From positions 1 to 64,000 of the forward strand of contig CANBNK010000007.1 in NCBI GenBank assembly GCA_947371015.1: a stretch of DNA of 64,000 nt, given 5' to 3'. Source of the stretch: Acetobacteraceae bacterium (GTDB lineage Bacteria; Pseudomonadota; Alphaproteobacteria; Acetobacterales; Acetobacteraceae). Positions 1-64,000 of this stretch are shown here, piece by piece (positions within the stretch are counted from its first letter, which is position 1; the number at the start of each line of letters is the position of its first letter). The position numbers were made by a program, and so were the translations under genes. The notes under the pieces were generated by a model. It made no database searches and was not told the DNA's origin. It was given only the letters and a program-made list of their open reading frames with translations.

Positions 1-1295
1 GCGGCGGCCACATGCTGCCAGGGGCCGGCGGATTCACCGAACCAGCTGTCGTTGGTGATGTTGACCAGCCATTGCGGTCGGGGGGTCGGCGCCACCGCCC
101 CGGGGAAGATCACCTCGTAGCAGATCAGCGCGCCGAGATCGGGCAGGCCGGGCACCCGCATCAGGGTGGGGCCGGGGCCAGCGCCAAAATCCGCCCCGCC
201 CGAGCCGCCGGCGGCCAGGCGCACCGGCAACAGGCCAGACAGCGGGCTGTATTCGCCGAAGGGCACCAGATGGGACTTGTCGTATATACTAAGCACTTCG
301 CCGCGCGGGTTCAGCACGACCAGGCTGTTCCACACCTGGGCAAGCCGGCCATCTGCCTGCCATTCCGCCCGGACCGTGCCGCCCAGCAGCAGCGCGTTGG
401 CCGGCAGGGTGGCGGCGGCCAGGCGCATCGCCTCGGGGTCCTGCGCCAGCAGGAAGGGGCTGGCGGTTTCCGGCCAGATCACCGCCAGCGGTTGGTCGGG
501 GTGGGCGGCGGCCTCGGCGCCGGCGGCGGCGGCGGTCAGGTCCAGGTAGCGCTGGAAGTTGGCGCGGCGCTGCGCCGGTTCCCACTTCATTTCCTGGGCG
601 ATGTTGCCCTGCACCAACAACAGGCGAATGCCGGGCGCGGCGGCTTCGGGGCCGGACAGGCGCCACAGGCCGAAGCCGGCTAGCAGTAGCATCAGGCCGC
701 CGCCGGCCAGCCAGCAGCGGCGGCCGAGCAAGGGCAGCCCGGCCAGCAGCAGCGTCAGCAGCGAAAGCCCGTGCACGCCGATGACCGATGCGGCCTGGAT
801 CGGCAGCGCCGCGAAGGCCCAGACCGAGCCGATGAGGTTCCAGGGGAAGCCCGTAAAAGCCCAGCCGCGCAGCAGTTCCCCGGCGACGAAGGCGGCAGCG
901 AAGCCGAGCAGGCGCTGCCAGCCCGGCGGCAGCCACCAGGCCAGGATGGCGGCGGGGACGCTGAACAGCGCCATCGGCACCGCCAGCGCCGGCGCAGCCA
1001 GCGGCACCAGCCACCAGAAATTGGCGACATCCTTCAGGATGGCGGAGGTGACCCAGTAAACGCCGGCGACATGGTGCGCCCAGGCCCAGAGGAACCCCAG
1101 CAATGCCGCCTGCCGCCAGCCGGGCGCGCGGCCCAGCAGCCAGATCAGTCCCGGTATCGCCACCAGCAGCGCCGGGACCAGGTGCAGCGGCGGCAGCGCC
1201 AGCGTGGCGCAGAGCCCCAGGGCCAGTACCGCCCAGCGCGGATGCCGGGCGCCAAGGGCGTGGAGGTTGCGCGGGAAGGGCAGGGTTTCGCTCAC
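1..1295 (-). CDS. lnt: Apolipoprotein N-acyltransferase Lnt (partial, C-terminus off the left edge)
   Basis: Inner-membrane enzyme that N-acylates apolipoproteins, the last step of lipoprotein maturation. Read from a GTG at 1295, the frame stays open to base 1 (about 431 codons; the family is about 500). The N-terminal part is multi-spanning and contains the typical GFPWNLIG motif. The C-terminal nitrilase-like domain shows the three catalytic signatures in order: Glu in WPETASP, Lys in YDKSHLVPFGEY and Cys in LICYEVIFP. No strong Shine-Dalgarno precedes the GTG, so the start is less certain than the identity. It lies downstream of a small membrane ORF on the same strand. Confidence 0.93.
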   Translation of the reverse strand, partial: MSETLPFPRNLHALGARHPRWAVLALGLCATLALPPLHLVPALLVAIPGLIWLLGRAPGWRQAALLGFLWAWAHHVAGVYWVTSAILKDVANFWWLVPLAAPALAVPMALFSVPAAILAWWLPPGWQRLLGFAAAFVAGELLRGWAFTGFPWNLIGSVWAFAALPIQAASVIGVHGLSLLTLLLAGLPLLGRRCWLAGGGLMLLLAGFGLWRLSGPEAAAPGIRLLLVQGNIAQEMKWEPAQRRANFQRYLDLTAAAAGAEAAAHPDQPLAVIWPETASPFLLAQDPEAMRLAAATLPANALLLGGTVRAEWQADGRLAQVWNSLVVLNPRGEVLSIYDKSHLVPFGEYSPLSGLLPVRLAAGGSGGADFGAGPGPTLMRVPGLPDLGALICYEVIFPGAVAPTPRPQWLVNITNDSWFGESAGPWQHVAA

Positions 1296-1341
1296 GCCCC
1301 GCCCGTAGCGGGGTGGCGGGGCGGCGGCAAGCGCCGCGTGG

Positions 1342-1551
1342 TTACAGCGGTCCGGGGGGCAGATGGCGCCGGCTGCGACCCAGTGCCACCCAGGCGCCAC
1401 CGGAAGCGACCAGCGCGGTGCTCAGCAACCCCCAGGCCAGCAGCAGCCGTATCACCTGGCCGAGCCATGCCAGCGGCAGCAGGTCCAGCCAGATCAGGCT
1501 GGTCAGCATGATGGAAGCGAGGGCGACGTGTTCCATTACCGAATGACGCAT
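1342..1551 (-). CDS. Small hydrophobic membrane protein, unknown
   Basis: A 69-aa protein not assigned to any family. Residues about 10-50 form one or two hydrophobic segments (rich in Leu, Ala and Trp), followed by a basic tail. It is 46 bp upstream of lnt on the same strand and could be cotranscribed. Support is limited to hydrophobicity and position; the ribosome-binding site is weak. Confidence 0.45.
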   Translation of the reverse strand: MRHSVMEHVALASIMLTSLIWLDLLPLAWLGQVIRLLLAWGLLSTALVASGGAWVALGRSRRHLPPGPL

Positions 1552-1643
1552 GGTCGTTTCCCGAGGCGCCCTTTGAACCAGGCACTCTCACTGTTGAACG
1601 AGCGACGATAACGCAAATATCGTATACTGCACTGGATTGTGAC

Positions 1644-2453
1644 TCAAGGGGAATCCGGGGCTGCGCCCGACGCCGCGCCGGGGGTGATGCCGAAGGCGGC
1701 GCGGAAGGCGGCGCCAAAGGCGGGGGCGCTGGCATAGCCGACCGCCGCGGCGGCACGGGCCGGACTGACGCCGCGGGCCAACAGCGCGGCGGCCTCCGAC
1801 AGCCGCAGCAATTGGCGCCAGCGGCCGAAGCTCATGCCGGTTTCGCGCTGGAACAGTCTTGTCAGCGTGCGCGGGCTGGCGCCGCTGCGTTCGGCCCAAG
1901 CTTCGACCGTCAGTGGGCTGGCCGGGTCGGCCTGCAAGGCCGCGGCCAGGCGGGCCAGGCGCGGGTCGTGCAGCGCCGGCACGCCCAGCGGCAGGGCGGG
2001 CGCGCGGGCGATCTCGTCCAGGATCAGCGCTGCGACATGCCCGGCGCGGCCAGCGGGGTCCCATTCCAACGGCTCCTCGCAGGCCGCCAGCACCAGGGCG
2101 CGCAGCAGGGCGGAGACACCCATCACCGTGCTGCCTGTCGGCCCGGCGGCGGCCGCGTCGGCGCGCAGGAACAGCGCGCGCATCGCCACTTCGCCCTGCA
2201 TGGTGACGCTGTGCGGCATGGTCGCGGGCACCCACAGCGCGCGGCCGGGCGGGACGACATAGGCCATGCGGTCGGTGGCGATGCGCATCACCCCAGCGGT
2301 GGCGTAGAGCAACTGGGCGCGGGCGTGGCTGTGCCGGCCGGTGGCGTGGGCGTCGGCGTAGTCGCGGGCAAAGCCGGCGAGCGGGCGGTCCACGACCTCC
2401 TGCGGGAAGCCGCGCAGCGGGGCCAGGGCGCCGGGATGGCCTGATAGCGACAT
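1644..2453 (-). CDS. AraC family transcriptional regulator
   Basis: 269-aa cytoplasmic regulator. Residues about 20-110 look like an AraC-type cupin (HSHARAQLLY followed by VPPGRALWVPA). The last 100 residues carry the two helix-turn-helix motifs: LTVEAWAERSGASPRTLTRLF, then the second helix pair ending in FGAAFRAAFGITPG. It is transcribed divergently from the MFS transporter at 2503 with a 49-bp gap, the classic arrangement for a local regulator of an efflux or uptake gene. That regulatory link is inferred, and the ligand is unknown. Confidence 0.9.
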   Translation of the reverse strand: MSLSGHPGALAPLRGFPQEVVDRPLAGFARDYADAHATGRHSHARAQLLYATAGVMRIATDRMAYVVPPGRALWVPATMPHSVTMQGEVAMRALFLRADAAAAGPTGSTVMGVSALLRALVLAACEEPLEWDPAGRAGHVAALILDEIARAPALPLGVPALHDPRLARLAAALQADPASPLTVEAWAERSGASPRTLTRLFQRETGMSFGRWRQLLRLSEAAALLARGVSPARAAAAVGYASAPAFGAAFRAAFGITPGAASGAAPDSP

Positions 2454-2502
2454 GATGTGGCCTGACGTCTTTCCTCGGCCAGGCTAGGCTCTGCCCCAGG
2501 AA

Positions 2503-3756
2503 ATGGACAACCAAAACATGCGCAACCTGGCGATGCGGCAGATCGTGTTCATCAACACGGCGCACTTCCTCAACCACTACATCCTGCTGATCCTGGCGAC
2601 CGCGGTGCTGGGCATGGTGACCCAGGCGCCCGAGGCCTTCGGCCGCGACTACGGGCCGATTCTGGCGCTGGGGACGACGATGTTCGTGCTGTACGGCCTC
2701 GGCGCGCTGCCGATGGGCTGGCTGCAGGAAAAGTTCGGCCGCAAGGCGATGATGGCGGTGTTCTATTTCGGCACCGGCGCCGGGCTGCTGGTGGCGGGCA
2801 TCGCGCCCTCGCCGCTGCTGCTGACGTTGGCGCTGGCCTTCATGGGTGCCTGCGCCGCGATCTACCACCCCATCGGCACCGCCATGCTGGTGGAGGCCGC
2901 CGGCGACAAGGTCGGCCGCTCGATGGGCGTCAACGGCGCCTTCGGCAATATCGGCGTGGCCTGTGCGCCGGTGGTGACGGCGCTGCTGGCGGCCAAGCTG
3001 GGCTGGCACTTCGCCTTCCTGCTGCCGGGGGTGGTGTGCATCGCGGTGGGCCTGCTGTGGCTGCGGGAAGAACCCTACGACTTCGTCAAGGCGGCCGGGC
3101 CGCAGAAGGCGTTTCCGCCCATCCCGCCCGCCATCGTCCGGCGCGCGGTGGTGGTGCTGATGGCCATCGCCATCGTCTCCGGCCTGGTGTTCAACGCTTT
3201 TACGCTGCTGCTGCCCAAGCTGATGGCAGAGCGCCTGGCGTCCAGCCCCGACCTGCTGCCGGTGGTGGGCATGCTGGCCTTCCTGGCCACGCTGTGCGGC
3301 GGGCTGACGCAGTTCACCGTGGGGCGGATGATCGACCGGCACACGCTGAAGGGCGTGTTCATGCCGCTGGCCCTGGTGCAGATGCCCTGCATGCTGGCGC
3401 TGGCCTATGTGCAGGGCTGGCTGGTGCTGCCGCTGGCCGGGATCATGGCTGCCAGCATCTTCGGCCAGGTGACGGTGAACGAGACGATGACCGCGCGCTA
3501 CGTGGCGCCGGCGCTGCGGGCCAAGCTGTACAGCATCCGCTTCACCATCGGCTTTTTGGGGGCTGCCGCGGCCTCCCCGCTGGTGGGCTTCCTGCATGAG
3601 GCGACGGGCACGCTGACCACGGGGCTGCTGGTGCTGGCCGGGTTCGGCGCGGTGACCTTCATCTGCGCGCTGGCCTTCCCGAACCGCAAGGAGGAGTTGC
3701 AGCCGGAGTTGTGGGCGCGGGCGCCGGAGAATGGCGCGCTGGCCGCCGCCGAGTAG
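2503..3756 (+). CDS. MFS transporter
   Basis: 417-aa major facilitator with about 12 hydrophobic segments. The loop 2-3 signature is seen as LPMGWLQEKFGRKAMM. The absence of an N-terminal signal and the two six-helix halves, separated by a charged loop near residue 200, fit the family. Substrate cannot be told from the sequence. It is divergent from an AraC regulator, suggesting inducible expression. Confidence 0.9.
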   Translation: MDNQNMRNLAMRQIVFINTAHFLNHYILLILATAVLGMVTQAPEAFGRDYGPILALGTTMFVLYGLGALPMGWLQEKFGRKAMMAVFYFGTGAGLLVAGIAPSPLLLTLALAFMGACAAIYHPIGTAMLVEAAGDKVGRSMGVNGAFGNIGVACAPVVTALLAAKLGWHFAFLLPGVVCIAVGLLWLREEPYDFVKAAGPQKAFPPIPPAIVRRAVVVLMAIAIVSGLVFNAFTLLLPKLMAERLASSPDLLPVVGMLAFLATLCGGLTQFTVGRMIDRHTLKGVFMPLALVQMPCMLALAYVQGWLVLPLAGIMAASIFGQVTVNETMTARYVAPALRAKLYSIRFTIGFLGAAAASPLVGFLHEATGTLTTGLLVLAGFGAVTFICALAFPNRKEELQPELWARAPENGALAAAE

Positions 3757-3833
3757 CAGGCCGGCCGGCAGGAAGCCGGCGAGCAGGCGGACAAGCCGCT
3801 TGCTTCGGCGGCTGGGGGCGGTATCCCTGGGCG

Positions 3834-4715
3834 ATGCCTGCTCCCCTCATTGGTGTCCTGCTGCAGCTTTCGGCGCTGGCGCTGTTCGTCTGCATGGACA
3901 GCCTGGTGAAGGCGCTGACCGCGCACTACGCCGTGCCGCAGTTGATGTGGGCGCGCTTTCTGTTCAGCCTGCTGGCGGCGGGGCTGTTCATCCGGCTGAC
4001 CACGGGGCACCTGCCCTGGCGCAGCCGGGCGCCAGGGTTGCAGGCCATCCGTAGCCTGCTGCTGGCCGGCTGCAACCTGATGTTCTCCAACGCCTTGGCC
4101 GTGGTCCCCTTGGCGGATTGCACCGCCATCGGCTTCGCCTCGCCGCTGTTCACCGTGGCGCTGGCCAGGTTCTGGCTGAAGGAGAAGGTCAGTGCCCGCC
4201 GCTGGGCCGGGGTGATCATCGGGCTGCTGGGGGTGGTGATCGCGCTGCGGCCGCCCTTCCTGTTCGGCGGCGAGCCGCTGCCGCCGGAGGCGCTGCTGCC
4301 GCTGGGCACCGCGGTGCTGTTCGCGGTTTATCAGATCCTCACCCGGAAACTGGCAGCTATCGACAATCCGCACACCACCATCCTGCATACCGGCCTGGCC
4401 GCCAGCCTGGTGACATCGCTGGCGCTGCCCATGGTCTGGGCGGCGCCGCCGGCTGCCGACTGGGCGCTGTTGGTGGCGCTGGGGGCGCTGGGCGGCGCAG
4501 GCCATGGGCTGCTGGTGCTGGCCTTCGCCCGGGCGCCGGCCAGCCTGCTCTCGCCCTTGTCATACAGCCAGCTGGTCTGGGCGATGCTGGCCGGCGTTGT
4601 CGTCTTCGGGGATTGGCCCCGGCCGGTGGCGCTGCTGGGCATGGCGATCATCGTGGGTGGCGGCATTCTGGTGGCCCTACCGGAACGGCAGCGCCCGGGG
4701 ACCGCCGGGCATTGA
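3834..4715 (+). CDS. EamA/DMT family transporter
   Basis: Ten-helix drug/metabolite transporter made of two EamA repeats of about 140 residues each. The ATG at 3834 is chosen because the upstream 41 codons of the open frame are Arg/Gly-rich and non-hydrophobic, whereas residue 1 from here leads directly into the first membrane helix. The segment AIGFASPLFTVALARFWLKE is typical of the end of the first EamA domain. The last few codons lie in the first unit of a 40-bp tandem repeat (4681-4800), so the hydrophilic C-terminal tail may be repeat-derived. Substrate unknown. Confidence 0.87.
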   Translation: MPAPLIGVLLQLSALALFVCMDSLVKALTAHYAVPQLMWARFLFSLLAAGLFIRLTTGHLPWRSRAPGLQAIRSLLLAGCNLMFSNALAVVPLADCTAIGFASPLFTVALARFWLKEKVSARRWAGVIIGLLGVVIALRPPFLFGGEPLPPEALLPLGTAVLFAVYQILTRKLAAIDNPHTTILHTGLAASLVTSLALPMVWAAPPAADWALLVALGALGGAGHGLLVLAFARAPASLLSPLSYSQLVWAMLAGVVVFGDWPRPVALLGMAIIVGGGILVALPERQRPGTAGH

Positions 4716-4800
4716 GCGTCCGGAACGGCAGCGCGCGGGGAGCGTCGTGCGTTGCTGCCTCGGAACGGCAGCGCCGGCCGACCGCCGGGCGTTAACCCAT
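4681..4800. repeat. Three diverged 40-bp tandem units
   Basis: The 14-mer CGGAACGGCAGCGC occurs at exactly 4681, 4721 and 4761, each heading a 40-bp unit whose second half is more divergent (units 1 and 3 share ACCGCCGGGC). The first unit encodes the extreme C-terminus of the DMT transporter; the other two are in the gap before the methyltransferase. Confidence 0.8.
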
Positions 4801-4841
4801 GCTTGCGTCCGGCCGCCGGCTGGCCTAGCGATGAAGACGCG

Positions 4842-5522
4842 ATGACAGGACCTGTTACCATTCAAGCCGCCAGGCCGCTCCAGGACCAGCCCAGCCACCG
4901 GCGCGCCGCGCTTGACGCGGAAGCGGTGCGCGAGGCGTATCGCCGTTGGGCCGGCGTCTATGACACGGTGTTCGGCGCGGTCTCCGCCCCGGCACGCGGC
5001 CTCGCGGTGGCCGCGGTCAATCGGCTGGAGGGGACCCGGGTACTGGAAGTGGGCGTCGGCACCGGCCTGGCCCTGCCATTGTACCGCGCGGAAAAGCAGG
5101 TGGTCGGCATCGACCTTTCCGCCGAGATGCTGGCGCATGCGCGCCGCCGGGTCGCCGAGCAACGCCTGGGCAATGTCGAGGCGCTGCTGGAGATGGACGC
5201 CGAGGCGATGACCTTCGGTGATGCCAGCTTCGACATCGCGGTGGCGATGTTCACCGCCACTGTCGTGCCGGATGCCCGCAAGCTACTCGCAGAAATGCGC
5301 CGGGTGGTGAAGCCGGGTGGACAGCTGCTGTTCGTCAACCATTTCCGCGCCGAAAAAGGCATTCGCTGGTGGGCCGAGCGCAGCATGGCGCCGCTGGCCC
5401 GCGGCCTGGGCTGGCACCCGGATTTCGCGCTGACCGACCTGCTGGCCAGCGCCGACGAGGCCACCAGCATCGAGGAATGCAAGCCTTTCGGGCTGTTCAC
5501 CCTGGTCCAGGTACCGAACTGA
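4842..5522 (+). CDS. pmtA: PmtA-like phosphatidylethanolamine N-methyltransferase
   Basis: 226-aa class I SAM-dependent methyltransferase. Motif I is EVGVGTGLALPLY, motif II is VVGIDLSAEML, and post-motif features are VAMFTATVVPD and LFVNHFRAEKG, with LGWHPDFAL near the C-terminus. These match the short soluble PmtA enzymes of alphaproteobacteria that methylate phosphatidylethanolamine towards phosphatidylcholine. ATG 4842 is preferred to upstream in-frame starts, which lie in the tandem repeat. Assignment to PmtA rather than a related ubiquinone-type methyltransferase is from motif memory. Confidence 0.75.
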   Translation: MTGPVTIQAARPLQDQPSHRRAALDAEAVREAYRRWAGVYDTVFGAVSAPARGLAVAAVNRLEGTRVLEVGVGTGLALPLYRAEKQVVGIDLSAEMLAHARRRVAEQRLGNVEALLEMDAEAMTFGDASFDIAVAMFTATVVPDARKLLAEMRRVVKPGGQLLFVNHFRAEKGIRWWAERSMAPLARGLGWHPDFALTDLLASADEATSIEECKPFGLFTLVQVPN

Positions 5523-5528
5523 GGGCTG

Positions 5529-5580
5529 CCAGAGCAACATCCGTTCGGATGGAATCATCAGAACGGATTTCTTGCTCTGC
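5529..5580. repeat. CCAGAGCAA...TTGCTCTG inverted-repeat element, copy 1
   Basis: About 52 bp with arms CAGAGCAA (5530-5537) and TTGCTCTG (5572-5579). An inner hairpin is formed by TCCGTTC and GAACGGA. A second element with the same arms and length lies at 26022-26073. No T-run follows, so this is not an obvious terminator. Confidence 0.6.
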
Positions 5581-5592
5581 AACCTATTGAAT

Positions 5593-5643
5593 CTACAGCA
5601 CTATCCGCTCACACTGATCCAGTGTGAGCGGATAGTGCTGTAG
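5593..5643. repeat. Perfect 24-bp inverted repeat with 3-bp loop
   Basis: Bases 5593-5616 (starting CTACAGCACTATCCGC) are the exact reverse complement of 5620-5643, with ATC between. It sits between the convergent ends of the methyltransferase and mntH and abuts repeat R1. It could act as a bidirectional terminator or a cruciform, but it has no U-tract. Confidence 0.85.
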
Positions 5644-5744
5644 AGCCCGACCGGCTTAGGCGGAAGCGCTGTAAGCCGGGAACCAGGCTCTCAAACAACA
5701 AGCCGGGAGCGTGAGCGCTTCAGGCAGAAGCGATCGCGCCCTAC
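5640..5744 (+). repeat. CTAG-bounded bipartite repeat, copy R1
   Basis: 105-bp member of the dispersed family, closest to R7 (55463-55567). Shared stretches include AGAGCCCGA, AACAACAAGCC and GAGCGTGAGCGCTTCAG. Ends are GTAG and CTAC here. Bases 5741-5743 inside its end form the stop codon of mntH. Confidence 0.75.
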
Positions 5745-7066
5745 AGCCCGATCATCCCCGCCAGCAGCTTGCCGTTCAGCACCACGATCAGCGCTGCCGC
5801 CGCCCAGCCCAGTACCAGCTGCCAGCGCGGCGCCACCAGGCTCCCCAGGCGCTTGCGGTCCCCGGCGAACAGCATCAGCGGGATGACCGCGAAGGGCAGT
5901 TGCAGGCTGAGGATCACCTGCGACAGGATCAGCAGCCGCGCCGTGCCGCTCTCGCCCAGCATCGCCGTCACAATCACCGCGGGGATGATGGCCACGCCGC
6001 GGGTGATCAGCCGGCGCAGCACCGGCGGCAGGCGAATCCCTAAAAAGCCTTCCATCACCACCTGGCCGGCCAGGGTGGCGGTGACCGTGGCGTTCAGCCC
6101 GCACAACAGCAGCGCCACGGCGAACAGCACGGCGGCCAGGCCGCTGCCGACCATCGGCGCCAACAGCACATAGGCTTCCTGGATTTCCGCCACCTCGGTG
6201 CGACCGCCGGCATGGAACACCGCGGCCGCGGTGATCAGGATGGCGGAGTTGACCAGCAGCGCCAGGCAAAGGGCGATGGTGCTGTCCAGGCTGGCGAAGC
6301 GGATCGCTTCCTGCCGCGCTTCCGGTTCCACGGCGCGGGACTGCACCACGGCGGTGTGCAGGTACAGGTTGTGCGGCATGACCGTGGCGCCGAGGATACC
6401 GATGGCGATGTAGAGCATGGCGTCGTTCGTCAGGATTTCCCGGCTGGGGAAATAGCCGGCCAACACTTCGGACCAGATCGGCTGGGCCATGGCCAACTGC
6501 ACCGCGAAGCAGCCGAACACGCCGAGGATCAGCCCGGCGATCAACGCCTCCAGCCAGCGGACACCCTTGTGCTGCAGCCACAGCACCAGCAGGGCGTCGG
6601 CAGCGGTCAGCAGGACGCCGAGCAGCAGCGGGATACCAAAAAGTAATTCGAGCGCAATGGCGGTGCCGATCAGCTCCGCGAGGTCGGTGGCGCAGATCGC
6701 GATTTCCGCCAGGAACCAAAGCGCCAGGTTCACCGGCCGCGGAAAGCGGTCTCGGCAGAGCTGCGCCAGGTCCCGCCCGGTGGCGATGCCGATCCGCGCA
6801 CAGAGCGCCTGCAACAGCATGGCCATCAGTGAGGACAGCAACGCGACCGAGAGCAGCGTGTAGCCAAAGGCCGAACCACCGGCGAGGGCGGTGGCCCAGT
6901 TGCCGGGGTCCATGTAGCCGACCGCGATCAGGTAGCCCGGGCCGACGAAGGCCAGCATGCGACGCAGCTGGCTGGCGCCTGGCGGCACCGCCACGCTGCG
7001 ATGCACCTCCGGCAGGCTGACTGCCTGCGGCTCGGGTGGCGCCCCGACCCCCGGGCGCGTCAGCAT
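5741..7066 (-). CDS. mntH: Nramp family divalent metal transporter MntH
   Basis: 441-aa proton-coupled Mn(II)/Fe(II) importer of the inner membrane with 11 or so helices. Helix 1 carries [10 protein letters not shown] (the DPGN metal-binding motif) and helix 6 carries MPHNLYLHT. Length is slightly above the usual 410-430 because of a hydrophilic N-terminal extension. Its TAG stop lies in the end of repeat R1. It is divergent from an ArsR-type metal sensor; a TGAA-N6-TTCA site lies 20 bp upstream of the start. Confidence 0.95.
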
Positions 7067-7086
7067 GGCCGATTGGCGTCAAGGGA

Positions 7087-7100
7087 TGAACAGGTCTTCA
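7087..7100. promoter_or_regulatory. Candidate ArsR/SmtB operator in the mntH-arsR intergenic region
   Basis: TGAACAGGTCTTCA, an imperfect TGAACA-N2-TCTTCA dyad. As I recall the SmtB operator core, it has the form TGAACA-N2-TATTCA. It is 20 bp from the mntH start, where a bound repressor would block mntH, and 157 bp from the regulator start. The match is by eye only. Confidence 0.4.
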
Positions 7101-7257
7101 ATTCTACAGGGCTTCCCTTGATTTTCCAGCGCCTTAGCGGTGCTGTTAACCAGTTGCGCACGTGGCTCCCGCCTGTCAAGACCGATGCGGCGACCAGCGC
7201 CCGCCACGCACCCTGGGTGCGACCTTGGGTGCGGCCCGAGCCTTGAGGAGACACGCC

Positions 7258-7572
7258 ATGCGGATGCGCAGCCGGATCGCCGACGACCAGGTGGTTGAAC
7301 TGGCCGACATGTTCCGCCTGATGAGCGACCCGACGCGGCTGAAGATCATCCTGGCCTGCCTGGACGCGCCGGCGGCGGTGGGGGAGATGGCGGACCGGCT
7401 GGGGATTTCCGCCAGCCTGGTCTCGCATCACCTGCGGCTGCTCCGGGCGGCGCGGCTGCTGCAGGCCGAGCGGCGCGGCCGGCAGGTATTCTATGTGGTT
7501 GGCGACGAGCACATCCGCTCCATGCTGTCGGACATGGTGGACCACGTCTCCGAGGAACCGGCGGAGGAATAG
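7258..7572 (+). CDS. ArsR/SmtB family metal-responsive regulator
   Basis: 104-aa winged-helix repressor. ATG 7258 is chosen because GAGGAG precedes it at good spacing, while the longer frame lacks this. The recognition region is ISASLVSHHLRLLRAARLL, followed by the wing ERRGRQVFYVV. There is no Cys motif in helix 3, so no arsenic/cadmium site. The C-terminal helix carries Asp83, His85, His96 and Glu99, the same spacing as the zinc-sensing alpha-5 ligands of SmtB and CzrA. A metal-sensing role controlling the divergent mntH is inferred. Confidence 0.85.
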   Translation: MRMRSRIADDQVVELADMFRLMSDPTRLKIILACLDAPAAVGEMADRLGISASLVSHHLRLLRAARLLQAERRGRQVFYVVGDEHIRSMLSDMVDHVSEEPAEE

Positions 7573-7722
7573 TCCGCGGCTCACTTGTGGCTCAAGGCGG
7601 GCGCGACTATGGTCCGCCCACGCCGCACCCGGTATTCTCCGGTGGTGGCACGTTGGTCGCGCGTCGCGCGCCGGCGGTTTCTTTGGACGATCGGCGGACG
7701 CCGCTTGGGGACGGGACACGCG

Positions 7723-8634
7723 ATGCAACGTGTGATCGGGCGCTGGATCAGGCTGACGGGGGCGGCGATGGCCACCCTGACGGCGCTGGCCTTCATTATG
7801 GGCTCCGCGATGAATGCCGCTGCGGCGGCTGAACAGATGGTCGGTGCGCCGTTGCCGTGGGGCATCGGGCTGCAGGAAGCCGGGGGCGCGCTCAAGGAGC
7901 GCATCCACGAGTTCAACGACCTGGTACTCTACATCATCGTTGCCATCACCATCTTCGTCTTCATCCTGCTGGCGCTGGTGGTGGTGAAGTTCAACGCCAA
8001 GGCCAACCCGGTGCCGTCGAAGACGAGCCACCATACCGGGCTGGAGATTGCCTGGACGGTGATCCCGGTGCTGATCCTGGTGGTCATCGCCATCCCGTCC
8101 TTCCGCCTTGTGTACTATGAGGATCGGGCGCGCGAGGCCGACCTGACGGTGAACGTGCAGGGCCGCCAGTGGTACTGGCACTACGAATACCCGGACCAGG
8201 GCAACCTGGCCTTCGACAGTCGGCCGATCCTGGCCGACGACATCAACCCGGCCGCCGGCCAGATCCGCAACCTTTCGGTTGATGAGCCCCTGGTGGTGCC
8301 GGTGGGCGCCAATGTCCGCGTGATCACTACCGGCCAGGACGTGATCCACAGCTTCTTCGTGCCGTCGCTCGGCGTGCAGAAGTACACCATCCCCGGCCGT
8401 GCGCTGGAGACCTGGTTCCGCGCCGACCGCGAAGGCATGTTCTACGGCCAGTGCAACCAGATCTGCGGCACGAACCATTCATTGATGCCGATTGCGGTTC
8501 GGGCCGTGCCCGCCGCCGAGTTCCAGGCCTGGGTCGAGGACGCGAAGAAGCGTCTGGCCTCGGCTGGCGCGCCTGCTGCGGTTGCGGAAGCGCCGGCCGG
8601 CACCACCTTGCAGATCGCGGAGGCCCGCCGGTAA
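7723..8634 (+). CDS. ctaC: Cytochrome c oxidase subunit II
   Basis: 303-aa CuA subunit of aa3 oxidase. From ATG 7723 there is a signal-like hydrophobic N-terminus ending in AAAAAEQ, two transmembrane helices, and a periplasmic cupredoxin domain. That domain carries the aromatic stretch GRQWYWHYEYPDQG and the CuA ligands in GQCNQICGTNHSLMP. A longer open frame begins at 7585, but its first 46 residues are Arg-rich and unlike the family. First gene of the oxidase operon; a 45-bp gap separates it from subunit I. Confidence 0.96.
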   Translation: MQRVIGRWIRLTGAAMATLTALAFIMGSAMNAAAAAEQMVGAPLPWGIGLQEAGGALKERIHEFNDLVLYIIVAITIFVFILLALVVVKFNAKANPVPSKTSHHTGLEIAWTVIPVLILVVIAIPSFRLVYYEDRAREADLTVNVQGRQWYWHYEYPDQGNLAFDSRPILADDINPAAGQIRNLSVDEPLVVPVGANVRVITTGQDVIHSFFVPSLGVQKYTIPGRALETWFRADREGMFYGQCNQICGTNHSLMPIAVRAVPAAEFQAWVEDAKKRLASAGAPAAVAEAPAGTTLQIAEARR

Positions 8635-10290
<1,656 letters not shown>

Positions 10291-10316
10291 GGCGGATGAA
10301 CGCAGGGGTTTGCTGC

Positions 10317-11267
10317 ATGAGCGAGGCCATGGCCGATAACACGAAGGGGGGCTCTGCCCCCCTTCCCTATTCCGAGGACCCCTCAGAGGTTCGCGACTGG
10401 TTACAGTTGCTGAAACCGCGGGTCATGACGCTTGTGGTCTTTACCGGACTGGTCGGGCTGGTCGTGGCCCCGGGGCACCTGCACCCGGTGCTGGCGGCCG
10501 CAGCCATCCTCTGCATCGCCGTCGGCGCCGGTGCCGCGGGTGCCATCAACATGTGGTACGACCGCGATATCGACGCCGTCATGCGCCGCACCCAGGGCCG
10601 GCCGATTCCCGCCGGCAAGATCGAGCCCGGCGCGGCACTGGGTTACGGCATCTTCCTCAGTGTGCTGTCGGTCTGCATCATGGCGCTGGCAACCAACTGG
10701 GTGGCCGGCGGCGCGCTGGCGTTCAGCATATGCTTTTACGTCTTCGTCTATACCATGTGGCTGAAGCGGCGGACTCCGCAGAACATCGTCATCGGCGGAG
10801 CGGCCGGCGCCTTCCCACCGATCATTGGCTGGGCCGCGGTCACCGGCAATGTGACGATCGAGCCGCTGGTGCTCTTCGCCATCATCTTCATCTGGACCCC
10901 CCCGCACTTCTGGGCGCTGAGTCTGTGGGCCCATGCCGACTACGAGCGCGCCGGCGTGCCGATGCTGCCGGTGATCGCCGGCGCCCGGGAGACGCGAAAG
11001 CAGATCCTGCTCTACACCGTGCTGCTGGCGCCGCTGGGCCTGGCGCCCTGGCTGCTGGGCTTTGCTGGGCCGGCCTATGCCGTGGTGGCGGGGCTGCTGG
11101 GCCTTGTTTTCCTCTACTACGCCATCACTGTATGGCGTGACCCGCAGGACGCCACCGGCCGCAGTCTGACCAACGACGTGCCGGCGCGCCGTACCTTCCG
11201 CTTTTCCCTGCTGTACCTGGCGTTGCTGTTCGCGGCGCTGGCAGCCGAACACCTGGTGCTCCGATGA
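10317..11267 (+). CDS. ctaB: Protoheme IX farnesyltransferase (heme O synthase)
   Basis: 316-aa UbiA-type prenyltransferase that adds the farnesyl tail to heme for the aa3 oxidase. The first Asp-rich motif is [19 protein letters not shown]; the second loop is [15 protein letters not shown]. Nine or so helices. The start at 10317 has AGGGG upstream; an in-frame ATG at 10296 is the alternative. Its stop overlaps the next small gene by ATGA. Confidence 0.95.
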
Positions 11268-11389
11268 CCCCTGACGAGAGATCAGCCCTCGACCGCCGCC
11301 GCCGCCAGCGCAACTGGGCGATGCTGGCTGCGCTGAGCGCCCTGGTGGTGCTATTCTACGTCATCACCCTCGCCAAGTTCATTCACTGA
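11264..11389 (+). CDS. Small CoxF-like oxidase-assembly membrane protein
   Basis: 41-aa protein starting in the ATGA overlap with ctaB. It has a charged N-terminus ([17 protein letters not shown]), one membrane helix ([17 protein letters not shown]) and a short KFIH tail. A tiny single-span gene between ctaB and ctaG is a regular feature of alphaproteobacterial cox operons (often called CoxF). The position and topology match; exact function is not established from the sequence. Confidence 0.8.
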
Positions 11390-11398
11390 GGCCGCCTG

Positions 11399-11998
11399 AT
11401 GGACCGCTCCCGCCTGCAGCGCCGCAATCGGCTGATGGGAATGGGTGTTGCCGGCTTCGTAGCCGGCATGGTGGGGCTAGCCTTCGCCTCCGTGCCGCTC
11501 TACCGCATGTTCTGCCAGGTCACCGGCTACAACGGCACGGTGCAGGAAGGCCAGGCTGCGGCGCCAGGTGCCGGCGATGTCACCATGACCATCCGCTTCA
11601 ACGCCAATGTAAACCCGGCGCTGCCGTGGCGCTTTGCGCCCGAACGCCGCAGCATGCCCCTGCGCGTCGGCGAGGAAGGCCTGGCCTTCTACACCGCGAC
11701 GTCAACGGCGCAGGAGGCGACGACGGGCGTCGCCACCTACAACGTCACGCCGGAGGTGGTTGGGCGCTACTTCCACAAGACCGCCTGCTTCTGCTTCAAC
11801 GAGCAGACCCTGGCACCGGGCCAGCAGGCCGAGATGCCGCTGACCTTCTGGGTGGACCCGGAGATCACGCGCGACCCGAACACCGCGGGCATCCGCACCA
11901 TCACCATCAACTACACCTTCTTCCGCACGCTGGAGGACGCCGCCCGCAGCGGGGCGGTGGCCAATGCCGGCCAACATGTTGGCCCACTGGTGCGCTGA
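11399..11998 (+). CDS. ctaG: Cytochrome c oxidase assembly protein CtaG/Cox11
   Basis: 199-aa periplasmic copper chaperone anchored by one N-terminal helix, needed to load CuB in subunit I. The copper-binding motif is in KTACFCFNEQ, followed by MPLTFWVDPEI, both diagnostic. An early Cys follows the membrane anchor in YRMFCQVTGY. It sits between the CoxF-like gene and subunit III, as expected. Confidence 0.97.
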   Translation: MDRSRLQRRNRLMGMGVAGFVAGMVGLAFASVPLYRMFCQVTGYNGTVQEGQAAAPGAGDVTMTIRFNANVNPALPWRFAPERRSMPLRVGEEGLAFYTATSTAQEATTGVATYNVTPEVVGRYFHKTACFCFNEQTLAPGQQAEMPLTFWVDPEITRDPNTAGIRTITINYTFFRTLEDAARSGAVANAGQHVGPLVR

Positions 11999-12145
11999 GG
12001 CGTAAATCCACACGCGCAGAAGCGCCACGGGCGCCAATTCTCCCCGGGCGGGCTTGATCCGGAAGCCATTTTCGGGATTGATGCGAGCCGACCGGCAGGT
12101 CCCCGGAAGGGGGTTTGCCACGCCATGTAACGACCAGGACGCGCA

Positions 12146-13030
12146 ATGGCCTCGACCAGCACTGTCACCGTGGACGGCGAAGTTGCGCCCCCGCACAAGC
12201 ACCCCTACCACCTCGTTGACCCCTCGCCCTGGCCCCTGGTCGGCTCGTTTTCGGCTGGCGCGCTGGTCCTGGGGATCATCCTGAACGCGCATTACAGCAA
12301 TCGCTGGATGTTCTTCGTCGGCCTGGCCGGCGTGCTGCTCACCATGTTCATGTGGTGGCGCGATGTGGTGAAGGAAGCCCATACCCCGGGCCTGCACACC
12401 CCGATCGTGCGCATTGGCCTGCGCTACGGCATGACGCTGTTCATCGCTTCGGAAGTGATGTTCTTCGTCGCCTTCTTCTGGGCCTATTTCCACTTCGCGC
12501 TGTACCCGGAGCACGTGCTGACGCTGGACCCGGCGGTGGCCGCGGCCCATGCGACGACGCCGGCGGTGTGGCCGCCGCACGGGGTCAAGACCTTCGACCC
12601 GTTCGGCCTGCCGCTGCTGAACACCATGATCCTGCTGCTCTCGGGCTGCACCGTCACCTGGGCGCACCACGCGCTGATCGAAAACAACCGCGCTCACCTG
12701 AAGCTCGGCCTCGCCATCACCGTGCTGCTAGGCATCACCTTCACCATCTGCCAGGCGATCGAGTATGCGGAAGCGCCCTTCGCCTTCGCCGGCGGCGGCG
12801 TCTATCCCTCCACCTTCTTCCTGGCCACCGGCTTCCACGGCTTCCACGTGATGGTCGGCACCATCTTCCTGGCGGTCTGCCTGTTCCGCTCCATGGCCGG
12901 GCACTTCACGCCGCAGAAGCACTTCGGCTTCGAAGCCGCCGCCTGGTACTGGCACTTCGTGGACGTGGTCTGGCTGTTCCTGTTCGTGGCCATCTACTGG
13001 TGGGGCGCGGGCGAGATCGCCGCGCATTGA
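12146..13030 (+). CDS. ctaE: Cytochrome c oxidase subunit III
   Basis: 294-aa subunit with seven helices. Signatures include HPYHLVDPSPWPL at the N-terminus, FIASEVMFFVAFFWAYFH, GFHGFHVMVGTIFL and AAWYWHFVDVVWLFLF. It supports the D-channel side of subunit I. The 147-bp gap before it contains no recognisable gene. DUF983 follows after 4 bp. Confidence 0.97.
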   Translation: MASTSTVTVDGEVAPPHKHPYHLVDPSPWPLVGSFSAGALVLGIILNAHYSNRWMFFVGLAGVLLTMFMWWRDVVKEAHTPGLHTPIVRIGLRYGMTLFIASEVMFFVAFFWAYFHFALYPEHVLTLDPAVAAAHATTPAVWPPHGVKTFDPFGLPLLNTMILLLSGCTVTWAHHALIENNRAHLKLGLAITVLLGITFTICQAIEYAEAPFAFAGGGVYPSTFFLATGFHGFHVMVGTIFLAVCLFRSMAGHFTPQKHFGFEAAAWYWHFVDVVWLFLFVAIYWWGAGEIAAH

Positions 13031-13034
13031 TGCC

Positions 13035-13400
13035 ATGACCGAACCGGCAGGAGGAGCTCCGCTCCTCCAGACCGCTGTGCTGGGCCGCTGTCCGCGTTGC
13101 GGGCGCGGCCCTTTGTTTTCCGGCCTGTTGCGGTTCCGCCCGGCCTGCGAAAGCTGCGACCTGTCGCTTTCCCCGTATGATGGTGGCGATGGCGCCGCGG
13201 TGGCCGGCATCTTCGTTGTCGGCACGCTGGCTATCATCAGCGTCATCGTGGTGGACGTGAAGTACCAGCCGCCGATGTGGCTGCACGCCGTGATCTGGCC
13301 CTTGCCGGTGCTGGCGCTGACCATCTGGGTGATGCGTGTGGCCAAGGCGGCGCTGGCCGCCGTGCAGTGGCGGCATCGCCAGGGGGAGATCGAGTCCTGA
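13035..13400 (+). CDS. DUF983 family membrane protein
   Basis: 121-aa protein with a zinc-ribbon-like N-terminus (CPRCGRGPLFSG then CESCDLSLSPYDGGD) and two membrane helices, as in DUF983. These proteins regularly lie in alphaproteobacterial cox operons between subunit III and SURF1; biochemical role unknown. Its end overlaps the likely SURF1 start. Confidence 0.9.
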   Translation: MTEPAGGAPLLQTAVLGRCPRCGRGPLFSGLLRFRPACESCDLSLSPYDGGDGAAVAGIFVVGTLAIISVIVVDVKYQPPMWLHAVIWPLPVLALTIWVMRVAKAALAAVQWRHRQGEIES

Positions 13401-14086
13401 GCAAGCGCGGGCTGCCGGTATTCTGGCCGATGATCGCGGCGCTGCCGGTGCTGGCGGTGCTGCTGGTGCTGGGCACCTGGCAGGTGCGGCGCATGCACTG
13501 GAAGGAAGCGATCCTGACGCAGTTGGCCACGGCCGAGCACGTCGCGCCGGTGCCGCTGGACACCGGCGTGCCGCAGCCCTGGACCCGGCTGCTGGTCGCC
13601 GGCCGGTTGGATCATGACCACGAGGCCCTGCTGGGCGCCGAGGTGCGCGGCACGCGGATGGGCGCGCAGCTGGTGACGCCTTTGCTGCGCGAAGGCCAGC
13701 CGCCGCTGCTGGTGCTGCGCGGCTGGGTGCCGCTTGACCGGACCCAGCCGATCACGCGCCCGGCCGACGAGGTTACCGTGACCGGCTATGTCCGCCAGGG
13801 CGAGCAGGCCGGCTGGGTGGCGGCGAAGGACGACCCGGTGACCCGGCTGTTCTACACCTTCGACCCCGCTGCCATCGGCCAGGCCTTGGGGCTGGCGCCG
13901 GTGCTGCCCTTTGGCCTGGTGGCGATGGGCGACGCCATCGGCAGCCAGTTGCCGGTGCCGGCAACCAGCCTGCCCAAGCCGGAGAACCCGCATCTGGGCT
14001 ATGCGCTGACCTGGTATGGGCTGGCGATGACGCTGGTGGGCGTCGCGGTCGCCTTCACCTGGCGGCGTTGGAAGGAAGCCACATGA
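13397..14086 (+). CDS. SURF1 family oxidase assembly protein
   Basis: Inner-membrane assembly factor for heme insertion in subunit I. Motifs are LGTWQVRRMHWKEA near the first helix, then PWTRLLVAGR, VLRGWVP, NPHLGYALTWYGLAMTL and a C-terminal helix, giving two spans. No ATG/GTG exists near the expected start. A CTG at 13397 overlaps the DUF983 stop (CTGA) and has AGGGGGAG 8 bp upstream, so I take it as a coupled start (229 aa). The first in-frame ATG is 13430, inside the first helix. Confidence 0.85.
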   Translation: MSKRGLPVFWPMIAALPVLAVLLVLGTWQVRRMHWKEAILTQLATAEHVAPVPLDTGVPQPWTRLLVAGRLDHDHEALLGAEVRGTRMGAQLVTPLLREGQPPLLVLRGWVPLDRTQPITRPADEVTVTGYVRQGEQAGWVAAKDDPVTRLFYTFDPAAIGQALGLAPVLPFGLVAMGDAIGSQLPVPATSLPKPENPHLGYALTWYGLAMTLVGVAVAFTWRRWKEAT

Positions 14087-15564
14087 GCGCGGCCTATGAG
14101 CGGCTGAAGACGCGCTTCGCCCGCATCGCCACGCTCGGTGAGGCGCAGGCCATGCTGGGCTGGGATGCCTCGGCGATGATGCCGCCGGGCGGCGGCGCGG
14201 CGCGGGGCGACCAACTGGCCACGCTGGCCGGGCTGGCACATGAGCTATTGACCGCGCCGGAGGTGGGCGAGGACCTGGCCCAGGCGACGGCGGCCGGCGA
14301 ATGGGACACCGCCAACCTGGCGCTGATGCGCCGCAACCACGCCCGCGCCACGGCACTGCCGACCAGCCTGGTTGAGACCAGCGCCCGCGCCAACAGCGCC
14401 TGCGAGAAGGTCTGGCGCGGCGCCAAGGCGGCCAGCGATTTCGCCGCCGTGCGGCCCTTCCTGGCCGAGGTGGTGCGGTTGCAACGAGAGACCGCGCAGG
14501 CGCTGTCGGCGGCGTCCGGCCTCAGCCCCTATGACGCGCTGATGGAGGGCTACCAGCGCGGCGTGACGGCGGCAGAGGTCGAGCCGGTCTTCACCGCTTA
14601 TGAGGTCTTCCTGCGCGAGGCGCTGCCGCTGGTGGAGGAACGCCAGGCGCGCGGCCCGGCCGCCGTGCCGCTGGCCGGGCCCTTCCCGGTGCCGGCGCAG
14701 CGCGACCTGTGCCGCCAGTTGAGCCAGCGCGTCGGGCTGGACTACGACCACGCCCGGCTGGACGAATCGCTGCACCCGTTCTGCGGCGGCACGCCAACGG
14801 ATATCCGCATCACCACCTTCTACAGTGATGCCGAGGTCTCCAAGGCGCTGATGGGCGTGCTGCATGAGACCGGCCACGCGATGTACGAACGCAACCTGCC
14901 GGAGCCTTGGGCGCGCCAGCCGGTGGGCGAGGCGGCGGGCATGGCGGCGCATGAATCGCAGAGCCTGATCGTCGAGATGCAGGCCTGCCGCAGCGATGCC
15001 TTCCTGCGTTTTCTGGGCCCGCAGCTGCTGGCCAGCTTCGGCGGCGACGCGGCGCAATATGCGCCGGACAATCTCGGCCGCCTTTGGCGCCACGTCTCGC
15101 GCGGCTTCATTCGCGTGGATGCGGATGAGATCACCTACCCGGCCCATGTCATCCTGCGCTTTCGGCTGGAACAGGCGCTGATCGGCGGCAGCCTGGCCGT
15201 GGCGGACCTGCCGGAGGCCTGGAACGCGGGCTTCTTCCAACTGCTAGGCGTGCGCCCCCCGAATGACGCGCAGGGGTGCCTGCAGGACATCCACTGGCAT
15301 GACGGCGCCTTCGGCTACTTCCCCAGCTACACGCTGGGCGCCATGGCCGCGGCGCAGTTGATGCAGGCCGCCCGTGCCGCGGTGCCGGGGCTGGACGCGG
15401 CCTTGGCGCGGGGCGAGATGGCCCCGCTGATGGGCTGGCTGCAGGAGAATGTGCACAGCCAGGGCAGCCGGCTCGGCTTCCAGGACCTGCTGCGCCACGC
15501 CACCGGCAAGCCGCTGGACCCCGCCGGCTTCACCGCGCATCTGCGGGCGCGCTACCTGGGCTGA
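14083..15564 (+). CDS. Carboxypeptidase Taq (M32) metallopeptidase
   Basis: 493-aa cytoplasmic zinc carboxypeptidase. The zinc motif HETGH is at residues 261-265, with the downstream ligand glutamate expected in MAAHESQSLIVEMQ. DESLHPFCGG and DIRITTFY are characteristic of M32. ATG 14083 overlaps the SURF1 stop (ATGA), hence translational coupling; the in-frame ATG five codons upstream is less well placed. Its presence at the end of the cox operon is probably incidental. Confidence 0.93.
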   Translation: MSAAYERLKTRFARIATLGEAQAMLGWDASAMMPPGGGAARGDQLATLAGLAHELLTAPEVGEDLAQATAAGEWDTANLALMRRNHARATALPTSLVETSARANSACEKVWRGAKAASDFAAVRPFLAEVVRLQRETAQALSAASGLSPYDALMEGYQRGVTAAEVEPVFTAYEVFLREALPLVEERQARGPAAVPLAGPFPVPAQRDLCRQLSQRVGLDYDHARLDESLHPFCGGTPTDIRITTFYSDAEVSKALMGVLHETGHAMYERNLPEPWARQPVGEAAGMAAHESQSLIVEMQACRSDAFLRFLGPQLLASFGGDAAQYAPDNLGRLWRHVSRGFIRVDADEITYPAHVILRFRLEQALIGGSLAVADLPEAWNAGFFQLLGVRPPNDAQGCLQDIHWHDGAFGYFPSYTLGAMAAAQLMQAARAAVPGLDAALARGEMAPLMGWLQENVHSQGSRLGFQDLLRHATGKPLDPAGFTAHLRARYLG

Positions 15565-15656
15565 GGGCCCGGGCTCGCCCGGCGGGTTGACGAGGGTGTG
15601 ACCACGACCGGGTGATTTCGCCGGGGCGTCGCGCGCGCATCGGCTAAACTGGCGCC

Positions 15657-16856
15657 ATGCCGCATGCCATGCCGTTGATGGCGACGCTCGTCGCCGCACT
15701 TTCCGCCGCCCTGCTGCTTGGCGTCATTGCCCGCAAGCTGAACCTGCCTCCCATTGTCGGCTACCTGTTGGCCGGTATTGCCATCGGCCCGCATACCCCA
15801 GGCTTTGCCGGGGACATGGAGCTGGCCGCGGAGTTGGCCGAGATCGGCATCGTGTTGCTGATGTTCGGCGTCGGGCTGCATTTCTCCCCGCGCGAGTTGG
15901 CGGATGCGCGCGGCGTGGCGCTGCCGGGTGCGGTCGGCCAGATGCTGGTGGCGACGCTGCTGGGCTGGGGCTTGGCCAGGCTGTGGGGCTGGGGCGATGG
16001 CGCCGGGCTGATCTTCGGCCTGTCGCTCTCGGTCGCCAGCACCGTGGTGTTGCTGCGCGCCTTGCAGGAACGTGGCGAGGACCGCAGCCCGGTCGGGCAT
16101 ATCGCGGTCGGCTGGCTGGTGGTGGAGGACCTGGCCATGGTGCTGGCCCTGGTCCTGGCGCCGATCGCCGCGGGGATGCTGGATGGCGCCACGCCGGCCG
16201 GCTGGGGGCTGCTGAACTCGGTCGGCATTACCCTGGCCAAGGTCGCCGCTTTCGTCGCGCTGATGCTGATCGTCGGCACCCGGGTATTGCCGTGGTGCCT
16301 TTCCGTGGTCGGCGGGCTGCGCAGCCGGGAGCTGTTTTCGCTGGCGGCGCTGGTCGCGGCCATCGGCGTTGCCTTCGCCGCCTATGCCTGGTTCGAGGTA
16401 TCGCTGGCGCTGGGCGCCTTCCTGTCCGGCATGGTGCTGGGCCAGTCGCCCTTGAGCCAGAAGGCGGCGGAGCAGACCCTGCCGCTGCGCGATGCCTTTG
16501 CCGTGCTGTTCTTCGTCTCGGTCGGCATGCTGTTCGAGCCCGCCATCCTGTGGACCCGGCCGCTGGAGGTGGCGGGGACGCTGGCGGTGGTGGTGCTGGG
16601 CAAGGCGGCGGTGGCCTGGGCGATTGCCCGGGTGCTGGGGCAGGACCAGCGCGCCGCGCTGACCATTGCCGCCGCACTGGGTCAGATCGGCGAGTTCAGC
16701 TTCATCCTGGCCGGGCTTGGCGTGGCTGAGGGGCTGCTGCCGGTGGCGGGGCGGGACCTGGTGCTGGCCGCCGCCCTGTTGAGCATTGCGCTGAACCCGG
16801 CGCTGTTCTGGCTGGGCAGCCGGCTGAGCCGGCCGCGCGACCTCAGCGGAAGGTAA
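15657..16856 (+). CDS. Cation:proton antiporter (KefB/CPA2 type, no RCK domain)
   Basis: 399-aa CPA2 antiporter with about 12 helices. Signatures: NLPPIVGYLLAGIAIGPHTPG, GIVLLMFGVGLHFSP, the unwound-helix region SVASTVVLLRALQE, and WLVVEDLAMVLAL. The protein ends directly after the last helix, so the TrkA-N nucleotide-binding domain found in the related YbaL/KefB proteins (about 550 aa) is absent. Ion specificity unknown. It converges with the next gene, overlapping by 14 bp. Confidence 0.9.
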   Translation: MPHAMPLMATLVAALSAALLLGVIARKLNLPPIVGYLLAGIAIGPHTPGFAGDMELAAELAEIGIVLLMFGVGLHFSPRELADARGVALPGAVGQMLVATLLGWGLARLWGWGDGAGLIFGLSLSVASTVVLLRALQERGEDRSPVGHIAVGWLVVEDLAMVLALVLAPIAAGMLDGATPAGWGLLNSVGITLAKVAAFVALMLIVGTRVLPWCLSVVGGLRSRELFSLAALVAAIGVAFAAYAWFEVSLALGAFLSGMVLGQSPLSQKAAEQTLPLRDAFAVLFFVSVGMLFEPAILWTRPLEVAGTLAVVVLGKAAVAWAIARVLGQDQRAALTIAAALGQIGEFSFILAGLGVAEGLLPVAGRDLVLAAALLSIALNPALFWLGSRLSRPRDLSGR

Positions 16857-17424
16857 CGTCCCGGACCGAACAGCTTTCCAGCGGCGACCATTCGCGGCGG
16901 TTCTGGTCCGCCAGCACCACCGCCACGTCCAGCAGGCAACCGCCGGCCGCGGGCATGGCCACCCACAGCCGGCCGCCCGGGGGCAGCGGGCCGGTGATCA
17001 GCAGGTCGAAGGCGGTGGGGATCTGCCCGGTCGGGGCGATGTAGAGTTCCAGGATCGGCTGGCCGGTACCGTTGATGAACTCGAAGCTCGGGTCGTCGGC
17101 CGGCGGCGGCGGTTCGCCCCAGACGATGTTCGGGTTGGCGCAGAGGTCCACCTTGAAGCGCTGTTCCTCCACGCCGCCGGCGAATTCCACCAGCACATCC
17201 TGGCGGCATTCCTGGCTGGCCGGGCGCAGTTCCTGCCCCGTCCGATTGGCGATCGGTGCCTGGTTGAGCTTGCGGCCCCAATCCCCCGAGCGTGACGGCG
17301 AGGCATAGACGCCGACGATGCTCCGCCCGGCGTGGTTCTGCAGCTTGAAATGCGTATCTGCCAGGGCCGGGCCTGCCGCCAATACCGCCACGGCCCAGAC
17401 CAACAACCACCACTGACGCTTCAT
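16843..17424 (-). CDS. Secreted protein with two internal repeats, unknown
   Basis: 193 aa from ATG 17422-17424, with a clear signal peptide ending in PALADTHF. The longer open frame upstream is Arg/Pro-rich and rejected. The mature part holds two copies of an approximately 80-residue unit. Each begins F-x-N-x-x-G-x-x-I-x-x-x-Y-x-x-P, carries one Cys before D-V-x-V and ends with a second Cys. Paired cysteines suggest disulfides in the periplasm. No family recognised. Confidence 0.8.
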   Translation of the reverse strand: MKRQWWLLVWAVAVLAAGPALADTHFKLQNHAGRSIVGVYASPSRSGDWGRKLNQAPIANRTGQELRPASQECRQDVLVEFAGGVEEQRFKVDLCANPNIVWGEPPPPADDPSFEFINGTGQPILELYIAPTGQIPTAFDLLITGPLPPGGRLWVAMPAAGGCLLDVAVVLADQNRREWSPLESCSVRDVTFR

Positions 17425-17534
17425 CAAGTCCCCCACTCCGCGCGATACCGGTCGAGGATAGCAGGCACCGCGGGCCGCGTCATTCAGGGGCGCGCGATGC
17501 CGCGGCGCTAGCCCAAAACGGGCTGGCGGCCATG

Positions 17535-17567
17535 AAAAACCCCGGCACCATCGCTGGTGCCGGGGTT
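17535..17567 (-). terminator. Rho-independent terminator downstream of csbD
   Basis: Stem CCCCGGCACC/GGTGCCGGGG (10 bp, extendable with A-T pairs) with a 6-base loop. On the minus strand it is followed by TTTTT. It lies 23 bp past the CsbD stop codon. Confidence 0.9.
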
Positions 17568-17590
17568 CCAGGTCAGCCCTGGGGCGCGGG

Positions 17591-17779
17591 TCAGCGCTTG
17601 GTGTCGGTGGCGTCGCGCACGGCATCCTTGGCGCCGCCAACGGCGTTCTGCACCTTGCCCGCGGCCTTCTCGGCGGCGCCCGAGGCTTCGGTCTTGGCGT
17701 CGCCCATCAACTTGCCGGCGGCTTCCTTCACGGCGCCCTTAACCTGGTGGGCGGTACCGGCAACACGATCCTTGTCCAT
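17591..17779 (-). CDS. CsbD family stress-response protein
   Basis: 62-aa hydrophilic Ala/Lys-rich protein. The pattern DRVAGTAHQVKGAVKEAAGK followed by several A-x-G-x-x-x-x-A repeats is the CsbD signature. Such proteins are small, abundant, stress-induced and of unknown biochemical role. It is monocistronic, with its own terminator. Confidence 0.92.
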   Translation of the reverse strand: MDKDRVAGTAHQVKGAVKEAAGKLMGDAKTEASGAAEKAAGKVQNAVGGAKDAVRDATDTKR

Positions 17780-17952
17780 GGCGTATTTTCCCTTTGCTGG
17801 GCCGGCGCGAAAGGCGGCGGCTTGGGGGAAAAACGTCAGCAGTCGCCGAAGGTTGCCGGCGGTGGCGGCCTTTCCCGGGCAGCGTGAGGCCGCCTGGGCT
17901 TTTCACGCTGAACCGGTTCAAACGGCGATACCGCGCCGCCCCAAAGCGAGTC

Positions 17953-18963
17953 TCAGCGGAACGGGATCGCGTACATCAGCCCGCCGTGGTTCCACAGTCC
18001 GTTGAGGCCGCGCGCCAGCTTCAGCGGGCTGCCCTGGCCGACATTGCGCTCGAAGATCTCGCCGTAGTTGCCGACAGCGCGGATGGCGTGCAGCGCCCAG
18101 GCATTGTCCAGCCCCAGCGTCTTGCCGAACTCCCCGGTGGCGCCCAGCAGGCGCTGGATGGTCGGGTTGGTGCCGGCGGCCTGGGCCTGGGCATTGGCCT
18201 GGGTCACGCCGTATTCCTCGGCCTCCACCAGCGCGTTGTGGATCCAGGCGATGGTGTTGGTCCACTGCACGTCGCCATTGCGGGTGAAGGGGCCGAGCGG
18301 TTCCTTCGAGATGGTCTCCGGCAGCACCATGTAGGCGGCGGGGTTGCGGGCGCTGACCAGCGCGCCAGCCAGGGCGGAGGCGTCCTGGGTCATGGCGTCG
18401 CAGCGTCCGGCGTAGAAGGCCTCGTACATCGTGTCGATGCGCTCGAACACGACCGGGCTGAACTTCAGGTTCCGGCTGCGGAAGGTGTCGCCGAGGTTGA
18501 GTTCATGCGTTGTGCCCTGCGCCACGCAGATGGTGGCGCCGTCCAGCCCCGCGACGTTGCGCACATTGGCGTCGCGCCGCACCGCGAAGCCCTGGCCGTC
18601 GTAGAAGTTGACCGGCCCCTGGGCCAGGCCGAGGCCGGTGGCGCGGGAATAGGTCTGCGTGGAGTTGCGGAACAGCACGTCGATCTCGCCGCCCTGCAGC
18701 GCGGTGAAGCGGGCCTGGGCGGTGAGGGGCACGTAGCGGACCTTGCTGGCATCGCCCAGCACGGCGGCGGCGACGGCGCGGCAGTAGTCCACGTCCAGCC
18801 CGCGGTATTCGCCGCGTGAATCCGGGGCGGAGAAGCCGGCGAAACCCTGGGAAACGCCGCAGATCAGCGTGCCGCGCGCCTTCACGGCGGCGAGTGTCTG
18901 CTGGGCTTGCGCGGCGCCGGTGAAGGCGAGGGCCGCGACGGCGGCGAGGATCAGGCGTTTCAT
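17953..18963 (-). CDS. General L-amino-acid ABC transporter substrate-binding protein (AapJ/BztA-like)
   Basis: 336-aa periplasmic SBP_bac_3 protein with a signal peptide (MKRLILAAVAALAFTGAAQA). Domain features: LICGVSQGFAGFSAPDSRGEYRG-type N-lobe, GLDVDYCRAVAAA, DVLFRNSTQTYSR and a C-terminal GLMYAIPFR typical of AapJ. The permease and ATPase genes are not adjacent, so it would work with a transporter encoded elsewhere. It is 13 bp downstream of an aminotransferase, suggesting joint use of amino acids or amines. Confidence 0.92.
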   Translation of the reverse strand: MKRLILAAVAALAFTGAAQAQQTLAAVKARGTLICGVSQGFAGFSAPDSRGEYRGLDVDYCRAVAAAVLGDASKVRYVPLTAQARFTALQGGEIDVLFRNSTQTYSRATGLGLAQGPVNFYDGQGFAVRRDANVRNVAGLDGATICVAQGTTHELNLGDTFRSRNLKFSPVVFERIDTMYEAFYAGRCDAMTQDASALAGALVSARNPAAYMVLPETISKEPLGPFTRNGDVQWTNTIAWIHNALVEAEEYGVTQANAQAQAAGTNPTIQRLLGATGEFGKTLGLDNAWALHAIRAVGNYGEIFERNVGQGSPLKLARGLNGLWNHGGLMYAIPFR

Positions 18964-18976
18964 GCTTGGTGCTTCC

Positions 18977-20308
18977 TTAGATGCTGGCCAGGGCGGCTTC
19001 GACGGCGTCGCCGAAGCGGTCCACGATGGTGTCGATCTCGGCGGGCGTGACGATGTAGGGCGGCGCCAATATGGCGTGGTCGCCCAAAACGCCGTCGATG
19101 GTGCCGCCCATGGGGTAGCAGGCCAGGCCGCGCTTGAAGGCTTCCTGCTTGACCCGGTCGTTCAGCTTCAGCCCGGGGGCGAAGACCTGCTTGGTGGCGC
19201 GGTCCTGCACGAACTCCACCGCCCAGAACAGGCCGCGGCCGCGGATATCACCGACATGCGCCTGGTTGCCGAAGCGTTCGGTCAGGCGCTGTTCCAGCCG
19301 GGCGCCCATGGCCTGGACATTGGCCAGCAGGTTCTCCTCGCGCATCACCTGCTGCACCGCCACGGCGGCGGCGCAGGCGACGGGATGGGCCTGATAGGTG
19401 TGGCCGTGCATGAAGGCGCCGGAGCCGGCGGCGAGCCCTTCGATCACCCTGCCGGAAACCAGGATGCCGCCGATGGGCTGGTAGCCGCCGCCGAGGCCCT
19501 TGGCGACGATCTGGATATCCGGGGCGATGCCCTCGGCCTCCCAGGCATGCAGCGTGCCGCAACGGCCGACGCCGGACATCACCTCGTCCAGGATCAGCAG
19601 CGCGCCATGGCGGTCGCAGATCTCGCGCACCGCCTTGAAGTAGCCGGGCAGGGCGGTGACGCAGCCGAGCGTGGCGCCGACCACGGTCTCCGCGATGAAG
19701 GCGATGACGTTCTGTGGCCCGAGGCGCTGGAACTCTGCCTCCAACTCGGCGGCCAGGCGGGCGACGTAGTCGGCATCGGTCTCGTCGTCGCGCCGGTCCC
19801 GGTAGGCGTAGCAGGGCGAGACGTGGCTGAAGGCGTCGCTGAGGATGGGCGCATAGGGCGCCTTGCGCATGGCGTTGCCGCCGGCGGCCAGGGCGCCCAG
19901 CGTATTGCCGTGGTAACTCTGGCGCCGGGCGATGAACTTGGTGCGTTGCTTCTGGCCGGTCTCATAGAAGTACTGGCGAGCCATCTTCAGCGAGGCCTCG
20001 TTGCCCTCGCTACCGGAGGAGCAGAAGTAGGCGTGAGTCAGGCCGCCGGGAGCGTGGCCGACCATCATGTCCGCCAGTTGCTCGGCGCTGTCACACGAAA
20101 AAAAGCCGGTATGGGCGTAGCAGAGCTGGTCCACTTGGGCCTTGATCGCCTCGATGACCTTGGGGTGGCCATGGCCGAGGCAGGCCACCGCGGCGCCGCC
20201 GGAGCCGTCGATGATCTCGCGGCCGGTTTCGTCATACAGATAGATGCCCTGGCCGCGGATGGCGCGCGGCGGCGTGACGCGCAGGCTGCGATGGACGACG
20301 TGACTCAT
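18977..20308 (-). CDS. Class III aminotransferase, PLP-dependent
   Basis: 443 aa from ATG 20306-20308. It has the fold type I signatures: CSSGSEGNEASLKMAR, SYHGNTLGALAAGG, LILDEVMSGVGRCG and the PLP lysine in QIVAKGLGGGYQPIGG. Class III enzymes of this size act on omega-amino acids, diamines or taurine-like amines with pyruvate or 2-oxoglutarate; the exact substrate cannot be read. Its start overlaps the stop of a small upstream ORF by ATGA, and an amino-acid binding protein follows. Confidence 0.93.
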   Translation of the reverse strand: MSHVVHRSLRVTPPRAIRGQGIYLYDETGREIIDGSGGAAVACLGHGHPKVIEAIKAQVDQLCYAHTGFFSCDSAEQLADMMVGHAPGGLTHAYFCSSGSEGNEASLKMARQYFYETGQKQRTKFIARRQSYHGNTLGALAAGGNAMRKAPYAPILSDAFSHVSPCYAYRDRRDDETDADYVARLAAELEAEFQRLGPQNVIAFIAETVVGATLGCVTALPGYFKAVREICDRHGALLILDEVMSGVGRCGTLHAWEAEGIAPDIQIVAKGLGGGYQPIGGILVSGRVIEGLAAGSGAFMHGHTYQAHPVACAAAVAVQQVMREENLLANVQAMGARLEQRLTERFGNQAHVGDIRGRGLFWAVEFVQDRATKQVFAPGLKLNDRVKQEAFKRGLACYPMGGTIDGVLGDHAILAPPYIVTPAEIDTIVDRFGDAVEAALASI

Positions 20309-20535
20309 GCGGGTTCGGGCTCCGGCAGATGGGCGGCGCGTTGCGCCAGCCTGGATTTGGTTTCGCGCAGGCGGATGCGGGCGGGCTCGCCGCCCGGGGA
20401 GAATATGGTGAGGCCCAACAGGTGCGGGGCGTCGACGGCGATCGGCGCAGCCGGGCTGCCGGCCAGCATCAAGGTGGCCACCCAAGCTTCCCACGCGGCG
20501 ACAAGTGGGGTAGCGCGGAGCCGGTCGGCGGACAT
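20305..20535 (-). CDS. Small hypothetical protein coupled to the aminotransferase
   Basis: 76-aa ORF with high third-position GC, ending in ATGA with the aminotransferase start. Sequence: short hydrophobic stretch LVAAWEAWVATLMLAG, then IFSPGGEPARIRLRETKSRL and an acidic/proline tail. No family recognised. Coupled position and codon usage support it being real. Confidence 0.5.
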   Translation of the reverse strand: MSADRLRATPLVAAWEAWVATLMLAGSPAAPIAVDAPHLLGLTIFSPGGEPARIRLRETKSRLAQRAAHLPEPEPA

Positions 20536-20578
20536 GACGGAACTGTTTCACGCGCTGCGGGGGCACGCAACGGCTGTT

Positions 20579-21103
20579 TCAGCCCGGCGCTTCCACCGGG
20601 GTCTCGACGCCGCAGCCGATCACCAGCGCCAGCCGCTGCGCGTGTTCCTCCAGCCCCGGCACGCTGGTGGCGATGGTGCCGACCGCCACGCGCTGGCCGC
20701 CCACCAGGCGCAGTTCGATCATCGGTGGCCAGGCCAGCGGGGCGCGGCGCTGCGGCATCAGCACCACGGCCTCGATATCGGCCAGGGCCCAGGACCAGGC
20801 GCCCCCATCCCGCTCCAGCCCCAGGCTGAGGCGGCGCAGATGGAGCCGGCCGCTGGCCTGGTCCACCCAGATACGGCTGGCGAGGCAGGCGACCAGGTGC
20901 CACAGCCCCATCGCCAGCAGGACGCAGCCGAGCAGGACCCCGCCCCAGTTGGTCTGGGGGTGCCAGGGCGCCCAATCGGTCGCTTGGTGCATCACGACCG
21001 GCGCCAGCCCGAAGCAGAGGGCGAGGCGGCACAGCACGGGGAACCAGGGGTCGCAGCGCATCGCCGGCGGTGCGGCTGCGATGCCATCTGGCGCGGGCTG
21101 CAC
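20579..21103 (-). CDS. Membrane protein, paralog of the upstream gene, unknown
   Basis: 174 aa with two predicted helices (residues about 25-45 and 55-75) and a C-terminal cytoplasmic or periplasmic domain. That domain has D-x-A-S-G-x-x-x-L-x-R and ADIEAVVLMPQ. It aligns with 21103-21591, indicating a tandem duplication. It starts with GTG sharing the G of the upstream TAG stop (TAGTG). Topology resembles small PH-like membrane proteins, but no function can be given. Confidence 0.72.
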   Translation of the reverse strand: MQPAPDGIAAAPPAMRCDPWFPVLCRLALCFGLAPVVMHQATDWAPWHPQTNWGGVLLGCVLLAMGLWHLVACLASRIWVDQASGRLHLRRLSLGLERDGGAWSWALADIEAVVLMPQRRAPLAWPPMIELRLVGGQRVAVGTIATSVPGLEEHAQRLALVIGCGVETPVEAPG

Positions 21104-21591
21104 TATTCGTTCGCCGGGCGAGGGTCGGCGAAGTGGACGCCGGTGCCGAGGAAGCTGCCCAGGGCGAAGGCTTGGTCCTCCACCCCCAGATGCGTCTTGA
21201 AGGTGCCGAGCGGGATGTAGATCCCGTTGGTCAGCTCCAACTCCAGCCGCAGCGGCTTCATCAGTCGGGTCTGCCGCGGCACCACGGCGACGGCGGCGAT
21301 GTCGGCGCGGCTACCGGACCAGTCCTCCTCGCCCCACAGGAAGGGGCTGCGACTGAGCGTGACCTGGCCGGTGGCGGGCTCCAGGCTGATGCTGCTGAAC
21401 AGGAAGTTGGCCAGGTTCCATAAGCCCCAGCCGATGACCAGCCCGCCGCCGATCAGCTGGCGGTAGCGGTAGTCGCCGGTCCATTCGACGGCATCGAGGC
21501 CATAGTTCAGGAAGAAGCCGCCCAGGCAGATGATGCCGAAGGCGCGCCCGAGTGCCAGCATCCAGGAATCGCAGCGTCGAGTCTGTTTCAC
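21103..21591 (-). CDS. Membrane protein, paralog of the downstream gene, unknown
   Basis: 162 aa, GTG start at 21591. Two hydrophobic segments are followed by a domain with EPATGQVTLSRSPF and RADIAAVAVVPRQTR, matching the neighbour at the same positions. It lies 22 bp after the nucleoside transporter on the same strand, so it is probably in the same transcript. Confidence 0.72.
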   Translation of the reverse strand: MKQTRRCDSWMLALGRAFGIICLGGFFLNYGLDAVEWTGDYRYRQLIGGGLVIGWGLWNLANFLFSSISLEPATGQVTLSRSPFLWGEEDWSGSRADIAAVAVVPRQTRLMKPLRLELELTNGIYIPLGTFKTHLGVEDQAFALGSFLGTGVHFADPRPANE

Positions 21592-21613
21592 CGCGCTGGC
21601 AGCATGAAGGCCG

Positions 21614-22864
21614 TTACGGCGCTGTCAACAGCCCCACGGTGGCGCCGGCCAGGCAGCAGGCGATGCTGGCGGCGACCAGGCTGGGCAGGCCGAGGCGGAT
21701 GATCTCGGCGCGGCGGGTGGGGCACATTGCCGCCATGCCCGTCACCATGATGCCGACCGAGCCGAGGTTGGTGAAGCCGCACAGCGCATAGGTCAGCACC
21801 AGGCGGGAGCGTTCCGACAACCCGGCGCCGCCGCTGGCGGCCAGTTGCAGGTAGCTGACGAACTCGTTGATGACGACCTTGATGCCGAGCGATTGCGCGA
21901 CGGTGGCGCATTCCGCGGCCGGGATGCCCATGGCCCAGGCCAGCGGCCAGAAGGCCCAGCCGGCCAGGGTCTGCAGCGTCAGGCCGGTGAGTGGTTCCAG
22001 CATCGCGTTCATCAGCGCTACCAGCGCCACGAAGACGATCAGCGAGGCCATGATGCCGAGCAGCAATTGCAGGCCATCCGCGGTGCCGCGGACGATGGCG
22101 TCCATACTGCTGTCATACAGCGCCGGCGCTGGGCCTTGCTCGGTGGTGGGGCGGCTGGCGGTGCGGTCCTCCGGCATCATCAGCAGCGCCGCCAGGATGG
22201 AGGCGGGCGCCGCGATCAGGCTGGCGACGAGGAGTTGTCCGGCGGCGTCCGGCACCACCTGGCTGATCATCTGCGCATAGACCACCAGCATGTTGCCGCT
22301 GATGGTGGCGAGGCCGGCGACCATGACGACGAAAAGCTCGGCGCGGGACAGCCTGGCCAGCCAGGGGCTGATCAGCAGGGGGGCCTCGACCATGCCGACA
22401 AAAATATTGGCGGCGACCGAGAGGTTGCACGCGCCCGACAGGCCGAAGGCGCGCTTCAGGCCGCGCGCCAGCACCGCGACGACGGCCGGCAGCACCTTCC
22501 AATGGTACAGCAGCGCCGAGAGTGCGCCGACCACCAGCACCAAGGGGAGGGCCTGGAAGAACAGGATGAAGCTGGCGCCGGGCATGGTTTCGCTGAACGG
22601 CAGTGGCCCGCCGCCGAGGTAGCCGAAGACCAGGCTGGTGCCCTGGCGGGTGGCGCGGGCCAGCGCCTCCACCGCGTCACCGACGCGGGCGAAGCCGGCG
22701 CGGATCGGTGGCACATGCAGCAGCAGCGCAGCGAGCACGACCATACTGCCGAGGCCGGCGATGACGACGCGCGGCCGCACCCCGCGGCGGAACCCGCCGA
22801 GCGCCCAGGCCAGCGCGCAGAGCAGCAGCAGGCCAAGCGCGGATTGCAGTTGCAGCAGGCTCAA
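21614..22864 (-). CDS. Concentrative nucleoside transporter (NupC/CNT family)
   Basis: 416-aa inner-membrane nucleoside symporter. Family motifs are seen: GACNLSVAANIFVGMVEAPLL, ELFVVMVAGLATISG, and the C-terminal SYALCGFTN-like stretch TYALCGFTNLGSVGIM. The start is TTG at 22862-22864, overlapping the rmuC stop as TTGA. Placement after rmuC and purH fits purine salvage next to synthesis, though this may be chance. Confidence 0.92.
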   Translation of the reverse strand: MSLLQLQSALGLLLLCALAWALGGFRRGVRPRVVIAGLGSMVVLAALLLHVPPIRAGFARVGDAVEALARATRQGTSLVFGYLGGGPLPFSETMPGASFILFFQALPLVLVVGALSALLYHWKVLPAVVAVLARGLKRAFGLSGACNLSVAANIFVGMVEAPLLISPWLARLSRAELFVVMVAGLATISGNMLVVYAQMISQVVPDAAGQLLVASLIAAPASILAALLMMPEDRTASRPTTEQGPAPALYDSSMDAIVRGTADGLQLLLGIMASLIVFVALVALMNAMLEPLTGLTLQTLAGWAFWPLAWAMGIPAAECATVAQSLGIKVVINEFVSYLQLAASGGAGLSERSRLVLTYALCGFTNLGSVGIMVTGMAAMCPTRRAEIIRLGLPSLVAASIACCLAGATVGLLTAP

Positions 22865-24345
22865 GCCTCGTCGTCCTCATCGCCGGCATCGTCGGAGGGG
22901 ATTTCCAACTCGCGCTCGGCCAGCGCCGCTTCCAGCGCCGTTACGCTGCGCAGCTTTTTGTCCACTGCGCGGGTGCGGACGCGCGCTTTCGCAATAGTAT
23001 TGCCGAAGGCGCCAGCCTGCTTAGCCAGCCGCGTGAGCACGCCGTCAAGCTGGCCCATCTCGGTGCGTGTGGCGGCCAGCAGTTGCTGAACCGCCTCGGC
23101 CTTTTCGGACATCACCAGCGTCACATGGCCCAGCTGGATGGTGCGTAGCATGGCCGGCAAAAGCGAAGGACCGAGCACCATCACCTTGTGCTCACGGTGC
23201 AGCGCCTCCAGCAGGCCCGGCGCGCGTGCTGCCTCGGCGTAAAGTCCCTCGGTGGGGAGGTAAAGCACCGCGAACTCCACCGTGCGCGGTGGGCAGATGT
23301 ACTTAGTGCCGATCTTCTGTGCTTCGGCGCGCAGCCGTTGCACCAGCGCGGCACGGGCAGCACGCTCGCCCTCGGCATCGCCTTCGGCGGAGGCTTGTTG
23401 CAGACGATCGTAGTCCTCAGCGGGGAACTTTGCGTCCACCGCTAGCAGGACTCGCTCCCGGCCCTGAGCGGGCATGAAGATAGCGAACTCCACCACTTCG
23501 TCGCTGTCCTCGTGCAGCTTGACGTTCGCCTCGTAGCCGTTAGGCATCAGGTCATCCAGAAGCGCTTTCACTTGCGCCTCGCCCCAGCCGCCGCGTGCCT
23601 TAACGTTGCTAAAGAGCCGCTTCAGGTCGCCCACTTGCGCCGTCACTGCCGCCACGTCGCCCATAGCCTTCTGCAGGGCGGCGATATGGTCCACCACTCG
23701 GGCGAAGCTCTCGTTCATCTGCTTCTCCACTGCGGCGTGGAGCTGCTCGTTCACGCTTTGCTGAATTTCTGCCAGCTTCTTCTCGTTTCCCTCGCGCATT
23801 TCCTTCAGCTTGGCGTCGAGCGCATCGCGATTGCGCTGGGCGTCCTCGGCGAGAGTTGCCAGCAGTTTTGTCTGGTGCTCAGCCGCCTGCGCCGCCAACG
23901 CCTTGTCCATGGCGTCCAGCCGGGCCCGCGTCGCTTGCGCATCCTTGCCGAGTTGGTCGGCAAGGCCGGCGGCGTTGCGCCCCTCTGCATCTACCTGTGC
24001 TGCCCGCCCCTTCTCCAGAGCCAGCGAAACCTTGGCGATGCCCTCCGCTAGCGCCGTCCGCTGCGCCTCCAACTGCGCCCGCAGAGCCTCGGCCTCGCGC
24101 CGCGCCTGCTCCGCCTCGGCCCGCGCCGCATCGTTCAGCGCCTTGGTCTGTTCCAAGGTAAAGCCACTTAATTCGCGCGAGAGAGACGCTGAGCTGCCCG
24201 CCAACTCCGCCTTCAAGTCCCCGCGCAGGGCGCCTAGCTGCGTGGCCAAGGCCGGGTCTGCACCCGCTTTACGCAGCAACAGGACCGCCAGTACCGCTGA
24301 CAGCAAAGCGAGTACCAGCAAAAGTAGTGTGGCTTCGACCGACAT
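22861..24345 (-). CDS. rmuC: DNA recombination protein RmuC
   Basis: About 494 aa: N-terminal membrane helix (residues about 5-22), a long Ala/Glu/Lys coiled coil to about residue 210, then the RmuC nuclease-like core with [30 protein letters not shown] and [24 protein letters not shown]. RmuC limits DNA rearrangements. ATG 24345 is preferred because GGGGGG abuts the ATG at 24351 with no spacing but is 6 bp from 24345. Third positions appear less GC-biased than in flanking genes, hinting at a different history. Confidence 0.93.
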
Positions 24346-24388
24346 CGCCATCCCCCCGATTCGTGAGCGGTATGATGCCGCGCCGTAC

Positions 24389-25966
24389 TCAATGCCGGAA
24401 GTGGCGCATCCCCGTGAACACCATGGCCAGGCCGGCCTTGTCGGCGGCGGCGATCACCTCGGCGTCGCGGATGCTGCCACCCGGCTGGATCACCGCGGTG
24501 GCGCCGGCGGAGGCCGCGATCTCCAGCCCATCGGCGAAGGGGAAGAAGGCGTCGGAGGCCACAACGCTGCCCTCGGCCAGCGGCGCCGCCAGGCCGGCGG
24601 CTTCGGCGGCGGCCTTGGACTTCCAGGCGGCGATGCGGCTGCTCTCGGCGCGGTTCATCTGCCCGGCGCCGATGCCGGTGGTTGCCAGGTTCTTCGCGTA
24701 GATGATGGCGTTTGACTTCACATGCTTGCAGACCCGGAAGGCGAAGATCAGGTCGGCCATCTCCTGTGGCGTCGGTGCGCGCTGCGTCACCACCTTCAAC
24801 ATGGCCTCCGTCACCTGGCCGGCGTCGCGGGACTGCGCCAGGAAGCCGCCGGCGACGGACTTGAAGGTCAGGCCCGGAGAGGCGGCATTCGGCAGGCCGC
24901 CGGTCAGCAACAGGCGCAGGTTCTTCTTCTTCGCAAACACTGCCTGGGCTTCGGCCGAGGCGTCGGGCGCGATAACCACCTCGGTGAAGATCGCGGCGAT
25001 CTTTTCCGCGGCGGCGGCGTCCAGCGGGCGGTTGGCGGCGACGATGCCGCCGAAGGCGCTGACGGGGTCGCACAGCAAAGCGCGGTCCCAGGCTGCGGCG
25101 AGCGTGTCGTCGATGGCGATGCCGCAGGGATTGGCGTGCTTGACGATGACGATGGCCGGGCGGTCGAACTCGGCGACGCATTCATAGGCGGCGTCGGTGT
25201 CGTTCAGGTTGTTGTAGGACAGCTCCTTGCCCTGCACCTGGCGGGCGGTGGCGATGCCGGGGCGGGCGCTGCCATCGACGTAGAAGGCGGCCTGCTGGTG
25301 CGGGTTCTCGCCATAGCGCAGGCCCTGGCGGAGGATGCCGGCGAAGGCCAGCCGCGGCGGGAAGGTCTCTCCCAGTTGCCCGGCGAACCAGGTGCTGATG
25401 GCAGCGTCATAGGCGGCGGTGCGGGCATAGGCGGCGGCGGCGAATTTTCTGCGGGTCGCCAAGGTGGTGCCGCCCTGCGCCTCGATCTCGGCCTGCAACT
25501 CCGCCAGCTGCGCGGGTTCGGTCACCACCACCACATCGTTGTGGTTCTTGGCGGCGCTGCGGATCATCGCCGGGCCGCCGATGTCGATGTTCTCGATGCA
25601 GTCGTCGAAGGCGGCACCCTTCGCCACGGTCGCCTCGAACGGATAGAGGTTGACCATCACCAGGTCGATCGGCGCGATGCTGTGCGCTGCCATCTGCGCC
25701 TGGTGGTCGGCCAGGTCGCGGCGGCCCAGGATGCCGCCATGCACCTGCGGCACCAGGGTCTTCACCCGGCCGTCCAGGATTTCCGGGAAGCCGGTGTGGT
25801 CGGAGACGTCCTTGACCGCGATCCCGGCGTCCCGCAGCGCCTTCGCGGTGCCGCCGGTGGAGAGGATCTCCACGCCGCGCCCGGCCAGGAAGCGGCCGAA
25901 GTCGAGCAGGCCGGTCTTGTCCGAGACCGAGATCAGGGCGCGGCGAATGGGGGTCGTGGCGGACAT
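24389..25966 (-). CDS. purH: Bifunctional AICAR transformylase/IMP cyclohydrolase PurH
   Basis: 525-aa enzyme for the last two steps of IMP synthesis. The N-terminal IMP cyclohydrolase domain shows [16 protein letters not shown] and [17 protein letters not shown]. The C-terminal transformylase domain shows [49 protein letters not shown] and [10 protein letters not shown]. Length is standard. An inverted-repeat element (26022-26073) lies upstream. Confidence 0.98.
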
Positions 25967-26021
25967 GGCGGGGGCCTCCCGAAGCGAAGGGCCGCCCCTT
26001 ACCCCCGGGCGCCCCGCAGGT

Positions 26022-26073
26022 CCAGAGCAATAACGGGCCAGATGGCCTTGCCTGAAGGCAATTATTGCTCTGG
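26022..26073. repeat. CCAGAGCAA...TTGCTCTGG inverted-repeat element, copy 2
   Basis: Perfect 12-bp arms CCAGAGCAATAA (26022-26033) and TTATTGCTCTGG (26062-26073), with an inner GCCTTGCCTGAAGGC hairpin. Same outer arms and length as 5529-5580. It lies between the MFS stop and the purH start, both on the minus strand, so it could serve as a terminator or leader structure. Confidence 0.65.
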
Positions 26074-26085
26074 AATCAAAGGCTT

Positions 26086-27294
26086 CTACGCCGCGCTGAG
26101 CGGCTGGCGGCGCAGGCTGAGCCAGCCAAGCGCCAGGCAGGCAATGACCGGAAGCGCGATCGCGAAGCCGTTGAGCGCTTCCCAGCCCAGCCGTTCCTGG
26201 GCGAAGCCGGCCATGAAGCTGGCCACCGCGGTGGTGCCGAACACCAGGAAGTCGTTCATCGCCTGGGCCTTGCCGCGCTCATTCGGCCGGTAGCACGTGG
26301 TGACCATGGTGGTGGCGCCGACGAACAGGAAGTTCCAGCCCACGCCGTTCAGCGACAGGGCGATGCGGAAGTGCCATTCGCTGAGGCCACCGAGCGCGGC
26401 GGCGATGCCGACCAGCAGCAGCGCGATGCCGACCAGCATGACGCGCAGCGTGCCGAAGCGGGTGATCAGGTTGCCGGTGAAGAAGCTGGGGACGAACATG
26501 CCGAGCACATGCATCAGCACGACCCATTGCGCTTCGGTATGGGGCAGCCCGCAGGCGACGATGGCGAGCGGCGAGGCGCTCATCACGAAGGACATGATGC
26601 CGGACGCCATCATGCCGGCGATGACGGCGGCGATGAAGCGCGGCTGGGCGGCGATGACGCGGAGCGGGCGCGGTGGCGCCGCCGGAGCGCCGGTGGCGGA
26701 GGCCTCCAGCACGGCGGGAAAGCGGATGAACGACATGACGGTGAAGGAGGCGACGTGCAGCCCGACCATGGCGGCGAAGGAGGCGAGGTAGAGCGGCACC
26801 CATTGGTCGTGCGTCCAGCGCGCCAGCGAAGGGCCGACGACGCCGGCGACGACACCCCCGGCGGTCACCCAGGAAATCGCCCGGGCGCGGTAGCTCGGCG
26901 GCACCAGTTCCACCGCGGCGAAGCGGTACATCTGCAGGCTGGCGGCGGCATAGCCGAGCAGCAGCCCGCCAGCGCACATGGTGACGAAGCTGGCATGGTA
27001 GAGCCCGACGCCGACGATGGTGGCACCGGCCATGCCGAACACCGAGCCGACCCGGAACCCGAAGCGCCGGCCGTAGCGCTGCATCAGCATGCCCGCGGGG
27101 AATACCGCGAGCATGACGCCGAGATGCTGGAGCGTGATCGGCAGGGTGGCCAGGTCCCGGTTCGGGTAGAAGGTGATGATGGACAGCGCGGTGGCGGTGA
27201 ACATCAGCACATTGCCGGAATTGCCCAGCGCCTGGCACAGCGCGAGCAGGATCAGGTTCCGCCGCATCGAGCGGTCCAGCAACTGCGGCATCAT
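26086..27294 (-). CDS. MFS transporter
   Basis: About 402 aa with 12 helices. Loop 2-3 motif: [20 protein letters not shown] 27294 is chosen because GAGGA lies 5 bp upstream, and because the 29 extra codons of the longer frame extend back into repeat R2. Sequence resembles the Bcr/CynX-like branch found in alphaproteobacteria, substrate unknown. Confidence 0.88.
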
Positions 27295-27356
27295 GCGTTT
27301 CCTCGTGGGTTTTGCCCAGGGTACCGGTTGCGCGGACCGCGGCAAAGGGCGGCCGG

Positions 27357-27419
27357 CTTTTTGTTTGAGCGGCTGAGTCACGCCGCCGGTGATTCCACCG
27401 GCGACGATCAGCCTGCTAA
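27357..27419 (-). repeat. CTAG-family repeat, half copy R2
   Basis: About 63 bp matching only the GGTGGAATCACC-hairpin half of the family, in reverse orientation (TTTGTTTGAGCGGCTGAGTC, then GGTGATTCCACCGGCGACGA). Its outer end provides the TAG stop of the adjacent glycosyltransferase. Confidence 0.7.
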
Positions 27420-28552
27420 AGCCCTAGCAGGTCCAGCGTGTGGTCCACCACCTGGGCCTCGTCGAAGCGCGCCAGCGCGCGGGCGCGGCCGGCGGCGCCC
27501 AGGGCGGCACGCAGGCCAGGGTCGGCGGCCAGCCGGGTGAGCGCCTGCGCCAGCGGCGCCACGCTGGCGGGCGGCACCAGCAGGCCGGTCTCGGCCCCGG
27601 AAAAGTCGGCTGCCGGCGGCAGCGGCACCACCTGCTCGCGCGGCCCGCGGATCGCCGTGGCCACCACGGGCAACCCGGTCAGCATCGCCTCGATGATGCT
27701 CATCGGCAGGCCCTCGAAATGGCTGGGCAGCACGAAGATATCCGCCGCCGGCAGCAGCCGCGCCACGTCATGGCGGTAGCCCAGCCGGCGCAGGCGCCCC
27801 CCCATGGCGGCGGTGGCGGTGGCAAACAGCGGCTCCAGGTCGGCGCCATGGTCGGAGGCCAGGCGTTCGCCGACCACCCAGAGGTGGGCGCCGGGCACCT
27901 GCGGCATGGCGGCCAGCAACTCGGGATAACCCTTGTGGCGCACCAGGCGGGAGACGGCGATGACCACCGGCGCGTCCGCCGCCACGCCCAGTTCAGCGCG
28001 GATGGCGGCGCGGGCGGCCGGGTCTGGCCGGAACAGCGCGGGGTCGCGGCCATTCAGGACTGCCTGCGCCCCGGCATGGATGTGCAGGCGCCGGGCGTCG
28101 GCGGCTTCCTCGGCCGAGACGGTCAGCAGCGTATCCGTCAGCCGCCCGCCCAGCCATTCCAGCCCGAGCGACAGGCCGCGGCGCCACAGCGGCCCCGGCT
28201 GGTTGAACAGGAAGCCGTGGCAGGTATAGGCCACGCGCGGTACGCCCTCGGCGCGCGCGGCGGCGCGGGCGAGCAGGCCGGAGATCGGCATGTGGCCGTG
28301 CACCAGGTCGAACTGCTCGGCCCGGAACACGTGTCTCAGCGCCTGTAGCGCCCGCCAGTTGGCGGCCGGCGACAGGCTGCGGGCGAAGGGCACCGGGATG
28401 ATGCGGAACCCCTCGGCACGGGGGATGTCCAGCAGCGGGCCTTCCGCCGAGATGCCGACCACCTCATGCCCTCGGTCGCGGGCGCCGCGCATCAGCGGCA
28501 GCAGGAAGTGGCGCAACGAGAAATCGACGTTGGTGACCTGGGCGATCTTCAC
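27416..28552 (-). CDS. Glycosyltransferase family 4
   Basis: 378-aa GT-B fold enzyme transferring sugar from a nucleotide donor to an envelope glycan or lipid acceptor. The N-domain starts VKIAQVTNVDFSLRHFLLPL and contains DLVHGHMPISG. The C-domain has VVIAVSRLVRHKGYPELL and the E-x7-E signature region SHFEGLPMSIIEAMLTGLPVV. Start is GTG 28552, the only candidate at the family N-terminus. A much longer frame upstream belongs to a shadow of the heparinase gene. Part of the rpe-heparinase-GT transcript. Confidence 0.9.
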   Translation of the reverse strand: MKIAQVTNVDFSLRHFLLPLMRGARDRGHEVVGISAEGPLLDIPRAEGFRIIPVPFARSLSPAANWRALQALRHVFRAEQFDLVHGHMPISGLLARAAARAEGVPRVAYTCHGFLFNQPGPLWRRGLSLGLEWLGGRLTDTLLTVSAEEAADARRLHIHAGAQAVLNGRDPALFRPDPAARAAIRAELGVAADAPVVIAVSRLVRHKGYPELLAAMPQVPGAHLWVVGERLASDHGADLEPLFATATAAMGGRLRRLGYRHDVARLLPAADIFVLPSHFEGLPMSIIEAMLTGLPVVATAIRGPREQVVPLPPAADFSGAETGLLVPPASVAPLAQALTRLAADPGLRAALGAAGRARALARFDEAQVVDHTLDLLGL

Positions 28553-28613
28553 GCGCGCATCCCTGGGCAGCGACGGCAGGGCCGAGACATGGCGGCGCGG
28601 CGCCGCCAGCCGC

Positions 28614-30278
28614 TCAGGCCTGGGCCGGCGGCTCCTCCGGCACATCCTCGCCGGCGGCGCCGATGCGGGTGATGGCCCATTGCAGCGCGACGACGCCGTT
28701 TTCCGCGTGCAGCGCCACCTGGCTGGTGCGGCGGGGCTCGGTGCCCAGGTAGATGCTCTCCTCCAACTCCACCCGGCAGCCCATGGCGCGCAGCCGCCAG
28801 CCGCCACCGCTCGGCAGCCGCAGCAGCACGCCGCTTTCATCCTGTTGCAGGCTGGCGACCACGCCGGGGTGCAGGTGGAAGCGCACCACGAAGGGCGGCA
28901 CCTCGGCGCCCTCGGACAACTCCAACAAATCCTCGCCGCGCAGGTCTTCGCCATTGGCCGCCAGGTACAGCCGGCGCCGATGCACCACGCCGTAGGGGCG
29001 CTTCCAGCCGTCATGCGCCGCGTCCAGCCAGAGCTGGCCATTATGCTCCACCCGGTCGGCGGAAACCCGTTCGGGCCGGCGGCCCAGGCCCTCGCCCTTC
29101 AACTCGCTGCTGTTGGTATCGGCCAGCACCAGGGTGGAATGCGCGGCGGTGGCGCGCAGCGCGTCGCGCCATTCTTCCTCGGCCGCCGGGGCGGCGCCGC
29201 AGTTGACGATCAGCCGTTCCCGCCCGACCGACATCTCGAAGCTCAGCGTGCCGGCATCGGCGAAGCGGTCGGCGCCCAGCGGCAGGCCATTGGCGATGTC
29301 GCGCCCGCGCCCGGCCGGCGGCGCGCCGCAATCCATCAGCACCAGCGTGCGCTGCGCCTGCAGCCGCTGGAAGCCGGTGAGGTCGAGGAACATCGGCGCT
29401 CGGCCGCGGCTCTGCCCCTGGGTCAGCACCAGGTCCACCAGGGCCGCGGTTTCCTCACGGCTGCCGTTGAACAGCGCCAGCGCGCCGTCGCCATGGCGCA
29501 GCATGCGCAGCGCCAGGCCGGCGCGGTCCATCACATGGCCCAGCTGCGGCGGGGCGTTCAGGCCCCCACCGGTGATCAGGTTGCGGATCTCGATCAGGTC
29601 CTGATAGGCCAGAAGCTGCTGCAACGGGCTGCGTTCCACATGGCCGCCATCGCTGTTGAACTGGCGGCCCAGCTCATCCGGCAGGTACTTCAGTACCTTG
29701 TTGAGCCAGCCTTCCTCCTCCAGCGCCACGGCGGCGGCCAGCGCGCCCTTCAGCGTCACCAGGGCGCCACGATGCGCGGCCTCGGCGGGCAGGGAGAGCA
29801 CCACGCCGCGCGCGTCCTGCGCCAAGCGCACCAGCAGGCGCTTGCGGAAGCCGTCCTCCGCGGTCGCGGCCAGGAAGTCCCAATGGCCCAGCCAGGCGGA
29901 GACGCGGGCGGCGGCCACCTGCGGCGCCAGGGCGAGTTCCTCCAGGCTGCCGCGCAGCAGCCAGTCCTCGGTCAGGTCGCGGGCGCGCAGCCGGGCGGTA
30001 TCGGTGCCGAGCGCGCGCAGGTCCCGCAGCCAGGCGAAGGCATGGGCGCTGGCGCGCCAGGTGATGGGGCCAGAAGCAGCGTCCCAGCCCTGCGGCCCCG
30101 TCACGTCCTCGGGCGCGGGCTCCAGCGTCAGCGCGGTGCCGGCCACCTCGAACTCACCCCGCAGCAGCGCGGCGCCCCGGGCGGCGTCGCCGGGCCAGAG
30201 GTCACGGAAGGAGCGTGCCAGGGCCTCCGGCGCGCGGCCGGGCCTGATGCCGGAGAACAGGCGGTCGAACAGGCCCAT
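28614..30278 (-). CDS. Heparinase II/III family protein
   Basis: 554-aa protein with the alpha-toroid N-terminal part (repeated Trp/His/Arg helices, e.g. GHWDFLAATAEDGFRKRLL and QFNSDGGHVERSPLQQ) and a C-terminal beta-sheet lyase domain (HSTLVLADTNSSELKGEG, VVHRRRLYLAANGEDLRGED). The family includes polysaccharide lyases, but in alphaproteobacteria this gene, beside rpe and rsmB, is usually of unknown substrate. No signal peptide is evident. It starts 17 bp after rpe. Confidence 0.9.
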   Translation of the reverse strand: MGLFDRLFSGIRPGRAPEALARSFRDLWPGDAARGAALLRGEFEVAGTALTLEPAPEDVTGPQGWDAASGPITWRASAHAFAWLRDLRALGTDTARLRARDLTEDWLLRGSLEELALAPQVAAARVSAWLGHWDFLAATAEDGFRKRLLVRLAQDARGVVLSLPAEAAHRGALVTLKGALAAAVALEEEGWLNKVLKYLPDELGRQFNSDGGHVERSPLQQLLAYQDLIEIRNLITGGGLNAPPQLGHVMDRAGLALRMLRHGDGALALFNGSREETAALVDLVLTQGQSRGRAPMFLDLTGFQRLQAQRTLVLMDCGAPPAGRGRDIANGLPLGADRFADAGTLSFEMSVGRERLIVNCGAAPAAEEEWRDALRATAAHSTLVLADTNSSELKGEGLGRRPERVSADRVEHNGQLWLDAAHDGWKRPYGVVHRRRLYLAANGEDLRGEDLLELSEGAEVPPFVVRFHLHPGVVASLQQDESGVLLRLPSGGGWRLRAMGCRVELEESIYLGTEPRRTSQVALHAENGVVALQWAITRIGAAGEDVPEEPPAQA

Positions 30279-30295
30279 CTCGCTCTCTCTGCTCC

Positions 30296-30970
30296 CTAGC
30301 CCTGGCCGCGCAGCGCGGCGATGGCCGTGCCGTAGTCCGCCGCGCCGAACACGGCCGTGCCGGCTACCAGCACATCCGCCCCGGCTTCGATGCAGCGCGG
30401 CGCGGTGGCGACGGTGACGCCGCCATCCACCTGCAACGCGATATCGCGGCCCGATTCGCTGATCATTCGGCGCAGCGTGGCGATTTTCGTCAACTGGCTA
30501 TCAAGGAAGGTTTGCCCGCCAAACCCAGGATTGACCGACATGACCAAAATCAGGTCGGTCAGGTCGAGTACGTTCGCCACCGCGGAGACCGGAGTTGCCG
30601 GGTTCAGCACCACGCCGGCCTTCTTCCCCAGCGCGCGGATGGTCTGCAACGACCGGTGCAGGTGCGGCCCGGCTTCCGGGTGCAGGCTGATCCAGTCGGC
30701 GCCGGCCTTGGCGAAGCTCTCCAGGAAGGGGTCCACCGGGGAGATCATCAGGTGGACATCGAACGGAATCGGGCAGTGCTTGCGCAGCTTTTCCAGCACC
30801 ACCGGCCCGAAGCTGATGTTGGGGACGAAATGGCCATCCATGATGTCGAGATGCAGCCAGTCGGCCCCGGCGGCGGCCACGGCGCGTACTTCCTCGCCCA
30901 GGCGGGAGAAGTCGGCGGCCAGCAGAGAGGGGGCGATGCGGACGGGGCGCGGGGCGGGGGAGTGGGGCAT
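30296..30970 (-). CDS. rpe: Ribulose-phosphate 3-epimerase
   Basis: 224-aa TIM barrel of the pentose phosphate and Calvin pathways. Motifs: [60 protein letters not shown] and [11 protein letters not shown] 30968-30970 is used; the longer frame to 31036 adds residues encoded by repeat R3 and is rejected. Confidence 0.97.
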
Positions 30971-30978
30971 GGGGCGTT

Positions 30979-31083
30979 CTAGCGTCTGATCGTCGCTGGT
31001 GGAATCACTGGCGGCGTGAATCCGCCGCTCGATCAACAGTTGAGGTCTGCCAGACGCTTCTCTGCGCCTCTGACAGACCTCAG
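30979..31083 (+). repeat. CTAG-bounded bipartite repeat, copy R3
   Basis: 105 bp starting CTAGCGTCTGATCGTCG, with the core GGTGGAATCACTGGC and the second hairpin TGAGGTCTG/CAGACCTCA. Same orientation as R5. It lies just upstream of rpe in the divergent gap to 31226. The remaining 142 bp up to 31225 shows no clear feature. Confidence 0.75.
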
Positions 31084-31225
31084 CTGCCCGGGTTTCCCAG
31101 GGTAGGCACGGTGGGGAAGCATGGTGGCAAGGACGGCCGCGACTTCACCATCAGCGGCGCCGTCTGGAACCAGGACCGTGAACGGCGGCTAACGCCTCAG
31201 CGATCCGCTATCCGGGAGCCGCCCG

Positions 31226-32698
31226 TTGTCCTTTGCCACGCATGCCCGACCTGCCGCCCTCGTACCCGCCGGGGCGGGGCTTTCGCCGCTCGCCTGGCTT
31301 GGCCTGGCGGCGCTGCTGGCCGCCGGCTGCCTGGCGCCGGCGGTGCTGAACGGCACCCCGCCGGTGTTCACCGATAGCCAGGGGTATCTGGACAATATGG
31401 CGCAGTTCCGCCCCAGCCATATGCGTGCCTTTGGCTATGGCGCCTTCCTGCGGCTCACCGGCGGCATGGCCAGCCTGTGGCTGCCGGCCTTCGCCCAGGT
31501 GGTGCTTTCGGTCTGGCTGGCGCTGCGCTTCGTTTCGCTTGAAGCGCAGCGCTGGCCGGCGCCGCTGGTGCTGGCCGCGGTGGCGCTGCTGCTGGCCGGG
31601 CCGCTGCCCTGGCTGGCTGGCTGGCTGATGCCGGACCTATTCGCCGGGCTGTTGCTGCTGGCGCTGCTGATCCTCGGGCTGCACTGGCGCCGGCTCGGCT
31701 GGCTGGAACGGCTGGTGCTGGTGGGGTTCCTCTGCGGCGCGGCCAGCGTCCACCTGACCCATCCGCCGCTGCTGCTGGGCCTGGCGCTGGCCATGGGCGG
31801 GCTGGCGCTGCTGGCCCGGCCGGTGCGTGCGGCGGCCGGCCGGCTGGCGCTGGTGGCGCTGCTGGCGGCGGGGATCGGTGGCGGGGTGCTGGTCGCTTCC
31901 AACCTCGTCACCTACCACAAGGCCACGATATCCCTGGGCTCGCCGGTCTTCCTGTTCGCCCGGCTGCTGGAGGATGGCGACGTACCCGCCGTGCTGGCGC
32001 CGGCCTGCGCCGCCGGCGCGGCCTGGGTGACCTGCCGCTTCCTCGACCGGCTGCATATCGGCGCCGACGCGTTCCTGTGGGCGGATGACTCGCCGATCCG
32101 CGAGATGGGGTGGTTCGAGCATTTCTACCTGGAGGCGGCGACGCTCAACCCGATCCTGCTGCGCGAGATCTGGCCGGCCTGGGTGGGCGGCGCGGTGCGG
32201 CGGACCCTGCAGCAGATGGTGACCTTCGGCCTGGGCGACGGCTTCGATGCCGAGGGGCCGCACATGCTGGCGCGGGAGATGCCGCGCTTCGGGCTGGACT
32301 GGGTGGTGCCGCTGATGACGGCCTCGCGGCAATACGACAACGGCCTGCTGCCCTACGTGCCGGCGCTGCTGGCGGACAGCATCGGTGCGGTGGCGCTGCT
32401 GGTGCTGGTCGGGTTGGGCGGCTGGGGCGTGGCGCGGCGGCGGCGGGCGGTCTGGTGGCCGGCGGCGCTGTTCCTGGTGCTGTGGCTGGGCAATGCGGCG
32501 GTGATCAGCCTGGCCGCGCCGGTGCATGACCGCTACGGCACCCGCATGGTCTGGGTGGCGCCGCTGCTGGCGCTCAGCCTGGTGCTGCGCGCAGGGCGGG
32601 GGGCTGCCGAGTGGGACGCGAAGGCCGGCGATGTGGCCCGCGGCCGGCCGTCCACATCGCATGCCGCGGCGGCAGGTGCAGGAACAGATTGGAACTGA
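31226..32698 (+). CDS. Multi-spanning membrane protein, unknown
   Basis: 490 aa from a TTG with GGGAG about 10 bp upstream. About 10-11 hydrophobic helices. A first extracytoplasmic loop contains FTDSQGYLDNMAQFRPSH, reminiscent of the Asp-containing first loop of GT-C glycosyltransferases, but no family match is claimed. The last 42 codons overlap the 3' end of the convergent methyltransferase gene. With that gene it interrupts the usual rsmB-rpe neighbourhood. Confidence 0.8.
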   Translation: MSFATHARPAALVPAGAGLSPLAWLGLAALLAAGCLAPAVLNGTPPVFTDSQGYLDNMAQFRPSHMRAFGYGAFLRLTGGMASLWLPAFAQVVLSVWLALRFVSLEAQRWPAPLVLAAVALLLAGPLPWLAGWLMPDLFAGLLLLALLILGLHWRRLGWLERLVLVGFLCGAASVHLTHPPLLLGLALAMGGLALLARPVRAAAGRLALVALLAAGIGGGVLVASNLVTYHKATISLGSPVFLFARLLEDGDVPAVLAPACAAGAAWVTCRFLDRLHIGADAFLWADDSPIREMGWFEHFYLEAATLNPILLREIWPAWVGGAVRRTLQQMVTFGLGDGFDAEGPHMLAREMPRFGLDWVVPLMTASRQYDNGLLPYVPALLADSIGAVALLVLVGLGGWGVARRRRAVWWPAALFLVLWLGNAAVISLAAPVHDRYGTRMVWVAPLLALSLVLRAGRGAAEWDAKAGDVARGRPSTSHAAAAGAGTDWN

Positions 32699-33347
32699 AC
32701 GGGCCGAGCCTGAGTCCCGTATAGCCGATGGTGGCGCCAGTGACCTGCGGTGCCAACTCCGCCAGGCCGGACCTGCGCATCAGGATCAAGTTCTCCTCCC
32801 GCGCCCATTCGGCCTTGTTCAGCACGCGGCAGGCGGTGCGGAAGCTGCGGTCCCAGAAATGCGCCAGCGGAATGGCGGTATGGTGCTCCACCGGGAAGAA
32901 GCGGTTGGGCACGGTGACGAAGACCTCCTCCGCCACGCGGTAGAGCTCGGCAACGAAGCGGCGCTGGTCGGCGCGGCTGCCGACATGTTCCAGCACGGCA
33001 TTGGCGGTGGCGAAGCGGAAGCTGCGGTCGCCGAAGGGCAGCCGGGCATTCGGGCGGATCTGCTGGTAGCCCACCGCCGGATAGGCCTGGCGGAAGCCAT
33101 CGCCTTCGCCGAGGCCGACCGCGGTGATGTCCTGCGGATGGGGGTACAGCCGTTCCAGCACGTTGGCGGCATCGGTGACGACATCGGAGACGCCGACATC
33201 GAGGATGCTGTCGCCGTGGCGCGGCGTGCAGAACTCGATGAAGTCTCGATATATGCGGTCACGCGCGGCGATGACCACGCGCTCACCCAGGGATTGCGGC
33301 GGGGCGGCCTGATAGAACTTGCCATCGACAGCGGCCTTGGTCGGCAT
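32574..33347 (-). CDS. Class I SAM-dependent methyltransferase
   Basis: 257 aa. SILDVGVSDVVTD fills the motif I position, followed by FATANAVLEHVGSRADQRRFV and VFVTVPNRFFPVEHHTAIP, as in methyltransferase-11-like proteins acting on small molecules or glycans. ATG 33347 has GAGG 6 bp upstream; the GTG at 33359 does not. The C-terminal 42 residues, Pro/Arg-rich, overlap the convergent membrane-protein gene. A perfect AT-rich palindrome sits 14 bp before the start. Confidence 0.83.
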   Translation of the reverse strand: MPTKAAVDGKFYQAAPPQSLGERVVIAARDRIYRDFIEFCTPRHGDSILDVGVSDVVTDAANVLERLYPHPQDITAVGLGEGDGFRQAYPAVGYQQIRPNARLPFGDRSFRFATANAVLEHVGSRADQRRFVAELYRVAEEVFVTVPNRFFPVEHHTAIPLAHFWDRSFRTACRVLNKAEWAREENLILMRRSGLAELAPQVTGATIGYTGLRLGPFSSNLFLHLPPRHAMWTAGRGPHRRPSRPTRQPPALRAAPG

Positions 33348-33361
33348 GGCGAGCCTCACGG

Positions 33362-33386
33362 GTATATTGAACAGTATTCAATATAC
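33362..33386. promoter_or_regulatory. AT-rich perfect palindrome, candidate operator
   Basis: GTATATTGAA-CAGTA-TTCAATATAC: 10-bp perfect arms around a 5-bp spacer, strikingly AT-rich for this genome. It is 14 bp upstream of the methyltransferase start and 42 bp from the rsmB stop, i.e. where a repressor or dyad activator would bind. The binding protein is unknown. Confidence 0.6.
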
Positions 33387-33428
33387 TCACCGATCGCTGA
33401 GGCGTCCGCAGCACGAATTCGGGAGGCG

Positions 33429-34694
33429 TTACCGCTTCACGAAGCGCGCGGTGAAGAACCCGTCCATGCCGCCATGCTCGGGCCAGTAGTCCGGCCGGGT
33501 GCGCAGCGCGCGGTTGGCGGTCAGCGCATGCGCCAGGCCGGGCAGCTCGGTCGGCAGGAAGGGCAGTTGCGCCAGGCCGAACTCGCCGGCGCTGGCCATG
33601 TGCGCCTCACCTTCCTCGGGTTGCAGGGAGCAGGTGGCGAAAACCAGGCGGCCGCCCGGCTTCAGCAGGCGGGTCGCGTTCAGCAGCAGGCGGCGCTGGG
33701 CGGCGGCCAGGGTGGCGATGTCCTTGAAGCGCTTCAGGTGCGGCACGTCCGGGTGGCGGCGGATGGTGCCGGTGGCGGTGCAGGGCGCATCCAGCAGAAT
33801 AGCGTCGAACCGGGCCTCGGGCGCCCATTCGGCGGCGTCGGCTTCCACCACCTCGGCGGTCAGGTGCAGCCGGGCCAGGTTTTCCCGCAGCCGGTCCAGC
33901 CGCCGGGCCTCACGTTCCACCGCCACCACGGTGGCGCCGGTGCTGGCCAGCTGCGCGGTCTTGCCACCGGGGGCGGCGCAGAGGTCGGCCACCAGCTCGC
34001 CGGGCTTCACCCCCAGCAGTCGGGCGGGCAGCGAGGCCGCGGCGTCCTGGACCCAGAACTGGCCCTCGGCGAAGCCGGCCAGTTCGGTCACGCGGGTGCC
34101 GGCGGGGTAGCGCCAACTGCCATTGGGCAGCTCGGTGCCGCCCTCGGGCGCGGTGGCACCGGGGGCGAGCGTCAGGTCCAGCGGGGCTTCCAGCCAGTGC
34201 GCGGCGGCGATGCTGCGCACGCCGGTGCCATAGGCCTGCTGCCAGGCGCTGTAGAGCCAGCCCGGCGTGTCCAGCCGTTCGGCGTCCAGCCCCTCCAGCG
34301 CTTCCGGCCCGGCTTCGGCCACGCGGCGCAGCACGGCGTTGACCAGGCCGGCAAAAGGCTTCGGCACCAGCCCGACCGTGCCATTGACCGCGGCATGCGC
34401 CGGCGTGCCCAGCAGCAGGATTTCGGCGGCGCCGAGGCGCAGCGCGTTGCGCACCTCGTCCGGCGGGTTGCGCCGCAGCCAGGGCTCCAGCGCCGCGTCC
34501 AGGCTGCCGTAGCGCCGCAGCGCGGCGGCGGCGATGCGGTGGGCGGCGGCCTTGTCGCGTGGCTCGATGGCCTTGGGCAGGCTGTCGAGCGCCTCCTCCA
34601 GCGCCCGGTGCTTCATCAGCACGGCGTTGAGCAGGGCGTAGGCGGCGCTGCGGGTGGGCTGGGGGGCGGCTTGGGTGGGGCGGGATCTGGCCAT
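33429..34694 (-). CDS. rsmB: 16S rRNA m5C967 methyltransferase RsmB
   Basis: 421 aa: NusB-like N-terminal domain (RSAAYALLNAVL...), then the SAM-binding domain. This has DLCAAPGGKTAQLA, VVAVEREARRLDRL, the catalytic DAPCTATGTIRRHPD and FATCSLQPEEGE, and C-terminal EHGGMDGFFTARF. Two catalytic cysteines (PC and TC motifs) are present. ATG 34692-34694 is the family start; the open frame extends much further upstream only as a shadow of the opposite-strand gene. Confidence 0.96.
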   Translation of the reverse strand: MARSRPTQAAPQPTRSAAYALLNAVLMKHRALEEALDSLPKAIEPRDKAAAHRIAAAALRRYGSLDAALEPWLRRNPPDEVRNALRLGAAEILLLGTPAHAAVNGTVGLVPKPFAGLVNAVLRRVAEAGPEALEGLDAERLDTPGWLYSAWQQAYGTGVRSIAAAHWLEAPLDLTLAPGATAPEGGTELPNGSWRYPAGTRVTELAGFAEGQFWVQDAAASLPARLLGVKPGELVADLCAAPGGKTAQLASTGATVVAVEREARRLDRLRENLARLHLTAEVVEADAAEWAPEARFDAILLDAPCTATGTIRRHPDVPHLKRFKDIATLAAAQRRLLLNATRLLKPGGRLVFATCSLQPEEGEAHMASAGEFGLAQLPFLPTELPGLAHALTANRALRTRPDYWPEHGGMDGFFTARFVKR

Positions 34695-34895
34695 CAGGCC
34701 GCGGGTTATGGCCCCGGGGGCGCCCGGGTGCCATAGCCCAGCGCAATACTGGTGCAGATTGGCGCCAGAACCGCGGCGCCGGCTGGGCCGCAGCGATGGT
34801 TGGTTCGCGCGGACCGCGGCGGAATCCGTGGGTGTCGGCACGCCGCAGCGCCTGCGCGCTTCCGCCCCCGCCCGTTCTGCTTTAACTCGCCCGCC

Positions 34896-36608
34896 ATGCT
34901 CAGCCATGTCCTTGCCGCCACCGACCGCGTGATGCCCGCCGTGGAGCGCCGGCCGCGCCTGGCACTGGTGCTGCTGTGCCTGGTGCTCTGGCTGCCGGGC
35001 TTCTTCAGCATTCCCCCCTCGGACCGCGACGAGGCGCGCTTCGCCCAGGCAACCAGGCAGATGCTGGAGAGCGGCGACCACGTTCGCATCCGCTACCAGG
35101 ATGAAGAGCGCAACAAGAAGCCGGTGGGCATCCACTGGCTGCAGGCCACCACGGTGCGCGCGGCGGAAGTGCTGCACCTGGGCTGGCGCGGCGATATCTG
35201 GCCGTATCGGGTGCCTTCCCTGCTGGGCGCGCTGCTGGCGGTGCTGGCGACCTTCCATTGGGGCCGCACCCTGGTGGGTAGGCGTGCCGCCTGGCTGGGC
35301 GCAGCGATGCTGGGCAGCACCCTGGTGCTGATGGTGGAGGCACATATCGCCAAGACCGATGCCGCGCTGCTGGCCAGCGTGGCCGCGGCGATGGGGCTGT
35401 TCGGCACCTGCTACCTCAGGCCATCCGCGTTCACGGCCAAGGACGCGGCGGCGTTCTGGCTGATCCTCGGCGTTTCCATCCTGCTGAAGGGGCCGATCGG
35501 GCCGATGGTGGCGCTGCTGGCCGGGGTGACGCTGGCCATTGCCGACAAGGGGTCGCCGCATGGGGCGCCCGTGGGCGACCATTGGTGGAAGGCGCTGCGT
35601 CCGGCCTGGGGCGTGCCCTTGATGCTGGCGGTGGCGCTGCCTTGGCTGGTCGCCATCGGCATTGCGACGGAAGGGCGGTTCTTCTCCCAGGCCGTGGGCG
35701 GGGACATGCTTGGCAAGGTCGGCGCCGGGGAGGAGAAGCACTGGGGGCCGCCCGGCTTCTACGTTCTGACCTTCGCCATCGCCGCCTTCCCCAGCGCCTG
35801 GGTGGTGCTGGCGGCGCTGCCCAGCGCCTGGCGCGACCGGCTGAACCCGCCGACGCGCTTCCTGCTGGCCTGGATTGTGCCGAGCTGGCTGCTGTTCGAG
35901 GCGGTACAGACAAAACTGCCGCACTACGTGCTGCCGATGTTCCCCGCGCTGATGCTGCTGGGCGCCAGCTGGGCGATGGACCCGCTGCGGCGGATGCCGC
36001 CGGCCTGGTTGCGTTGGGCCGGGCTGGCTGCGCTGGTGGGTGTGTCCGGCGGGCTGGCGCTGTTGGCGCTGGCGCTGCCTTGGCGGCTGGTGGTGAGCCT
36101 GCTGTGGGGCGGGCCGGTGGCGCTGCTGGGCGCCGTGGCACTGGTATGGCTGGTGCTGAAGCTGCGGGCGCGCGGCGCCTGGGCCGGGGCGGTGCTGGCC
36201 GGCTGCGTGCTGGCGGCGCCGGTCTATCTCGGCGTGATGGAGGGCGTGCTGCCGGGGGTGCGGGCGATCTGGGTTTCCGAGCGGCTGGCGGCCACGCTGC
36301 GCCGCGCGGCGCCGGGGCTGGACCCCGCGCAGTTCGGCGTCACCAGCTATGCCGAACCCTCGATGGTCTTCGCCATCGGCACCGCGACGCATCTGCTGCG
36401 CACCGGCGAGGATGCCGCGCAGTTCCTGGCGGCCCAGCCGGGGCGGGTGGTGGCGGTGGGCGACCGGGCCGAGGCGGCGTTCCAGCGGGAAGCGACCAGG
36501 CTGGGGCTGACGGCGCGCGAGATCGGCATGGTGACCGGGCTGAACTACACCCGTGGGCGATTCCTGACGTTGCAGCTCTATCGCGTTGCGGAAGCATCAC
36601 CGCGATGA
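34896..36608 (+). CDS. GT39/ArnT-like membrane glycosyltransferase
   Basis: 570-aa GT-C enzyme using a polyprenyl-phosphate sugar donor. The first extracytoplasmic loop has PPSDRDEARFAQATRQM with the essential acidic residues, followed by KKPVGIHWLQ and KTDAALLA. About 11-12 helices, then a soluble C-terminal domain. ATG 34896 begins just before helix 1; the longer frame is Arg/Pro-rich. Likely modifies lipid A or another envelope glycan; the acceptor is not known. Confidence 0.9.
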   Translation: MLSHVLAATDRVMPAVERRPRLALVLLCLVLWLPGFFSIPPSDRDEARFAQATRQMLESGDHVRIRYQDEERNKKPVGIHWLQATTVRAAEVLHLGWRGDIWPYRVPSLLGALLAVLATFHWGRTLVGRRAAWLGAAMLGSTLVLMVEAHIAKTDAALLASVAAAMGLFGTCYLRPSAFTAKDAAAFWLILGVSILLKGPIGPMVALLAGVTLAIADKGSPHGAPVGDHWWKALRPAWGVPLMLAVALPWLVAIGIATEGRFFSQAVGGDMLGKVGAGEEKHWGPPGFYVLTFAIAAFPSAWVVLAALPSAWRDRLNPPTRFLLAWIVPSWLLFEAVQTKLPHYVLPMFPALMLLGASWAMDPLRRMPPAWLRWAGLAALVGVSGGLALLALALPWRLVVSLLWGGPVALLGAVALVWLVLKLRARGAWAGAVLAGCVLAAPVYLGVMEGVLPGVRAIWVSERLAATLRRAAPGLDPAQFGVTSYAEPSMVFAIGTATHLLRTGEDAAQFLAAQPGRVVAVGDRAEAAFQREATRLGLTAREIGMVTGLNYTRGRFLTLQLYRVAEASPR

Positions 36609-36698
36609 TATTGCAAGTCATTCGCAACTGATGGCTGCGGTGGGCATCCTCCGCTGGTGGCCCCGGTGCTCGTTCCAACCTGTGGATGGCCGCCCCGC

Positions 36699-37229
36699 AT
36701 GACGACCGAAGCCTATGACCGCACCACCATCCGGCTGCATTGGGCCACCGCCTTCCTGGTATGCTGGCAATGGGCCCAGGCGCACCTGATCGACCTGGTC
36801 TCCATCGTCGGCACGCCGGGGCGGCGGGTGATGGTGGGGTTGCATGTGCTGGGCGGCCTGCTGCTGGTGGCGGTGCTGCTGGCGCGGCTGGCGTGGCGCC
36901 ACCGGGGCGGCGTGCGGTTGAGCCATGCCGCGGGCTCGGAGGGGCTGGTCGCGCGGGCCGGGCATATCGTGTTGTATGCGCTGCTGGCGGCGGTGCTGGG
37001 CTTTGGCCTCTGGCTGGAATGGGTGCGCGGCGACAACCTGTTCGGCCTTGTGCAGGTGCCGGCCTTCGACCCCGGCAATCGCGCGCTGCGCCGGGCGGCG
37101 GCGGACCGGCATGAGTTCCTGGCCAATGCGCTACTGATTTTTGCCGGGCTGCACGCCCTGGTCGCCCTGGCGCACCACTACATCCGGCGGGACGGCGTGC
37201 TGCGCCGGATGCTGCCCGGGCTGAAGTAG
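36699..37229 (+). CDS. Cytochrome b561 family protein
   Basis: 176-aa four-helix di-heme membrane protein. Candidate heme His are in IRLHWATAF, GLHVLGG, RAGHIVLYAL and GLHALVALAHHYI. These proteins move electrons between ubiquinone and periplasmic or superoxide substrates. ATG 36699 is the family start; the extra 14 codons upstream are not hydrophobic or conserved-looking. Confidence 0.9.
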   Translation: MTTEAYDRTTIRLHWATAFLVCWQWAQAHLIDLVSIVGTPGRRVMVGLHVLGGLLLVAVLLARLAWRHRGGVRLSHAAGSEGLVARAGHIVLYALLAAVLGFGLWLEWVRGDNLFGLVQVPAFDPGNRALRRAAADRHEFLANALLIFAGLHALVALAHHYIRRDGVLRRMLPGLK

Positions 37230-37331
37230 CGGCGCATCCGGCGGCGTCGGCGCGCGTTCTGGCGGCTCACCGCCGGAGCCTGCCCGACGCCGTCCGACCC
37301 GCTGCCCCCTGGCGGCCCGCCAGAGCCGGTC

Positions 37332-37475
37332 ATGCCGCCGCCGATGCCACCACCCGGGCCGGACCTGCCCGAAGCGCCACGGCGCGACCCGCCGAACCCG
37401 CACGCCCCCCCCGGCGAGGACCCCTCCAGGCCGCCGGTCGGCGACCCGCCGGCGCCGCATCCGCTGCATTCCTGA
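37332..37475 (+). CDS. Possible proline-rich small ORF
   Basis: 47-aa ORF, about 40 percent proline (MPPPMPPPGPDLPEAPRRDP...). The frame is stop-free back to the cytochrome b561 stop at 37227-37229 and would encode LTAGACPTPSDPLPPGG, a lipobox-like sequence, but without a start codon or a hydrophobic core. May be non-coding. Confidence 0.2.
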   Translation: MPPPMPPPGPDLPEAPRRDPPNPHAPPGEDPSRPPVGDPPAPHPLHS

Positions 37476-37513
37476 GGCGGGCGGGGCTGGTAAAGCGGCG
37501 GTTGCGGGGGCAC

Positions 37514-37747
37514 ATGCCGAGCATGACCGATACTCCCCCGAAGCCAGCCGATCCGGCTGTTCTCCCCATTGCTCCGGCCGCCGACGCCACGCCGGCTGCC
37601 GTCTCCGGCGCTTCCCAAGCCGGGGTGCAGCCAGCGGCCCAACCTGCGGCCAGGAAGCCGCTGCCGCCCGAGATCGGCGGCCCAACCGGGCCGGAGCCGA
37701 CCCGCTATGGTGACTGGGAACGCAAGGGCCGCGTCAGCGACTTCTAG
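37514..37747 (+). CDS. DUF1674/SDHAF4-like succinate dehydrogenase assembly factor
   Basis: 77 aa, Pro/Ala-rich N-terminus and the diagnostic C-terminus PPEIGGPTGPEPTRYGDWER, followed by KGRVSDF. SDHAF4 proteins bind flavinylated SdhA and protect it before complex assembly. The start could also be ATG 37523; the conserved part is unaffected. Its TAG stop lies within the CTAG that opens repeat R4. Confidence 0.9.
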   Translation: MPSMTDTPPKPADPAVLPIAPAADATPAAVSGASQAGVQPAAQPAARKPLPPEIGGPTGPEPTRYGDWERKGRVSDF

Positions 37748-37815
37748 CCTTTGTTCGAGAGACTGATTCACCGCCCCGGCGATTCCGCCTTTGCGGATCC
37801 GCTGATCGTCAGGGC
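37744..37815 (-). repeat. CTAG-family repeat, half copy R4
   Basis: About 70 bp in reverse orientation: CTAGCCTTTGTTCGAGAGAC, then TGATTCACC...GGCGATTCCGCC...GATCGTC. It includes the stop codon of the SDHAF4-like gene and runs directly into the 95-bp repeat at 37816. Confidence 0.7.
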
Positions 37816-37910
37816 GTGAGAACACGCATCGAGTCGGGCAAGGAAATCCGTGCCGCGACTCGGCGCCGGCGGCGAGAACACCGTGAGATTGATTGGCGAA
37901 CGCGCTTGTG
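37816..37910 (+). repeat. 95-bp direct repeat, left copy
   Basis: Starts GTGAGAACACGCATCGAGTC and ends GGCGAACGCGCTTGTG. It contains the imperfect palindrome CGAGTCGGGC...GCCGCGACTCG. The right copy is at 38515-38609 in the same orientation, roughly three quarters identical by eye. Confidence 0.8.
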
Positions 37911-37969
37911 TCCGCCGGACCGGGCGGACCGCAAGCCCTGGTTGGCATGGGCCGTGCTAGAACATCGCC

Positions 37970-38518
37970 ATGTCTCCGCCCGTGCTTGTCGCCTTCGTTG
38001 CCGGCCCCGCCGGCCCCTGGCAGATCGACCGCTGCACCACCGTGGTCGGCGAGCCGTTGCCGCGGGCCGAGCGCTTGGCCGTGCTGGAAGGGCCGCAACC
38101 GGCCCCAGCGGACGCCACCTGGGCGCTGCGCGGCAGTACCAGCAACCCCCGCTACACCAACCGGGCGGAACTCAATGCGCTCGGCGCCGTGCAGCCGGGG
38201 CTGGGGCGGCCGCAGGCGCGCTGCGCCGCGCTGATCCCCATCCGCAAGACCGAGGCCTGGTGGGCGTTGGCGCAGGATGAGCGGCGGGCGATCCTGGAGG
38301 AGACGTCGCGCCACATCGCCATCGGCATGGAATACCTGCCGGCGGTGGCGCGCCGGCTGCATCACAGCCGCGAGCTGGGCGAGCCGTTCGATTTCCTGAC
38401 CTGGTTCGAATATGCGCCGGAGCATGCCGCGGCGTTCGAGGAGCTGGTGGCGCGGCTGCGGGCCACGGCGGAATGGGGCTTCGTGGACCGCGAAGTGGAC
38501 CTGCGCCTGAGCCAGTGA
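37970..38518 (+). CDS. Chlorite dismutase family heme protein (short-chain type)
   Basis: 182-aa protein with the family pattern WALRGSTSNPRYTNRAE, ALIPIRKTEAWWAL, HIAIGMEYLPAVARRLHH and GEPFDFLTWFEYAPEH. Putative active-site residues are Lys93, Trp97, proximal His115, distal Arg128 and Glu168. Compared with the dimeric Nitrobacter enzyme as I recall it, all are offset by one. Length also matches that short lineage. True chlorite dismutation needs the distal Arg, which is present, but a peroxidase-like or unknown role is equally possible. It lies between two 95-bp direct repeats; the right copy includes its stop codon. Confidence 0.88.
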   Translation: MSPPVLVAFVAGPAGPWQIDRCTTVVGEPLPRAERLAVLEGPQPAPADATWALRGSTSNPRYTNRAELNALGAVQPGLGRPQARCAALIPIRKTEAWWALAQDERRAILEETSRHIAIGMEYLPAVARRLHHSRELGEPFDFLTWFEYAPEHAAAFEELVARLRATAEWGFVDREVDLRLSQ

Positions 38519-38609
38519 GAACAGCCACCGAGTCGGGCCAGGGAATCCCTGGGCCGACTCGGCGCTGGTGCTGGGCACGCAGCATGATTCATTGGCGAAC
38601 GCGCTTGTG
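38515..38609 (+). repeat. 95-bp direct repeat, right copy
   Basis: Begins GTGAGAACAGCCACCGAGTC and ends GGCGAACGCGCTTGTG. Its palindrome CCGAGTCGG...CCGACTCGG is nearly perfect over 35 bp. The TGA stop of the chlorite-dismutase-family gene is at 38516-38518, inside the repeat. Confidence 0.8.
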
Positions 38610-38857
38610 GGTAACTCTGGCCGAAAGCCACAAGCCCTTGGGGTAATTGGGTTTTCAGCCCAGCCGAGTCGCGCCCGAGTCGCTGTTTTCGGCGCTGAAG
38701 GGAACCAGTGGTGAACGCCCTGGTAGGTTAAGCCGCGTTCCTTCTACCAGGGATTGTGCCACCAGGCGCCGCAAGCACCCCGAGTCGCGGGGCAGCGATT
38801 CGTTCCTACGACTCGGATGAAGTTATTGATTCCACGGCATTCGTCGCGACTTCAGAA
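38519..38857. other. 339-bp intergenic region made of palindromic repeats
   Basis: No credible ORF. It holds most of the right 95-bp repeat, then a stretch with CTGGTAGG...CTACCAG arms (38722-38753). A diverged relative of the GAGTCGG palindrome follows (CCGAGTCG near 38778 and CGACTCGG near 38812), then a TTATTGATTCCACGG segment before the convergent end of the MFS gene. Confidence 0.6.
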
Positions 38858-40039
38858 TCACTTTCTGTTCGCGCCGGCGCCAACCCCCAGCCAGGTGCCC
38901 AGCGCCAGCGCGCCGACAGCGCAGGCCAGCAGGGTCGGCACCAGGCCCAGGCCGGCCGTCGCCACGCCGAACACCGCTACCCCCACCGACTGCCCGCAAT
39001 AGAAGCTGAAGGCGTGCATGGCGGTAGCGGAACCGCGCGCCTTGGGGGCAACTTCGGTGACTCGGGTCTGGATGCTGTTGTGGATCATGTAGAAGCCGGT
39101 GCCGAGCAGCAGCCCGCACAGGATGAACAGCGCCAGCCACGGCGCGAAGGCGAAGAGCACGAAGCTCAGCGCCACCAGCCCGCCGCCCAGCACCACCATG
39201 CGGCCCTGGCCCAGCTTGGCCAGCAGCAATGGCGCCAGCCCGGCATAGACCAGCCCGCCAGCGCCGAAGGCGCCCACGACGAAGCCGGCCTCGGGCGGGC
39301 CACCCAGCCCGTGCTGGGCCAGCAGGGGGGCGATGTAGGGGAACAGGCCGAAGACCATGATCGCCTCGACGAAGACCGCGGCGTAGCAGACCACCGCCGC
39401 CGGGGTGCGCCACAGCGTGACGTAGCGCTCAATGGCCAGGCCTGGGCTGAAGCTGGTGCTCGGCTCGCGCGGGGCGCGGCGGGCGGCCAGCAGCATCACC
39501 AGGCTGGCAGCGCCAGCCAGGATGGCGCAGAGGCCCATCACGCCGCGCCAGCCCGCATAACCTTCCAGCAGGCCGCTGACGAAGCCGCCGGCCGCCTGGC
39601 CGCTGATGGAGAGCACCAGCAGGCGGGAGATCGCGATCTGCCGCTGCGCCATCGGCACCCGGTCGCCCATCACCGCCAGCGCCAGCGGCATCACCCCGCC
39701 GGCCGCGGCGCCGGAGAGAGCGCGGAACCAGAACAGCGCCGGCAGCGTTGTGGCGAAGGCGGAGGCAGCCAGCATCAGCGTGGTCAGCGCCAGCGCGATC
39801 AGCATGACCCGCTGCTTGCCATAGGCGTCCCCCACCGGCCCCAGGATCGGCTGGATCAGCGCGAAGGGCAGCGTATAGGCGGCGCCCAGCAGCGCCACGT
39901 CCTCCGCGCTGGCGTCAAAGTGCTGCGAGAGGACGACGATCAGCGGGTCCGTCAGCCGGCCGGCGAAGGCGGTGGCGAAGGCGGCCAGGCCCAGGGTGAT
40001 GACCAGGCTGCCGGAGGCGGCGGGGGTGGATTGGGCCAT
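38858..40039 (-). CDS. MFS transporter of the hydantoinase operon
   Basis: 393-aa, 12-helix facilitator; loop 2-3 signature GPVGDAYGKQRVML. Its ATG directly follows the TAA of the upstream tctC gene with no gap, so translation is coupled. In this operon it may import or export the hydantoinase substrate or product; that is inference. The Bug protein upstream normally works with TctAB rather than MFS. Confidence 0.9.
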   Translation of the reverse strand: MAQSTPAASGSLVITLGLAAFATAFAGRLTDPLIVVLSQHFDASAEDVALLGAAYTLPFALIQPILGPVGDAYGKQRVMLIALALTTLMLAASAFATTLPALFWFRALSGAAAGGVMPLALAVMGDRVPMAQRQIAISRLLVLSISGQAAGGFVSGLLEGYAGWRGVMGLCAILAGAASLVMLLAARRAPREPSTSFSPGLAIERYVTLWRTPAAVVCYAAVFVEAIMVFGLFPYIAPLLAQHGLGGPPEAGFVVGAFGAGGLVYAGLAPLLLAKLGQGRMVVLGGGLVALSFVLFAFAPWLALFILCGLLLGTGFYMIHNSIQTRVTEVAPKARGSATAMHAFSFYCGQSVGVAVFGVATAGLGLVPTLLACAVGALALGTWLGVGAGANRK

Positions 40040-41008
40040 TTATTCGGGTTGCAGTCCCATCTGGCGGGTCAGGGTACGGAAGCTGGCGACCTCGCGCGCC
40101 ATCAGGGCGGCGAAGGCGGCGGGGCCGAGGCCGACCGGCTCGGCGCCCAACAGCGCGAAGCGTTGGCGCATGGCGGGGTCCGCCATCACCTGATCGCACA
40201 GCGTGGAGATGCGTTGCACCAGCGCAGGGTCGGTGGCCGGCGGCGCGAACAGGCCGAACCAGGTATCGGACAGCACACTGGGCAGGCCGCTTTCGGCGAA
40301 GGTGGGTACATCCGGCAAAAAGCTGCTGCGGCGTGGGCTGGCGACGGCAAGCGCGCGCACCTGCCCGGCCTGGATGAAGCTGAGCGCCGAGTTGGTCGAG
40401 GACGCCACCATCGGCACCTGGCCGGCGACGCAGGCGGCGATGCTCTCGCTGGAGCTGCGATAGGGGATGTCGCGCAGCGACAGGCCGGTGGCTTGCGTGA
40501 CCATGCCCATCATCAGCTGCACCGTGGTGCCGATGCCGCTATGGGCATAGGCCAACTCATCCTTCGGCTTGGCTTTTACGTGTGCGACGAACTCCGCCAC
40601 CGTGCGCGCCGGGAAGTCCGGGTGCACCACCAGCACGTTGGGGCTGGTGGCGAACAGGCTGATCGGCGCCAGGTCCTTCAGCACGTCGATCTGCTGGTTC
40701 TTCATCATGGAGGGCACGATGGCGATGGTGCCGGGCGCGCCGAGCAGGGCGTAGCCATCTGGCGCGGCACGGGCGACCAGCGCGGCGGCGACCATGCCGG
40801 AGGCGCCGGAGCGGTTCTCCACCACGAACACGCTGCCGGGCAGGCGCGGGCGCAGCCCTTCCAGCAGCAGGCGGGTGGCGACGTCCGAGACGCCACCGGC
40901 GCCGAAGCCGATGAGGATGCGGACCGGGCGGTCCGGCCATTCCGTGTTGGACTGCGCCAAGGCAGGCGTGGCCAAGGCGGTGGCGAGCAATGTGCGGCGG
41001 GCGATCAT
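40040..41008 (-). CDS. Bug family (TctC) tripartite tricarboxylate transporter substrate-binding protein
   Basis: 322-aa periplasmic binding protein with a signal peptide (MIARRTLLATALATPALAQ) and the Bug pattern WPDRPVRILIGFGAGGVSDV, VVENRSGASGMVAAALVARA, YAHSGIGTTVQLM and GLFAPPATDP. No TctA/TctB genes are nearby. Start overlaps the hyuB stop (ATGA). It probably captures the hydantoin-like or carboxylate compound handled by hyuAB. Confidence 0.93.
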   Translation of the reverse strand: MIARRTLLATALATPALAQSNTEWPDRPVRILIGFGAGGVSDVATRLLLEGLRPRLPGSVFVVENRSGASGMVAAALVARAAPDGYALLGAPGTIAIVPSMMKNQQIDVLKDLAPISLFATSPNVLVVHPDFPARTVAEFVAHVKAKPKDELAYAHSGIGTTVQLMMGMVTQATGLSLRDIPYRSSSESIAACVAGQVPMVASSTNSALSFIQAGQVRALAVASPRRSSFLPDVPTFAESGLPSVLSDTWFGLFAPPATDPALVQRISTLCDQVMADPAMRQRFALLGAEPVGLGPAAFAALMAREVASFRTLTRQMGLQPE

Positions 41009-42810
41009 CCCTGCATCTCCTGGCGGCGGCCTTCAGTGGCCGCTTCGTTGAGGGTTCCGTCGAGGTTGAGGACGACGCCATAGGCCATGGCGGCCTGCCC
41101 AGGCGTGACGTAGCCATGCGCCAGGTCGGCCAGCACGGCGGCCAAGGGGCGTTGGCAAGCCGGGCCATAGCCGCCGCCACCACCGGAGACGACGCGCACG
41201 GCATCGCCGGGGGTGAGGTCGAAGCTGCCCTTCAGCGCCTTCGTCACCGTGCCGTCCTTGCGGATGATCTCGACGAAGCAGGTGGCGCCGTCGCCGCCGC
41301 CGGCAAGGCCCCAGGGCGGGCATTGGCCACGCTCGAACTTCAGGTTCAGCCGGCAGGGGTGGGTGATCTCGTAGTCCTTGACCACGCCGAGGCCACCGCG
41401 CTGCCGCCCAGGCCCGCCACTGTCCGGCCGCAGCCGCTTGGCCCGGAGGCGATAGGGGTACAGCGCCTCCTGCATCTCGGCGGGAATGTCGGGCACGTCG
41501 CCATGGGCGTTACTGCGTAAGGGGAAGGCGCCGTCCTCGTCCGCGGTGGCGCCCCAGCCGCCGGTGGCGGTGTCCAGGTTGTAGAACAGCTCCCCGGTGT
41601 GGGGCAGGCGGCCGGCCATGGAGTGCACGCCATAGGTGCCATGGTGGGCGGCGCGGGCGCGGGCGGGCAGGGCTTCGCCGAGCGCGCGCAGGATGGTGTC
41701 GACCACGGTGGGGATGGTGTTGCCGCTGCCGGCGATGGGGGCTTCCGGCCGTGCGGTCAGGAAGGTGCCGTCCGGCGCCTCCACCACCAGGCGGTCGAAG
41801 TCGCCCTGGTTCACCGGCTCCTCCGGCGTCAGCAGGTACTTGGCGGCGATGCGGGACGCCGCCACCGCGCCGCCATTGCGGCCGGCGTTGCTCGGCCCGG
41901 CCATCTGCGCGCCCAGGCCCGAGAGGTCGATGGTCAGGCGTTCGCCATCGGCGTGGATGGCCACCTTCACCGGGATGGTCTGGCCCAGGCGGATGCCGTC
42001 ATCGTCCAGGTAGGATTCGGCGGTGTAGCGGCCGGGCGGAATGCTGCGGATGACGTCGGCGGCCTGGCTATCGGCCTGGCGGCGCATGGTGGCGATGGCC
42101 TCCGCCAGCGTCGCGGCGCCGCGACGGCGCAGCACCTCCAGCACCATGTCGCGGCCCAGCAGGCAGCCGGCGATCTGCGCCTCCAGGTCGCCCAGCACCA
42201 GGCGGGGGAAGCGGGTATTGGCGGAGATGATGCGGAAGATTTCGTGCTGGCGCTCGCCACGGGAAAGCAGTTTCACCGTGGGGTACTGGATGCCTTCCTG
42301 CCAGATGTCGGTGCTGGTGGTGACGGCGCTGCTGCCTACGGCCATGCCACCCAAATCCATCCAATGCACCAGCACGGCGAAGAAACCGAGCAGCGCGCCT
42401 TCCGCCCGCACGGGCGTGTAGAGCACCACGTTGTTCAGGTGCTGGCCGAGCGTCGCGGCTTCATTGCTGATGATGGCGTCGCCGTGGTGCAGGTTTTCCG
42501 CGCCATAGGTGGCCAGGCCGGAGCGCACGGCGGTGCCCAGCGCATTGGCGACGAAGATCGGCAGGCTGCCGCGGGATTGGCAGACCAGCGCGCCCTCGGG
42601 GTCCACCAGGCCGACGGCGTAGTCCTTGTACTCCTGCACCAGCGGGGAGAAGGCGGTGCGCTCGATGTTCTTCTCGATCTGGTTGGGGATCGAGAGCAGT
42701 TCGTGGCGGATGATCTCAAGCGTGATCGGGTCGCTGGCTCTGGCGGGCCGATTCAGCCCTCCGGTGCTCGGGCTGACGCCCTCCGCCCTCCGTGCATCGG
42801 TCCCGGTCAC
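41005..42810 (-). CDS. hyuB: Hydantoinase B/oxoprolinase family protein
   Basis: 601 aa from a GTG at 42810 that overlaps the hyuA stop (GTGA). Family landmarks: DPITLEIIRHELLSIPNQ, SPLVQEYKDYAVGLVD, GDAIISNEAATLGQHLNN, LSGLGAQMAGPSNAGRNGG and RGGLGVVKDYEI. Together with HyuA it forms an ATP-dependent N-methylhydantoinase/oxoprolinase/acetophenone-carboxylase-type enzyme. Substrate unresolved. Confidence 0.93.
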   Translation of the reverse strand: MTGTDARRAEGVSPSTGGLNRPARASDPITLEIIRHELLSIPNQIEKNIERTAFSPLVQEYKDYAVGLVDPEGALVCQSRGSLPIFVANALGTAVRSGLATYGAENLHHGDAIISNEAATLGQHLNNVVLYTPVRAEGALLGFFAVLVHWMDLGGMAVGSSAVTTSTDIWQEGIQYPTVKLLSRGERQHEIFRIISANTRFPRLVLGDLEAQIAGCLLGRDMVLEVLRRRGAATLAEAIATMRRQADSQAADVIRSIPPGRYTAESYLDDDGIRLGQTIPVKVAIHADGERLTIDLSGLGAQMAGPSNAGRNGGAVAASRIAAKYLLTPEEPVNQGDFDRLVVEAPDGTFLTARPEAPIAGSGNTIPTVVDTILRALGEALPARARAAHHGTYGVHSMAGRLPHTGELFYNLDTATGGWGATADEDGAFPLRSNAHGDVPDIPAEMQEALYPYRLRAKRLRPDSGGPGRQRGGLGVVKDYEITHPCRLNLKFERGQCPPWGLAGGGDGATCFVEIIRKDGTVTKALKGSFDLTPGDAVRVVSGGGGGYGPACQRPLAAVLADLAHGYVTPGQAAMAYGVVLNLDGTLNEAATEGRRQEMQG

Positions 42811-44840
42811 AGCGCCACCTCCACACTGATTTCGCCGAGCGTGCCGACGCGGGCGGCGTCGCCGCTGCCCAGCAGCATGGTGGCGCCGTATTCCTCGATG
42901 ATCGCCGGGCCGGTGAAGGCGAAGCCGGCAGGCAGGTGTTCCCGCCGCCAGACCGGCGCTTCCACCCAGCCTTCCCGCGTGTGCAGCGGCCGATGCGCCA
43001 CCGGCTGCGGCGGCGCGGTGGCAATGGGCGCCAATGCTGCCAGGGCGGGGCGTGCGGTCGGCGCTTCCGCGATGATGCGCAGCGCCACAATTTCCGGCTG
43101 GAAGTCGTCGCCCAGGCTGCGGCCGTAGCGCTTGGCATAGATCGCCTCGAAGGCGCTGCGGATGGCCGGGGCCTCCACCGTCTCGCCCAACTCCACCAGC
43201 ACGGTGTGGCGCTGGCCGCGATAGCGCATTTCTGCCTGCGCCCGCAGCGTGGCCGGCGCGCCGGCGAACTCGGCTGCGGCGGCGGAAAGGGCTTCGGCGC
43301 GCACGGCCGCCACGGCTTCGGCCAGGGTGGCGATACCAGCGGCGGAAAGGTCCGCCACCACACTGCGAGAAATGTCCAGCCGGGCGCCGGCCAGCAGCAT
43401 GCCGAGTGCGGAGAAATTGCCCGGCTGCGGCGGGATCAGCACGCGGGGAATGCCCAGGCTGCGCGCCAGGTCGCCGGCGAAGAGCGGCCCGCCACCACCG
43501 AAGGCGCACAGCACGAAGTCGCGCACGTCGTGCCCGCGCGCCACGGTGATCTCCTTGATCGCGCCGGCCATCAGCGTGCTCGCCAGGTCCAGCACGCCGC
43601 GCGCCACAACCTCCGCATTGTCGTAGCCCAGCGGCGTGGCCAGCCTGGCCATGATGGCCGCCGCCGCGCCGTCGCGGTCCAGCGCCAGCTTGCCGCCCAG
43701 GAAGTTGGCGCCGCCGATGCGGCCCAGCACCAGGTTGGCGTCTGTCACCGTGGGCTCCGTCCCGCCGCGGCCGAAGGCGACCGGCCCCGGCTCGCTGCCC
43801 GCGCTGCGGGGGCCGACGCGCAAGCGGCCCTGCGGGTCCACCCAGGCGATGGAGCCACCGCCGGCGCCGACCTCGACGATGTCCAGCACGGGCGTGCGGA
43901 TGGGGAAGCCGCGCTCATAGCCGCCGACCCAGTAGGTGGACTGCACCTCGAAGCCGCCATCTTCCACCAGGGCGCATTTGGCCGTGGTGCCGCCCATGTC
44001 GAAGGCGACCATGCGCGGAATGCCGAGCGCCCGGGCGTAGTCGGCGGCGGCGATGACACCACCGATCGGGCCACTCTCCACCAGGGAGATCGGGCGCTGC
44101 ACGGCGGCTGGGAAGGGCATGGCGCCGCCATTGCTGCCCATCATCGCCAGCGTTCCGGTGAAGCCGCGCTCCCCCAGCCGAGTGGCGAAGCCGGCGGCAT
44201 AGGCGGCCACCTTGGGGCCGACGAAGGCATTGGCGGCGGCGGTGCTGGTGCGCTCGTACTCGAACCATTCGCGCGACAGGGAAGACCCGGTGGTGACGTA
44301 GGCGCCGGGCAGTGCGGTGCGCAGGAACGCGGCGGCCTGGTCCTCATGCGCCGGGTTGGCGTAGGCGTTGAGGAAGCTGATGGCGATGGCCTCCACGCCT
44401 TGCAGCGCCGGGACCAGCGCTTCCAGGGCTGCCACATCCAGCGGCGCGATCACCTGGCCATCGGCGGCGATGCGCTCGGCGACCTCGAAGCGCAGCGGTC
44501 GCGGCACCAGCGGCGGGTCGCGGCGGAAGGACAGGTCGAAGGGGACGGGCCGGTTGCCGCGGGCAATCTCCAGCACATCTCGGAAGCCTTCGGTGGTCAC
44601 CAGGGCTGTCTTCGCGCCGCGCCGTTGCAGGAAGGCGTTGATCACATGGGTGGTGCCGTGGCGCAGCAGGGCGATGCCATCCGGCGCCGCGCCGGTCTCG
44701 CCCAGGCCGGTCAGCACGCCATCCACCAGGTCGGCATAGGTGGTCAGGGTCTTGCCGAAGCCTAGGCCGCCCGTGGCGGGGTCATAGACCGCGACATCGG
44801 TGAAGGTGCCGCCGGTATCGGCGGCGACGAGTTGGCGCAA
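42807..44840 (-). CDS. hyuA: Hydantoinase/oxoprolinase A subunit
   Basis: 677-aa ASKHA-fold ATPase subunit. Phosphate-binding motif VAADTGGTFTDVAVYD at the N-terminus, FDMGGTTAKCALVEDGGF in the second half, then GGGGPLFAGDLARSLGIPRV. First gene of the four-gene operon hyuA-hyuB-tctC-MFS; all junctions overlap or abut. The 94-bp gap to hrpB probably holds two divergent promoters. Confidence 0.94.
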   Translation of the reverse strand: MRQLVAADTGGTFTDVAVYDPATGGLGFGKTLTTYADLVDGVLTGLGETGAAPDGIALLRHGTTHVINAFLQRRGAKTALVTTEGFRDVLEIARGNRPVPFDLSFRRDPPLVPRPLRFEVAERIAADGQVIAPLDVAALEALVPALQGVEAIAISFLNAYANPAHEDQAAAFLRTALPGAYVTTGSSLSREWFEYERTSTAAANAFVGPKVAAYAAGFATRLGERGFTGTLAMMGSNGGAMPFPAAVQRPISLVESGPIGGVIAAADYARALGIPRMVAFDMGGTTAKCALVEDGGFEVQSTYWVGGYERGFPIRTPVLDIVEVGAGGGSIAWVDPQGRLRVGPRSAGSEPGPVAFGRGGTEPTVTDANLVLGRIGGANFLGGKLALDRDGAAAAIMARLATPLGYDNAEVVARGVLDLASTLMAGAIKEITVARGHDVRDFVLCAFGGGGPLFAGDLARSLGIPRVLIPPQPGNFSALGMLLAGARLDISRSVVADLSAAGIATLAEAVAAVRAEALSAAAAEFAGAPATLRAQAEMRYRGQRHTVLVELGETVEAPAIRSAFEAIYAKRYGRSLGDDFQPEIVALRIIAEAPTARPALAALAPIATAPPQPVAHRPLHTREGWVEAPVWRREHLPAGFAFTGPAIIEEYGATMLLGSGDAARVGTLGEISVEVAL

Positions 44841-44934
44841 CTGGGACGTTCCTTGGGCGTGAGGCGCGCAAGGTCCGGGCTGGGGCCGGCCGCGTCAAGT
44901 TGCCGGGGGCGCGGGGCCGCCGTACAGGCAGCGC

Positions 44935-47433
44935 ATGGACCTGCCCAACCTGCCCAAGGATCTTCCCGTTGTCGAAGCCCTGCCGGCGCTGACCGCTGCG
45001 CTGCGGGAGGGCAGCAACGCCGTGCTGATCGCCCCACCCGGCGCCGGCAAGACCACGCTGGTGCCGCTGGTGCTGCGGGACGAGCCTTGGGCGGCCGGGC
45101 AGAAGATCGTGGTGCTGGAACCCCGGCGTGTCGCCGCCCGCGCCGCCGCCCGGCGCATGGCGGATTTGTGCGGGGAGGCGCTGGGCGAAAGCATCGGCCT
45201 GGCCACCAGGCTGGACCGCGTGGCGGGCCCCGGCATGCGGGTGGAGGTCATCACCGAAGGGCTGCTGGTGCGCCGGCTGCAATCCGACCCGGGGCTGGAG
45301 GGTGTCGCCGCGGTGATCCTGGACGAGGCGCATGAGCGCAACCTGGACACCGACCTGGCGCTGGCGCTGTGCCTGGATTTGCAACGGGAGCTGCGGCCAG
45401 AGCTGCGGCTGCTGGCGATGTCCGCCACGCTGGATGGCGGTGTCTTCGCCACGCTGATGCGGCGCGGTGCCGGCGAGACCGAGCCGGCGCCGGTGGTGGA
45501 GAGCCTCGGCCGGGCGTACCCGGTGGCGCTGGAATACCGGCTGCGCGACCTGAAGGAGATGCGCGAGCTGCCGGACGCGATGGCAACGGCCATCCGTGGC
45601 GCGCTGCGCGACCACCCCGGCGACGTGCTGGCCTTCCTGCCCGGCTGGAGCGAGATCCGCCGCACCGCCGAGCGGCTGGACGGCGTGGAGGCAGAAATCC
45701 TGCCGCTGCATGGCGAGATGCCGCCGGCCGAGCAGGACCGCGCGCTCGGGCCTTCATCTCGGAGAAAAGTGGTGCTGGCGACCAGCATCGCCGAGACCTC
45801 GCTGACCGTGCCCGGCGTGCGGATCGTGGTGGATGGCGGCTTTCGGCGCACCCCGCAGCTGGATGCGGCGACCGGGCTTTCCCGCCTGGTCACCGTCCGC
45901 ATCTCCAAGGCCGCCGCCGAGCAGCGCGCCGGCCGCGCCGGCCGGCAGGGGCCGGGCGTGGCGGTGCGGCTGTGGAGTGAGGCACTGCATCGCGGCCTTG
46001 CCCCGCAGGACCGGCCGGAGATGCTGGAGGCCGAACTCTCCGGCCTGGCGCTGGACTTGGCGGCCTGGGGGACGGAGCCCGGAGCGCTGGCCTTCCTCGA
46101 CCCGCCGCCGCTGCGCACCTTCCAGGTGGCGCGCGCCCTGCTGGCGGAGCTGGACGCGCTGGACGATACCGGCCGCGTCACCGCCATGGGCCGGCGCATG
46201 GCGCGGATGGGCACCCACCCCCGGCTGGCGCGCATGCTGCTGGCGGCGGAGAGCGAGGGCGAGAAGGCGCTGGCTGCCGACCTGGCGGCGCTGCTGGAGG
46301 AACGCGACCCGATACGGGGACGCGAGGCACCCAGCGACATCCAGCTGCGGTTGGACCTGCTGCATGGGCATGGGTCTGCGGAAGCGGACAGGGGTGCCAT
46401 CCATCGCATTCGCCGCGCTGCCAGCCTGCATCGGCGCCGGCTGGGCGTGCATGGCAATACCGAAGCCGAGGGCGATGCCGGGGCGCTGTTGGCGGCCGGC
46501 TTCCCCGACCGCATCGCGGCGCGGCGCGGGGTGATGGCCGGTGCCTTCCGCATGGCCAGCGGCCAGGGCGCCCGGCTTTCGGCGGCCGACCCGCTCGGTC
46601 GCCAGGCGCTGCTGGCGGTGGCGGACCTGGAATTGCAGGGCACCGAGGCGCGCATTCGCATGGCGGCGCCGCTGGACCGGGCGGTGCTGGAGGCCCGCTT
46701 CCCGACGCGCTTCGTGCGCGAGGAAGGCGCCGCCTTCGACGCCCGGGCCGGGGCGGTGCAGAGCCGCCGGCGGCTCCGCTTCGGCCCGCTGGTGCTGGAG
46801 GAGAGCACCATCCCCCACGCCGACCCGGCGGCGGTGGCGGCGGCGCTGGCCGCGGCGGTGGCCGAACGCGGCTTGCGCGATCTGCCCTGGAACGACGGCG
46901 CGCGGCAGGTGCAGGCGCGGATCGGCTGGCTTCGGCGAGTGGAGGGCGAGGAATGGCCCGACCTGGCCGAAGCCGCCTTGCTGGTCGGCGTGCAGGAATG
47001 GCTGGCGCCGCACCTAAACGGGATGACCAGGCTGAGTGAGCTGAGCGGGCTGAACCTGACCGACATCCTGCTCGGCGCCTTGCCGTGGGAGCGGCGCCAG
47101 CGGCTGGACAAGGCGTTGCCCACGCGGTTGCCGCTGCTGGTCGGCCGCAGCGCCGGCATCGATTACGCGCGCGAAACGCCGACCTTGGAGGCACGTGCGC
47201 AGCATCTCTACGGGCTGGCGACACTACCAAAACTGGCGGAGGGGCGGGTGCCGCTGCAGGTCTCGCTGCTTTCCCCGGCCGGGCGGCCCATCGCCATCAC
47301 GGGCGACCTCGGGGCGTTCTGGAAGGCGGGCTGGCTGGATGCGCGCAAGGATATGCGCGGACGCTACCCCAAGCATGACTGGCCCGAGGACCCCGCCACC
47401 GCCACACCGCCGCCGGAGCGCGTGCGGCGTTGA
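44935..47433 (+). CDS. hrpB: ATP-dependent helicase HrpB
   Basis: 832-aa DEAH-box helicase. Walker A is APPGAGKTTLVPLVL, Walker B is LDEAHERNLDTDLAL, motif III is LLAMSATLDGG, and the C-domain motif is VLATSIAETSLTVPG followed by RAGRAGRQGPGVAVRLW. The C-terminal HrpB-specific region ends KHDWPEDPATATPPP. Standard length; RNA target unknown. Confidence 0.96.
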   Translation: MDLPNLPKDLPVVEALPALTAALREGSNAVLIAPPGAGKTTLVPLVLRDEPWAAGQKIVVLEPRRVAARAAARRMADLCGEALGESIGLATRLDRVAGPGMRVEVITEGLLVRRLQSDPGLEGVAAVILDEAHERNLDTDLALALCLDLQRELRPELRLLAMSATLDGGVFATLMRRGAGETEPAPVVESLGRAYPVALEYRLRDLKEMRELPDAMATAIRGALRDHPGDVLAFLPGWSEIRRTAERLDGVEAEILPLHGEMPPAEQDRALGPSSRRKVVLATSIAETSLTVPGVRIVVDGGFRRTPQLDAATGLSRLVTVRISKAAAEQRAGRAGRQGPGVAVRLWSEALHRGLAPQDRPEMLEAELSGLALDLAAWGTEPGALAFLDPPPLRTFQVARALLAELDALDDTGRVTAMGRRMARMGTHPRLARMLLAAESEGEKALAADLAALLEERDPIRGREAPSDIQLRLDLLHGHGSAEADRGAIHRIRRAASLHRRRLGVHGNTEAEGDAGALLAAGFPDRIAARRGVMAGAFRMASGQGARLSAADPLGRQALLAVADLELQGTEARIRMAAPLDRAVLEARFPTRFVREEGAAFDARAGAVQSRRRLRFGPLVLEESTIPHADPAAVAAALAAAVAERGLRDLPWNDGARQVQARIGWLRRVEGEEWPDLAEAALLVGVQEWLAPHLNGMTRLSELSGLNLTDILLGALPWERRQRLDKALPTRLPLLVGRSAGIDYARETPTLEARAQHLYGLATLPKLAEGRVPLQVSLLSPAGRPIAITGDLGAFWKAGWLDARKDMRGRYPKHDWPEDPATATPPPERVRR

Positions 47434-47492
47434 AGGAACCATGCGCCCGCCCCAATTCTTCTCCCCGACCTGATGTCAGGAACCGCCTGCCC

Positions 47493-48596
47493 ATGCCCCC
47501 CTCGTTGAACCGTCGCGGCCTCGGTCTTGGGCTGCTCGGCCTTTCCGTCGCCGGCTGCGCGCAACAGCCGGTGCCGGCGGTGGCGCAGCGCGGCGCTGCC
47601 TTCCTGCCGGATTTCGCCGACCTGGCGGACCGGGTGCTGCCGGCCGTGGTGAACATCGCCGTCACGTCGGAGCAGTCCGGCGAAATGCCGCAGGAGTTGC
47701 GCGGCACGCCCTATGAGCGGCTGTTCCGCAACCGCCGCCGGCAGGAAGTGGCCGGCGCCGGCTCCGGCTTCATCGTCGATCCCGCGGGCTTCGTCGTCTC
47801 CAACAACCATGTGGTCGGCAATGCCACGCGGGTGGTGGTCGCGTTGCAGGATGGCACCGAGCTACCGGCGCGGATTGTCGCCTTGGACGAAGCGACCGAC
47901 CTGGCGCTGCTGAAGGTGGAAAGCCGTACCCCCTTGCCCTCGGTGCCCTGGGGCAACTCGGCGGCGATGCGCGTGGGCAATTGGGTGCTAGCGGCGGGCA
48001 ATCCGTTCCGGCTGGGCGGCACCGTCACGGTTGGCATCGTCTCGGCGCGCGGGCGGGATATCGGCGTCGGACCTTTCGACGATTTCATCCAGACCGACGC
48101 GGCGGTGAACCCGGGCAACTCCGGTGGCCCGCTGTTTAACACCGCCGGCGAGGTCATTGGCATCAACACCGCGATCTATTCGCCGACCGGCGCCTATGCC
48201 GGGATCAGCTTCGCCACGCCGTCCGATATCGCCCGCCCGGTGATCGACGCGCTGATGCATGGCGGCAGGGTGGAGCGCGGCTGGCTGGGCGTTTCGGTGC
48301 GCGACCAGGCTGCCCAGGAGGGCAATGCCCCGGGCCGCGGCGTGTTGGTGGCTGGCGTCGAGCGCGGCAGCCCCGCGGCGCGGGCCGGGCTGAAGCTCGG
48401 CGACACCGTGTTGGCGATCAATGGCGAAAGGGTGGATAGCTCGCGCATCCTGGTGCGTGCCGTGGCAGCGGTGGCGCCGGGGCAGACGGTGCGGGTGACG
48501 TTGCTGCGCGACGGCCGGCCGCAGGAGATAGCGGTGCAGGCAGGCCGGCGGCCGGCGACGGCAGGCGCCGGGGCCGGCGCTGGGCGGATCGAGTGA
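47493..48596 (+). CDS. DegP/HtrA-like serine protease lipoprotein with one PDZ
   Basis: 367 aa. The N-terminus MPPSLNRRGLGLGLLGLSVAGC ends in a lipobox (Cys22), so it is probably membrane-anchored. Trypsin-like triad: His106 (SNNHVVGN), Asp136 (EATDLALLK), Ser210 (NPGNSGGPL). One PDZ domain follows (RGWLGVSV...GDTVLAINGERV). ATG 47493 is preferred over the TTG at 47430 because it begins the signal sequence. Likely envelope quality control; a two-component pair follows after 119 bp. Confidence 0.92.
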   Translation: MPPSLNRRGLGLGLLGLSVAGCAQQPVPAVAQRGAAFLPDFADLADRVLPAVVNIAVTSEQSGEMPQELRGTPYERLFRNRRRQEVAGAGSGFIVDPAGFVVSNNHVVGNATRVVVALQDGTELPARIVALDEATDLALLKVESRTPLPSVPWGNSAAMRVGNWVLAAGNPFRLGGTVTVGIVSARGRDIGVGPFDDFIQTDAAVNPGNSGGPLFNTAGEVIGINTAIYSPTGAYAGISFATPSDIARPVIDALMHGGRVERGWLGVSVRDQAAQEGNAPGRGVLVAGVERGSPAARAGLKLGDTVLAINGERVDSSRILVRAVAAVAPGQTVRVTLLRDGRPQEIAVQAGRRPATAGAGAGAGRIE

Positions 48597-48715
48597 GGCG
48601 GCTGCAAGCCTGTGCTACCTTAGGGCAAATTAACGTCGGCGGCGGCCCCCAGCTTGTAGGATAGGCCGCCGACTCGCCTGGAAATGAGGCCGCTCAAGGG
48701 CCGAAGGAGACATAT

Positions 48716-49396
48716 ATGCGCATCCTGCTGGTGGAAGACGATGCCGAGGTGGCGCGCTTCGTCCGCAAGGGGCTGCAGGAGGCCGGGCATACGGTGGAAC
48801 ACGCCGGCAATGGCCGGGACGGGCTGTTCCTGGCGGCGTCCGAGCAATTCGACCTGCTGGTGCTGGACCGCATGCTGCCGGGCGGCGTGGATGGCGTGCG
48901 CTTGGTGGAGACGCTGCGCAGCCAGGGCAACCGCACCCCGGTGCTGTTCCTCTCCGCCCTGTCCGGCGTAGATGAGCGGGTGAAGGGCCTGAAGGCCGGG
49001 GGCGACGACTATCTCACCAAGCCCTTCGCCTTCGCCGAGCTGCTGGCCCGGGTGGAAGCATTGGGGCGGCGCCCGTCGGTCGATGCGCCGGCCACCAAGC
49101 TGCGCGTTGCCGATCTGGAACTGGACCTGCTCAGCCGTATCGTCACCCGCGGCGCCAAGCGGATCGACATTCAGCCGCGTGAGTTCCGCCTGCTGGAGCA
49201 TCTGATGCGCCATGCCGGCCAGGTGGTGACGCGGACCATGCTGCTGGAGAAGGTTTGGGACTACCACTTCGACCCGCAGACCAACGTGATCGACGTGCAT
49301 GTCAGCCGGCTGCGGCAGAAGATCGACAAGGGCTTCGACAAGCCGCTGATCCATACCGTGCGCAACGCCGGCTACATGATACGGGCGGAACCGTAG
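48716..49396 (+). CDS. OmpR-family response regulator
   Basis: 226 aa: receiver domain with acidic pair EDD near residue 8, phosphoacceptor Asp51 (LVLDRMLPGG), Ser80 and Lys102 (DDYLTKPFAF), then a winged-helix domain (PREFRLLEHLMRHAG...NVIDVHVSRLRQKID). AAGGAGA precedes the ATG at good spacing. Sequence resembles the CusR/TctD branch. The sensor kinase follows after 13 bp. Confidence 0.95.
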   Translation: MRILLVEDDAEVARFVRKGLQEAGHTVEHAGNGRDGLFLAASEQFDLLVLDRMLPGGVDGVRLVETLRSQGNRTPVLFLSALSGVDERVKGLKAGGDDYLTKPFAFAELLARVEALGRRPSVDAPATKLRVADLELDLLSRIVTRGAKRIDIQPREFRLLEHLMRHAGQVVTRTMLLEKVWDYHFDPQTNVIDVHVSRLRQKIDKGFDKPLIHTVRNAGYMIRAEP

Positions 49397-49409
49397 CGGC
49401 GCGGCCGGC

Positions 49410-50840
49410 GTGACCAGTGCCAGCCCGGCGACGCCGATCCTTCGCCCGCCACGGCTGCTGGCCAGCGCCGGCTTCCGCTTCGCCGTGCTGTTCGCCGCCA
49501 TGTTCAGCGTTGCCGCCATCGCCATGGTCGCCGTGCTGTGGTGGGCCACCGCCATTGCCTTGGACCGGCAGACTGACGCCGCCATCCGCGCCGACGCCAT
49601 CGCGCTGACCGAACGCTGGCGCGAAGCCGGGGCGGCCGGGTTGGCTGAGGCGATCGAGGACCGCATCACGGTGGATGTGGAGAACGAGAGCATCTACCTG
49701 CTGCGCCAGGTGACAGACGCTGTCCCGATGCAGCGGCTGGCCGGCAACCTGGAGGACTGGCCCGCCGATACGCCGGCCGATGGCGCCTGGTTCCGCACCC
49801 GCGTAACGCATGACAACAACACCAGCCAGGCCCGGCTGCACCGGCTGGACCTGCCCGGGCTGCAACTGTTGATCGGTCGGGACGAGGACCAGCGGGTGGA
49901 GTTGCGCCGGCTGCTGACCGAGGGCGTGGTCTATGCCTCCGGCGCCGTGGTGCTGTTCGCGCTGGCCGGGGCCTGGCTGATCCGCCGCGCGCTGCAACGC
50001 CGGCTGGGCGCGGCGTTCGAGACCTCCATCGCCATCGCCGGTGGCGACCTGGCGCATCGCGTGCCGCTTTCCGGCCGGGATGACGAGTTCGACCGGCTGG
50101 CGCAGACGCTGAATACCATGCTTGACCGCATCGCCACGCTGATGGCGGGGGTGCGCGGCGTCTCGGACGCCATTGCGCACGACCTGCGCACTCCGATCGC
50201 CCGTGCCCGCGCCAAGCTTGAGGAGGCGCTGGCCAGCGCGCCGCCGGCCCGCACCGCCGAGGGTGAGGCGCTGCGCGCGGCGGTGGAACAGGGCATTGCC
50301 GACCTGGACAATATCAGCCGGATCTTCCAGGCGCTGCTGCGTATCGCGGAAGCCGAGGCGGGTGCGCGCCGCGCCGCCTTCGCGCCCTTCGACATGGTGC
50401 CGGTGCTGGCCGACGCGGCGGAGTTCTACGCCGTGGCGGCGGAGGCGCGCGGCCAGGTGCTGGAGACCGCGTTGCCCGAGCGCCTGCCACTGGTGGGCGA
50501 CCGCGATCTGCTGCTGCAGGCGGTGGCCAACCTGTTGGACAACGCCATCAAGTTCACCCCGCCCGGTGGCACCATCCGGCTGGCGGCGGCGATGGAGGAG
50601 CATGGCGTCGCCATCACCGTCAGCGACAACGGCCCCGGCATGCCCGCCGAGGACCGCAGCCACGCCGGGGAGCGCTTCTTCCGCGCCGACAAGGCTCGCG
50701 CCACGCCGGGCAGTGGCCTCGGGCTTTCGCTGGTGCAGGCCATGGCGCATCTGCATGGCGGGGAACTGGTGCTGGCGGATGCCGAGCCGGGCCTGGACCC
50801 GCCGGGGCTGGCAGCGGTGTTGCGGCTGCCGCGACCCTAG
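49410..50840 (+). CDS. Sensor histidine kinase
   Basis: 476 aa from GTG. Two membrane helices (about 22-48 and 174-192) flank a roughly 125-residue periplasmic sensor. A HAMP-like linker is followed by the HisKA motif SDAIAHDLRTPIARAR (phospho-His257) and the ATPase with N-box NLLDNAIKFTPPGG, DNGPGMP and GSGLGLSLVQAM. Cognate to the upstream regulator. The TAG stop lies within the CTAG opening repeat R5. Confidence 0.95.
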   Translation: MTSASPATPILRPPRLLASAGFRFAVLFAAMFSVAAIAMVAVLWWATAIALDRQTDAAIRADAIALTERWREAGAAGLAEAIEDRITVDVENESIYLLRQVTDAVPMQRLAGNLEDWPADTPADGAWFRTRVTHDNNTSQARLHRLDLPGLQLLIGRDEDQRVELRRLLTEGVVYASGAVVLFALAGAWLIRRALQRRLGAAFETSIAIAGGDLAHRVPLSGRDDEFDRLAQTLNTMLDRIATLMAGVRGVSDAIAHDLRTPIARARAKLEEALASAPPARTAEGEALRAAVEQGIADLDNISRIFQALLRIAEAEAGARRAAFAPFDMVPVLADAAEFYAVAAEARGQVLETALPERLPLVGDRDLLLQAVANLLDNAIKFTPPGGTIRLAAAMEEHGVAITVSDNGPGMPAEDRSHAGERFFRADKARATPGSGLGLSLVQAMAHLHGGELVLADAEPGLDPPGLAAVLRLPRP

Positions 50841-50942
50841 AGTCTGATCGTCGCCGGTGGAATCACCGGCGACGTGAATCAGCCGCACAAACAAAAGGCT
50901 AGAGTCGGTCAGATGCTTCCATGAGCGTCTGACAGACTCTAG
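50837..50942 (+). repeat. CTAG-bounded bipartite repeat, copy R5
   Basis: 106 bp, CTAG at both ends and once inside. Half 1 is a perfect hairpin CGTCGCCGGTG-GAAT-CACCGGCGACG; half 2 is CTAGAGTC...GACTCTAG; an A-rich ACAAACAAAAGG joins them. It includes the kinase stop codon and stands at the downstream side of the exosortase module, inverted relative to R6. Confidence 0.85.
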
Positions 50943-50955
50943 GGCCGGGCGAGGG

Positions 50956-51435
50956 TCAGTCGAAGACGCCCCGCAGGTCCAGCCCTGCGCAGTGCTGGGG
51001 CGGCCCCTTGCCAACGAAGGCCAGGGTGAAGCCTGGAGCCGGACCGCCGCCGAGCCGCTGGCGCAGCGCCTGCCAGGGTGCGGCAAGCCGGTCCAACGGG
51101 GCGGTCGGCAGTACCCTGGTGCCGGCTTCGGTCAGGAAGACCGCTGCGGGGCCCCAGTTGAATTGAACCAGGGCCGCCAATGACGGGTCCGGTGGCAGAA
51201 CCAGGCTGGCCAGGACGCAGAGGCCGCGGCCATGGCGCCGGGCGGTCAGCGAGCCATCGGCCAGCAGCGGCTGGTCTTCCAGGCGCTGCCAGCCCTGGCG
51301 CTCCAGCGCCGTGCTCAGCCGGGCAACGGCGGCGGCCTCCTGGTGGATGGGCACCTGGCCGAAGTGCAGCAAGCGCAGGCCGAGAACCAGGCCGAACCAG
51401 AGCAGCAGCAGGGCAACGGTGGCGCGGCTACGCAT
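50956..51435 (-). CDS. Exosortase-associated single-span protein (EpsI-like position), unknown
   Basis: 159 aa: one N-terminal helix (VALLLLWFGLVLGLRLL) and an extracytoplasmic domain of about 130 residues with two Cys (GRGLCVLASL and GPPQHCAGLDL). It starts 8 bp inside the end of the exosortase gene, so translation is coupled. EpsI-type partner proteins commonly accompany exosortases, but similarity to EpsI itself is not clear by eye. I therefore give only a contextual assignment. Confidence 0.7.
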   Translation of the reverse strand: MRSRATVALLLLWFGLVLGLRLLHFGQVPIHQEAAAVARLSTALERQGWQRLEDQPLLADGSLTARRHGRGLCVLASLVLPPDPSLAALVQFNWGPAAVFLTEAGTRVLPTAPLDRLAAPWQALRQRLGGGPAPGFTLAFVGKGPPQHCAGLDLRGVFD

Positions 51436-52252
51436 GGTCACTGGCGGCGTCGGCGGCCAGCTGAATGGCGCCGGCGGCGGCCAGGCCGAACAGGTTGGCG
51501 CCAACCAGCCCATGCCCCCAGGCAAAGCTGGCCGGCGACCAGGCCAGCAGCCCAAGTCGCAGCAGGTTGATCGCGGCCAGCACGAGCACCAGGCCCGCCA
51601 GCGCCACCACGGTGCGGCGCGCCGTGGATGCGCCCTGGTGCATCAGCAGGAAGCACAGGATGGCGAGGGGCAGGGTCTGGCCGAGCGAGCAGCCGGGCAG
51701 GATGACGATGCCATGGCCGCCGGGCATGCGGAGCTGATGGCCGAGGCGCATCAAGCCTGGCTCGGCGAGCGAGAGCAGGGCGTGGGTAGTCCAGGCTTCG
51801 GCATCGATCAACGGGCCGCCGAAGGCCGGCTGGCCATAGCGTAGCCAGAGCAGGTTGGCGCCGAGCGCTGCCATGCTGAGCGCGCCCAGGCGGGCAGCGC
51901 CGCGGCTTTCCCAGGCGAGGATGCCACCGAAGCCGACCAGTAGCAGGGCGGCCAGCAGAGTGGAGGGCAGCAGCATGCCAGCGGCAAACACCCAGGCCGC
52001 CGGGCCGGCCAGGCCACCGCCGCCAGCCTGACCCAGGGCGCCGCCTCGCCAGAGCGCCCCCAGGGCCAGCCATAGGGCCAGCAACTCCAGCGGGCCGGGG
52101 CTGGCCGATTCGAGCAGCCCCGCGGGGCCATCGGCCCGCCAGGTGAGGATGGCGCTGCCGGCCTGCATGTTGAGCCAGCCGCCGAACAACAGCAGCGCGG
52201 CCACGCGGCCCCACGGCAGCATGGGGGCCCGGCTGGCAGCGGTGGTGCTCAT
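51428..52252 (-). CDS. Exosortase/archaeosortase family membrane protease-transpeptidase
   Basis: 274 aa with about 8 helices. The predicted triad is Cys188 (VILPGCSLGQTLPLAI), Arg232 (INLLRLGLLAW) and His247 (WGHGLVGANLFG). This matches the exosortase order C-S-G...N-x-x-R...H-x-x-x-G. Exosortases cleave C-terminal sorting signals of secreted proteins and probably join them to a membrane or glycan acceptor. ATG 52250-52252 overlaps the stop of the substrate gene (ATGA). The N-terminal extension of the longer open frame belongs to the substrate gene in another frame. Confidence 0.85.
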   Translation of the reverse strand: MSTTAASRAPMLPWGRVAALLLFGGWLNMQAGSAILTWRADGPAGLLESASPGPLELLALWLALGALWRGGALGQAGGGGLAGPAAWVFAAGMLLPSTLLAALLLVGFGGILAWESRGAARLGALSMAALGANLLWLRYGQPAFGGPLIDAEAWTTHALLSLAEPGLMRLGHQLRMPGGHGIVILPGCSLGQTLPLAILCFLLMHQGASTARRTVVALAGLVLVLAAINLLRLGLLAWSPASFAWGHGLVGANLFGLAAAGAIQLAADAASDHA

Positions 52253-53019
52253 GCCGTGGCCGGGCGGCGGCGGCGGCGCAGCGCGCCGACCAGCAAGGCC
52301 AGCAGCGGCGATGCGGCAATCGGTGCGGCGTTGACCGGCACCGCGACGGCACTGGGCTTGCCGGTGTCGCCGGCCGCCACGACAGCCGCCGGAGTGATCG
52401 CCTGGGTGGCGGTGGAAAAGGCCACCACGTTGAACTCGAAGGCCGGGTTGCTGCTGGTGAAGACCACGCTGTCGAAGCCGGACTTGGCGCCGAAGTTGAG
52501 GTTGACCCAGTAGCTGTTGGTGCCGTCTCGCGCCCCGTTCGGGTTGGTGGTGACGGTCTTGCCGGTCAGCTGCTCGACCAACGTGTCGCCCTGGTAGAAG
52601 CTCAGGGTATTGTAGCTGTCGACCGAGCCCCATTGGACGCCGAAATACTGCTGTCGCGTCGAATACCCGACAGTGATGCCGCCCTTGGGCTCGGCGGCGA
52701 AGTAGTTGCCGGTGGTGGGACCGCTGGCGGTATAGGGCGCGGCGGTGACACCGGCGACATTGCCCGAATAGATCCCCGAGGTGCCGGTATAGCTGATGGT
52801 GCCGGCATTGGCGCCGTCGCCAAAGCTGACCGGCTGGCTGCTGACCAGGCCATTGGTGCCACTGCTGCCAAGGTCCAGCACGCTGACGGTGCTGGACTGC
52901 GCCACGGTGGTCAGGCTGGTGGAGATGGTGACGTTGGGGGCCAGGACCTGGGCGCCGGCCGGGGCCGCCACCAGTCCACAGGTCCAGGCCGCCAGACCGC
53001 CGGCAAGAAAGCGTTGCAT
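52249..53019 (-). CDS. Secreted exosortase substrate with C-terminal sorting signal
   Basis: 256 aa with a signal peptide (ending APAGAQ) and a preceding GGAG ribosome-binding site. The mature part is Gly/Ser/Thr/Asn-rich and beta-like, resembling PEP-CTERM surface proteins (e.g. QQYFGVQWGSVDSYNTLSFY). The C-terminus is tripartite: AVPVN at about 226-230, a hydrophobic stretch 231-247, then five Arg (248-252). This is the layout of an exosortase signal but with VPVN in place of PEP. First gene of the coupled three-gene operon. Confidence 0.85.
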   Translation of the reverse strand: MQRFLAGGLAAWTCGLVAAPAGAQVLAPNVTISTSLTTVAQSSTVSVLDLGSSGTNGLVSSQPVSFGDGANAGTISYTGTSGIYSGNVAGVTAAPYTASGPTTGNYFAAEPKGGITVGYSTRQQYFGVQWGSVDSYNTLSFYQGDTLVEQLTGKTVTTNPNGARDGTNSYWVNLNFGAKSGFDSVVFTSSNPAFEFNVVAFSTATQAITPAAVVAAGDTGKPSAVAVPVNAAPIAASPLLALLVGALRRRRRPATA

Positions 53020-53132
53020 TATCTACTCCGACAAAAGATCCGCCGCGTTCAGGCAAATCCAAGGCCGGCAAAATGCGAGGCGTTTTGCCCGGCACACTCC
53101 TACCGAGCGACCGAAGGACGACCTTACGTCCG

Positions 53133-53238
53133 CCAGAGTCTGTCAGGCGCAGACAGAAGCGCCCGACAGACTCTAGCTCATTGTTTTGTCGTGTGATTCA
53201 CGTCTTCGGCGATTCCGCCTGCGACGATCACATTCTAG
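53133..53238 (-). repeat. CTAG-bounded bipartite repeat, copy R6
   Basis: 106 bp, reverse orientation relative to R5 and about three quarters identical to its reverse complement by eye. Shared blocks: AGAGTCTGTCAG, GACTCTAG, TGATTCACGTC and GCGACGATCA. It lies about 114 bp upstream of the exosortase substrate gene. It shares its terminal CTAG with the next element. With that element it fills most of the 340-bp gene-free stretch 53020-53359. Confidence 0.85.
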
Positions 53239-53356
53239 TGTCCTGATTCCGAAGTCCTGCGGCCTTCGTTATCCGGCCACTAGCCTTTGTTTTCAGTGGC
53301 CTGCTTATCCGCTGCGTTCGTGGATAAACCCACGAACTTCGCGGGCAGGACACTAG
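53235..53356. repeat. 122-bp element with 11-bp perfect terminal inverted repeats
   Basis: Ends CTAGTGTCCTG (53235-53245) and CAGGACACTAG (53346-53356). Inner hairpins are GGCCACT/AGTGGCC and TTCGTGG/CCACGAA. It begins and ends with CTAG and has a CTAG inside, followed by CCTTTGTTTT, so it looks like a distant relative of the R family. It has no coding capacity. Confidence 0.75.
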
Positions 53357-53359
53357 CTA

Positions 53360-53842
53360 TCAGTTCAGGTTGCGCAGGGTGCGTTCGGCCCGGCGGCGCA
53401 GGGCCAGCAGCGCCGGTTGCAGCACGCCGGCCTGGTTCAGCGGCCGGGAAGCGTCTGCCGGCGGCAAACTCAGCGTCTGCAAATGCGGGGCCAGCTGGGC
53501 GGCGCAGCCAGGCGCATCCGCCACCGGGCCGCCAGCGGCATTGGGTTGGCAGGGGGCGGCGCCAAGCAACAGCGCCCAGAGCTGGTCGGCTGCGGTCAGG
53601 GCGCGAACCATGTCGTCCAACTCCGCCAGGGTATTCCCCCCGCCAAGGCGCTGCACCCGGATTTCCGCGTTGATCTCGATACGCAGGCTGCGGAGGTCGC
53701 CACGGGTCAAGCCGGCATCCAGGGTTTCGATCAGCCGGGCGAGGGAAAGGCGCAGTTCAGCGGCGCCAGCGCTGGCCGGGACCGGCGCGTGCAAGGCGGC
53801 CAGGATCATCAGGGCGGCGGCGAGGCCTGGGCGGCAGGGCAT
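53360..53842 (-). CDS. Secreted protein, unknown
   Basis: 160 aa from ATG 53840-53842, with a signal peptide MPCRPGLAAALMILAALHAP ending near PASAGA. The mature part is helical, with LSLARLIETLDAGLTRGDLR and two Cys (residues in APCQPNAAGG and APGCAAQL) that may pair. No family recognised. The upstream 23 codons of the longer frame are not signal-like. Confidence 0.7.
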   Translation of the reverse strand: MPCRPGLAAALMILAALHAPVPASAGAAELRLSLARLIETLDAGLTRGDLRSLRIEINAEIRVQRLGGGNTLAELDDMVRALTAADQLWALLLGAAPCQPNAAGGPVADAPGCAAQLAPHLQTLSLPPADASRPLNQAGVLQPALLALRRRAERTLRNLN

Positions 53843-53948
53843 CACGGTCTCCGGGCCGAAGCTGGGTGTGGCGCGGCCAGGAGGGCTGCTGTCCGGGTGG
53901 CAAGCTGGCATCCGTGCGGCGGTGGTACAAGCGGCCTGTCAGCAAGGC

Positions 53949-54578
53949 TCACGCCAGCACCCAGGGCTCCTCGTTCACCGCCGCCACGCGCCAGTCGGCC
54001 CCGTGCTTTTCCAACCGGGTCAGGCCGAGGTTGCGGATGCTGAAGGTCAGCGCCTGGTGGCCGCTCAGGTCCATCGCGTGGGCCAGCGCGGCGCGGATGC
54101 TGCCGCCATGGGCCACCACCACCACGTCCTCACCTGCATGGCGCTGCACCAGCTGTTCCAGCACCGGGCCGACCCGGGCGCGGACACTGGCAAAGCTTTC
54201 GCCGCCGGGTGGCTGTTCCTCGGCGGCGTGCGGCCAGAACGGGTGCGGCGGGTGACGCAGCTTCTCCACCAAGGCTTCATGCGGGATGCCCTGCCATTCC
54301 CCCAGGTGCTGCTCGGCCAGGTCGGGTTCGGTGGCCAGCGTCTGCGCCGGATAGCCGGCGGCGAAGATGGCCGCCGCCGTCGCCTTGGTTCGGGCGAGCT
54401 GAGAGGTGACCCACCGCGCCGGGCGCGGCAGCCGGGCGGCCAGCCAGCGATACAGCGCGGCTTCCTCCTGCAGCGCCACATCGCAGAGCGGCACGTCCAT
54501 GCTGCCGTACAGCATGGCGCGGGCGGTGGGTTCCACCAGGGCATGGCGGATCAGGAACAGCCGGGTTGGCTCGGGCAT
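53949..54578 (-). CDS. Histidine phosphatase (phosphoglycerate mutase-like)
   Basis: 209 aa. RHG-type motif FLIRHALVEPT, with the phospho-His; acid/base region LGEWQG; second catalytic His in VVVVAHGGSIRAAL. Small enzymes of this branch act on varied phosphate esters (alpha-ribazole phosphate, phosphosugars). Specificity cannot be decided. It is 8 bp downstream of an ABC-2 permease gene. Confidence 0.9.
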   Translation of the reverse strand: MPEPTRLFLIRHALVEPTARAMLYGSMDVPLCDVALQEEAALYRWLAARLPRPARWVTSQLARTKATAAAIFAAGYPAQTLATEPDLAEQHLGEWQGIPHEALVEKLRHPPHPFWPHAAEEQPPGGESFASVRARVGPVLEQLVQRHAGEDVVVVAHGGSIRAALAHAMDLSGHQALTFSIRNLGLTRLEKHGADWRVAAVNEEPWVLA

Positions 54579-54586
54579 CAGGGGTC

Positions 54587-55393
54587 CTACTCGCCGATAT
54601 TGAGCAGGGCGCCGCGGATGCGCGCACCCTGGAACTGTGCCCGGAACACCAGGGCCATGGCGCCGAGCCAGAAGAACGCCAGCGCGAAGGCCAGGCCCAG
54701 ATGGCCCCAGGCGATGCCGCCACCGGCCAGCGCCTGGCGCATACCCTCAAAAATATGCGCCAGCGGCAGCGCCTGGGCCACCGGTTGCACCCACCAGGGC
54801 AGCGACGCCAGTGGGTAGAACACGCAGGCGAAGGGCGTCAGGCCATACACCACGGACCAGGCCAGAGCCTCGGCGCCGGCGCCATGCCGCAGGATCAGCG
54901 CGGTGACGCCCAGCGCCACGGCCCAGCCGGTGATTGCCAACGCGATGAAGAACAGCACCACCACCGGCCCCATGCTGAAGATGCCGAAGCCATAGAGCAG
55001 CCAGGCCAGCAGCATCGCCGGGGTGATGCCGACGCAGAGCCGCAGCACCGACATGCCCATCAGCCCCAGCACGAACTCCCACGGGCGCAGCGGGGAGACG
55101 CTGATATGGCCGAGGTTGCGCGACCAGATCTCCTCCATGAAGGAAAAGGTCATGCCCATCTGCGCCCGCAGGGTGATCTCCCACAGCAACGCGCCGCCCA
55201 GCAGCGCGGCCACGGTCATGCCGGCGGCGCTGCCGGCGGTATTGGCGGCGAGGTACTTGGTCGTCAGGCCCCAGACCAGCATTTCCAGCACCGGCCAATA
55301 GGCCAGTTCGACCACACGGGGCCAGGAATGCCGGTACAGCGAGGTGTGGCGATAGATCAGCGCATAAACGCGCCTCGCTGACGCTCTGGTCAT
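54587..55393 (-). CDS. ABC-2 type transporter permease
   Basis: 268 aa, six helices, with the NodJ/export-permease pattern (VVELAYWPVLEMLVWG, then LYGFGIFSMGPVVVLFF and FACVFYPLASLPWWVQPVAQ, LPLAHIFEGMRQ). ATG 55391-55393 is chosen; the 14 extra codons upstream are in the intergenic segment. The partner ATPase gene is not adjacent, so it is an orphan here. Confidence 0.88.
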   Translation of the reverse strand: MTRASARRVYALIYRHTSLYRHSWPRVVELAYWPVLEMLVWGLTTKYLAANTAGSAAGMTVAALLGGALLWEITLRAQMGMTFSFMEEIWSRNLGHISVSPLRPWEFVLGLMGMSVLRLCVGITPAMLLAWLLYGFGIFSMGPVVVLFFIALAITGWAVALGVTALILRHGAGAEALAWSVVYGLTPFACVFYPLASLPWWVQPVAQALPLAHIFEGMRQALAGGGIAWGHLGLAFALAFFWLGAMALVFRAQFQGARIRGALLNIGE

Positions 55394-55462
55394 GGTGCAG
55401 TCCTCAAGCGCCGGGGGCCGTTGCAGCGGCCGCACCAGCGGCCGCCCGGCGCTTGCGGGCGC

Positions 55463-55567
55463 CTAGAGCCCGATTGGCTCAGGCGGAATCGCCGTAAGCC
55501 GTGCATCAGTCTCTCCAACAACAAGCCTAGAGCGTGAGCGCTTCAGTCAGAAGCGGTCACGCTCTAG
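55463..55567 (+). repeat. CTAG-bounded bipartite repeat, copy R7
   Basis: 105 bp with CTAG at both ends and in the middle (AACAACAAGCCTAGAGCGTG). The core is GGCGGAATCGCC. Nearest to R1. It lies between the dehydratase stop (55572) and the ABC-2 permease start. Confidence 0.8.
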
Positions 55568-55571
55568 TGGT

Positions 55572-57362
55572 TTAGTGGTTATGCCGGCTCTCGCCGCGCG
55601 TCTCCAGAATGTTCAGATACAGCGTCGCCGGCTCCAGGCACATCCCAGTGCCGAGTTGGCCGACGATGCCACGCTGGATTTCCTCCCACGGCGTCTTGTG
55701 TACCAGCGCCGGCTTCACCCAGGCGGCGCGGCGGGCGGCGAGTTCGGCGTCCGGGATCAGCACGTCCACCCGCCGGGTGTTGAGGTCGATGCGTATCGGG
55801 TCGCCCGACTTCAGTAGCGCCAGGCCACCGCCCACCGCAGCTTCCGGCGAGACATTCAGGATGGACGGGCTGGCCGAGGTGCCGGACTGCCGGCCATCCC
55901 CCATGGTGGGCAGGCTGTCGATGCCGTACTTCAGCAGCGCCGCCGGCGGCTGCATGTTCACCACCTCGGCGGAACCGGGGTAGCCCACCGGGCCGCAATT
56001 GCGGATCACCAGCACGGTGTGGTCGTCGATGCCGAGGGATGGGTCCTCGATGCGGTCGTGGTAGTCCTCCGGCCCTTCGAAGACGACGACCTTGCCGGTG
56101 AAGACGCCCTTGGGGTCGTTGAGGAACCGCTCCTGGAAGGCTTTGTCGATGACGGAAACCTTCATGACGGCACTATCGAAGATGTTGCCGTGCAGGATGG
56201 CGAAGCCGGCATGCGGCTTCATCGGCGTGTCGTAGGCGCGGATCACCTCGCGATCGACATGCGCGATGTCGGCGACATTCTCCGCCATGGTCTTGCCGTT
56301 GACGGTCTTCGCGTCGCCACGCAGCACGCCGGCCTTCAGCAGTTCATGCATCACCGCGGGCACGCCGCCGGCGCGGTGGAAACTCTCACCCAGGAAGCGG
56401 CCGGCCGGCTGGCAATCCACCAGCAGCGGGATATCGTGGCCGATGGTGTCCCAGTCCTCGATCTGCAACTCCACGCCCATGTGCCGCGCAATGGCGATGA
56501 TGTGCGGCGGGCAGTTGGTGGAGGCCCCGATGGCGCTCGCCGCCAGGATGGCGTTTTCAAATGCGGCGCGGGTCATGATGTCGGACGGCCGCAGGTTCTC
56601 ATGCACCATCTCGACGATCCGCTTGCCGGTGGCGTAGGCCATCTGCCCGCGCTCGCGGTAAGGCCCGGGAATGGCGGCGCAGCCGGGCAGGCTCATGCCC
56701 AGCGCCTCGGCCATGCTGTTCATGGAAAGCGCGGTGCCCATGGTGTTGCAATGGCCGACGCTGGTGGCGCTGCTGGCCACCAGTTCCATGAAGCCATCAT
56801 AGTCCAACTCGCCCCGCGCCAGCATCTTGCGGGCTTCCCAGACGATGGTGCCGCTGCCGGTCAGCCGGCCCTGGTGGTGCCCGTCAAGCATCGGGCCGCC
56901 GGACAGCACGATGGCCGGGATGTTCATGGTCGCCGCGCCCATCAGGCAGGCCGGCGTGGTCTTGTCGCAGCCGGTGGTCAGCACCACGCCGTCCATCGGA
57001 TAGCCGTGCAGGATCTCGACCAGGCTAAGATAGGCCAGGTTGCGGTCATTCGCGGCGGTCGGCCGCTTGCCGGTTTCCTGGATCGGATGGATCGGGAATT
57101 CCAGCGGGATGCCGCCGGCATCGCGGATGCCCTGCTTGGTCCGCTCCGCCAGCTCGATGTGGTGGCGGTTGCAGGGGGCGATGTCGCTGCCGGTCTGGGC
57201 AATGCCGATGATCGGCCGGCCGGATTGCAGTTCGGCCCGGGTGAAGCCGTAGTTCAGCATGCGCTCGACGTAGAGCGCGGTCATGCCGGGGTCTTCGGGG
57301 TCGTCGAACCAGCGCTGGCTGCGCAGGCGGAAGTGCTTCTTGGTCTGGTCGCTGCCGGCCAT
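55572..57362 (-). CDS. IlvD/Edd family dehydratase (sugar-acid or dihydroxy-acid)
   Basis: 596-aa iron-sulfur dehydratase. Cluster-binding cysteines are in IGIAQTGSDIAPCNRHH, TTGCDKTTPACLMGAATMN and SVGHCNTMGTA; Mg/catalytic regions are MGDGRQSGTSASPSILNVSPE. The N-terminus HFRLRSQRWFDDPEDPGMTA resembles pentonate dehydratases more than biosynthetic IlvD, and isoleucine/valine genes are absent nearby. A role on arabinonate/xylonate-like acids is therefore likelier. Confidence 0.9.
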   Translation of the reverse strand: MAGSDQTKKHFRLRSQRWFDDPEDPGMTALYVERMLNYGFTRAELQSGRPIIGIAQTGSDIAPCNRHHIELAERTKQGIRDAGGIPLEFPIHPIQETGKRPTAANDRNLAYLSLVEILHGYPMDGVVLTTGCDKTTPACLMGAATMNIPAIVLSGGPMLDGHHQGRLTGSGTIVWEARKMLARGELDYDGFMELVASSATSVGHCNTMGTALSMNSMAEALGMSLPGCAAIPGPYRERGQMAYATGKRIVEMVHENLRPSDIMTRAAFENAILAASAIGASTNCPPHIIAIARHMGVELQIEDWDTIGHDIPLLVDCQPAGRFLGESFHRAGGVPAVMHELLKAGVLRGDAKTVNGKTMAENVADIAHVDREVIRAYDTPMKPHAGFAILHGNIFDSAVMKVSVIDKAFQERFLNDPKGVFTGKVVVFEGPEDYHDRIEDPSLGIDDHTVLVIRNCGPVGYPGSAEVVNMQPPAALLKYGIDSLPTMGDGRQSGTSASPSILNVSPEAAVGGGLALLKSGDPIRIDLNTRRVDVLIPDAELAARRAAWVKPALVHKTPWEEIQRGIVGQLGTGMCLEPATLYLNILETRGESRHNH

Positions 57363-57440
57363 GGCTTTCCCCTTTTTTCTGGCGGAGACCTTGGCGTGGC
57401 AGCGCGCACTGTCAAGCCAAGGCGCCGCTGGCGTTGTCGC

Positions 57441-58478
57441 TCAGGCGGCGGCTTCCTCCAGGAACACCTGCACGGCGCGGAACAGCGCGCCACGGTTGCG
57501 TTCCATGCAGATCGTGTGCGTCCCCTCGCCCAGCAATTCCATGCGCTTGCCGGGGCTGTTCTTCAGCAACGGGAACAGCGTGCTGGCCATGTAGGGCGGC
57601 GTGTCCTGGTCCCATTCCGCCAGCACCAGCATGGTCGGCGCGGTGATCTTCGCGGCGTCGTAGAACGGGCGGCCGGCGCCCCAGTATTCGCGGCCATCCT
57701 GCACCACGCCGGCCGGCGCGCGCAGCACCGGCGGGTTCTGCCGGCTGCCCTCGGGGTCGGTGGCCCAGGTCACGCCGGCCCAATGCTCGAACCAGCCGGC
57801 CGGGATCAGCGCCGCCTTGCGGTCCTCCGGCACGCCGGTCAGCCAGCGTGCCCGGGCCTGCGTCTGGGTCACGCTGCGATAGGCGCCAAGCGGCTGGCCA
57901 TTGTCGGTCAGGCTCTGGCCCTGGCGCAGCCAGACCGGGGCGTAGAGCACCACGCGCTCCACCAGGTTGGCATTGTCGGCGGCGTAGCGGCCCATCAGCG
58001 CGGTGCCCCAGGACCAACCCATGACGGTCAGCTTGCCCAAGGCTCTCTTCTGCCGAATGTGGGCGGCGGCGGCGGCGATATCGGCTACCGCGGTTTCGCC
58101 CCGCACGACCGGCGGGTTGGCGCTGGCGGGCTGCGCCATCTCCGGCGGGCGGGTGCTGCGGCCATAGCCGCGCAGGTCTACCAGCCAGACATCGAAGCCG
58201 CGGCCGGCGATGTAGTCCATCCAGCTCTGGCCACCGAGCGGCAGGTCGAAGGCGGTGCTGGCCGGGTAGGTGGCGCCATGCACGAACAGCACGGTGCGGC
58301 TGGGCGAGAAGCCGGTCATCGCTGAAGGCCGCTTGTTGCGGATGAACAGTTCGATCCCCGGCTCGCCGGAGGGGATCATGAACTCCTCGGTCACCAGGCC
58401 CTGGGCCGGCTGGGCCGTCGCCTCGCTCAGCATGGGGGCGGCGAGCAGGGGGCTGGCGAGCAGCGCACGGCGTTGCAT
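57441..58478 (-). CDS. Secreted alpha/beta hydrolase
   Basis: 345 aa with a signal peptide (MQRRALLASPLLAAPMLSEATAQ). Oxyanion motif VLFVHGATYP; nucleophile Ser156 in GWSWGTA; catalytic acid likely in LAEWDQDTPP; His in GEGTHTICMERN. Esterase or lipase-like; substrate unknown. Monocistronic. Confidence 0.9.
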   Translation of the reverse strand: MQRRALLASPLLAAPMLSEATAQPAQGLVTEEFMIPSGEPGIELFIRNKRPSAMTGFSPSRTVLFVHGATYPASTAFDLPLGGQSWMDYIAGRGFDVWLVDLRGYGRSTRPPEMAQPASANPPVVRGETAVADIAAAAAHIRQKRALGKLTVMGWSWGTALMGRYAADNANLVERVVLYAPVWLRQGQSLTDNGQPLGAYRSVTQTQARARWLTGVPEDRKAALIPAGWFEHWAGVTWATDPEGSRQNPPVLRAPAGVVQDGREYWGAGRPFYDAAKITAPTMLVLAEWDQDTPPYMASTLFPLLKNSPGKRMELLGEGTHTICMERNRGALFRAVQVFLEEAAA

Positions 58479-58626
58479 GGCATTCTCCCGATCCGGTCGA
58501 GGTTATTGGTGAATACGCTAACGCGCGAAACCGCATCGGGCCAGCATGACGCATGTTTCACCGCTGGGAGTGGCCCTTGATGGTCGGCAAGGCGCATGCA
58601 GGTAAACGCGTAAGGAGGATAAAGCC

Positions 58627-58752
58627 ATGGTGCGAGTTCTGTTGCTGGTTGCCATCGGGTTTGGCCTGGCAGGATGCGGGTTGCCGTTGGAGGACAACCC
58701 GACACCTTTCCACTGCACGAAGAACAATACCCACGCCGTTTCCTGTTCCTGA
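58627..58752 (+). CDS. Very small lipoprotein
   Basis: 41-aa ORF preceded by a perfect AAGGAGG 8 bp before the ATG. It has a short signal peptide MVRVLLLVAIGFGLAGC with lipobox LAGC (Cys17), leaving a 25-residue mature peptide with two more Cys (FHCTKNN and VSCS). Too short for routine ORF calling. Signal peptide, lipobox and ribosome-binding site together make it convincing. Function unknown. Confidence 0.78.
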   Translation: MVRVLLLVAIGFGLAGCGLPLEDNPTPFHCTKNNTHAVSCS

Positions 58753-58876
58753 AGCCGGGTCGTGCCGGCCGGCAGCCTTACCGACCCGTTTGAGCCCTTG
58801 CTCGCGCACAAAGCCACGCCACCCCAGCACGCCTGGCAAGGGGTGGCGCAGACATCGAGACTTCAGCCGTCCGGCA

Positions 58877-59884
58877 TCAGTCGCTCTCGGGCGGGATCAC
58901 GTTGGTCTCCAGCCCGCGCACCAGCACGTCGCGCATGGTCTCCACCCCCAGGCGGCGGATGTCGTCCCAGGCTTCCGGCGTGTGGAAGGCGATGTGCGGG
59001 GTGATGACAAGGCGGCCTTCCAGCCAGGGCTCGCGGTTGCGGTAGGCCTGGAGCAACCCAGGGACCGGCGCGACCGGCGGCTCCACCGGGATCACGTCCA
59101 GCCCGGCGCCGGCCAGGTGGTTGTCGCGCAGCACGCGCTCCAGCGCGTCGATCTGCACAATGGGGCCGCGGGCGGTGTTCACCAGCACGCTGCCCTTCGG
59201 CATCAGCCGCAGCTCGCGCTCACCGATGAGGTCGCGGGTGCTGCGGGTCAGGGGCGTGTGGATGCTCAGCACGTCGGACTGGGCCAGTAACTCGTCCAGG
59301 CTATGGGCGCGCTCGATGCCCACGGCCCGGTCCCAGCCATTCGGCAGCGCGGGGTCGAAGAACAACACGCGATACCCAAAAGCCTTGGCCCGCAACGCCG
59401 CGGCGGTGCCGATGCGGCCCAGCCCCAGGATGCCGAAGGTTTGCGCCTGCTGCCGGCGGTGCAGCGGAGATTCGATCTTGGCCCAGCCGGCGGGGTTCGG
59501 GCCGCGTTGCGTATCATGGTACAGGATCAGGCCGCGGCGCAGGCTCAGCGCCAGCAGCACGGCGAACTCCGCCACCTCCATGGTGCCGTAGTCCGGCACG
59601 TTGCACACCTTGATGCCGCGCGCGGCGGCGGCGACGCGGTCCACCCGGTCGTAGCCCACGCCCATGCGGACGATGACCTTCAGCTTGGGGAAGCGGGCGA
59701 TCTGTTCGGCCGGCACCGCCATGCGCAGCGTCATCAGCCCCTCGACATCGGCCAGCAGGCTGTCCGGCAGCTCCGCGATGCTGGCCTTGGCGTTGCCCTG
59801 CAGCAGCCGCACGCCGGGGCCCAGGATGTCCTGGTCCAATTTGGTATCCGGATAGAGGCCTTCCGGCTCAAGTACCGTCAGCAT
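58877..59884 (-). CDS. D-isomer-specific 2-hydroxyacid dehydrogenase (CtBP-like)
   Basis: 335-aa NAD-dependent oxidoreductase. Nucleotide motif GILGLGRIGTAAALRAKAFG. Catalytic Arg in VNTARGPIVQ, Glu in DVIPVEPP, His in ITPHIAFHTPEAW. VIVRMGVGYDRVD and CNVPDYGTMEVAEFA are typical of the C-terminal-binding-protein-like subgroup. Probably reduces or oxidises a 2-keto/2-hydroxy acid in a catabolic pathway with the neighbouring cyclase and SDR. Confidence 0.93.
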   Translation of the reverse strand: MLTVLEPEGLYPDTKLDQDILGPGVRLLQGNAKASIAELPDSLLADVEGLMTLRMAVPAEQIARFPKLKVIVRMGVGYDRVDRVAAAARGIKVCNVPDYGTMEVAEFAVLLALSLRRGLILYHDTQRGPNPAGWAKIESPLHRRQQAQTFGILGLGRIGTAAALRAKAFGYRVLFFDPALPNGWDRAVGIERAHSLDELLAQSDVLSIHTPLTRSTRDLIGERELRLMPKGSVLVNTARGPIVQIDALERVLRDNHLAGAGLDVIPVEPPVAPVPGLLQAYRNREPWLEGRLVITPHIAFHTPEAWDDIRRLGVETMRDVLVRGLETNVIPPESD

Positions 59885-59971
59885 GCCCGTTCGCTCCCCG
59901 CTTCTTGTGGCCGCAGGATGCGGGGAGCCGGGCGGGCCGGCAAGCCGGTGTCTGGCCTGCCGGCGCCAGCG

Positions 59972-60905
59972 CTACAGCAGCGCCGAGGGCGCCACGGTGG
60001 AGCCGGTGGCGCCCTGTAGCTTCAGCGGCTGCACCATCAGGGCGAATTCGCTGCGCCCCTTGGTGGCCAGCACGTCCAGCTTCATGTTCTCCAGCAGGTG
60101 CACGCCGTTCACCACCAGGGCGATCTGGTGCACCGGCAGGTTGGCGCCGGGGCGGGAGGGGCTGATCTCCACCGGCGGGGTGTCGGCGCCCATCAGGATC
60201 GGGTTCTTCGAGCAGACATATTCGCCGGCGGCGATGCCGAGCCCTGGGTTGCCGCGGACATAGCGGGCATTGTCCACGCCCCAGAGCTTGCCGTAGCCGG
60301 GGTGGAAGATCACCGCGTCGCCCTCGCGGATCTGCACGTTCTGCCGCCGCTGCGCCGCCTCCACATCGGCCACCGTGATCTCGTAGTCATCCGCCAGCAT
60401 CGGCACGCCCTTCAGCGCGGCAATGTCCAGCAGCAGCCCGCGGGTGAAGATGGTGCCGACCGTCTCGACCCCCATCTCGCGGAAGCCGTTGCGGGTGGTG
60501 ATGCTGTTGGCGTCCACGCAGTTGTACATGTGCTCGCCGATGGTCTGGTGCGGGAACATGTCGAACTGCGTGCCGATCTGGCCGAACTCGCCGGTCATGA
60601 TCTCCTCATTGCCGTGGCGGTTGTTCGGCCCGGGGTTGCGCGCGGTCTGCTTGGTGGTCAGCGAATACTGCCGGCCGGGGTTGAGGGGCATGCTGGGGGA
60701 GAGCACATGGCCAGGCTCGACGATCTCGCCGCTGAGGATCAGCCCGGCGGCGCCGTGCGCACGGTCGGGGGTCATCAGGATCATCGCGCCGCGCCGGTCG
60801 GCGGCACCCCAGTTCGAGGGGCAGCGCTGCGCCGCGGCGGGCGCCGGCAGCGGCGGCCAACAGCGCGCCGGCACCGAACAGCAGGCGACGGGAAAGCGAG
60901 GTCAT
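59972..60905 (-). CDS. Cyclase family protein (kynurenine-formamidase-like) with an apparent frameshift in the signal peptide
   Basis: The catalytic part shows SNWGAADRRGAMILMTPDRA, NRHGNEEIMTGEFGQIGTQ, FTRGLLLDIAAL and DAVIFHPGYGKLWG, typical of metal-dependent cyclase/hydrolases. ATG 60905 (with a ribosome-binding site) opens a good signal peptide, MTSLSRRLLFGAGALLAAAA, but in a different frame. Skipping one base near 60836-60845 joins it to PAAAQRCPSNWG of the catalytic frame. As written, the catalytic frame can only start at GTG 60874 without a signal. Either a sequencing error or a real disruption of export. Confidence 0.75.
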
Positions 60906-60986
60906 GGGATATCCTTCGATCTTATCGTGTTCCGGGCGGTCGTTGCCGCCCACTGACAGATCGGCACGTGCGGGGGCGGCAGGGCG

Positions 60987-61736
60987 ATGACAGAGCGCAG
61001 AATATTGATAACCGGTGCGGCCAGCGGCATCGGTGCCGGCTGCGTCCGCGCCCTGGCGGCCCCCGGCGTGGCGCTGGTGGTGCATACGCGGAAGAACCAG
61101 GCTGGGGCCGAGGCCCTGGCCGCCGAGGCCCGCGCGCTGGGCGCCACCGCGCATGTGCTGCTGGGTGACCTGGCCCTGGCGGCAACCCCGGCGCGGCTGG
61201 TGGCGGACAGCGTCGCGCTGCTGGGCGGGCTGGACGTGGTCGTCAGCAATGCCGGCTTCGCCGACCGCACGCCGATCGCCACGCTCACCGACGCCGGCTT
61301 CGCCGCCAGCATGGATGGCATCGCCTTCGCCAATTTCCGCCTGGCCCAGGCGGCACAGCCGCACCTGGCGGCGGGGCGGGACCCGCGCTTCGTCGCCGTC
61401 AGCAGCTTCGTCGCCCATGTGTTCCGGCTGGAGACGCCGCTGTTCCCGGCCAGTGCCGCGGCCAAGGCAGCGCTGGAGGCGCTCGTCAAAGTTCTGGCGA
61501 TCGAGTGGGCGCCGAGCATCACCGTCAACGCGGTGGCGCCGGGCTTTACCCGCAAGGACCCTGGCGCGCATGCGGCGATGACCCCGGCCGCCTTTGCCGA
61601 ACGGATCGCCCGCATTCCGTTGCAGCGGCTCGGCCTGCCGGCCGATGTGGCGGCGGCGGTGGCGTTCTTCGCCTCGCCGGCGGCGGGCTACGTCACCGGC
61701 CAGGTGCTGCATGTGGATGGCGGCATCAGCCTGTAG
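60987..61736 (+). CDS. SDR family oxidoreductase lacking the catalytic Tyr
   Basis: 249-aa Rossmann protein. Cofactor motif TGAASGIGAGC, VSNAGFADRTP, Ser at VSSFV, and C-terminal VAPGFTRKDPG and VTGQVLHVDGGISL. The Y-x-x-x-K position reads S-A-A-A-K (Ser156, Lys160), so the usual Tyr is absent. It may be a non-classical SDR or use another residue. Divergent from the cyclase gene. Confidence 0.9.
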   Translation: MTERRILITGAASGIGAGCVRALAAPGVALVVHTRKNQAGAEALAAEARALGATAHVLLGDLALAATPARLVADSVALLGGLDVVVSNAGFADRTPIATLTDAGFAASMDGIAFANFRLAQAAQPHLAAGRDPRFVAVSSFVAHVFRLETPLFPASAAAKAALEALVKVLAIEWAPSITVNAVAPGFTRKDPGAHAAMTPAAFAERIARIPLQRLGLPADVAAAVAFFASPAAGYVTGQVLHVDGGISL

Positions 61737-61801
61737 CGGCGGGCTTCGCGGGCCGCGCACAAGCTGCCATCCTGCCGGGCAAGAACCGAGGGAGGATGGC
61801 G

Positions 61802-62752
61802 ATGCGGCTGTTGCTGTGCGCCCTGCTGCTGCTGGCCACGCCGGTGCGGGCGGAGTTTCCGGACCGCGCCATTCGCCTGGTGATCCCGCTGCCGCCCGGC
61901 GGCAGCAATGACCTGATCGGCCGCATCATCGCCCATGGCATGGGCCAGCGCCTGGGACAGACCGTGGTGGTGGAGAACCGCTCCGGTGCTTCCGGCGTCA
62001 TCGGCGCCGAGGTGGTGGCCCGCGCCGCGCCGGATGGCCATACCGTGCTGCTGGGCGGGGGTGGCTTCACCCTGAACCACCTGATTCGGGCCACGCTGCC
62101 CTATGACCCCGCCACCAGCTTCGCGCCCATCGGCCTGGCCGGCACCGCCGCCATCGCCATCCTGGTCAACCCGGGCGTCCCGGCCACCGACCTGGCCGGG
62201 CTGAAGCGGGTGATGCTGGCGGCGAACCCGCCGCTGCGGCTCGCCACCTCCGGCGTCGGCACCACCGGCCATGCACTCGGAGAAATGCTGGCCCAGGTCT
62301 TCGGGGCCGAGGTGGACCATGTGCCCTATCGCGGGTCTGGGCCGGTGCTGAGCGACCTGCTGCAAGGCCGCGTGCAGCTGTACCCGAACGTGCTGGCGCC
62401 CTTGCTGCCGCAGCTGCGGGCCGGCCAGCTGCGCGCCATTGCCCTGGCCGGGGAACGGCGCAGCGCCGTCATGCCGGACCTGCCCACCGCTGCGGAGCAG
62501 GGCTTCCCCGAGGTCATGGCCAGCAACTGGTACGGGCTGCTGGCCACCGGCGGCACCGCGCCGGACCGCGTGCTGCGGCTGCACGCCGCGTTGAACGCCA
62601 CGCTTGCCGAGCCGGAGGCCCGCCGCAAGCTGGAGGAGGCGGGGCTTGAGGTGGAGCCCAGTGCCAGCCCAGATGCCTTCGCCGACCACCTGCACCGCGA
62701 CATCCAGCGCTGGCTGCCGGTAGTGCGGCGGGCGAATATCCGGCTGGAGTAG
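61802..62752 (+). CDS. Bug family (TctC) substrate-binding protein
   Basis: 316-aa periplasmic binding protein, signal peptide MRLLLCALLLLATPVRA. Bug signatures: FPDRAIRLVIPLPPGGSNDL, VVENRSGASGVIGAEVVARA, LATSGVGTTGHALGEM and VPYRGSGPVLSDLLQG. ATG 61802 is chosen because GGGAGG is 6 bp upstream; the ATG at 61796 abuts the same site. Likely binds a carboxylate used by the neighbouring oxidoreductases and dioxygenase. Confidence 0.93.
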   Translation: MRLLLCALLLLATPVRAEFPDRAIRLVIPLPPGGSNDLIGRIIAHGMGQRLGQTVVVENRSGASGVIGAEVVARAAPDGHTVLLGGGGFTLNHLIRATLPYDPATSFAPIGLAGTAAIAILVNPGVPATDLAGLKRVMLAANPPLRLATSGVGTTGHALGEMLAQVFGAEVDHVPYRGSGPVLSDLLQGRVQLYPNVLAPLLPQLRAGQLRAIALAGERRSAVMPDLPTAAEQGFPEVMASNWYGLLATGGTAPDRVLRLHAALNATLAEPEARRKLEEAGLEVEPSASPDAFADHLHRDIQRWLPVVRRANIRLE

Positions 62753-62832
62753 CGCCTGATCGCCCGAGGCGATGGCGCCGAAGGGCGCCAATCAGATGGT
62801 GCCGAAGGGCGTGGATAAGTCGCGTCGGCGCC

Positions 62833-63723
62833 CTACTCCGCCGCCAACGCCACGGCCACGGCGGCTTCCCCGGCCAGGGTGGTGCGGCGCATGTCGCGCG
62901 GATACGTCGCGTCATCGAAGGGCCGGGCGCGGTGCATGGTGCAGCGGTTGTCCCACACCAGCAGGTCGCCGACGCGCCATTTGTGCGAATAGACGAAGGC
63001 GCGCTGCGTCGCGTGCTCGGTCAACTCGCGCAGCAGCATCATCGCTTCCGGCACCGGCATGCCCACCACCCGACCATTATGGGAAGACATGAACAGCGAC
63101 AGCCGGCCGCTGCCGGGGTGGCGGCGCACCAGCGGCTGGCGCACCGGGGCGAAGTCATGCAGCTCCTGCTCGGTGAAGCCGAAGCCCAGCGCGCCCTTGC
63201 TGAAGATGCGGCTGTGTTCGCAGACTAGGTCGCGGACCTGGTCCTTGAGGCGCGGCTCCAGCATGTCCCAGGCAGCGCGCATGTCGGCGATCTCGGTATC
63301 GGCACCCTCCGGCGGGATGACATGCGCCGAGAGCAGCGACCACTTGGCCGGGGTTTCCTTGTAGCTGCTGTCGCTGTGCCACAGCATGTTGCCCAGCCCG
63401 AACAGGCGCTTGCGGTCGTCCCGCGCCATGATCTTGCCGCCCGGCGCCAGGTTGGAGATGTCCGACAGCGCCGGGTTGTCCAGCCGGGTGCCCTCCACCG
63501 AGCGGATCTGGGTGTAGGGCGGCTCGATCGGGCCGAAGCTGGTGGTGAAGGCCAACTGCTGTCCCGTCGTCAGCGGCGTGCCCTGGCGAAAAACCAGCAC
63601 GCCGTATTGGTCCATCCCCTGGTGGATGGCGTCGCGGTCTGCTGACGAAAGCGGGCGGCTGATGTCCACGCCCTGGCATTCCGCGGCGAAGACGGGGTGG
63701 ACGGGGCTGAAGCTGATGGCCAT
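62833..63723 (-). CDS. TauD/TfdA family Fe(II)/2-oxoglutarate dioxygenase
   Basis: 296 aa. Iron ligands His116 and Asp118 (LWHSDSSYKETP) and His264 (CTMHRARPFDD), with 2-oxoglutarate-binding Arg near 279-280 (RDMRRTTL). GGAGG precedes the ATG at 63723. Family members oxidise taurine, 2,4-D, sulfonates or similar acids; substrate unknown. Confidence 0.93.
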   Translation of the reverse strand: MAISFSPVHPVFAAECQGVDISRPLSSADRDAIHQGMDQYGVLVFRQGTPLTTGQQLAFTTSFGPIEPPYTQIRSVEGTRLDNPALSDISNLAPGGKIMARDDRKRLFGLGNMLWHSDSSYKETPAKWSLLSAHVIPPEGADTEIADMRAAWDMLEPRLKDQVRDLVCEHSRIFSKGALGFGFTEQELHDFAPVRQPLVRRHPGSGRLSLFMSSHNGRVVGMPVPEAMMLLRELTEHATQRAFVYSHKWRVGDLLVWDNRCTMHRARPFDDATYPRDMRRTTLAGEAAVAVALAAE

Positions 63724-63775
63724 GGGGCTTCCTCCGGTGGGGCCTTTCGCGGCCCTTGCTTTTGGCAGTCTTGCG

Positions 63776-64000
63776 CTATTCCGCGCCGCGCGCCAGCCAG
63801 CGGCCGAGCAGCCCGGCGCGCAGCAGCACCAGCCATGCGCCGATGCCGAAGCCGAAGGCGGCATGGGCGACGATGACTGCGAAGATCAGGTGCGGCGGCA
63901 TGCCGAAGGCAATGGCGGCGCCGCGCCAGGGCGCCAGGACGAAGAACAGGTAGGCTATGGGCACCGTGGCACCGTACAGCGCCCCGGCCAGGGCCAGCGG
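63776..64000 (-). CDS. Integral membrane protein, partial at the right edge
   Basis: The frame is open to base 64000. Visible C-terminal 74 residues form two helices (LALAGALYGATVPIAYLFFV and HLIFAVIVAHAAFGFGIGAW), ending LLGRWLARGAE. An internal GTG at 63964 is not taken as the start because hydrophobic sequence continues upstream of it. Family not determined. Confidence 0.65.
   Translation of the reverse strand, partial: PLALAGALYGATVPIAYLFFVLAPWRGAAIAFGMPPHLIFAVIVAHAAFGFGIGAWLVLLRAGLLGRWLARGAE

Follow-up and report, generated by a model that had tools for sequence, protein, structure and literature searches.

A probable self-contained exosortase cassette of an unnamed subfamily in an Acetobacteraceae genome, with proposed processing of its adjacent substrate

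Standard exosortase systems act on many substrates and are encoded within large EPS loci. We know of no work that settles how exosortases cleave their targets, or to which acceptor the cleaved proteins are attached. EpsH enzymes (XrtA) of the PEP-CTERM system have been proposed to act on the outer side of the inner membrane, cutting the membrane-anchored C-terminal tail of their targets by means of a Cys/Arg/His triad, their motifs being this triad, NxxR, and HxxxG (PMC1569441). In Flavobacterium johnsoniae, deletion of XrtF or of its adjacent associated protein abolished zorbs and left much less biofilm (PMC10936215). The CrtB system of Nostoc punctiforme has a PEP-CTERM tail, 35 putative targets, and a polysaccharide locus; five PEP-CTERM proteins, among them Npun_F0296, after which the substrate domain studied here is named, are reported as less abundant in the exoproteome when the exosortase (crtB) is mutated, and of the five only Npun_F4801 was significant after adjustment (PMC12188702). 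The rhombosortase of GlyGly-CTERM systems, an unrelated enzyme of the rhomboid serine protease type, adjoins its sole target in most single-target genomes, and a single protein family may carry differing sorting tails across genomes (PMC3237569). Npun_F0296 proteins, like exosortases and single-target sorting systems, have been described before.

The locus described here lies in the window, the whole 64,000-nucleotide stretch of Acetobacteraceae DNA that was analyzed. It has in common with XrtA/PEP-CTERM a membrane enzyme with Cys, NxxR, and HxxxG, a tripartite C-terminal signal on the substrate, and a C-terminal or adjacent accessory domain, which is EpsI in XrtA and a partner protein here (PMC1569441). 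It differs in that ten flanking proteins include no EPS genes, the sorting tail is of a non-PEP type, a single target is detected, the exosortase falls below the TIGR04178 and PF09721 cut-offs, and the partner is not detectably homologous to XrtA C-terminal domains. With the CrtB system it shares the substrate domain family, and with rhombosortase systems the adjoining of enzyme and sole target and the variation of tails on one protein family. Its likeness to the XrtF system, which has no known substrates, is one of arrangement, an exosortase with an adjacent associated protein, and offers a precedent for a required partner (PMC10936215). In our view the locus is probably an exosortase cassette complete in itself and belonging to an unnamed subfamily, and we propose that the cassette processes its substrate.

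Gene order and conservation of the locus

The features of the locus are as follows.

52249-53019, minus strand: substrate gene, encoding a 256-aa secreted protein with an Npun_F0296-type domain (residues 65-196), a signal peptide, and a C-terminal sorting tail
52261-52347, minus strand: C-terminal tail of the substrate, ...VNAAPIAASPLLALLVGALRRRRR, with an AP motif and (S/T)P, a hydrophobic helix, and an Arg cluster
51428-52252, minus strand: divergent exosortase, 274 aa, with C188, N229, R232, H247, and G251
50956-51435, minus strand: partner, 159 aa, with one N-terminal span and a predicted periplasmic domain containing C73 and C149
53360-53842, minus strand: fourth gene, encoding a 160-aa secreted protein with no family assigned, conserved beside the module
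50830-50950, 53132-53245, 30979-31078, 27356-27414, 37738-37789, and 55462-55532: copies of a palindromic repeat

An initial annotation had placed three genes end to start on the minus strand, and their coordinates and frames prove to be right: the substrate and exosortase genes overlap by 4 nt (ATGA, 52249-52252), and the exosortase and partner genes by 8 nt (ATGCGTAG, 51428-51435). The same annotation described these three genes as a compact module. Here it stands as to the overlaps and falls short as to completeness, having missed the conserved fourth gene (53360-53842). Of 299 family genomes, four match this gene strongly, one of them being the window's own, and every one of these matches lies beside the module; two additional matches in the family are weak and partial. 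It is upstream on the same strand in three of the genomes and divergent to the substrate in genome G148, and its protein has no Pfam or NCBIfam match. The conserved unit in the window's genus is therefore four genes rather than three.

All four frames are under purifying selection between the window and its relative L012, with dN/dS values of 0.21 (substrate), 0.34 (exosortase), 0.32 (partner), and 0.18 (fourth gene), obtained with our own Nei-Gojobori script from this single pair, whose exosortases are 85% identical. DNA homology between the two is confined to 50942-53094 and 53360-53852, and the compared flanks differ; the four genes thus keep together as a unit while the DNA around them has changed. 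The annotation's remark that no EPS biosynthesis genes surround the module is borne out by Pfam, which assigns no polysaccharide biosynthesis family to any of ten flanking proteins, five per side (42.8-59.9 kb); one of the ten is a generic ABC-2 permease. Rfam has no match in 48000-56000.

Two further features of the surroundings were observed. An OmpR-type response regulator and HAMP histidine kinase pair (48716-50840) ends convergently 115 bp from the partner gene; it has no homolog in the L012 flank, and in L013 an OmpR-type regulator (4710-5612) is likewise convergent and ends beside the partner gene. The palindromic intergenic repeat, up to ~120 bp long (AGAGTCTGTC...GACTCTAG), is dispersed, with some copies partial. 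The three-gene operon lies between two copies in opposite orientation that share 77% identity over 108 bp, the upstream copy sitting in 265 bp that are missing from L012 and that part the fourth gene from the substrate.

The substrate belongs to the Npun_F0296 family by its match to NF050191 (E 5.3e-22, 78.9 bits, cut-off 29). Its description as a secreted protein with a C-terminal sorting signal is upheld by a Sec-type signal peptide, judged by eye, and by a tripartite tail: the protein ends APIAASPLLALLVGALRRRRRPATA, in which a motif is followed by a hydrophobic stretch and then a basic cluster. Cys14 was considered as a lipoprotein site and rejected by eye, as AWTC is no lipobox and the Cys is missing in L013.

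Exosortase and partner protein

The triad Cys188/Arg232/His247 is present at the annotated positions of the exosortase. A search for homologs that had lost it found none: C188, N229, R232, H247, and G251 are invariant in all 33 rows of the tree alignment, including four XrtA, and the triad is also invariant in two other alignments (7/7, the window and six others, and 16/16). The motif following Cys188 reads CSLG and thus departs from the Cys-x-Gly given for EpsH (PMC1569441). A hydropathy scan resolves only overlapping segments, compared with the ~8 spans expected for the superfamily, and a profile search of solved structures gives two weak matches, SC_2cx5 (E 0.015) and BB_2cx5_001 (E 0.056).

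In the HMM check proposed with the initial annotation, the substrate matched NF050191, the exosortase stayed below threshold in each model that it matched, and the partner received no family. The best model for the exosortase is TIGR04178 (E 3.3e-4, 20.9 bits, cut-off 23), PF09721 reaches 13.3 bits against a cut-off of 25.7, and TIGR02602 is absent from its model matches. The TIGR04178 cut-off is passed by relatives L013 (24.5 bits) and L036 (24.6 bits), and that of PF09721 by L019. No member scanned attains the cut-off of any named exosortase subfamily model in NCBIfam. Among these models, exosortases R, P, and S are of the same superfamily and give sub-threshold matches to group members, all far below cut-off (XrtR 18 of 150 bits and XrtP 13.9 of 200 in the window; XrtS 27 of 145 in L013), and a literature search on their names returned, among the matches listed, no paper on exosortases by title. 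The subfamily is unnamed; within the collection searched, we found by title or abstract no paper on it, and no experiment on any member.

In the tree of 33 sequences, the window's exosortase falls in a clade of nine (support 87/96), within which seven members of its own family group together (96/91); the four XrtA are split from the other 29 by a branch of length 3.13 (100/100). By the P0002 search, nine of the 299 family genomes hold relatives, the window's own genome among them, and seven of these sequences align over the whole enzyme. A more distant exosortase type is present in G020 and at a second G148 locus, and the G145 sequence (L018) is a partial match at a contig edge. Wider searches find exosortase relatives in at least 8 of 385 class genomes and 4 of 398 phylum genomes (own genome counted in both), and in at least 10 of 239 genomes from the order of G897; these are lower bounds because some genomes appear in more than one draw and scoring covered just 6-10 candidates in each genome. 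Some of the distant exosortases among L030-L037 sit in EPS-like loci, judged by eye from protein N-termini. Separately, in the window's family, proteins ending LPAxxFGWATL...RR (L019:6719-6952 and L020:6432-7298) adjoin two exosortases of another type, which the tree groups with that of L036 (99/98).

The partner is a single-span protein, as first described, with an N-terminal hydrophobic span at approximately residues 1-28; a weaker stretch at 71-90 also clears a loose threshold. Across 13 partner sequences the sole invariant residues are two cysteines, and with nine more sequences both are kept in 22 of 22. All nine members of the window's tree clade have the partner, six of them split and three fused to the exosortase. 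The split ones include the window, L012, L013, and L014, where the partner comes next as its own gene, overlapping or adjacent; the fused ones are L015, L016, and L017, where it extends the C-terminus of the exosortase. This fusion in three relatives argues that the partner is a genuine subunit of the enzyme. Among 11 fresh loci, the partner profile matches in six; the L123 partner was identified by reading (5968-6447, with a 4-nt overlap with the exosortase stop), and none was seen in L124 or L128-L130.

No convincing NCBIfam or Pfam family was found for any of the 13 partners scanned, which give single weak hits (best E 0.005); that of the window has no NCBIfam match and a lone Pfam match at chance level. 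None of the 13 matches TIGR02914 (EpsI-type) at E 1, and comparison with the C-terminal domains of four family XrtA by hhalign gives probabilities of 0.1-0.3%, which amounts to no detectable homology; the XrtA domains used in this comparison bear only a weak resemblance to EpsI (E 0.0087, for one XrtA out of two scanned). At the sensitivity of hhalign and NCBIfam, the identification of the partner as EpsI is unsupported; a functional analogy to EpsI is possible. AlphaFold models, each with one relative, have low mean pLDDT (partner 54.8, substrate 35.0), and the profile search of solved structures returned none for either protein. By these comparisons, the partner appears to constitute a new protein family.

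Proposed processing and number of targets

The best reading of the locus is a minimal, EPS-independent, usually single-substrate exosortase cassette, for which we infer the following route. Sec would export the substrate, and its C-terminal helix would hold it in the inner membrane with the Arg cluster on the cytoplasmic side. The exosortase, acting through Cys188, Arg232, and His247 on the outer side of this membrane, would cleave near the AP...SP motif and would hand the new substrate C-terminus to an acceptor, the protein finally reaching the envelope surface or the medium. The partner is probably a periplasmic accessory subunit that presents the substrate or the acceptor. In its own genome, the exosortase appears to serve one substrate. 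The strongest alternative accepts both the exosortase and the tail as real but has the enzyme trim the protein and release it to the medium with no anchoring; we see this as a serious possibility, if the lesser one.

A second alternative is that the enzyme is an ordinary many-substrate exosortase, merely divergent, with extra targets elsewhere whose tails the profiles miss. The window's genome assembly (5.37 Mb, 248 contigs, 97.8% complete) encodes one Npun_F0296-domain (NF050191) protein, no TIGR02602 or PF09721 exosortase, and no TIGR02595 PEP-CTERM match (77 of 77 candidates scored). The tail profile has one strong match there, the substrate itself (E 1.9e-7; 150 of 313 candidates scored, with a profile that includes this tail and that tails of a different kind would escape); the next hit (E 0.057) reads as lying away from the protein C-terminus. 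Because TIGR02602 and PF09721 miss this exosortase, a second like enzyme is excluded solely by the P0002 and A1 searches, which give one match each (A1 with 6 of 35 candidates scored). As neither XrtA nor a PEP-CTERM protein was found and the tail profile has a single strong match, the system looks single-target in its own genome. One detectable target adjoining the enzyme, with 150 of 313 candidates scored, agrees with the definition of a dedicated single-target system (PMC3237569).

Comparison with other genomes bears on both sides of this alternative. G015 and G161 likewise have no TIGR02602 match, no TIGR02595 match, and one strong tail match each. Three further genomes of the same genus (G106, G204, and G238) have no exosortase, substrate, or TIGR02602 match, and G238 has one borderline PEP-CTERM match (E 0.009). 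In G148, G167, and G099, this exosortase coexists with TIGR02602 and with 16, 38, and 22 PEP-CTERM matches, respectively; since three genomes hold both, XrtA and this exosortase are distinct enzymes. G004 has 23 PEP-CTERM matches and no TIGR02602 hit. Strong tail matches number one each in G004, G148, and G099 and two in G167, and ten comparison genomes have no tail match with E below 0.01. The strongly matching proteins themselves went into the tail profile, so the informative results are how many of them there are and that the comparison genomes give none. Of 18 tested genomes that have the substrate domain and lack the module, 14 carry TIGR02602 above cut-off, and these 14 have 8-40 PEP-CTERM matches each. 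As a side observation, G045 and G137 have 16 and 14 PEP-CTERM matches without TIGR02602, possibly owing to another divergent exosortase.

The many-substrate reading thus draws on the abundance of targets in those 14 XrtA relatives, on a tail search that scored part of the candidates, and on the two tail-bearing proteins of G167. Against it stand the zero counts of TIGR02602 and TIGR02595 in three genomes, the fully supported branch that separates the four XrtA, the coexistence of both enzymes, and the position of the enzyme next to its target, as in most single-target rhombosortase genomes (PMC3237569). We consider it unlikely. Dedication to the substrate, as initially suggested, is supported in the window's genome; it is not a rule of the subfamily, as G167 has two tail proteins and the tail-bearing neighbor of the exosortase in G099 is a choice-of-anchor A protein. 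Membership in a MYXO-CTERM-type system is very improbable and was rejected: the tail reaches 15.4 bits with TIGR03382 but misses its cut-off of 15.85, has no Cys where that motif has an invariant one (PMC11980579), and adjoins an exosortase homolog.

Tail types and related cassettes

Across the 299 family genomes, 42 have a match to the substrate profile, G099 solely via the tail end of its choice-of-anchor A protein. Full-length substrate homologs adjoin the exosortase in six genomes, the window's included, and a search for loss of the tail found it kept in all six Npun_F0296 substrates beside the enzyme. C-termini were read at 30 loci from the substrate-profile search. The six module substrates all have the non-PEP AP...(S/T)P tail; the other 24 comprise 18 with a PEP motif, three with PAP in an otherwise PEP-CTERM-like tail, and three with no tail, namely L054, truncated by the contig end, L069 (G190), and L071 (G140). 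G190 and G140 match neither TIGR02602 nor TIGR02595. These C-termini suggest a tail swap, in which the Npun_F0296 domain carries a non-PEP tail beside the module and a mostly PEP-type tail (21 of 24) elsewhere in the family.

All nine members of the window's clade have an adjacent tail-bearing protein, of which six are Npun_F0296 proteins, one is a choice-of-anchor A protein (TIGR04215; L015, divergently transcribed), and two are short and Gly/Asn-rich. In L106, from another family of the same class, a 102-aa Gly/Asn-rich protein comes after the exosortase and partner and ends in APAPLLASTLLGSGMAMGGGFMAWRRRKRR plus a few residues; it passes the LPXTG_anchor model (16.3 versus 15.9 bits), a likeness of architecture. 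L120, from a third family, is arranged likewise, its protein also being 102 aa long and carrying the tail GAPLPGVALTLLGQVIGVGGLALVYRRRQARK. No polysaccharide family is found among the ten flanking proteins of L106 and L120, five each, or among ten proteins beside five loci of the window's family (L013-L017).

The tail profile A5, built from other loci, was tested on 1480 ORFs of 18 loci kept out of it. Rank 1 is the short protein beside the L123 exosortase (E 0.0012; VPGPIAGAGLPLLLAAAGYAAWRRRKAS) and rank 2 that of L106 (E 0.0052), both matched at the C-terminus; the next hit has E 0.66. The L120 tail is absent among the 30 best A5 hits listed, and the short neighbors in L030, L035, L036, L037, L019, L020, and L121 have no significant A5 score; hence, their likeness and that of L120 is one of architecture only, seen by eye. 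In our own proximity scan of 17 loci, which include tail-defining ones, 12 tail proteins lie near exosortases (70.7 kb) and eight far from them (155.0 kb), L033 among the 12 looking spurious. In 11 fresh loci the counts are five near (43.9 kb) and one far (83.6 kb); one of the five is the exosortase itself and L124 looks spurious, which leaves L120, L121, and L123. L106, L015, and L019 escaped the proximity scan and came to light through reading or in the first scan. L128, L129, and L130, from one genus, are exosortase relatives with no partner or tail protein detected nearby, and L124 has no partner and no convincing tail protein. In L037 (G650), two short secreted proteins (4791-5096 and 6900-7289) with the tail VPGPLEGVGLPF...R bracket one exosortase-partner pair.

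We tentatively suggest, at somewhat less than even confidence, that these loci represent an undescribed, widespread class of minimal EPS-independent cassettes within one bacterial class, each made of an exosortase, a partner with two cysteines, and in most cases a single substrate alongside. The body of the substrate would be freely exchanged (Npun_F0296, choice-of-anchor A, or short Gly/Asn-rich), with enzyme, partner, and tail type kept together, and the partner cysteines may take part in redox or thiol chemistry as the cleaved protein is handed to its acceptor. A three-gene, one-substrate cassette would be about the smallest possible test bed for exosortase action. The apparent tail swap on one domain would set XrtA against this enzyme in a natural experiment on specificity, and both enzymes occur together in three genomes.
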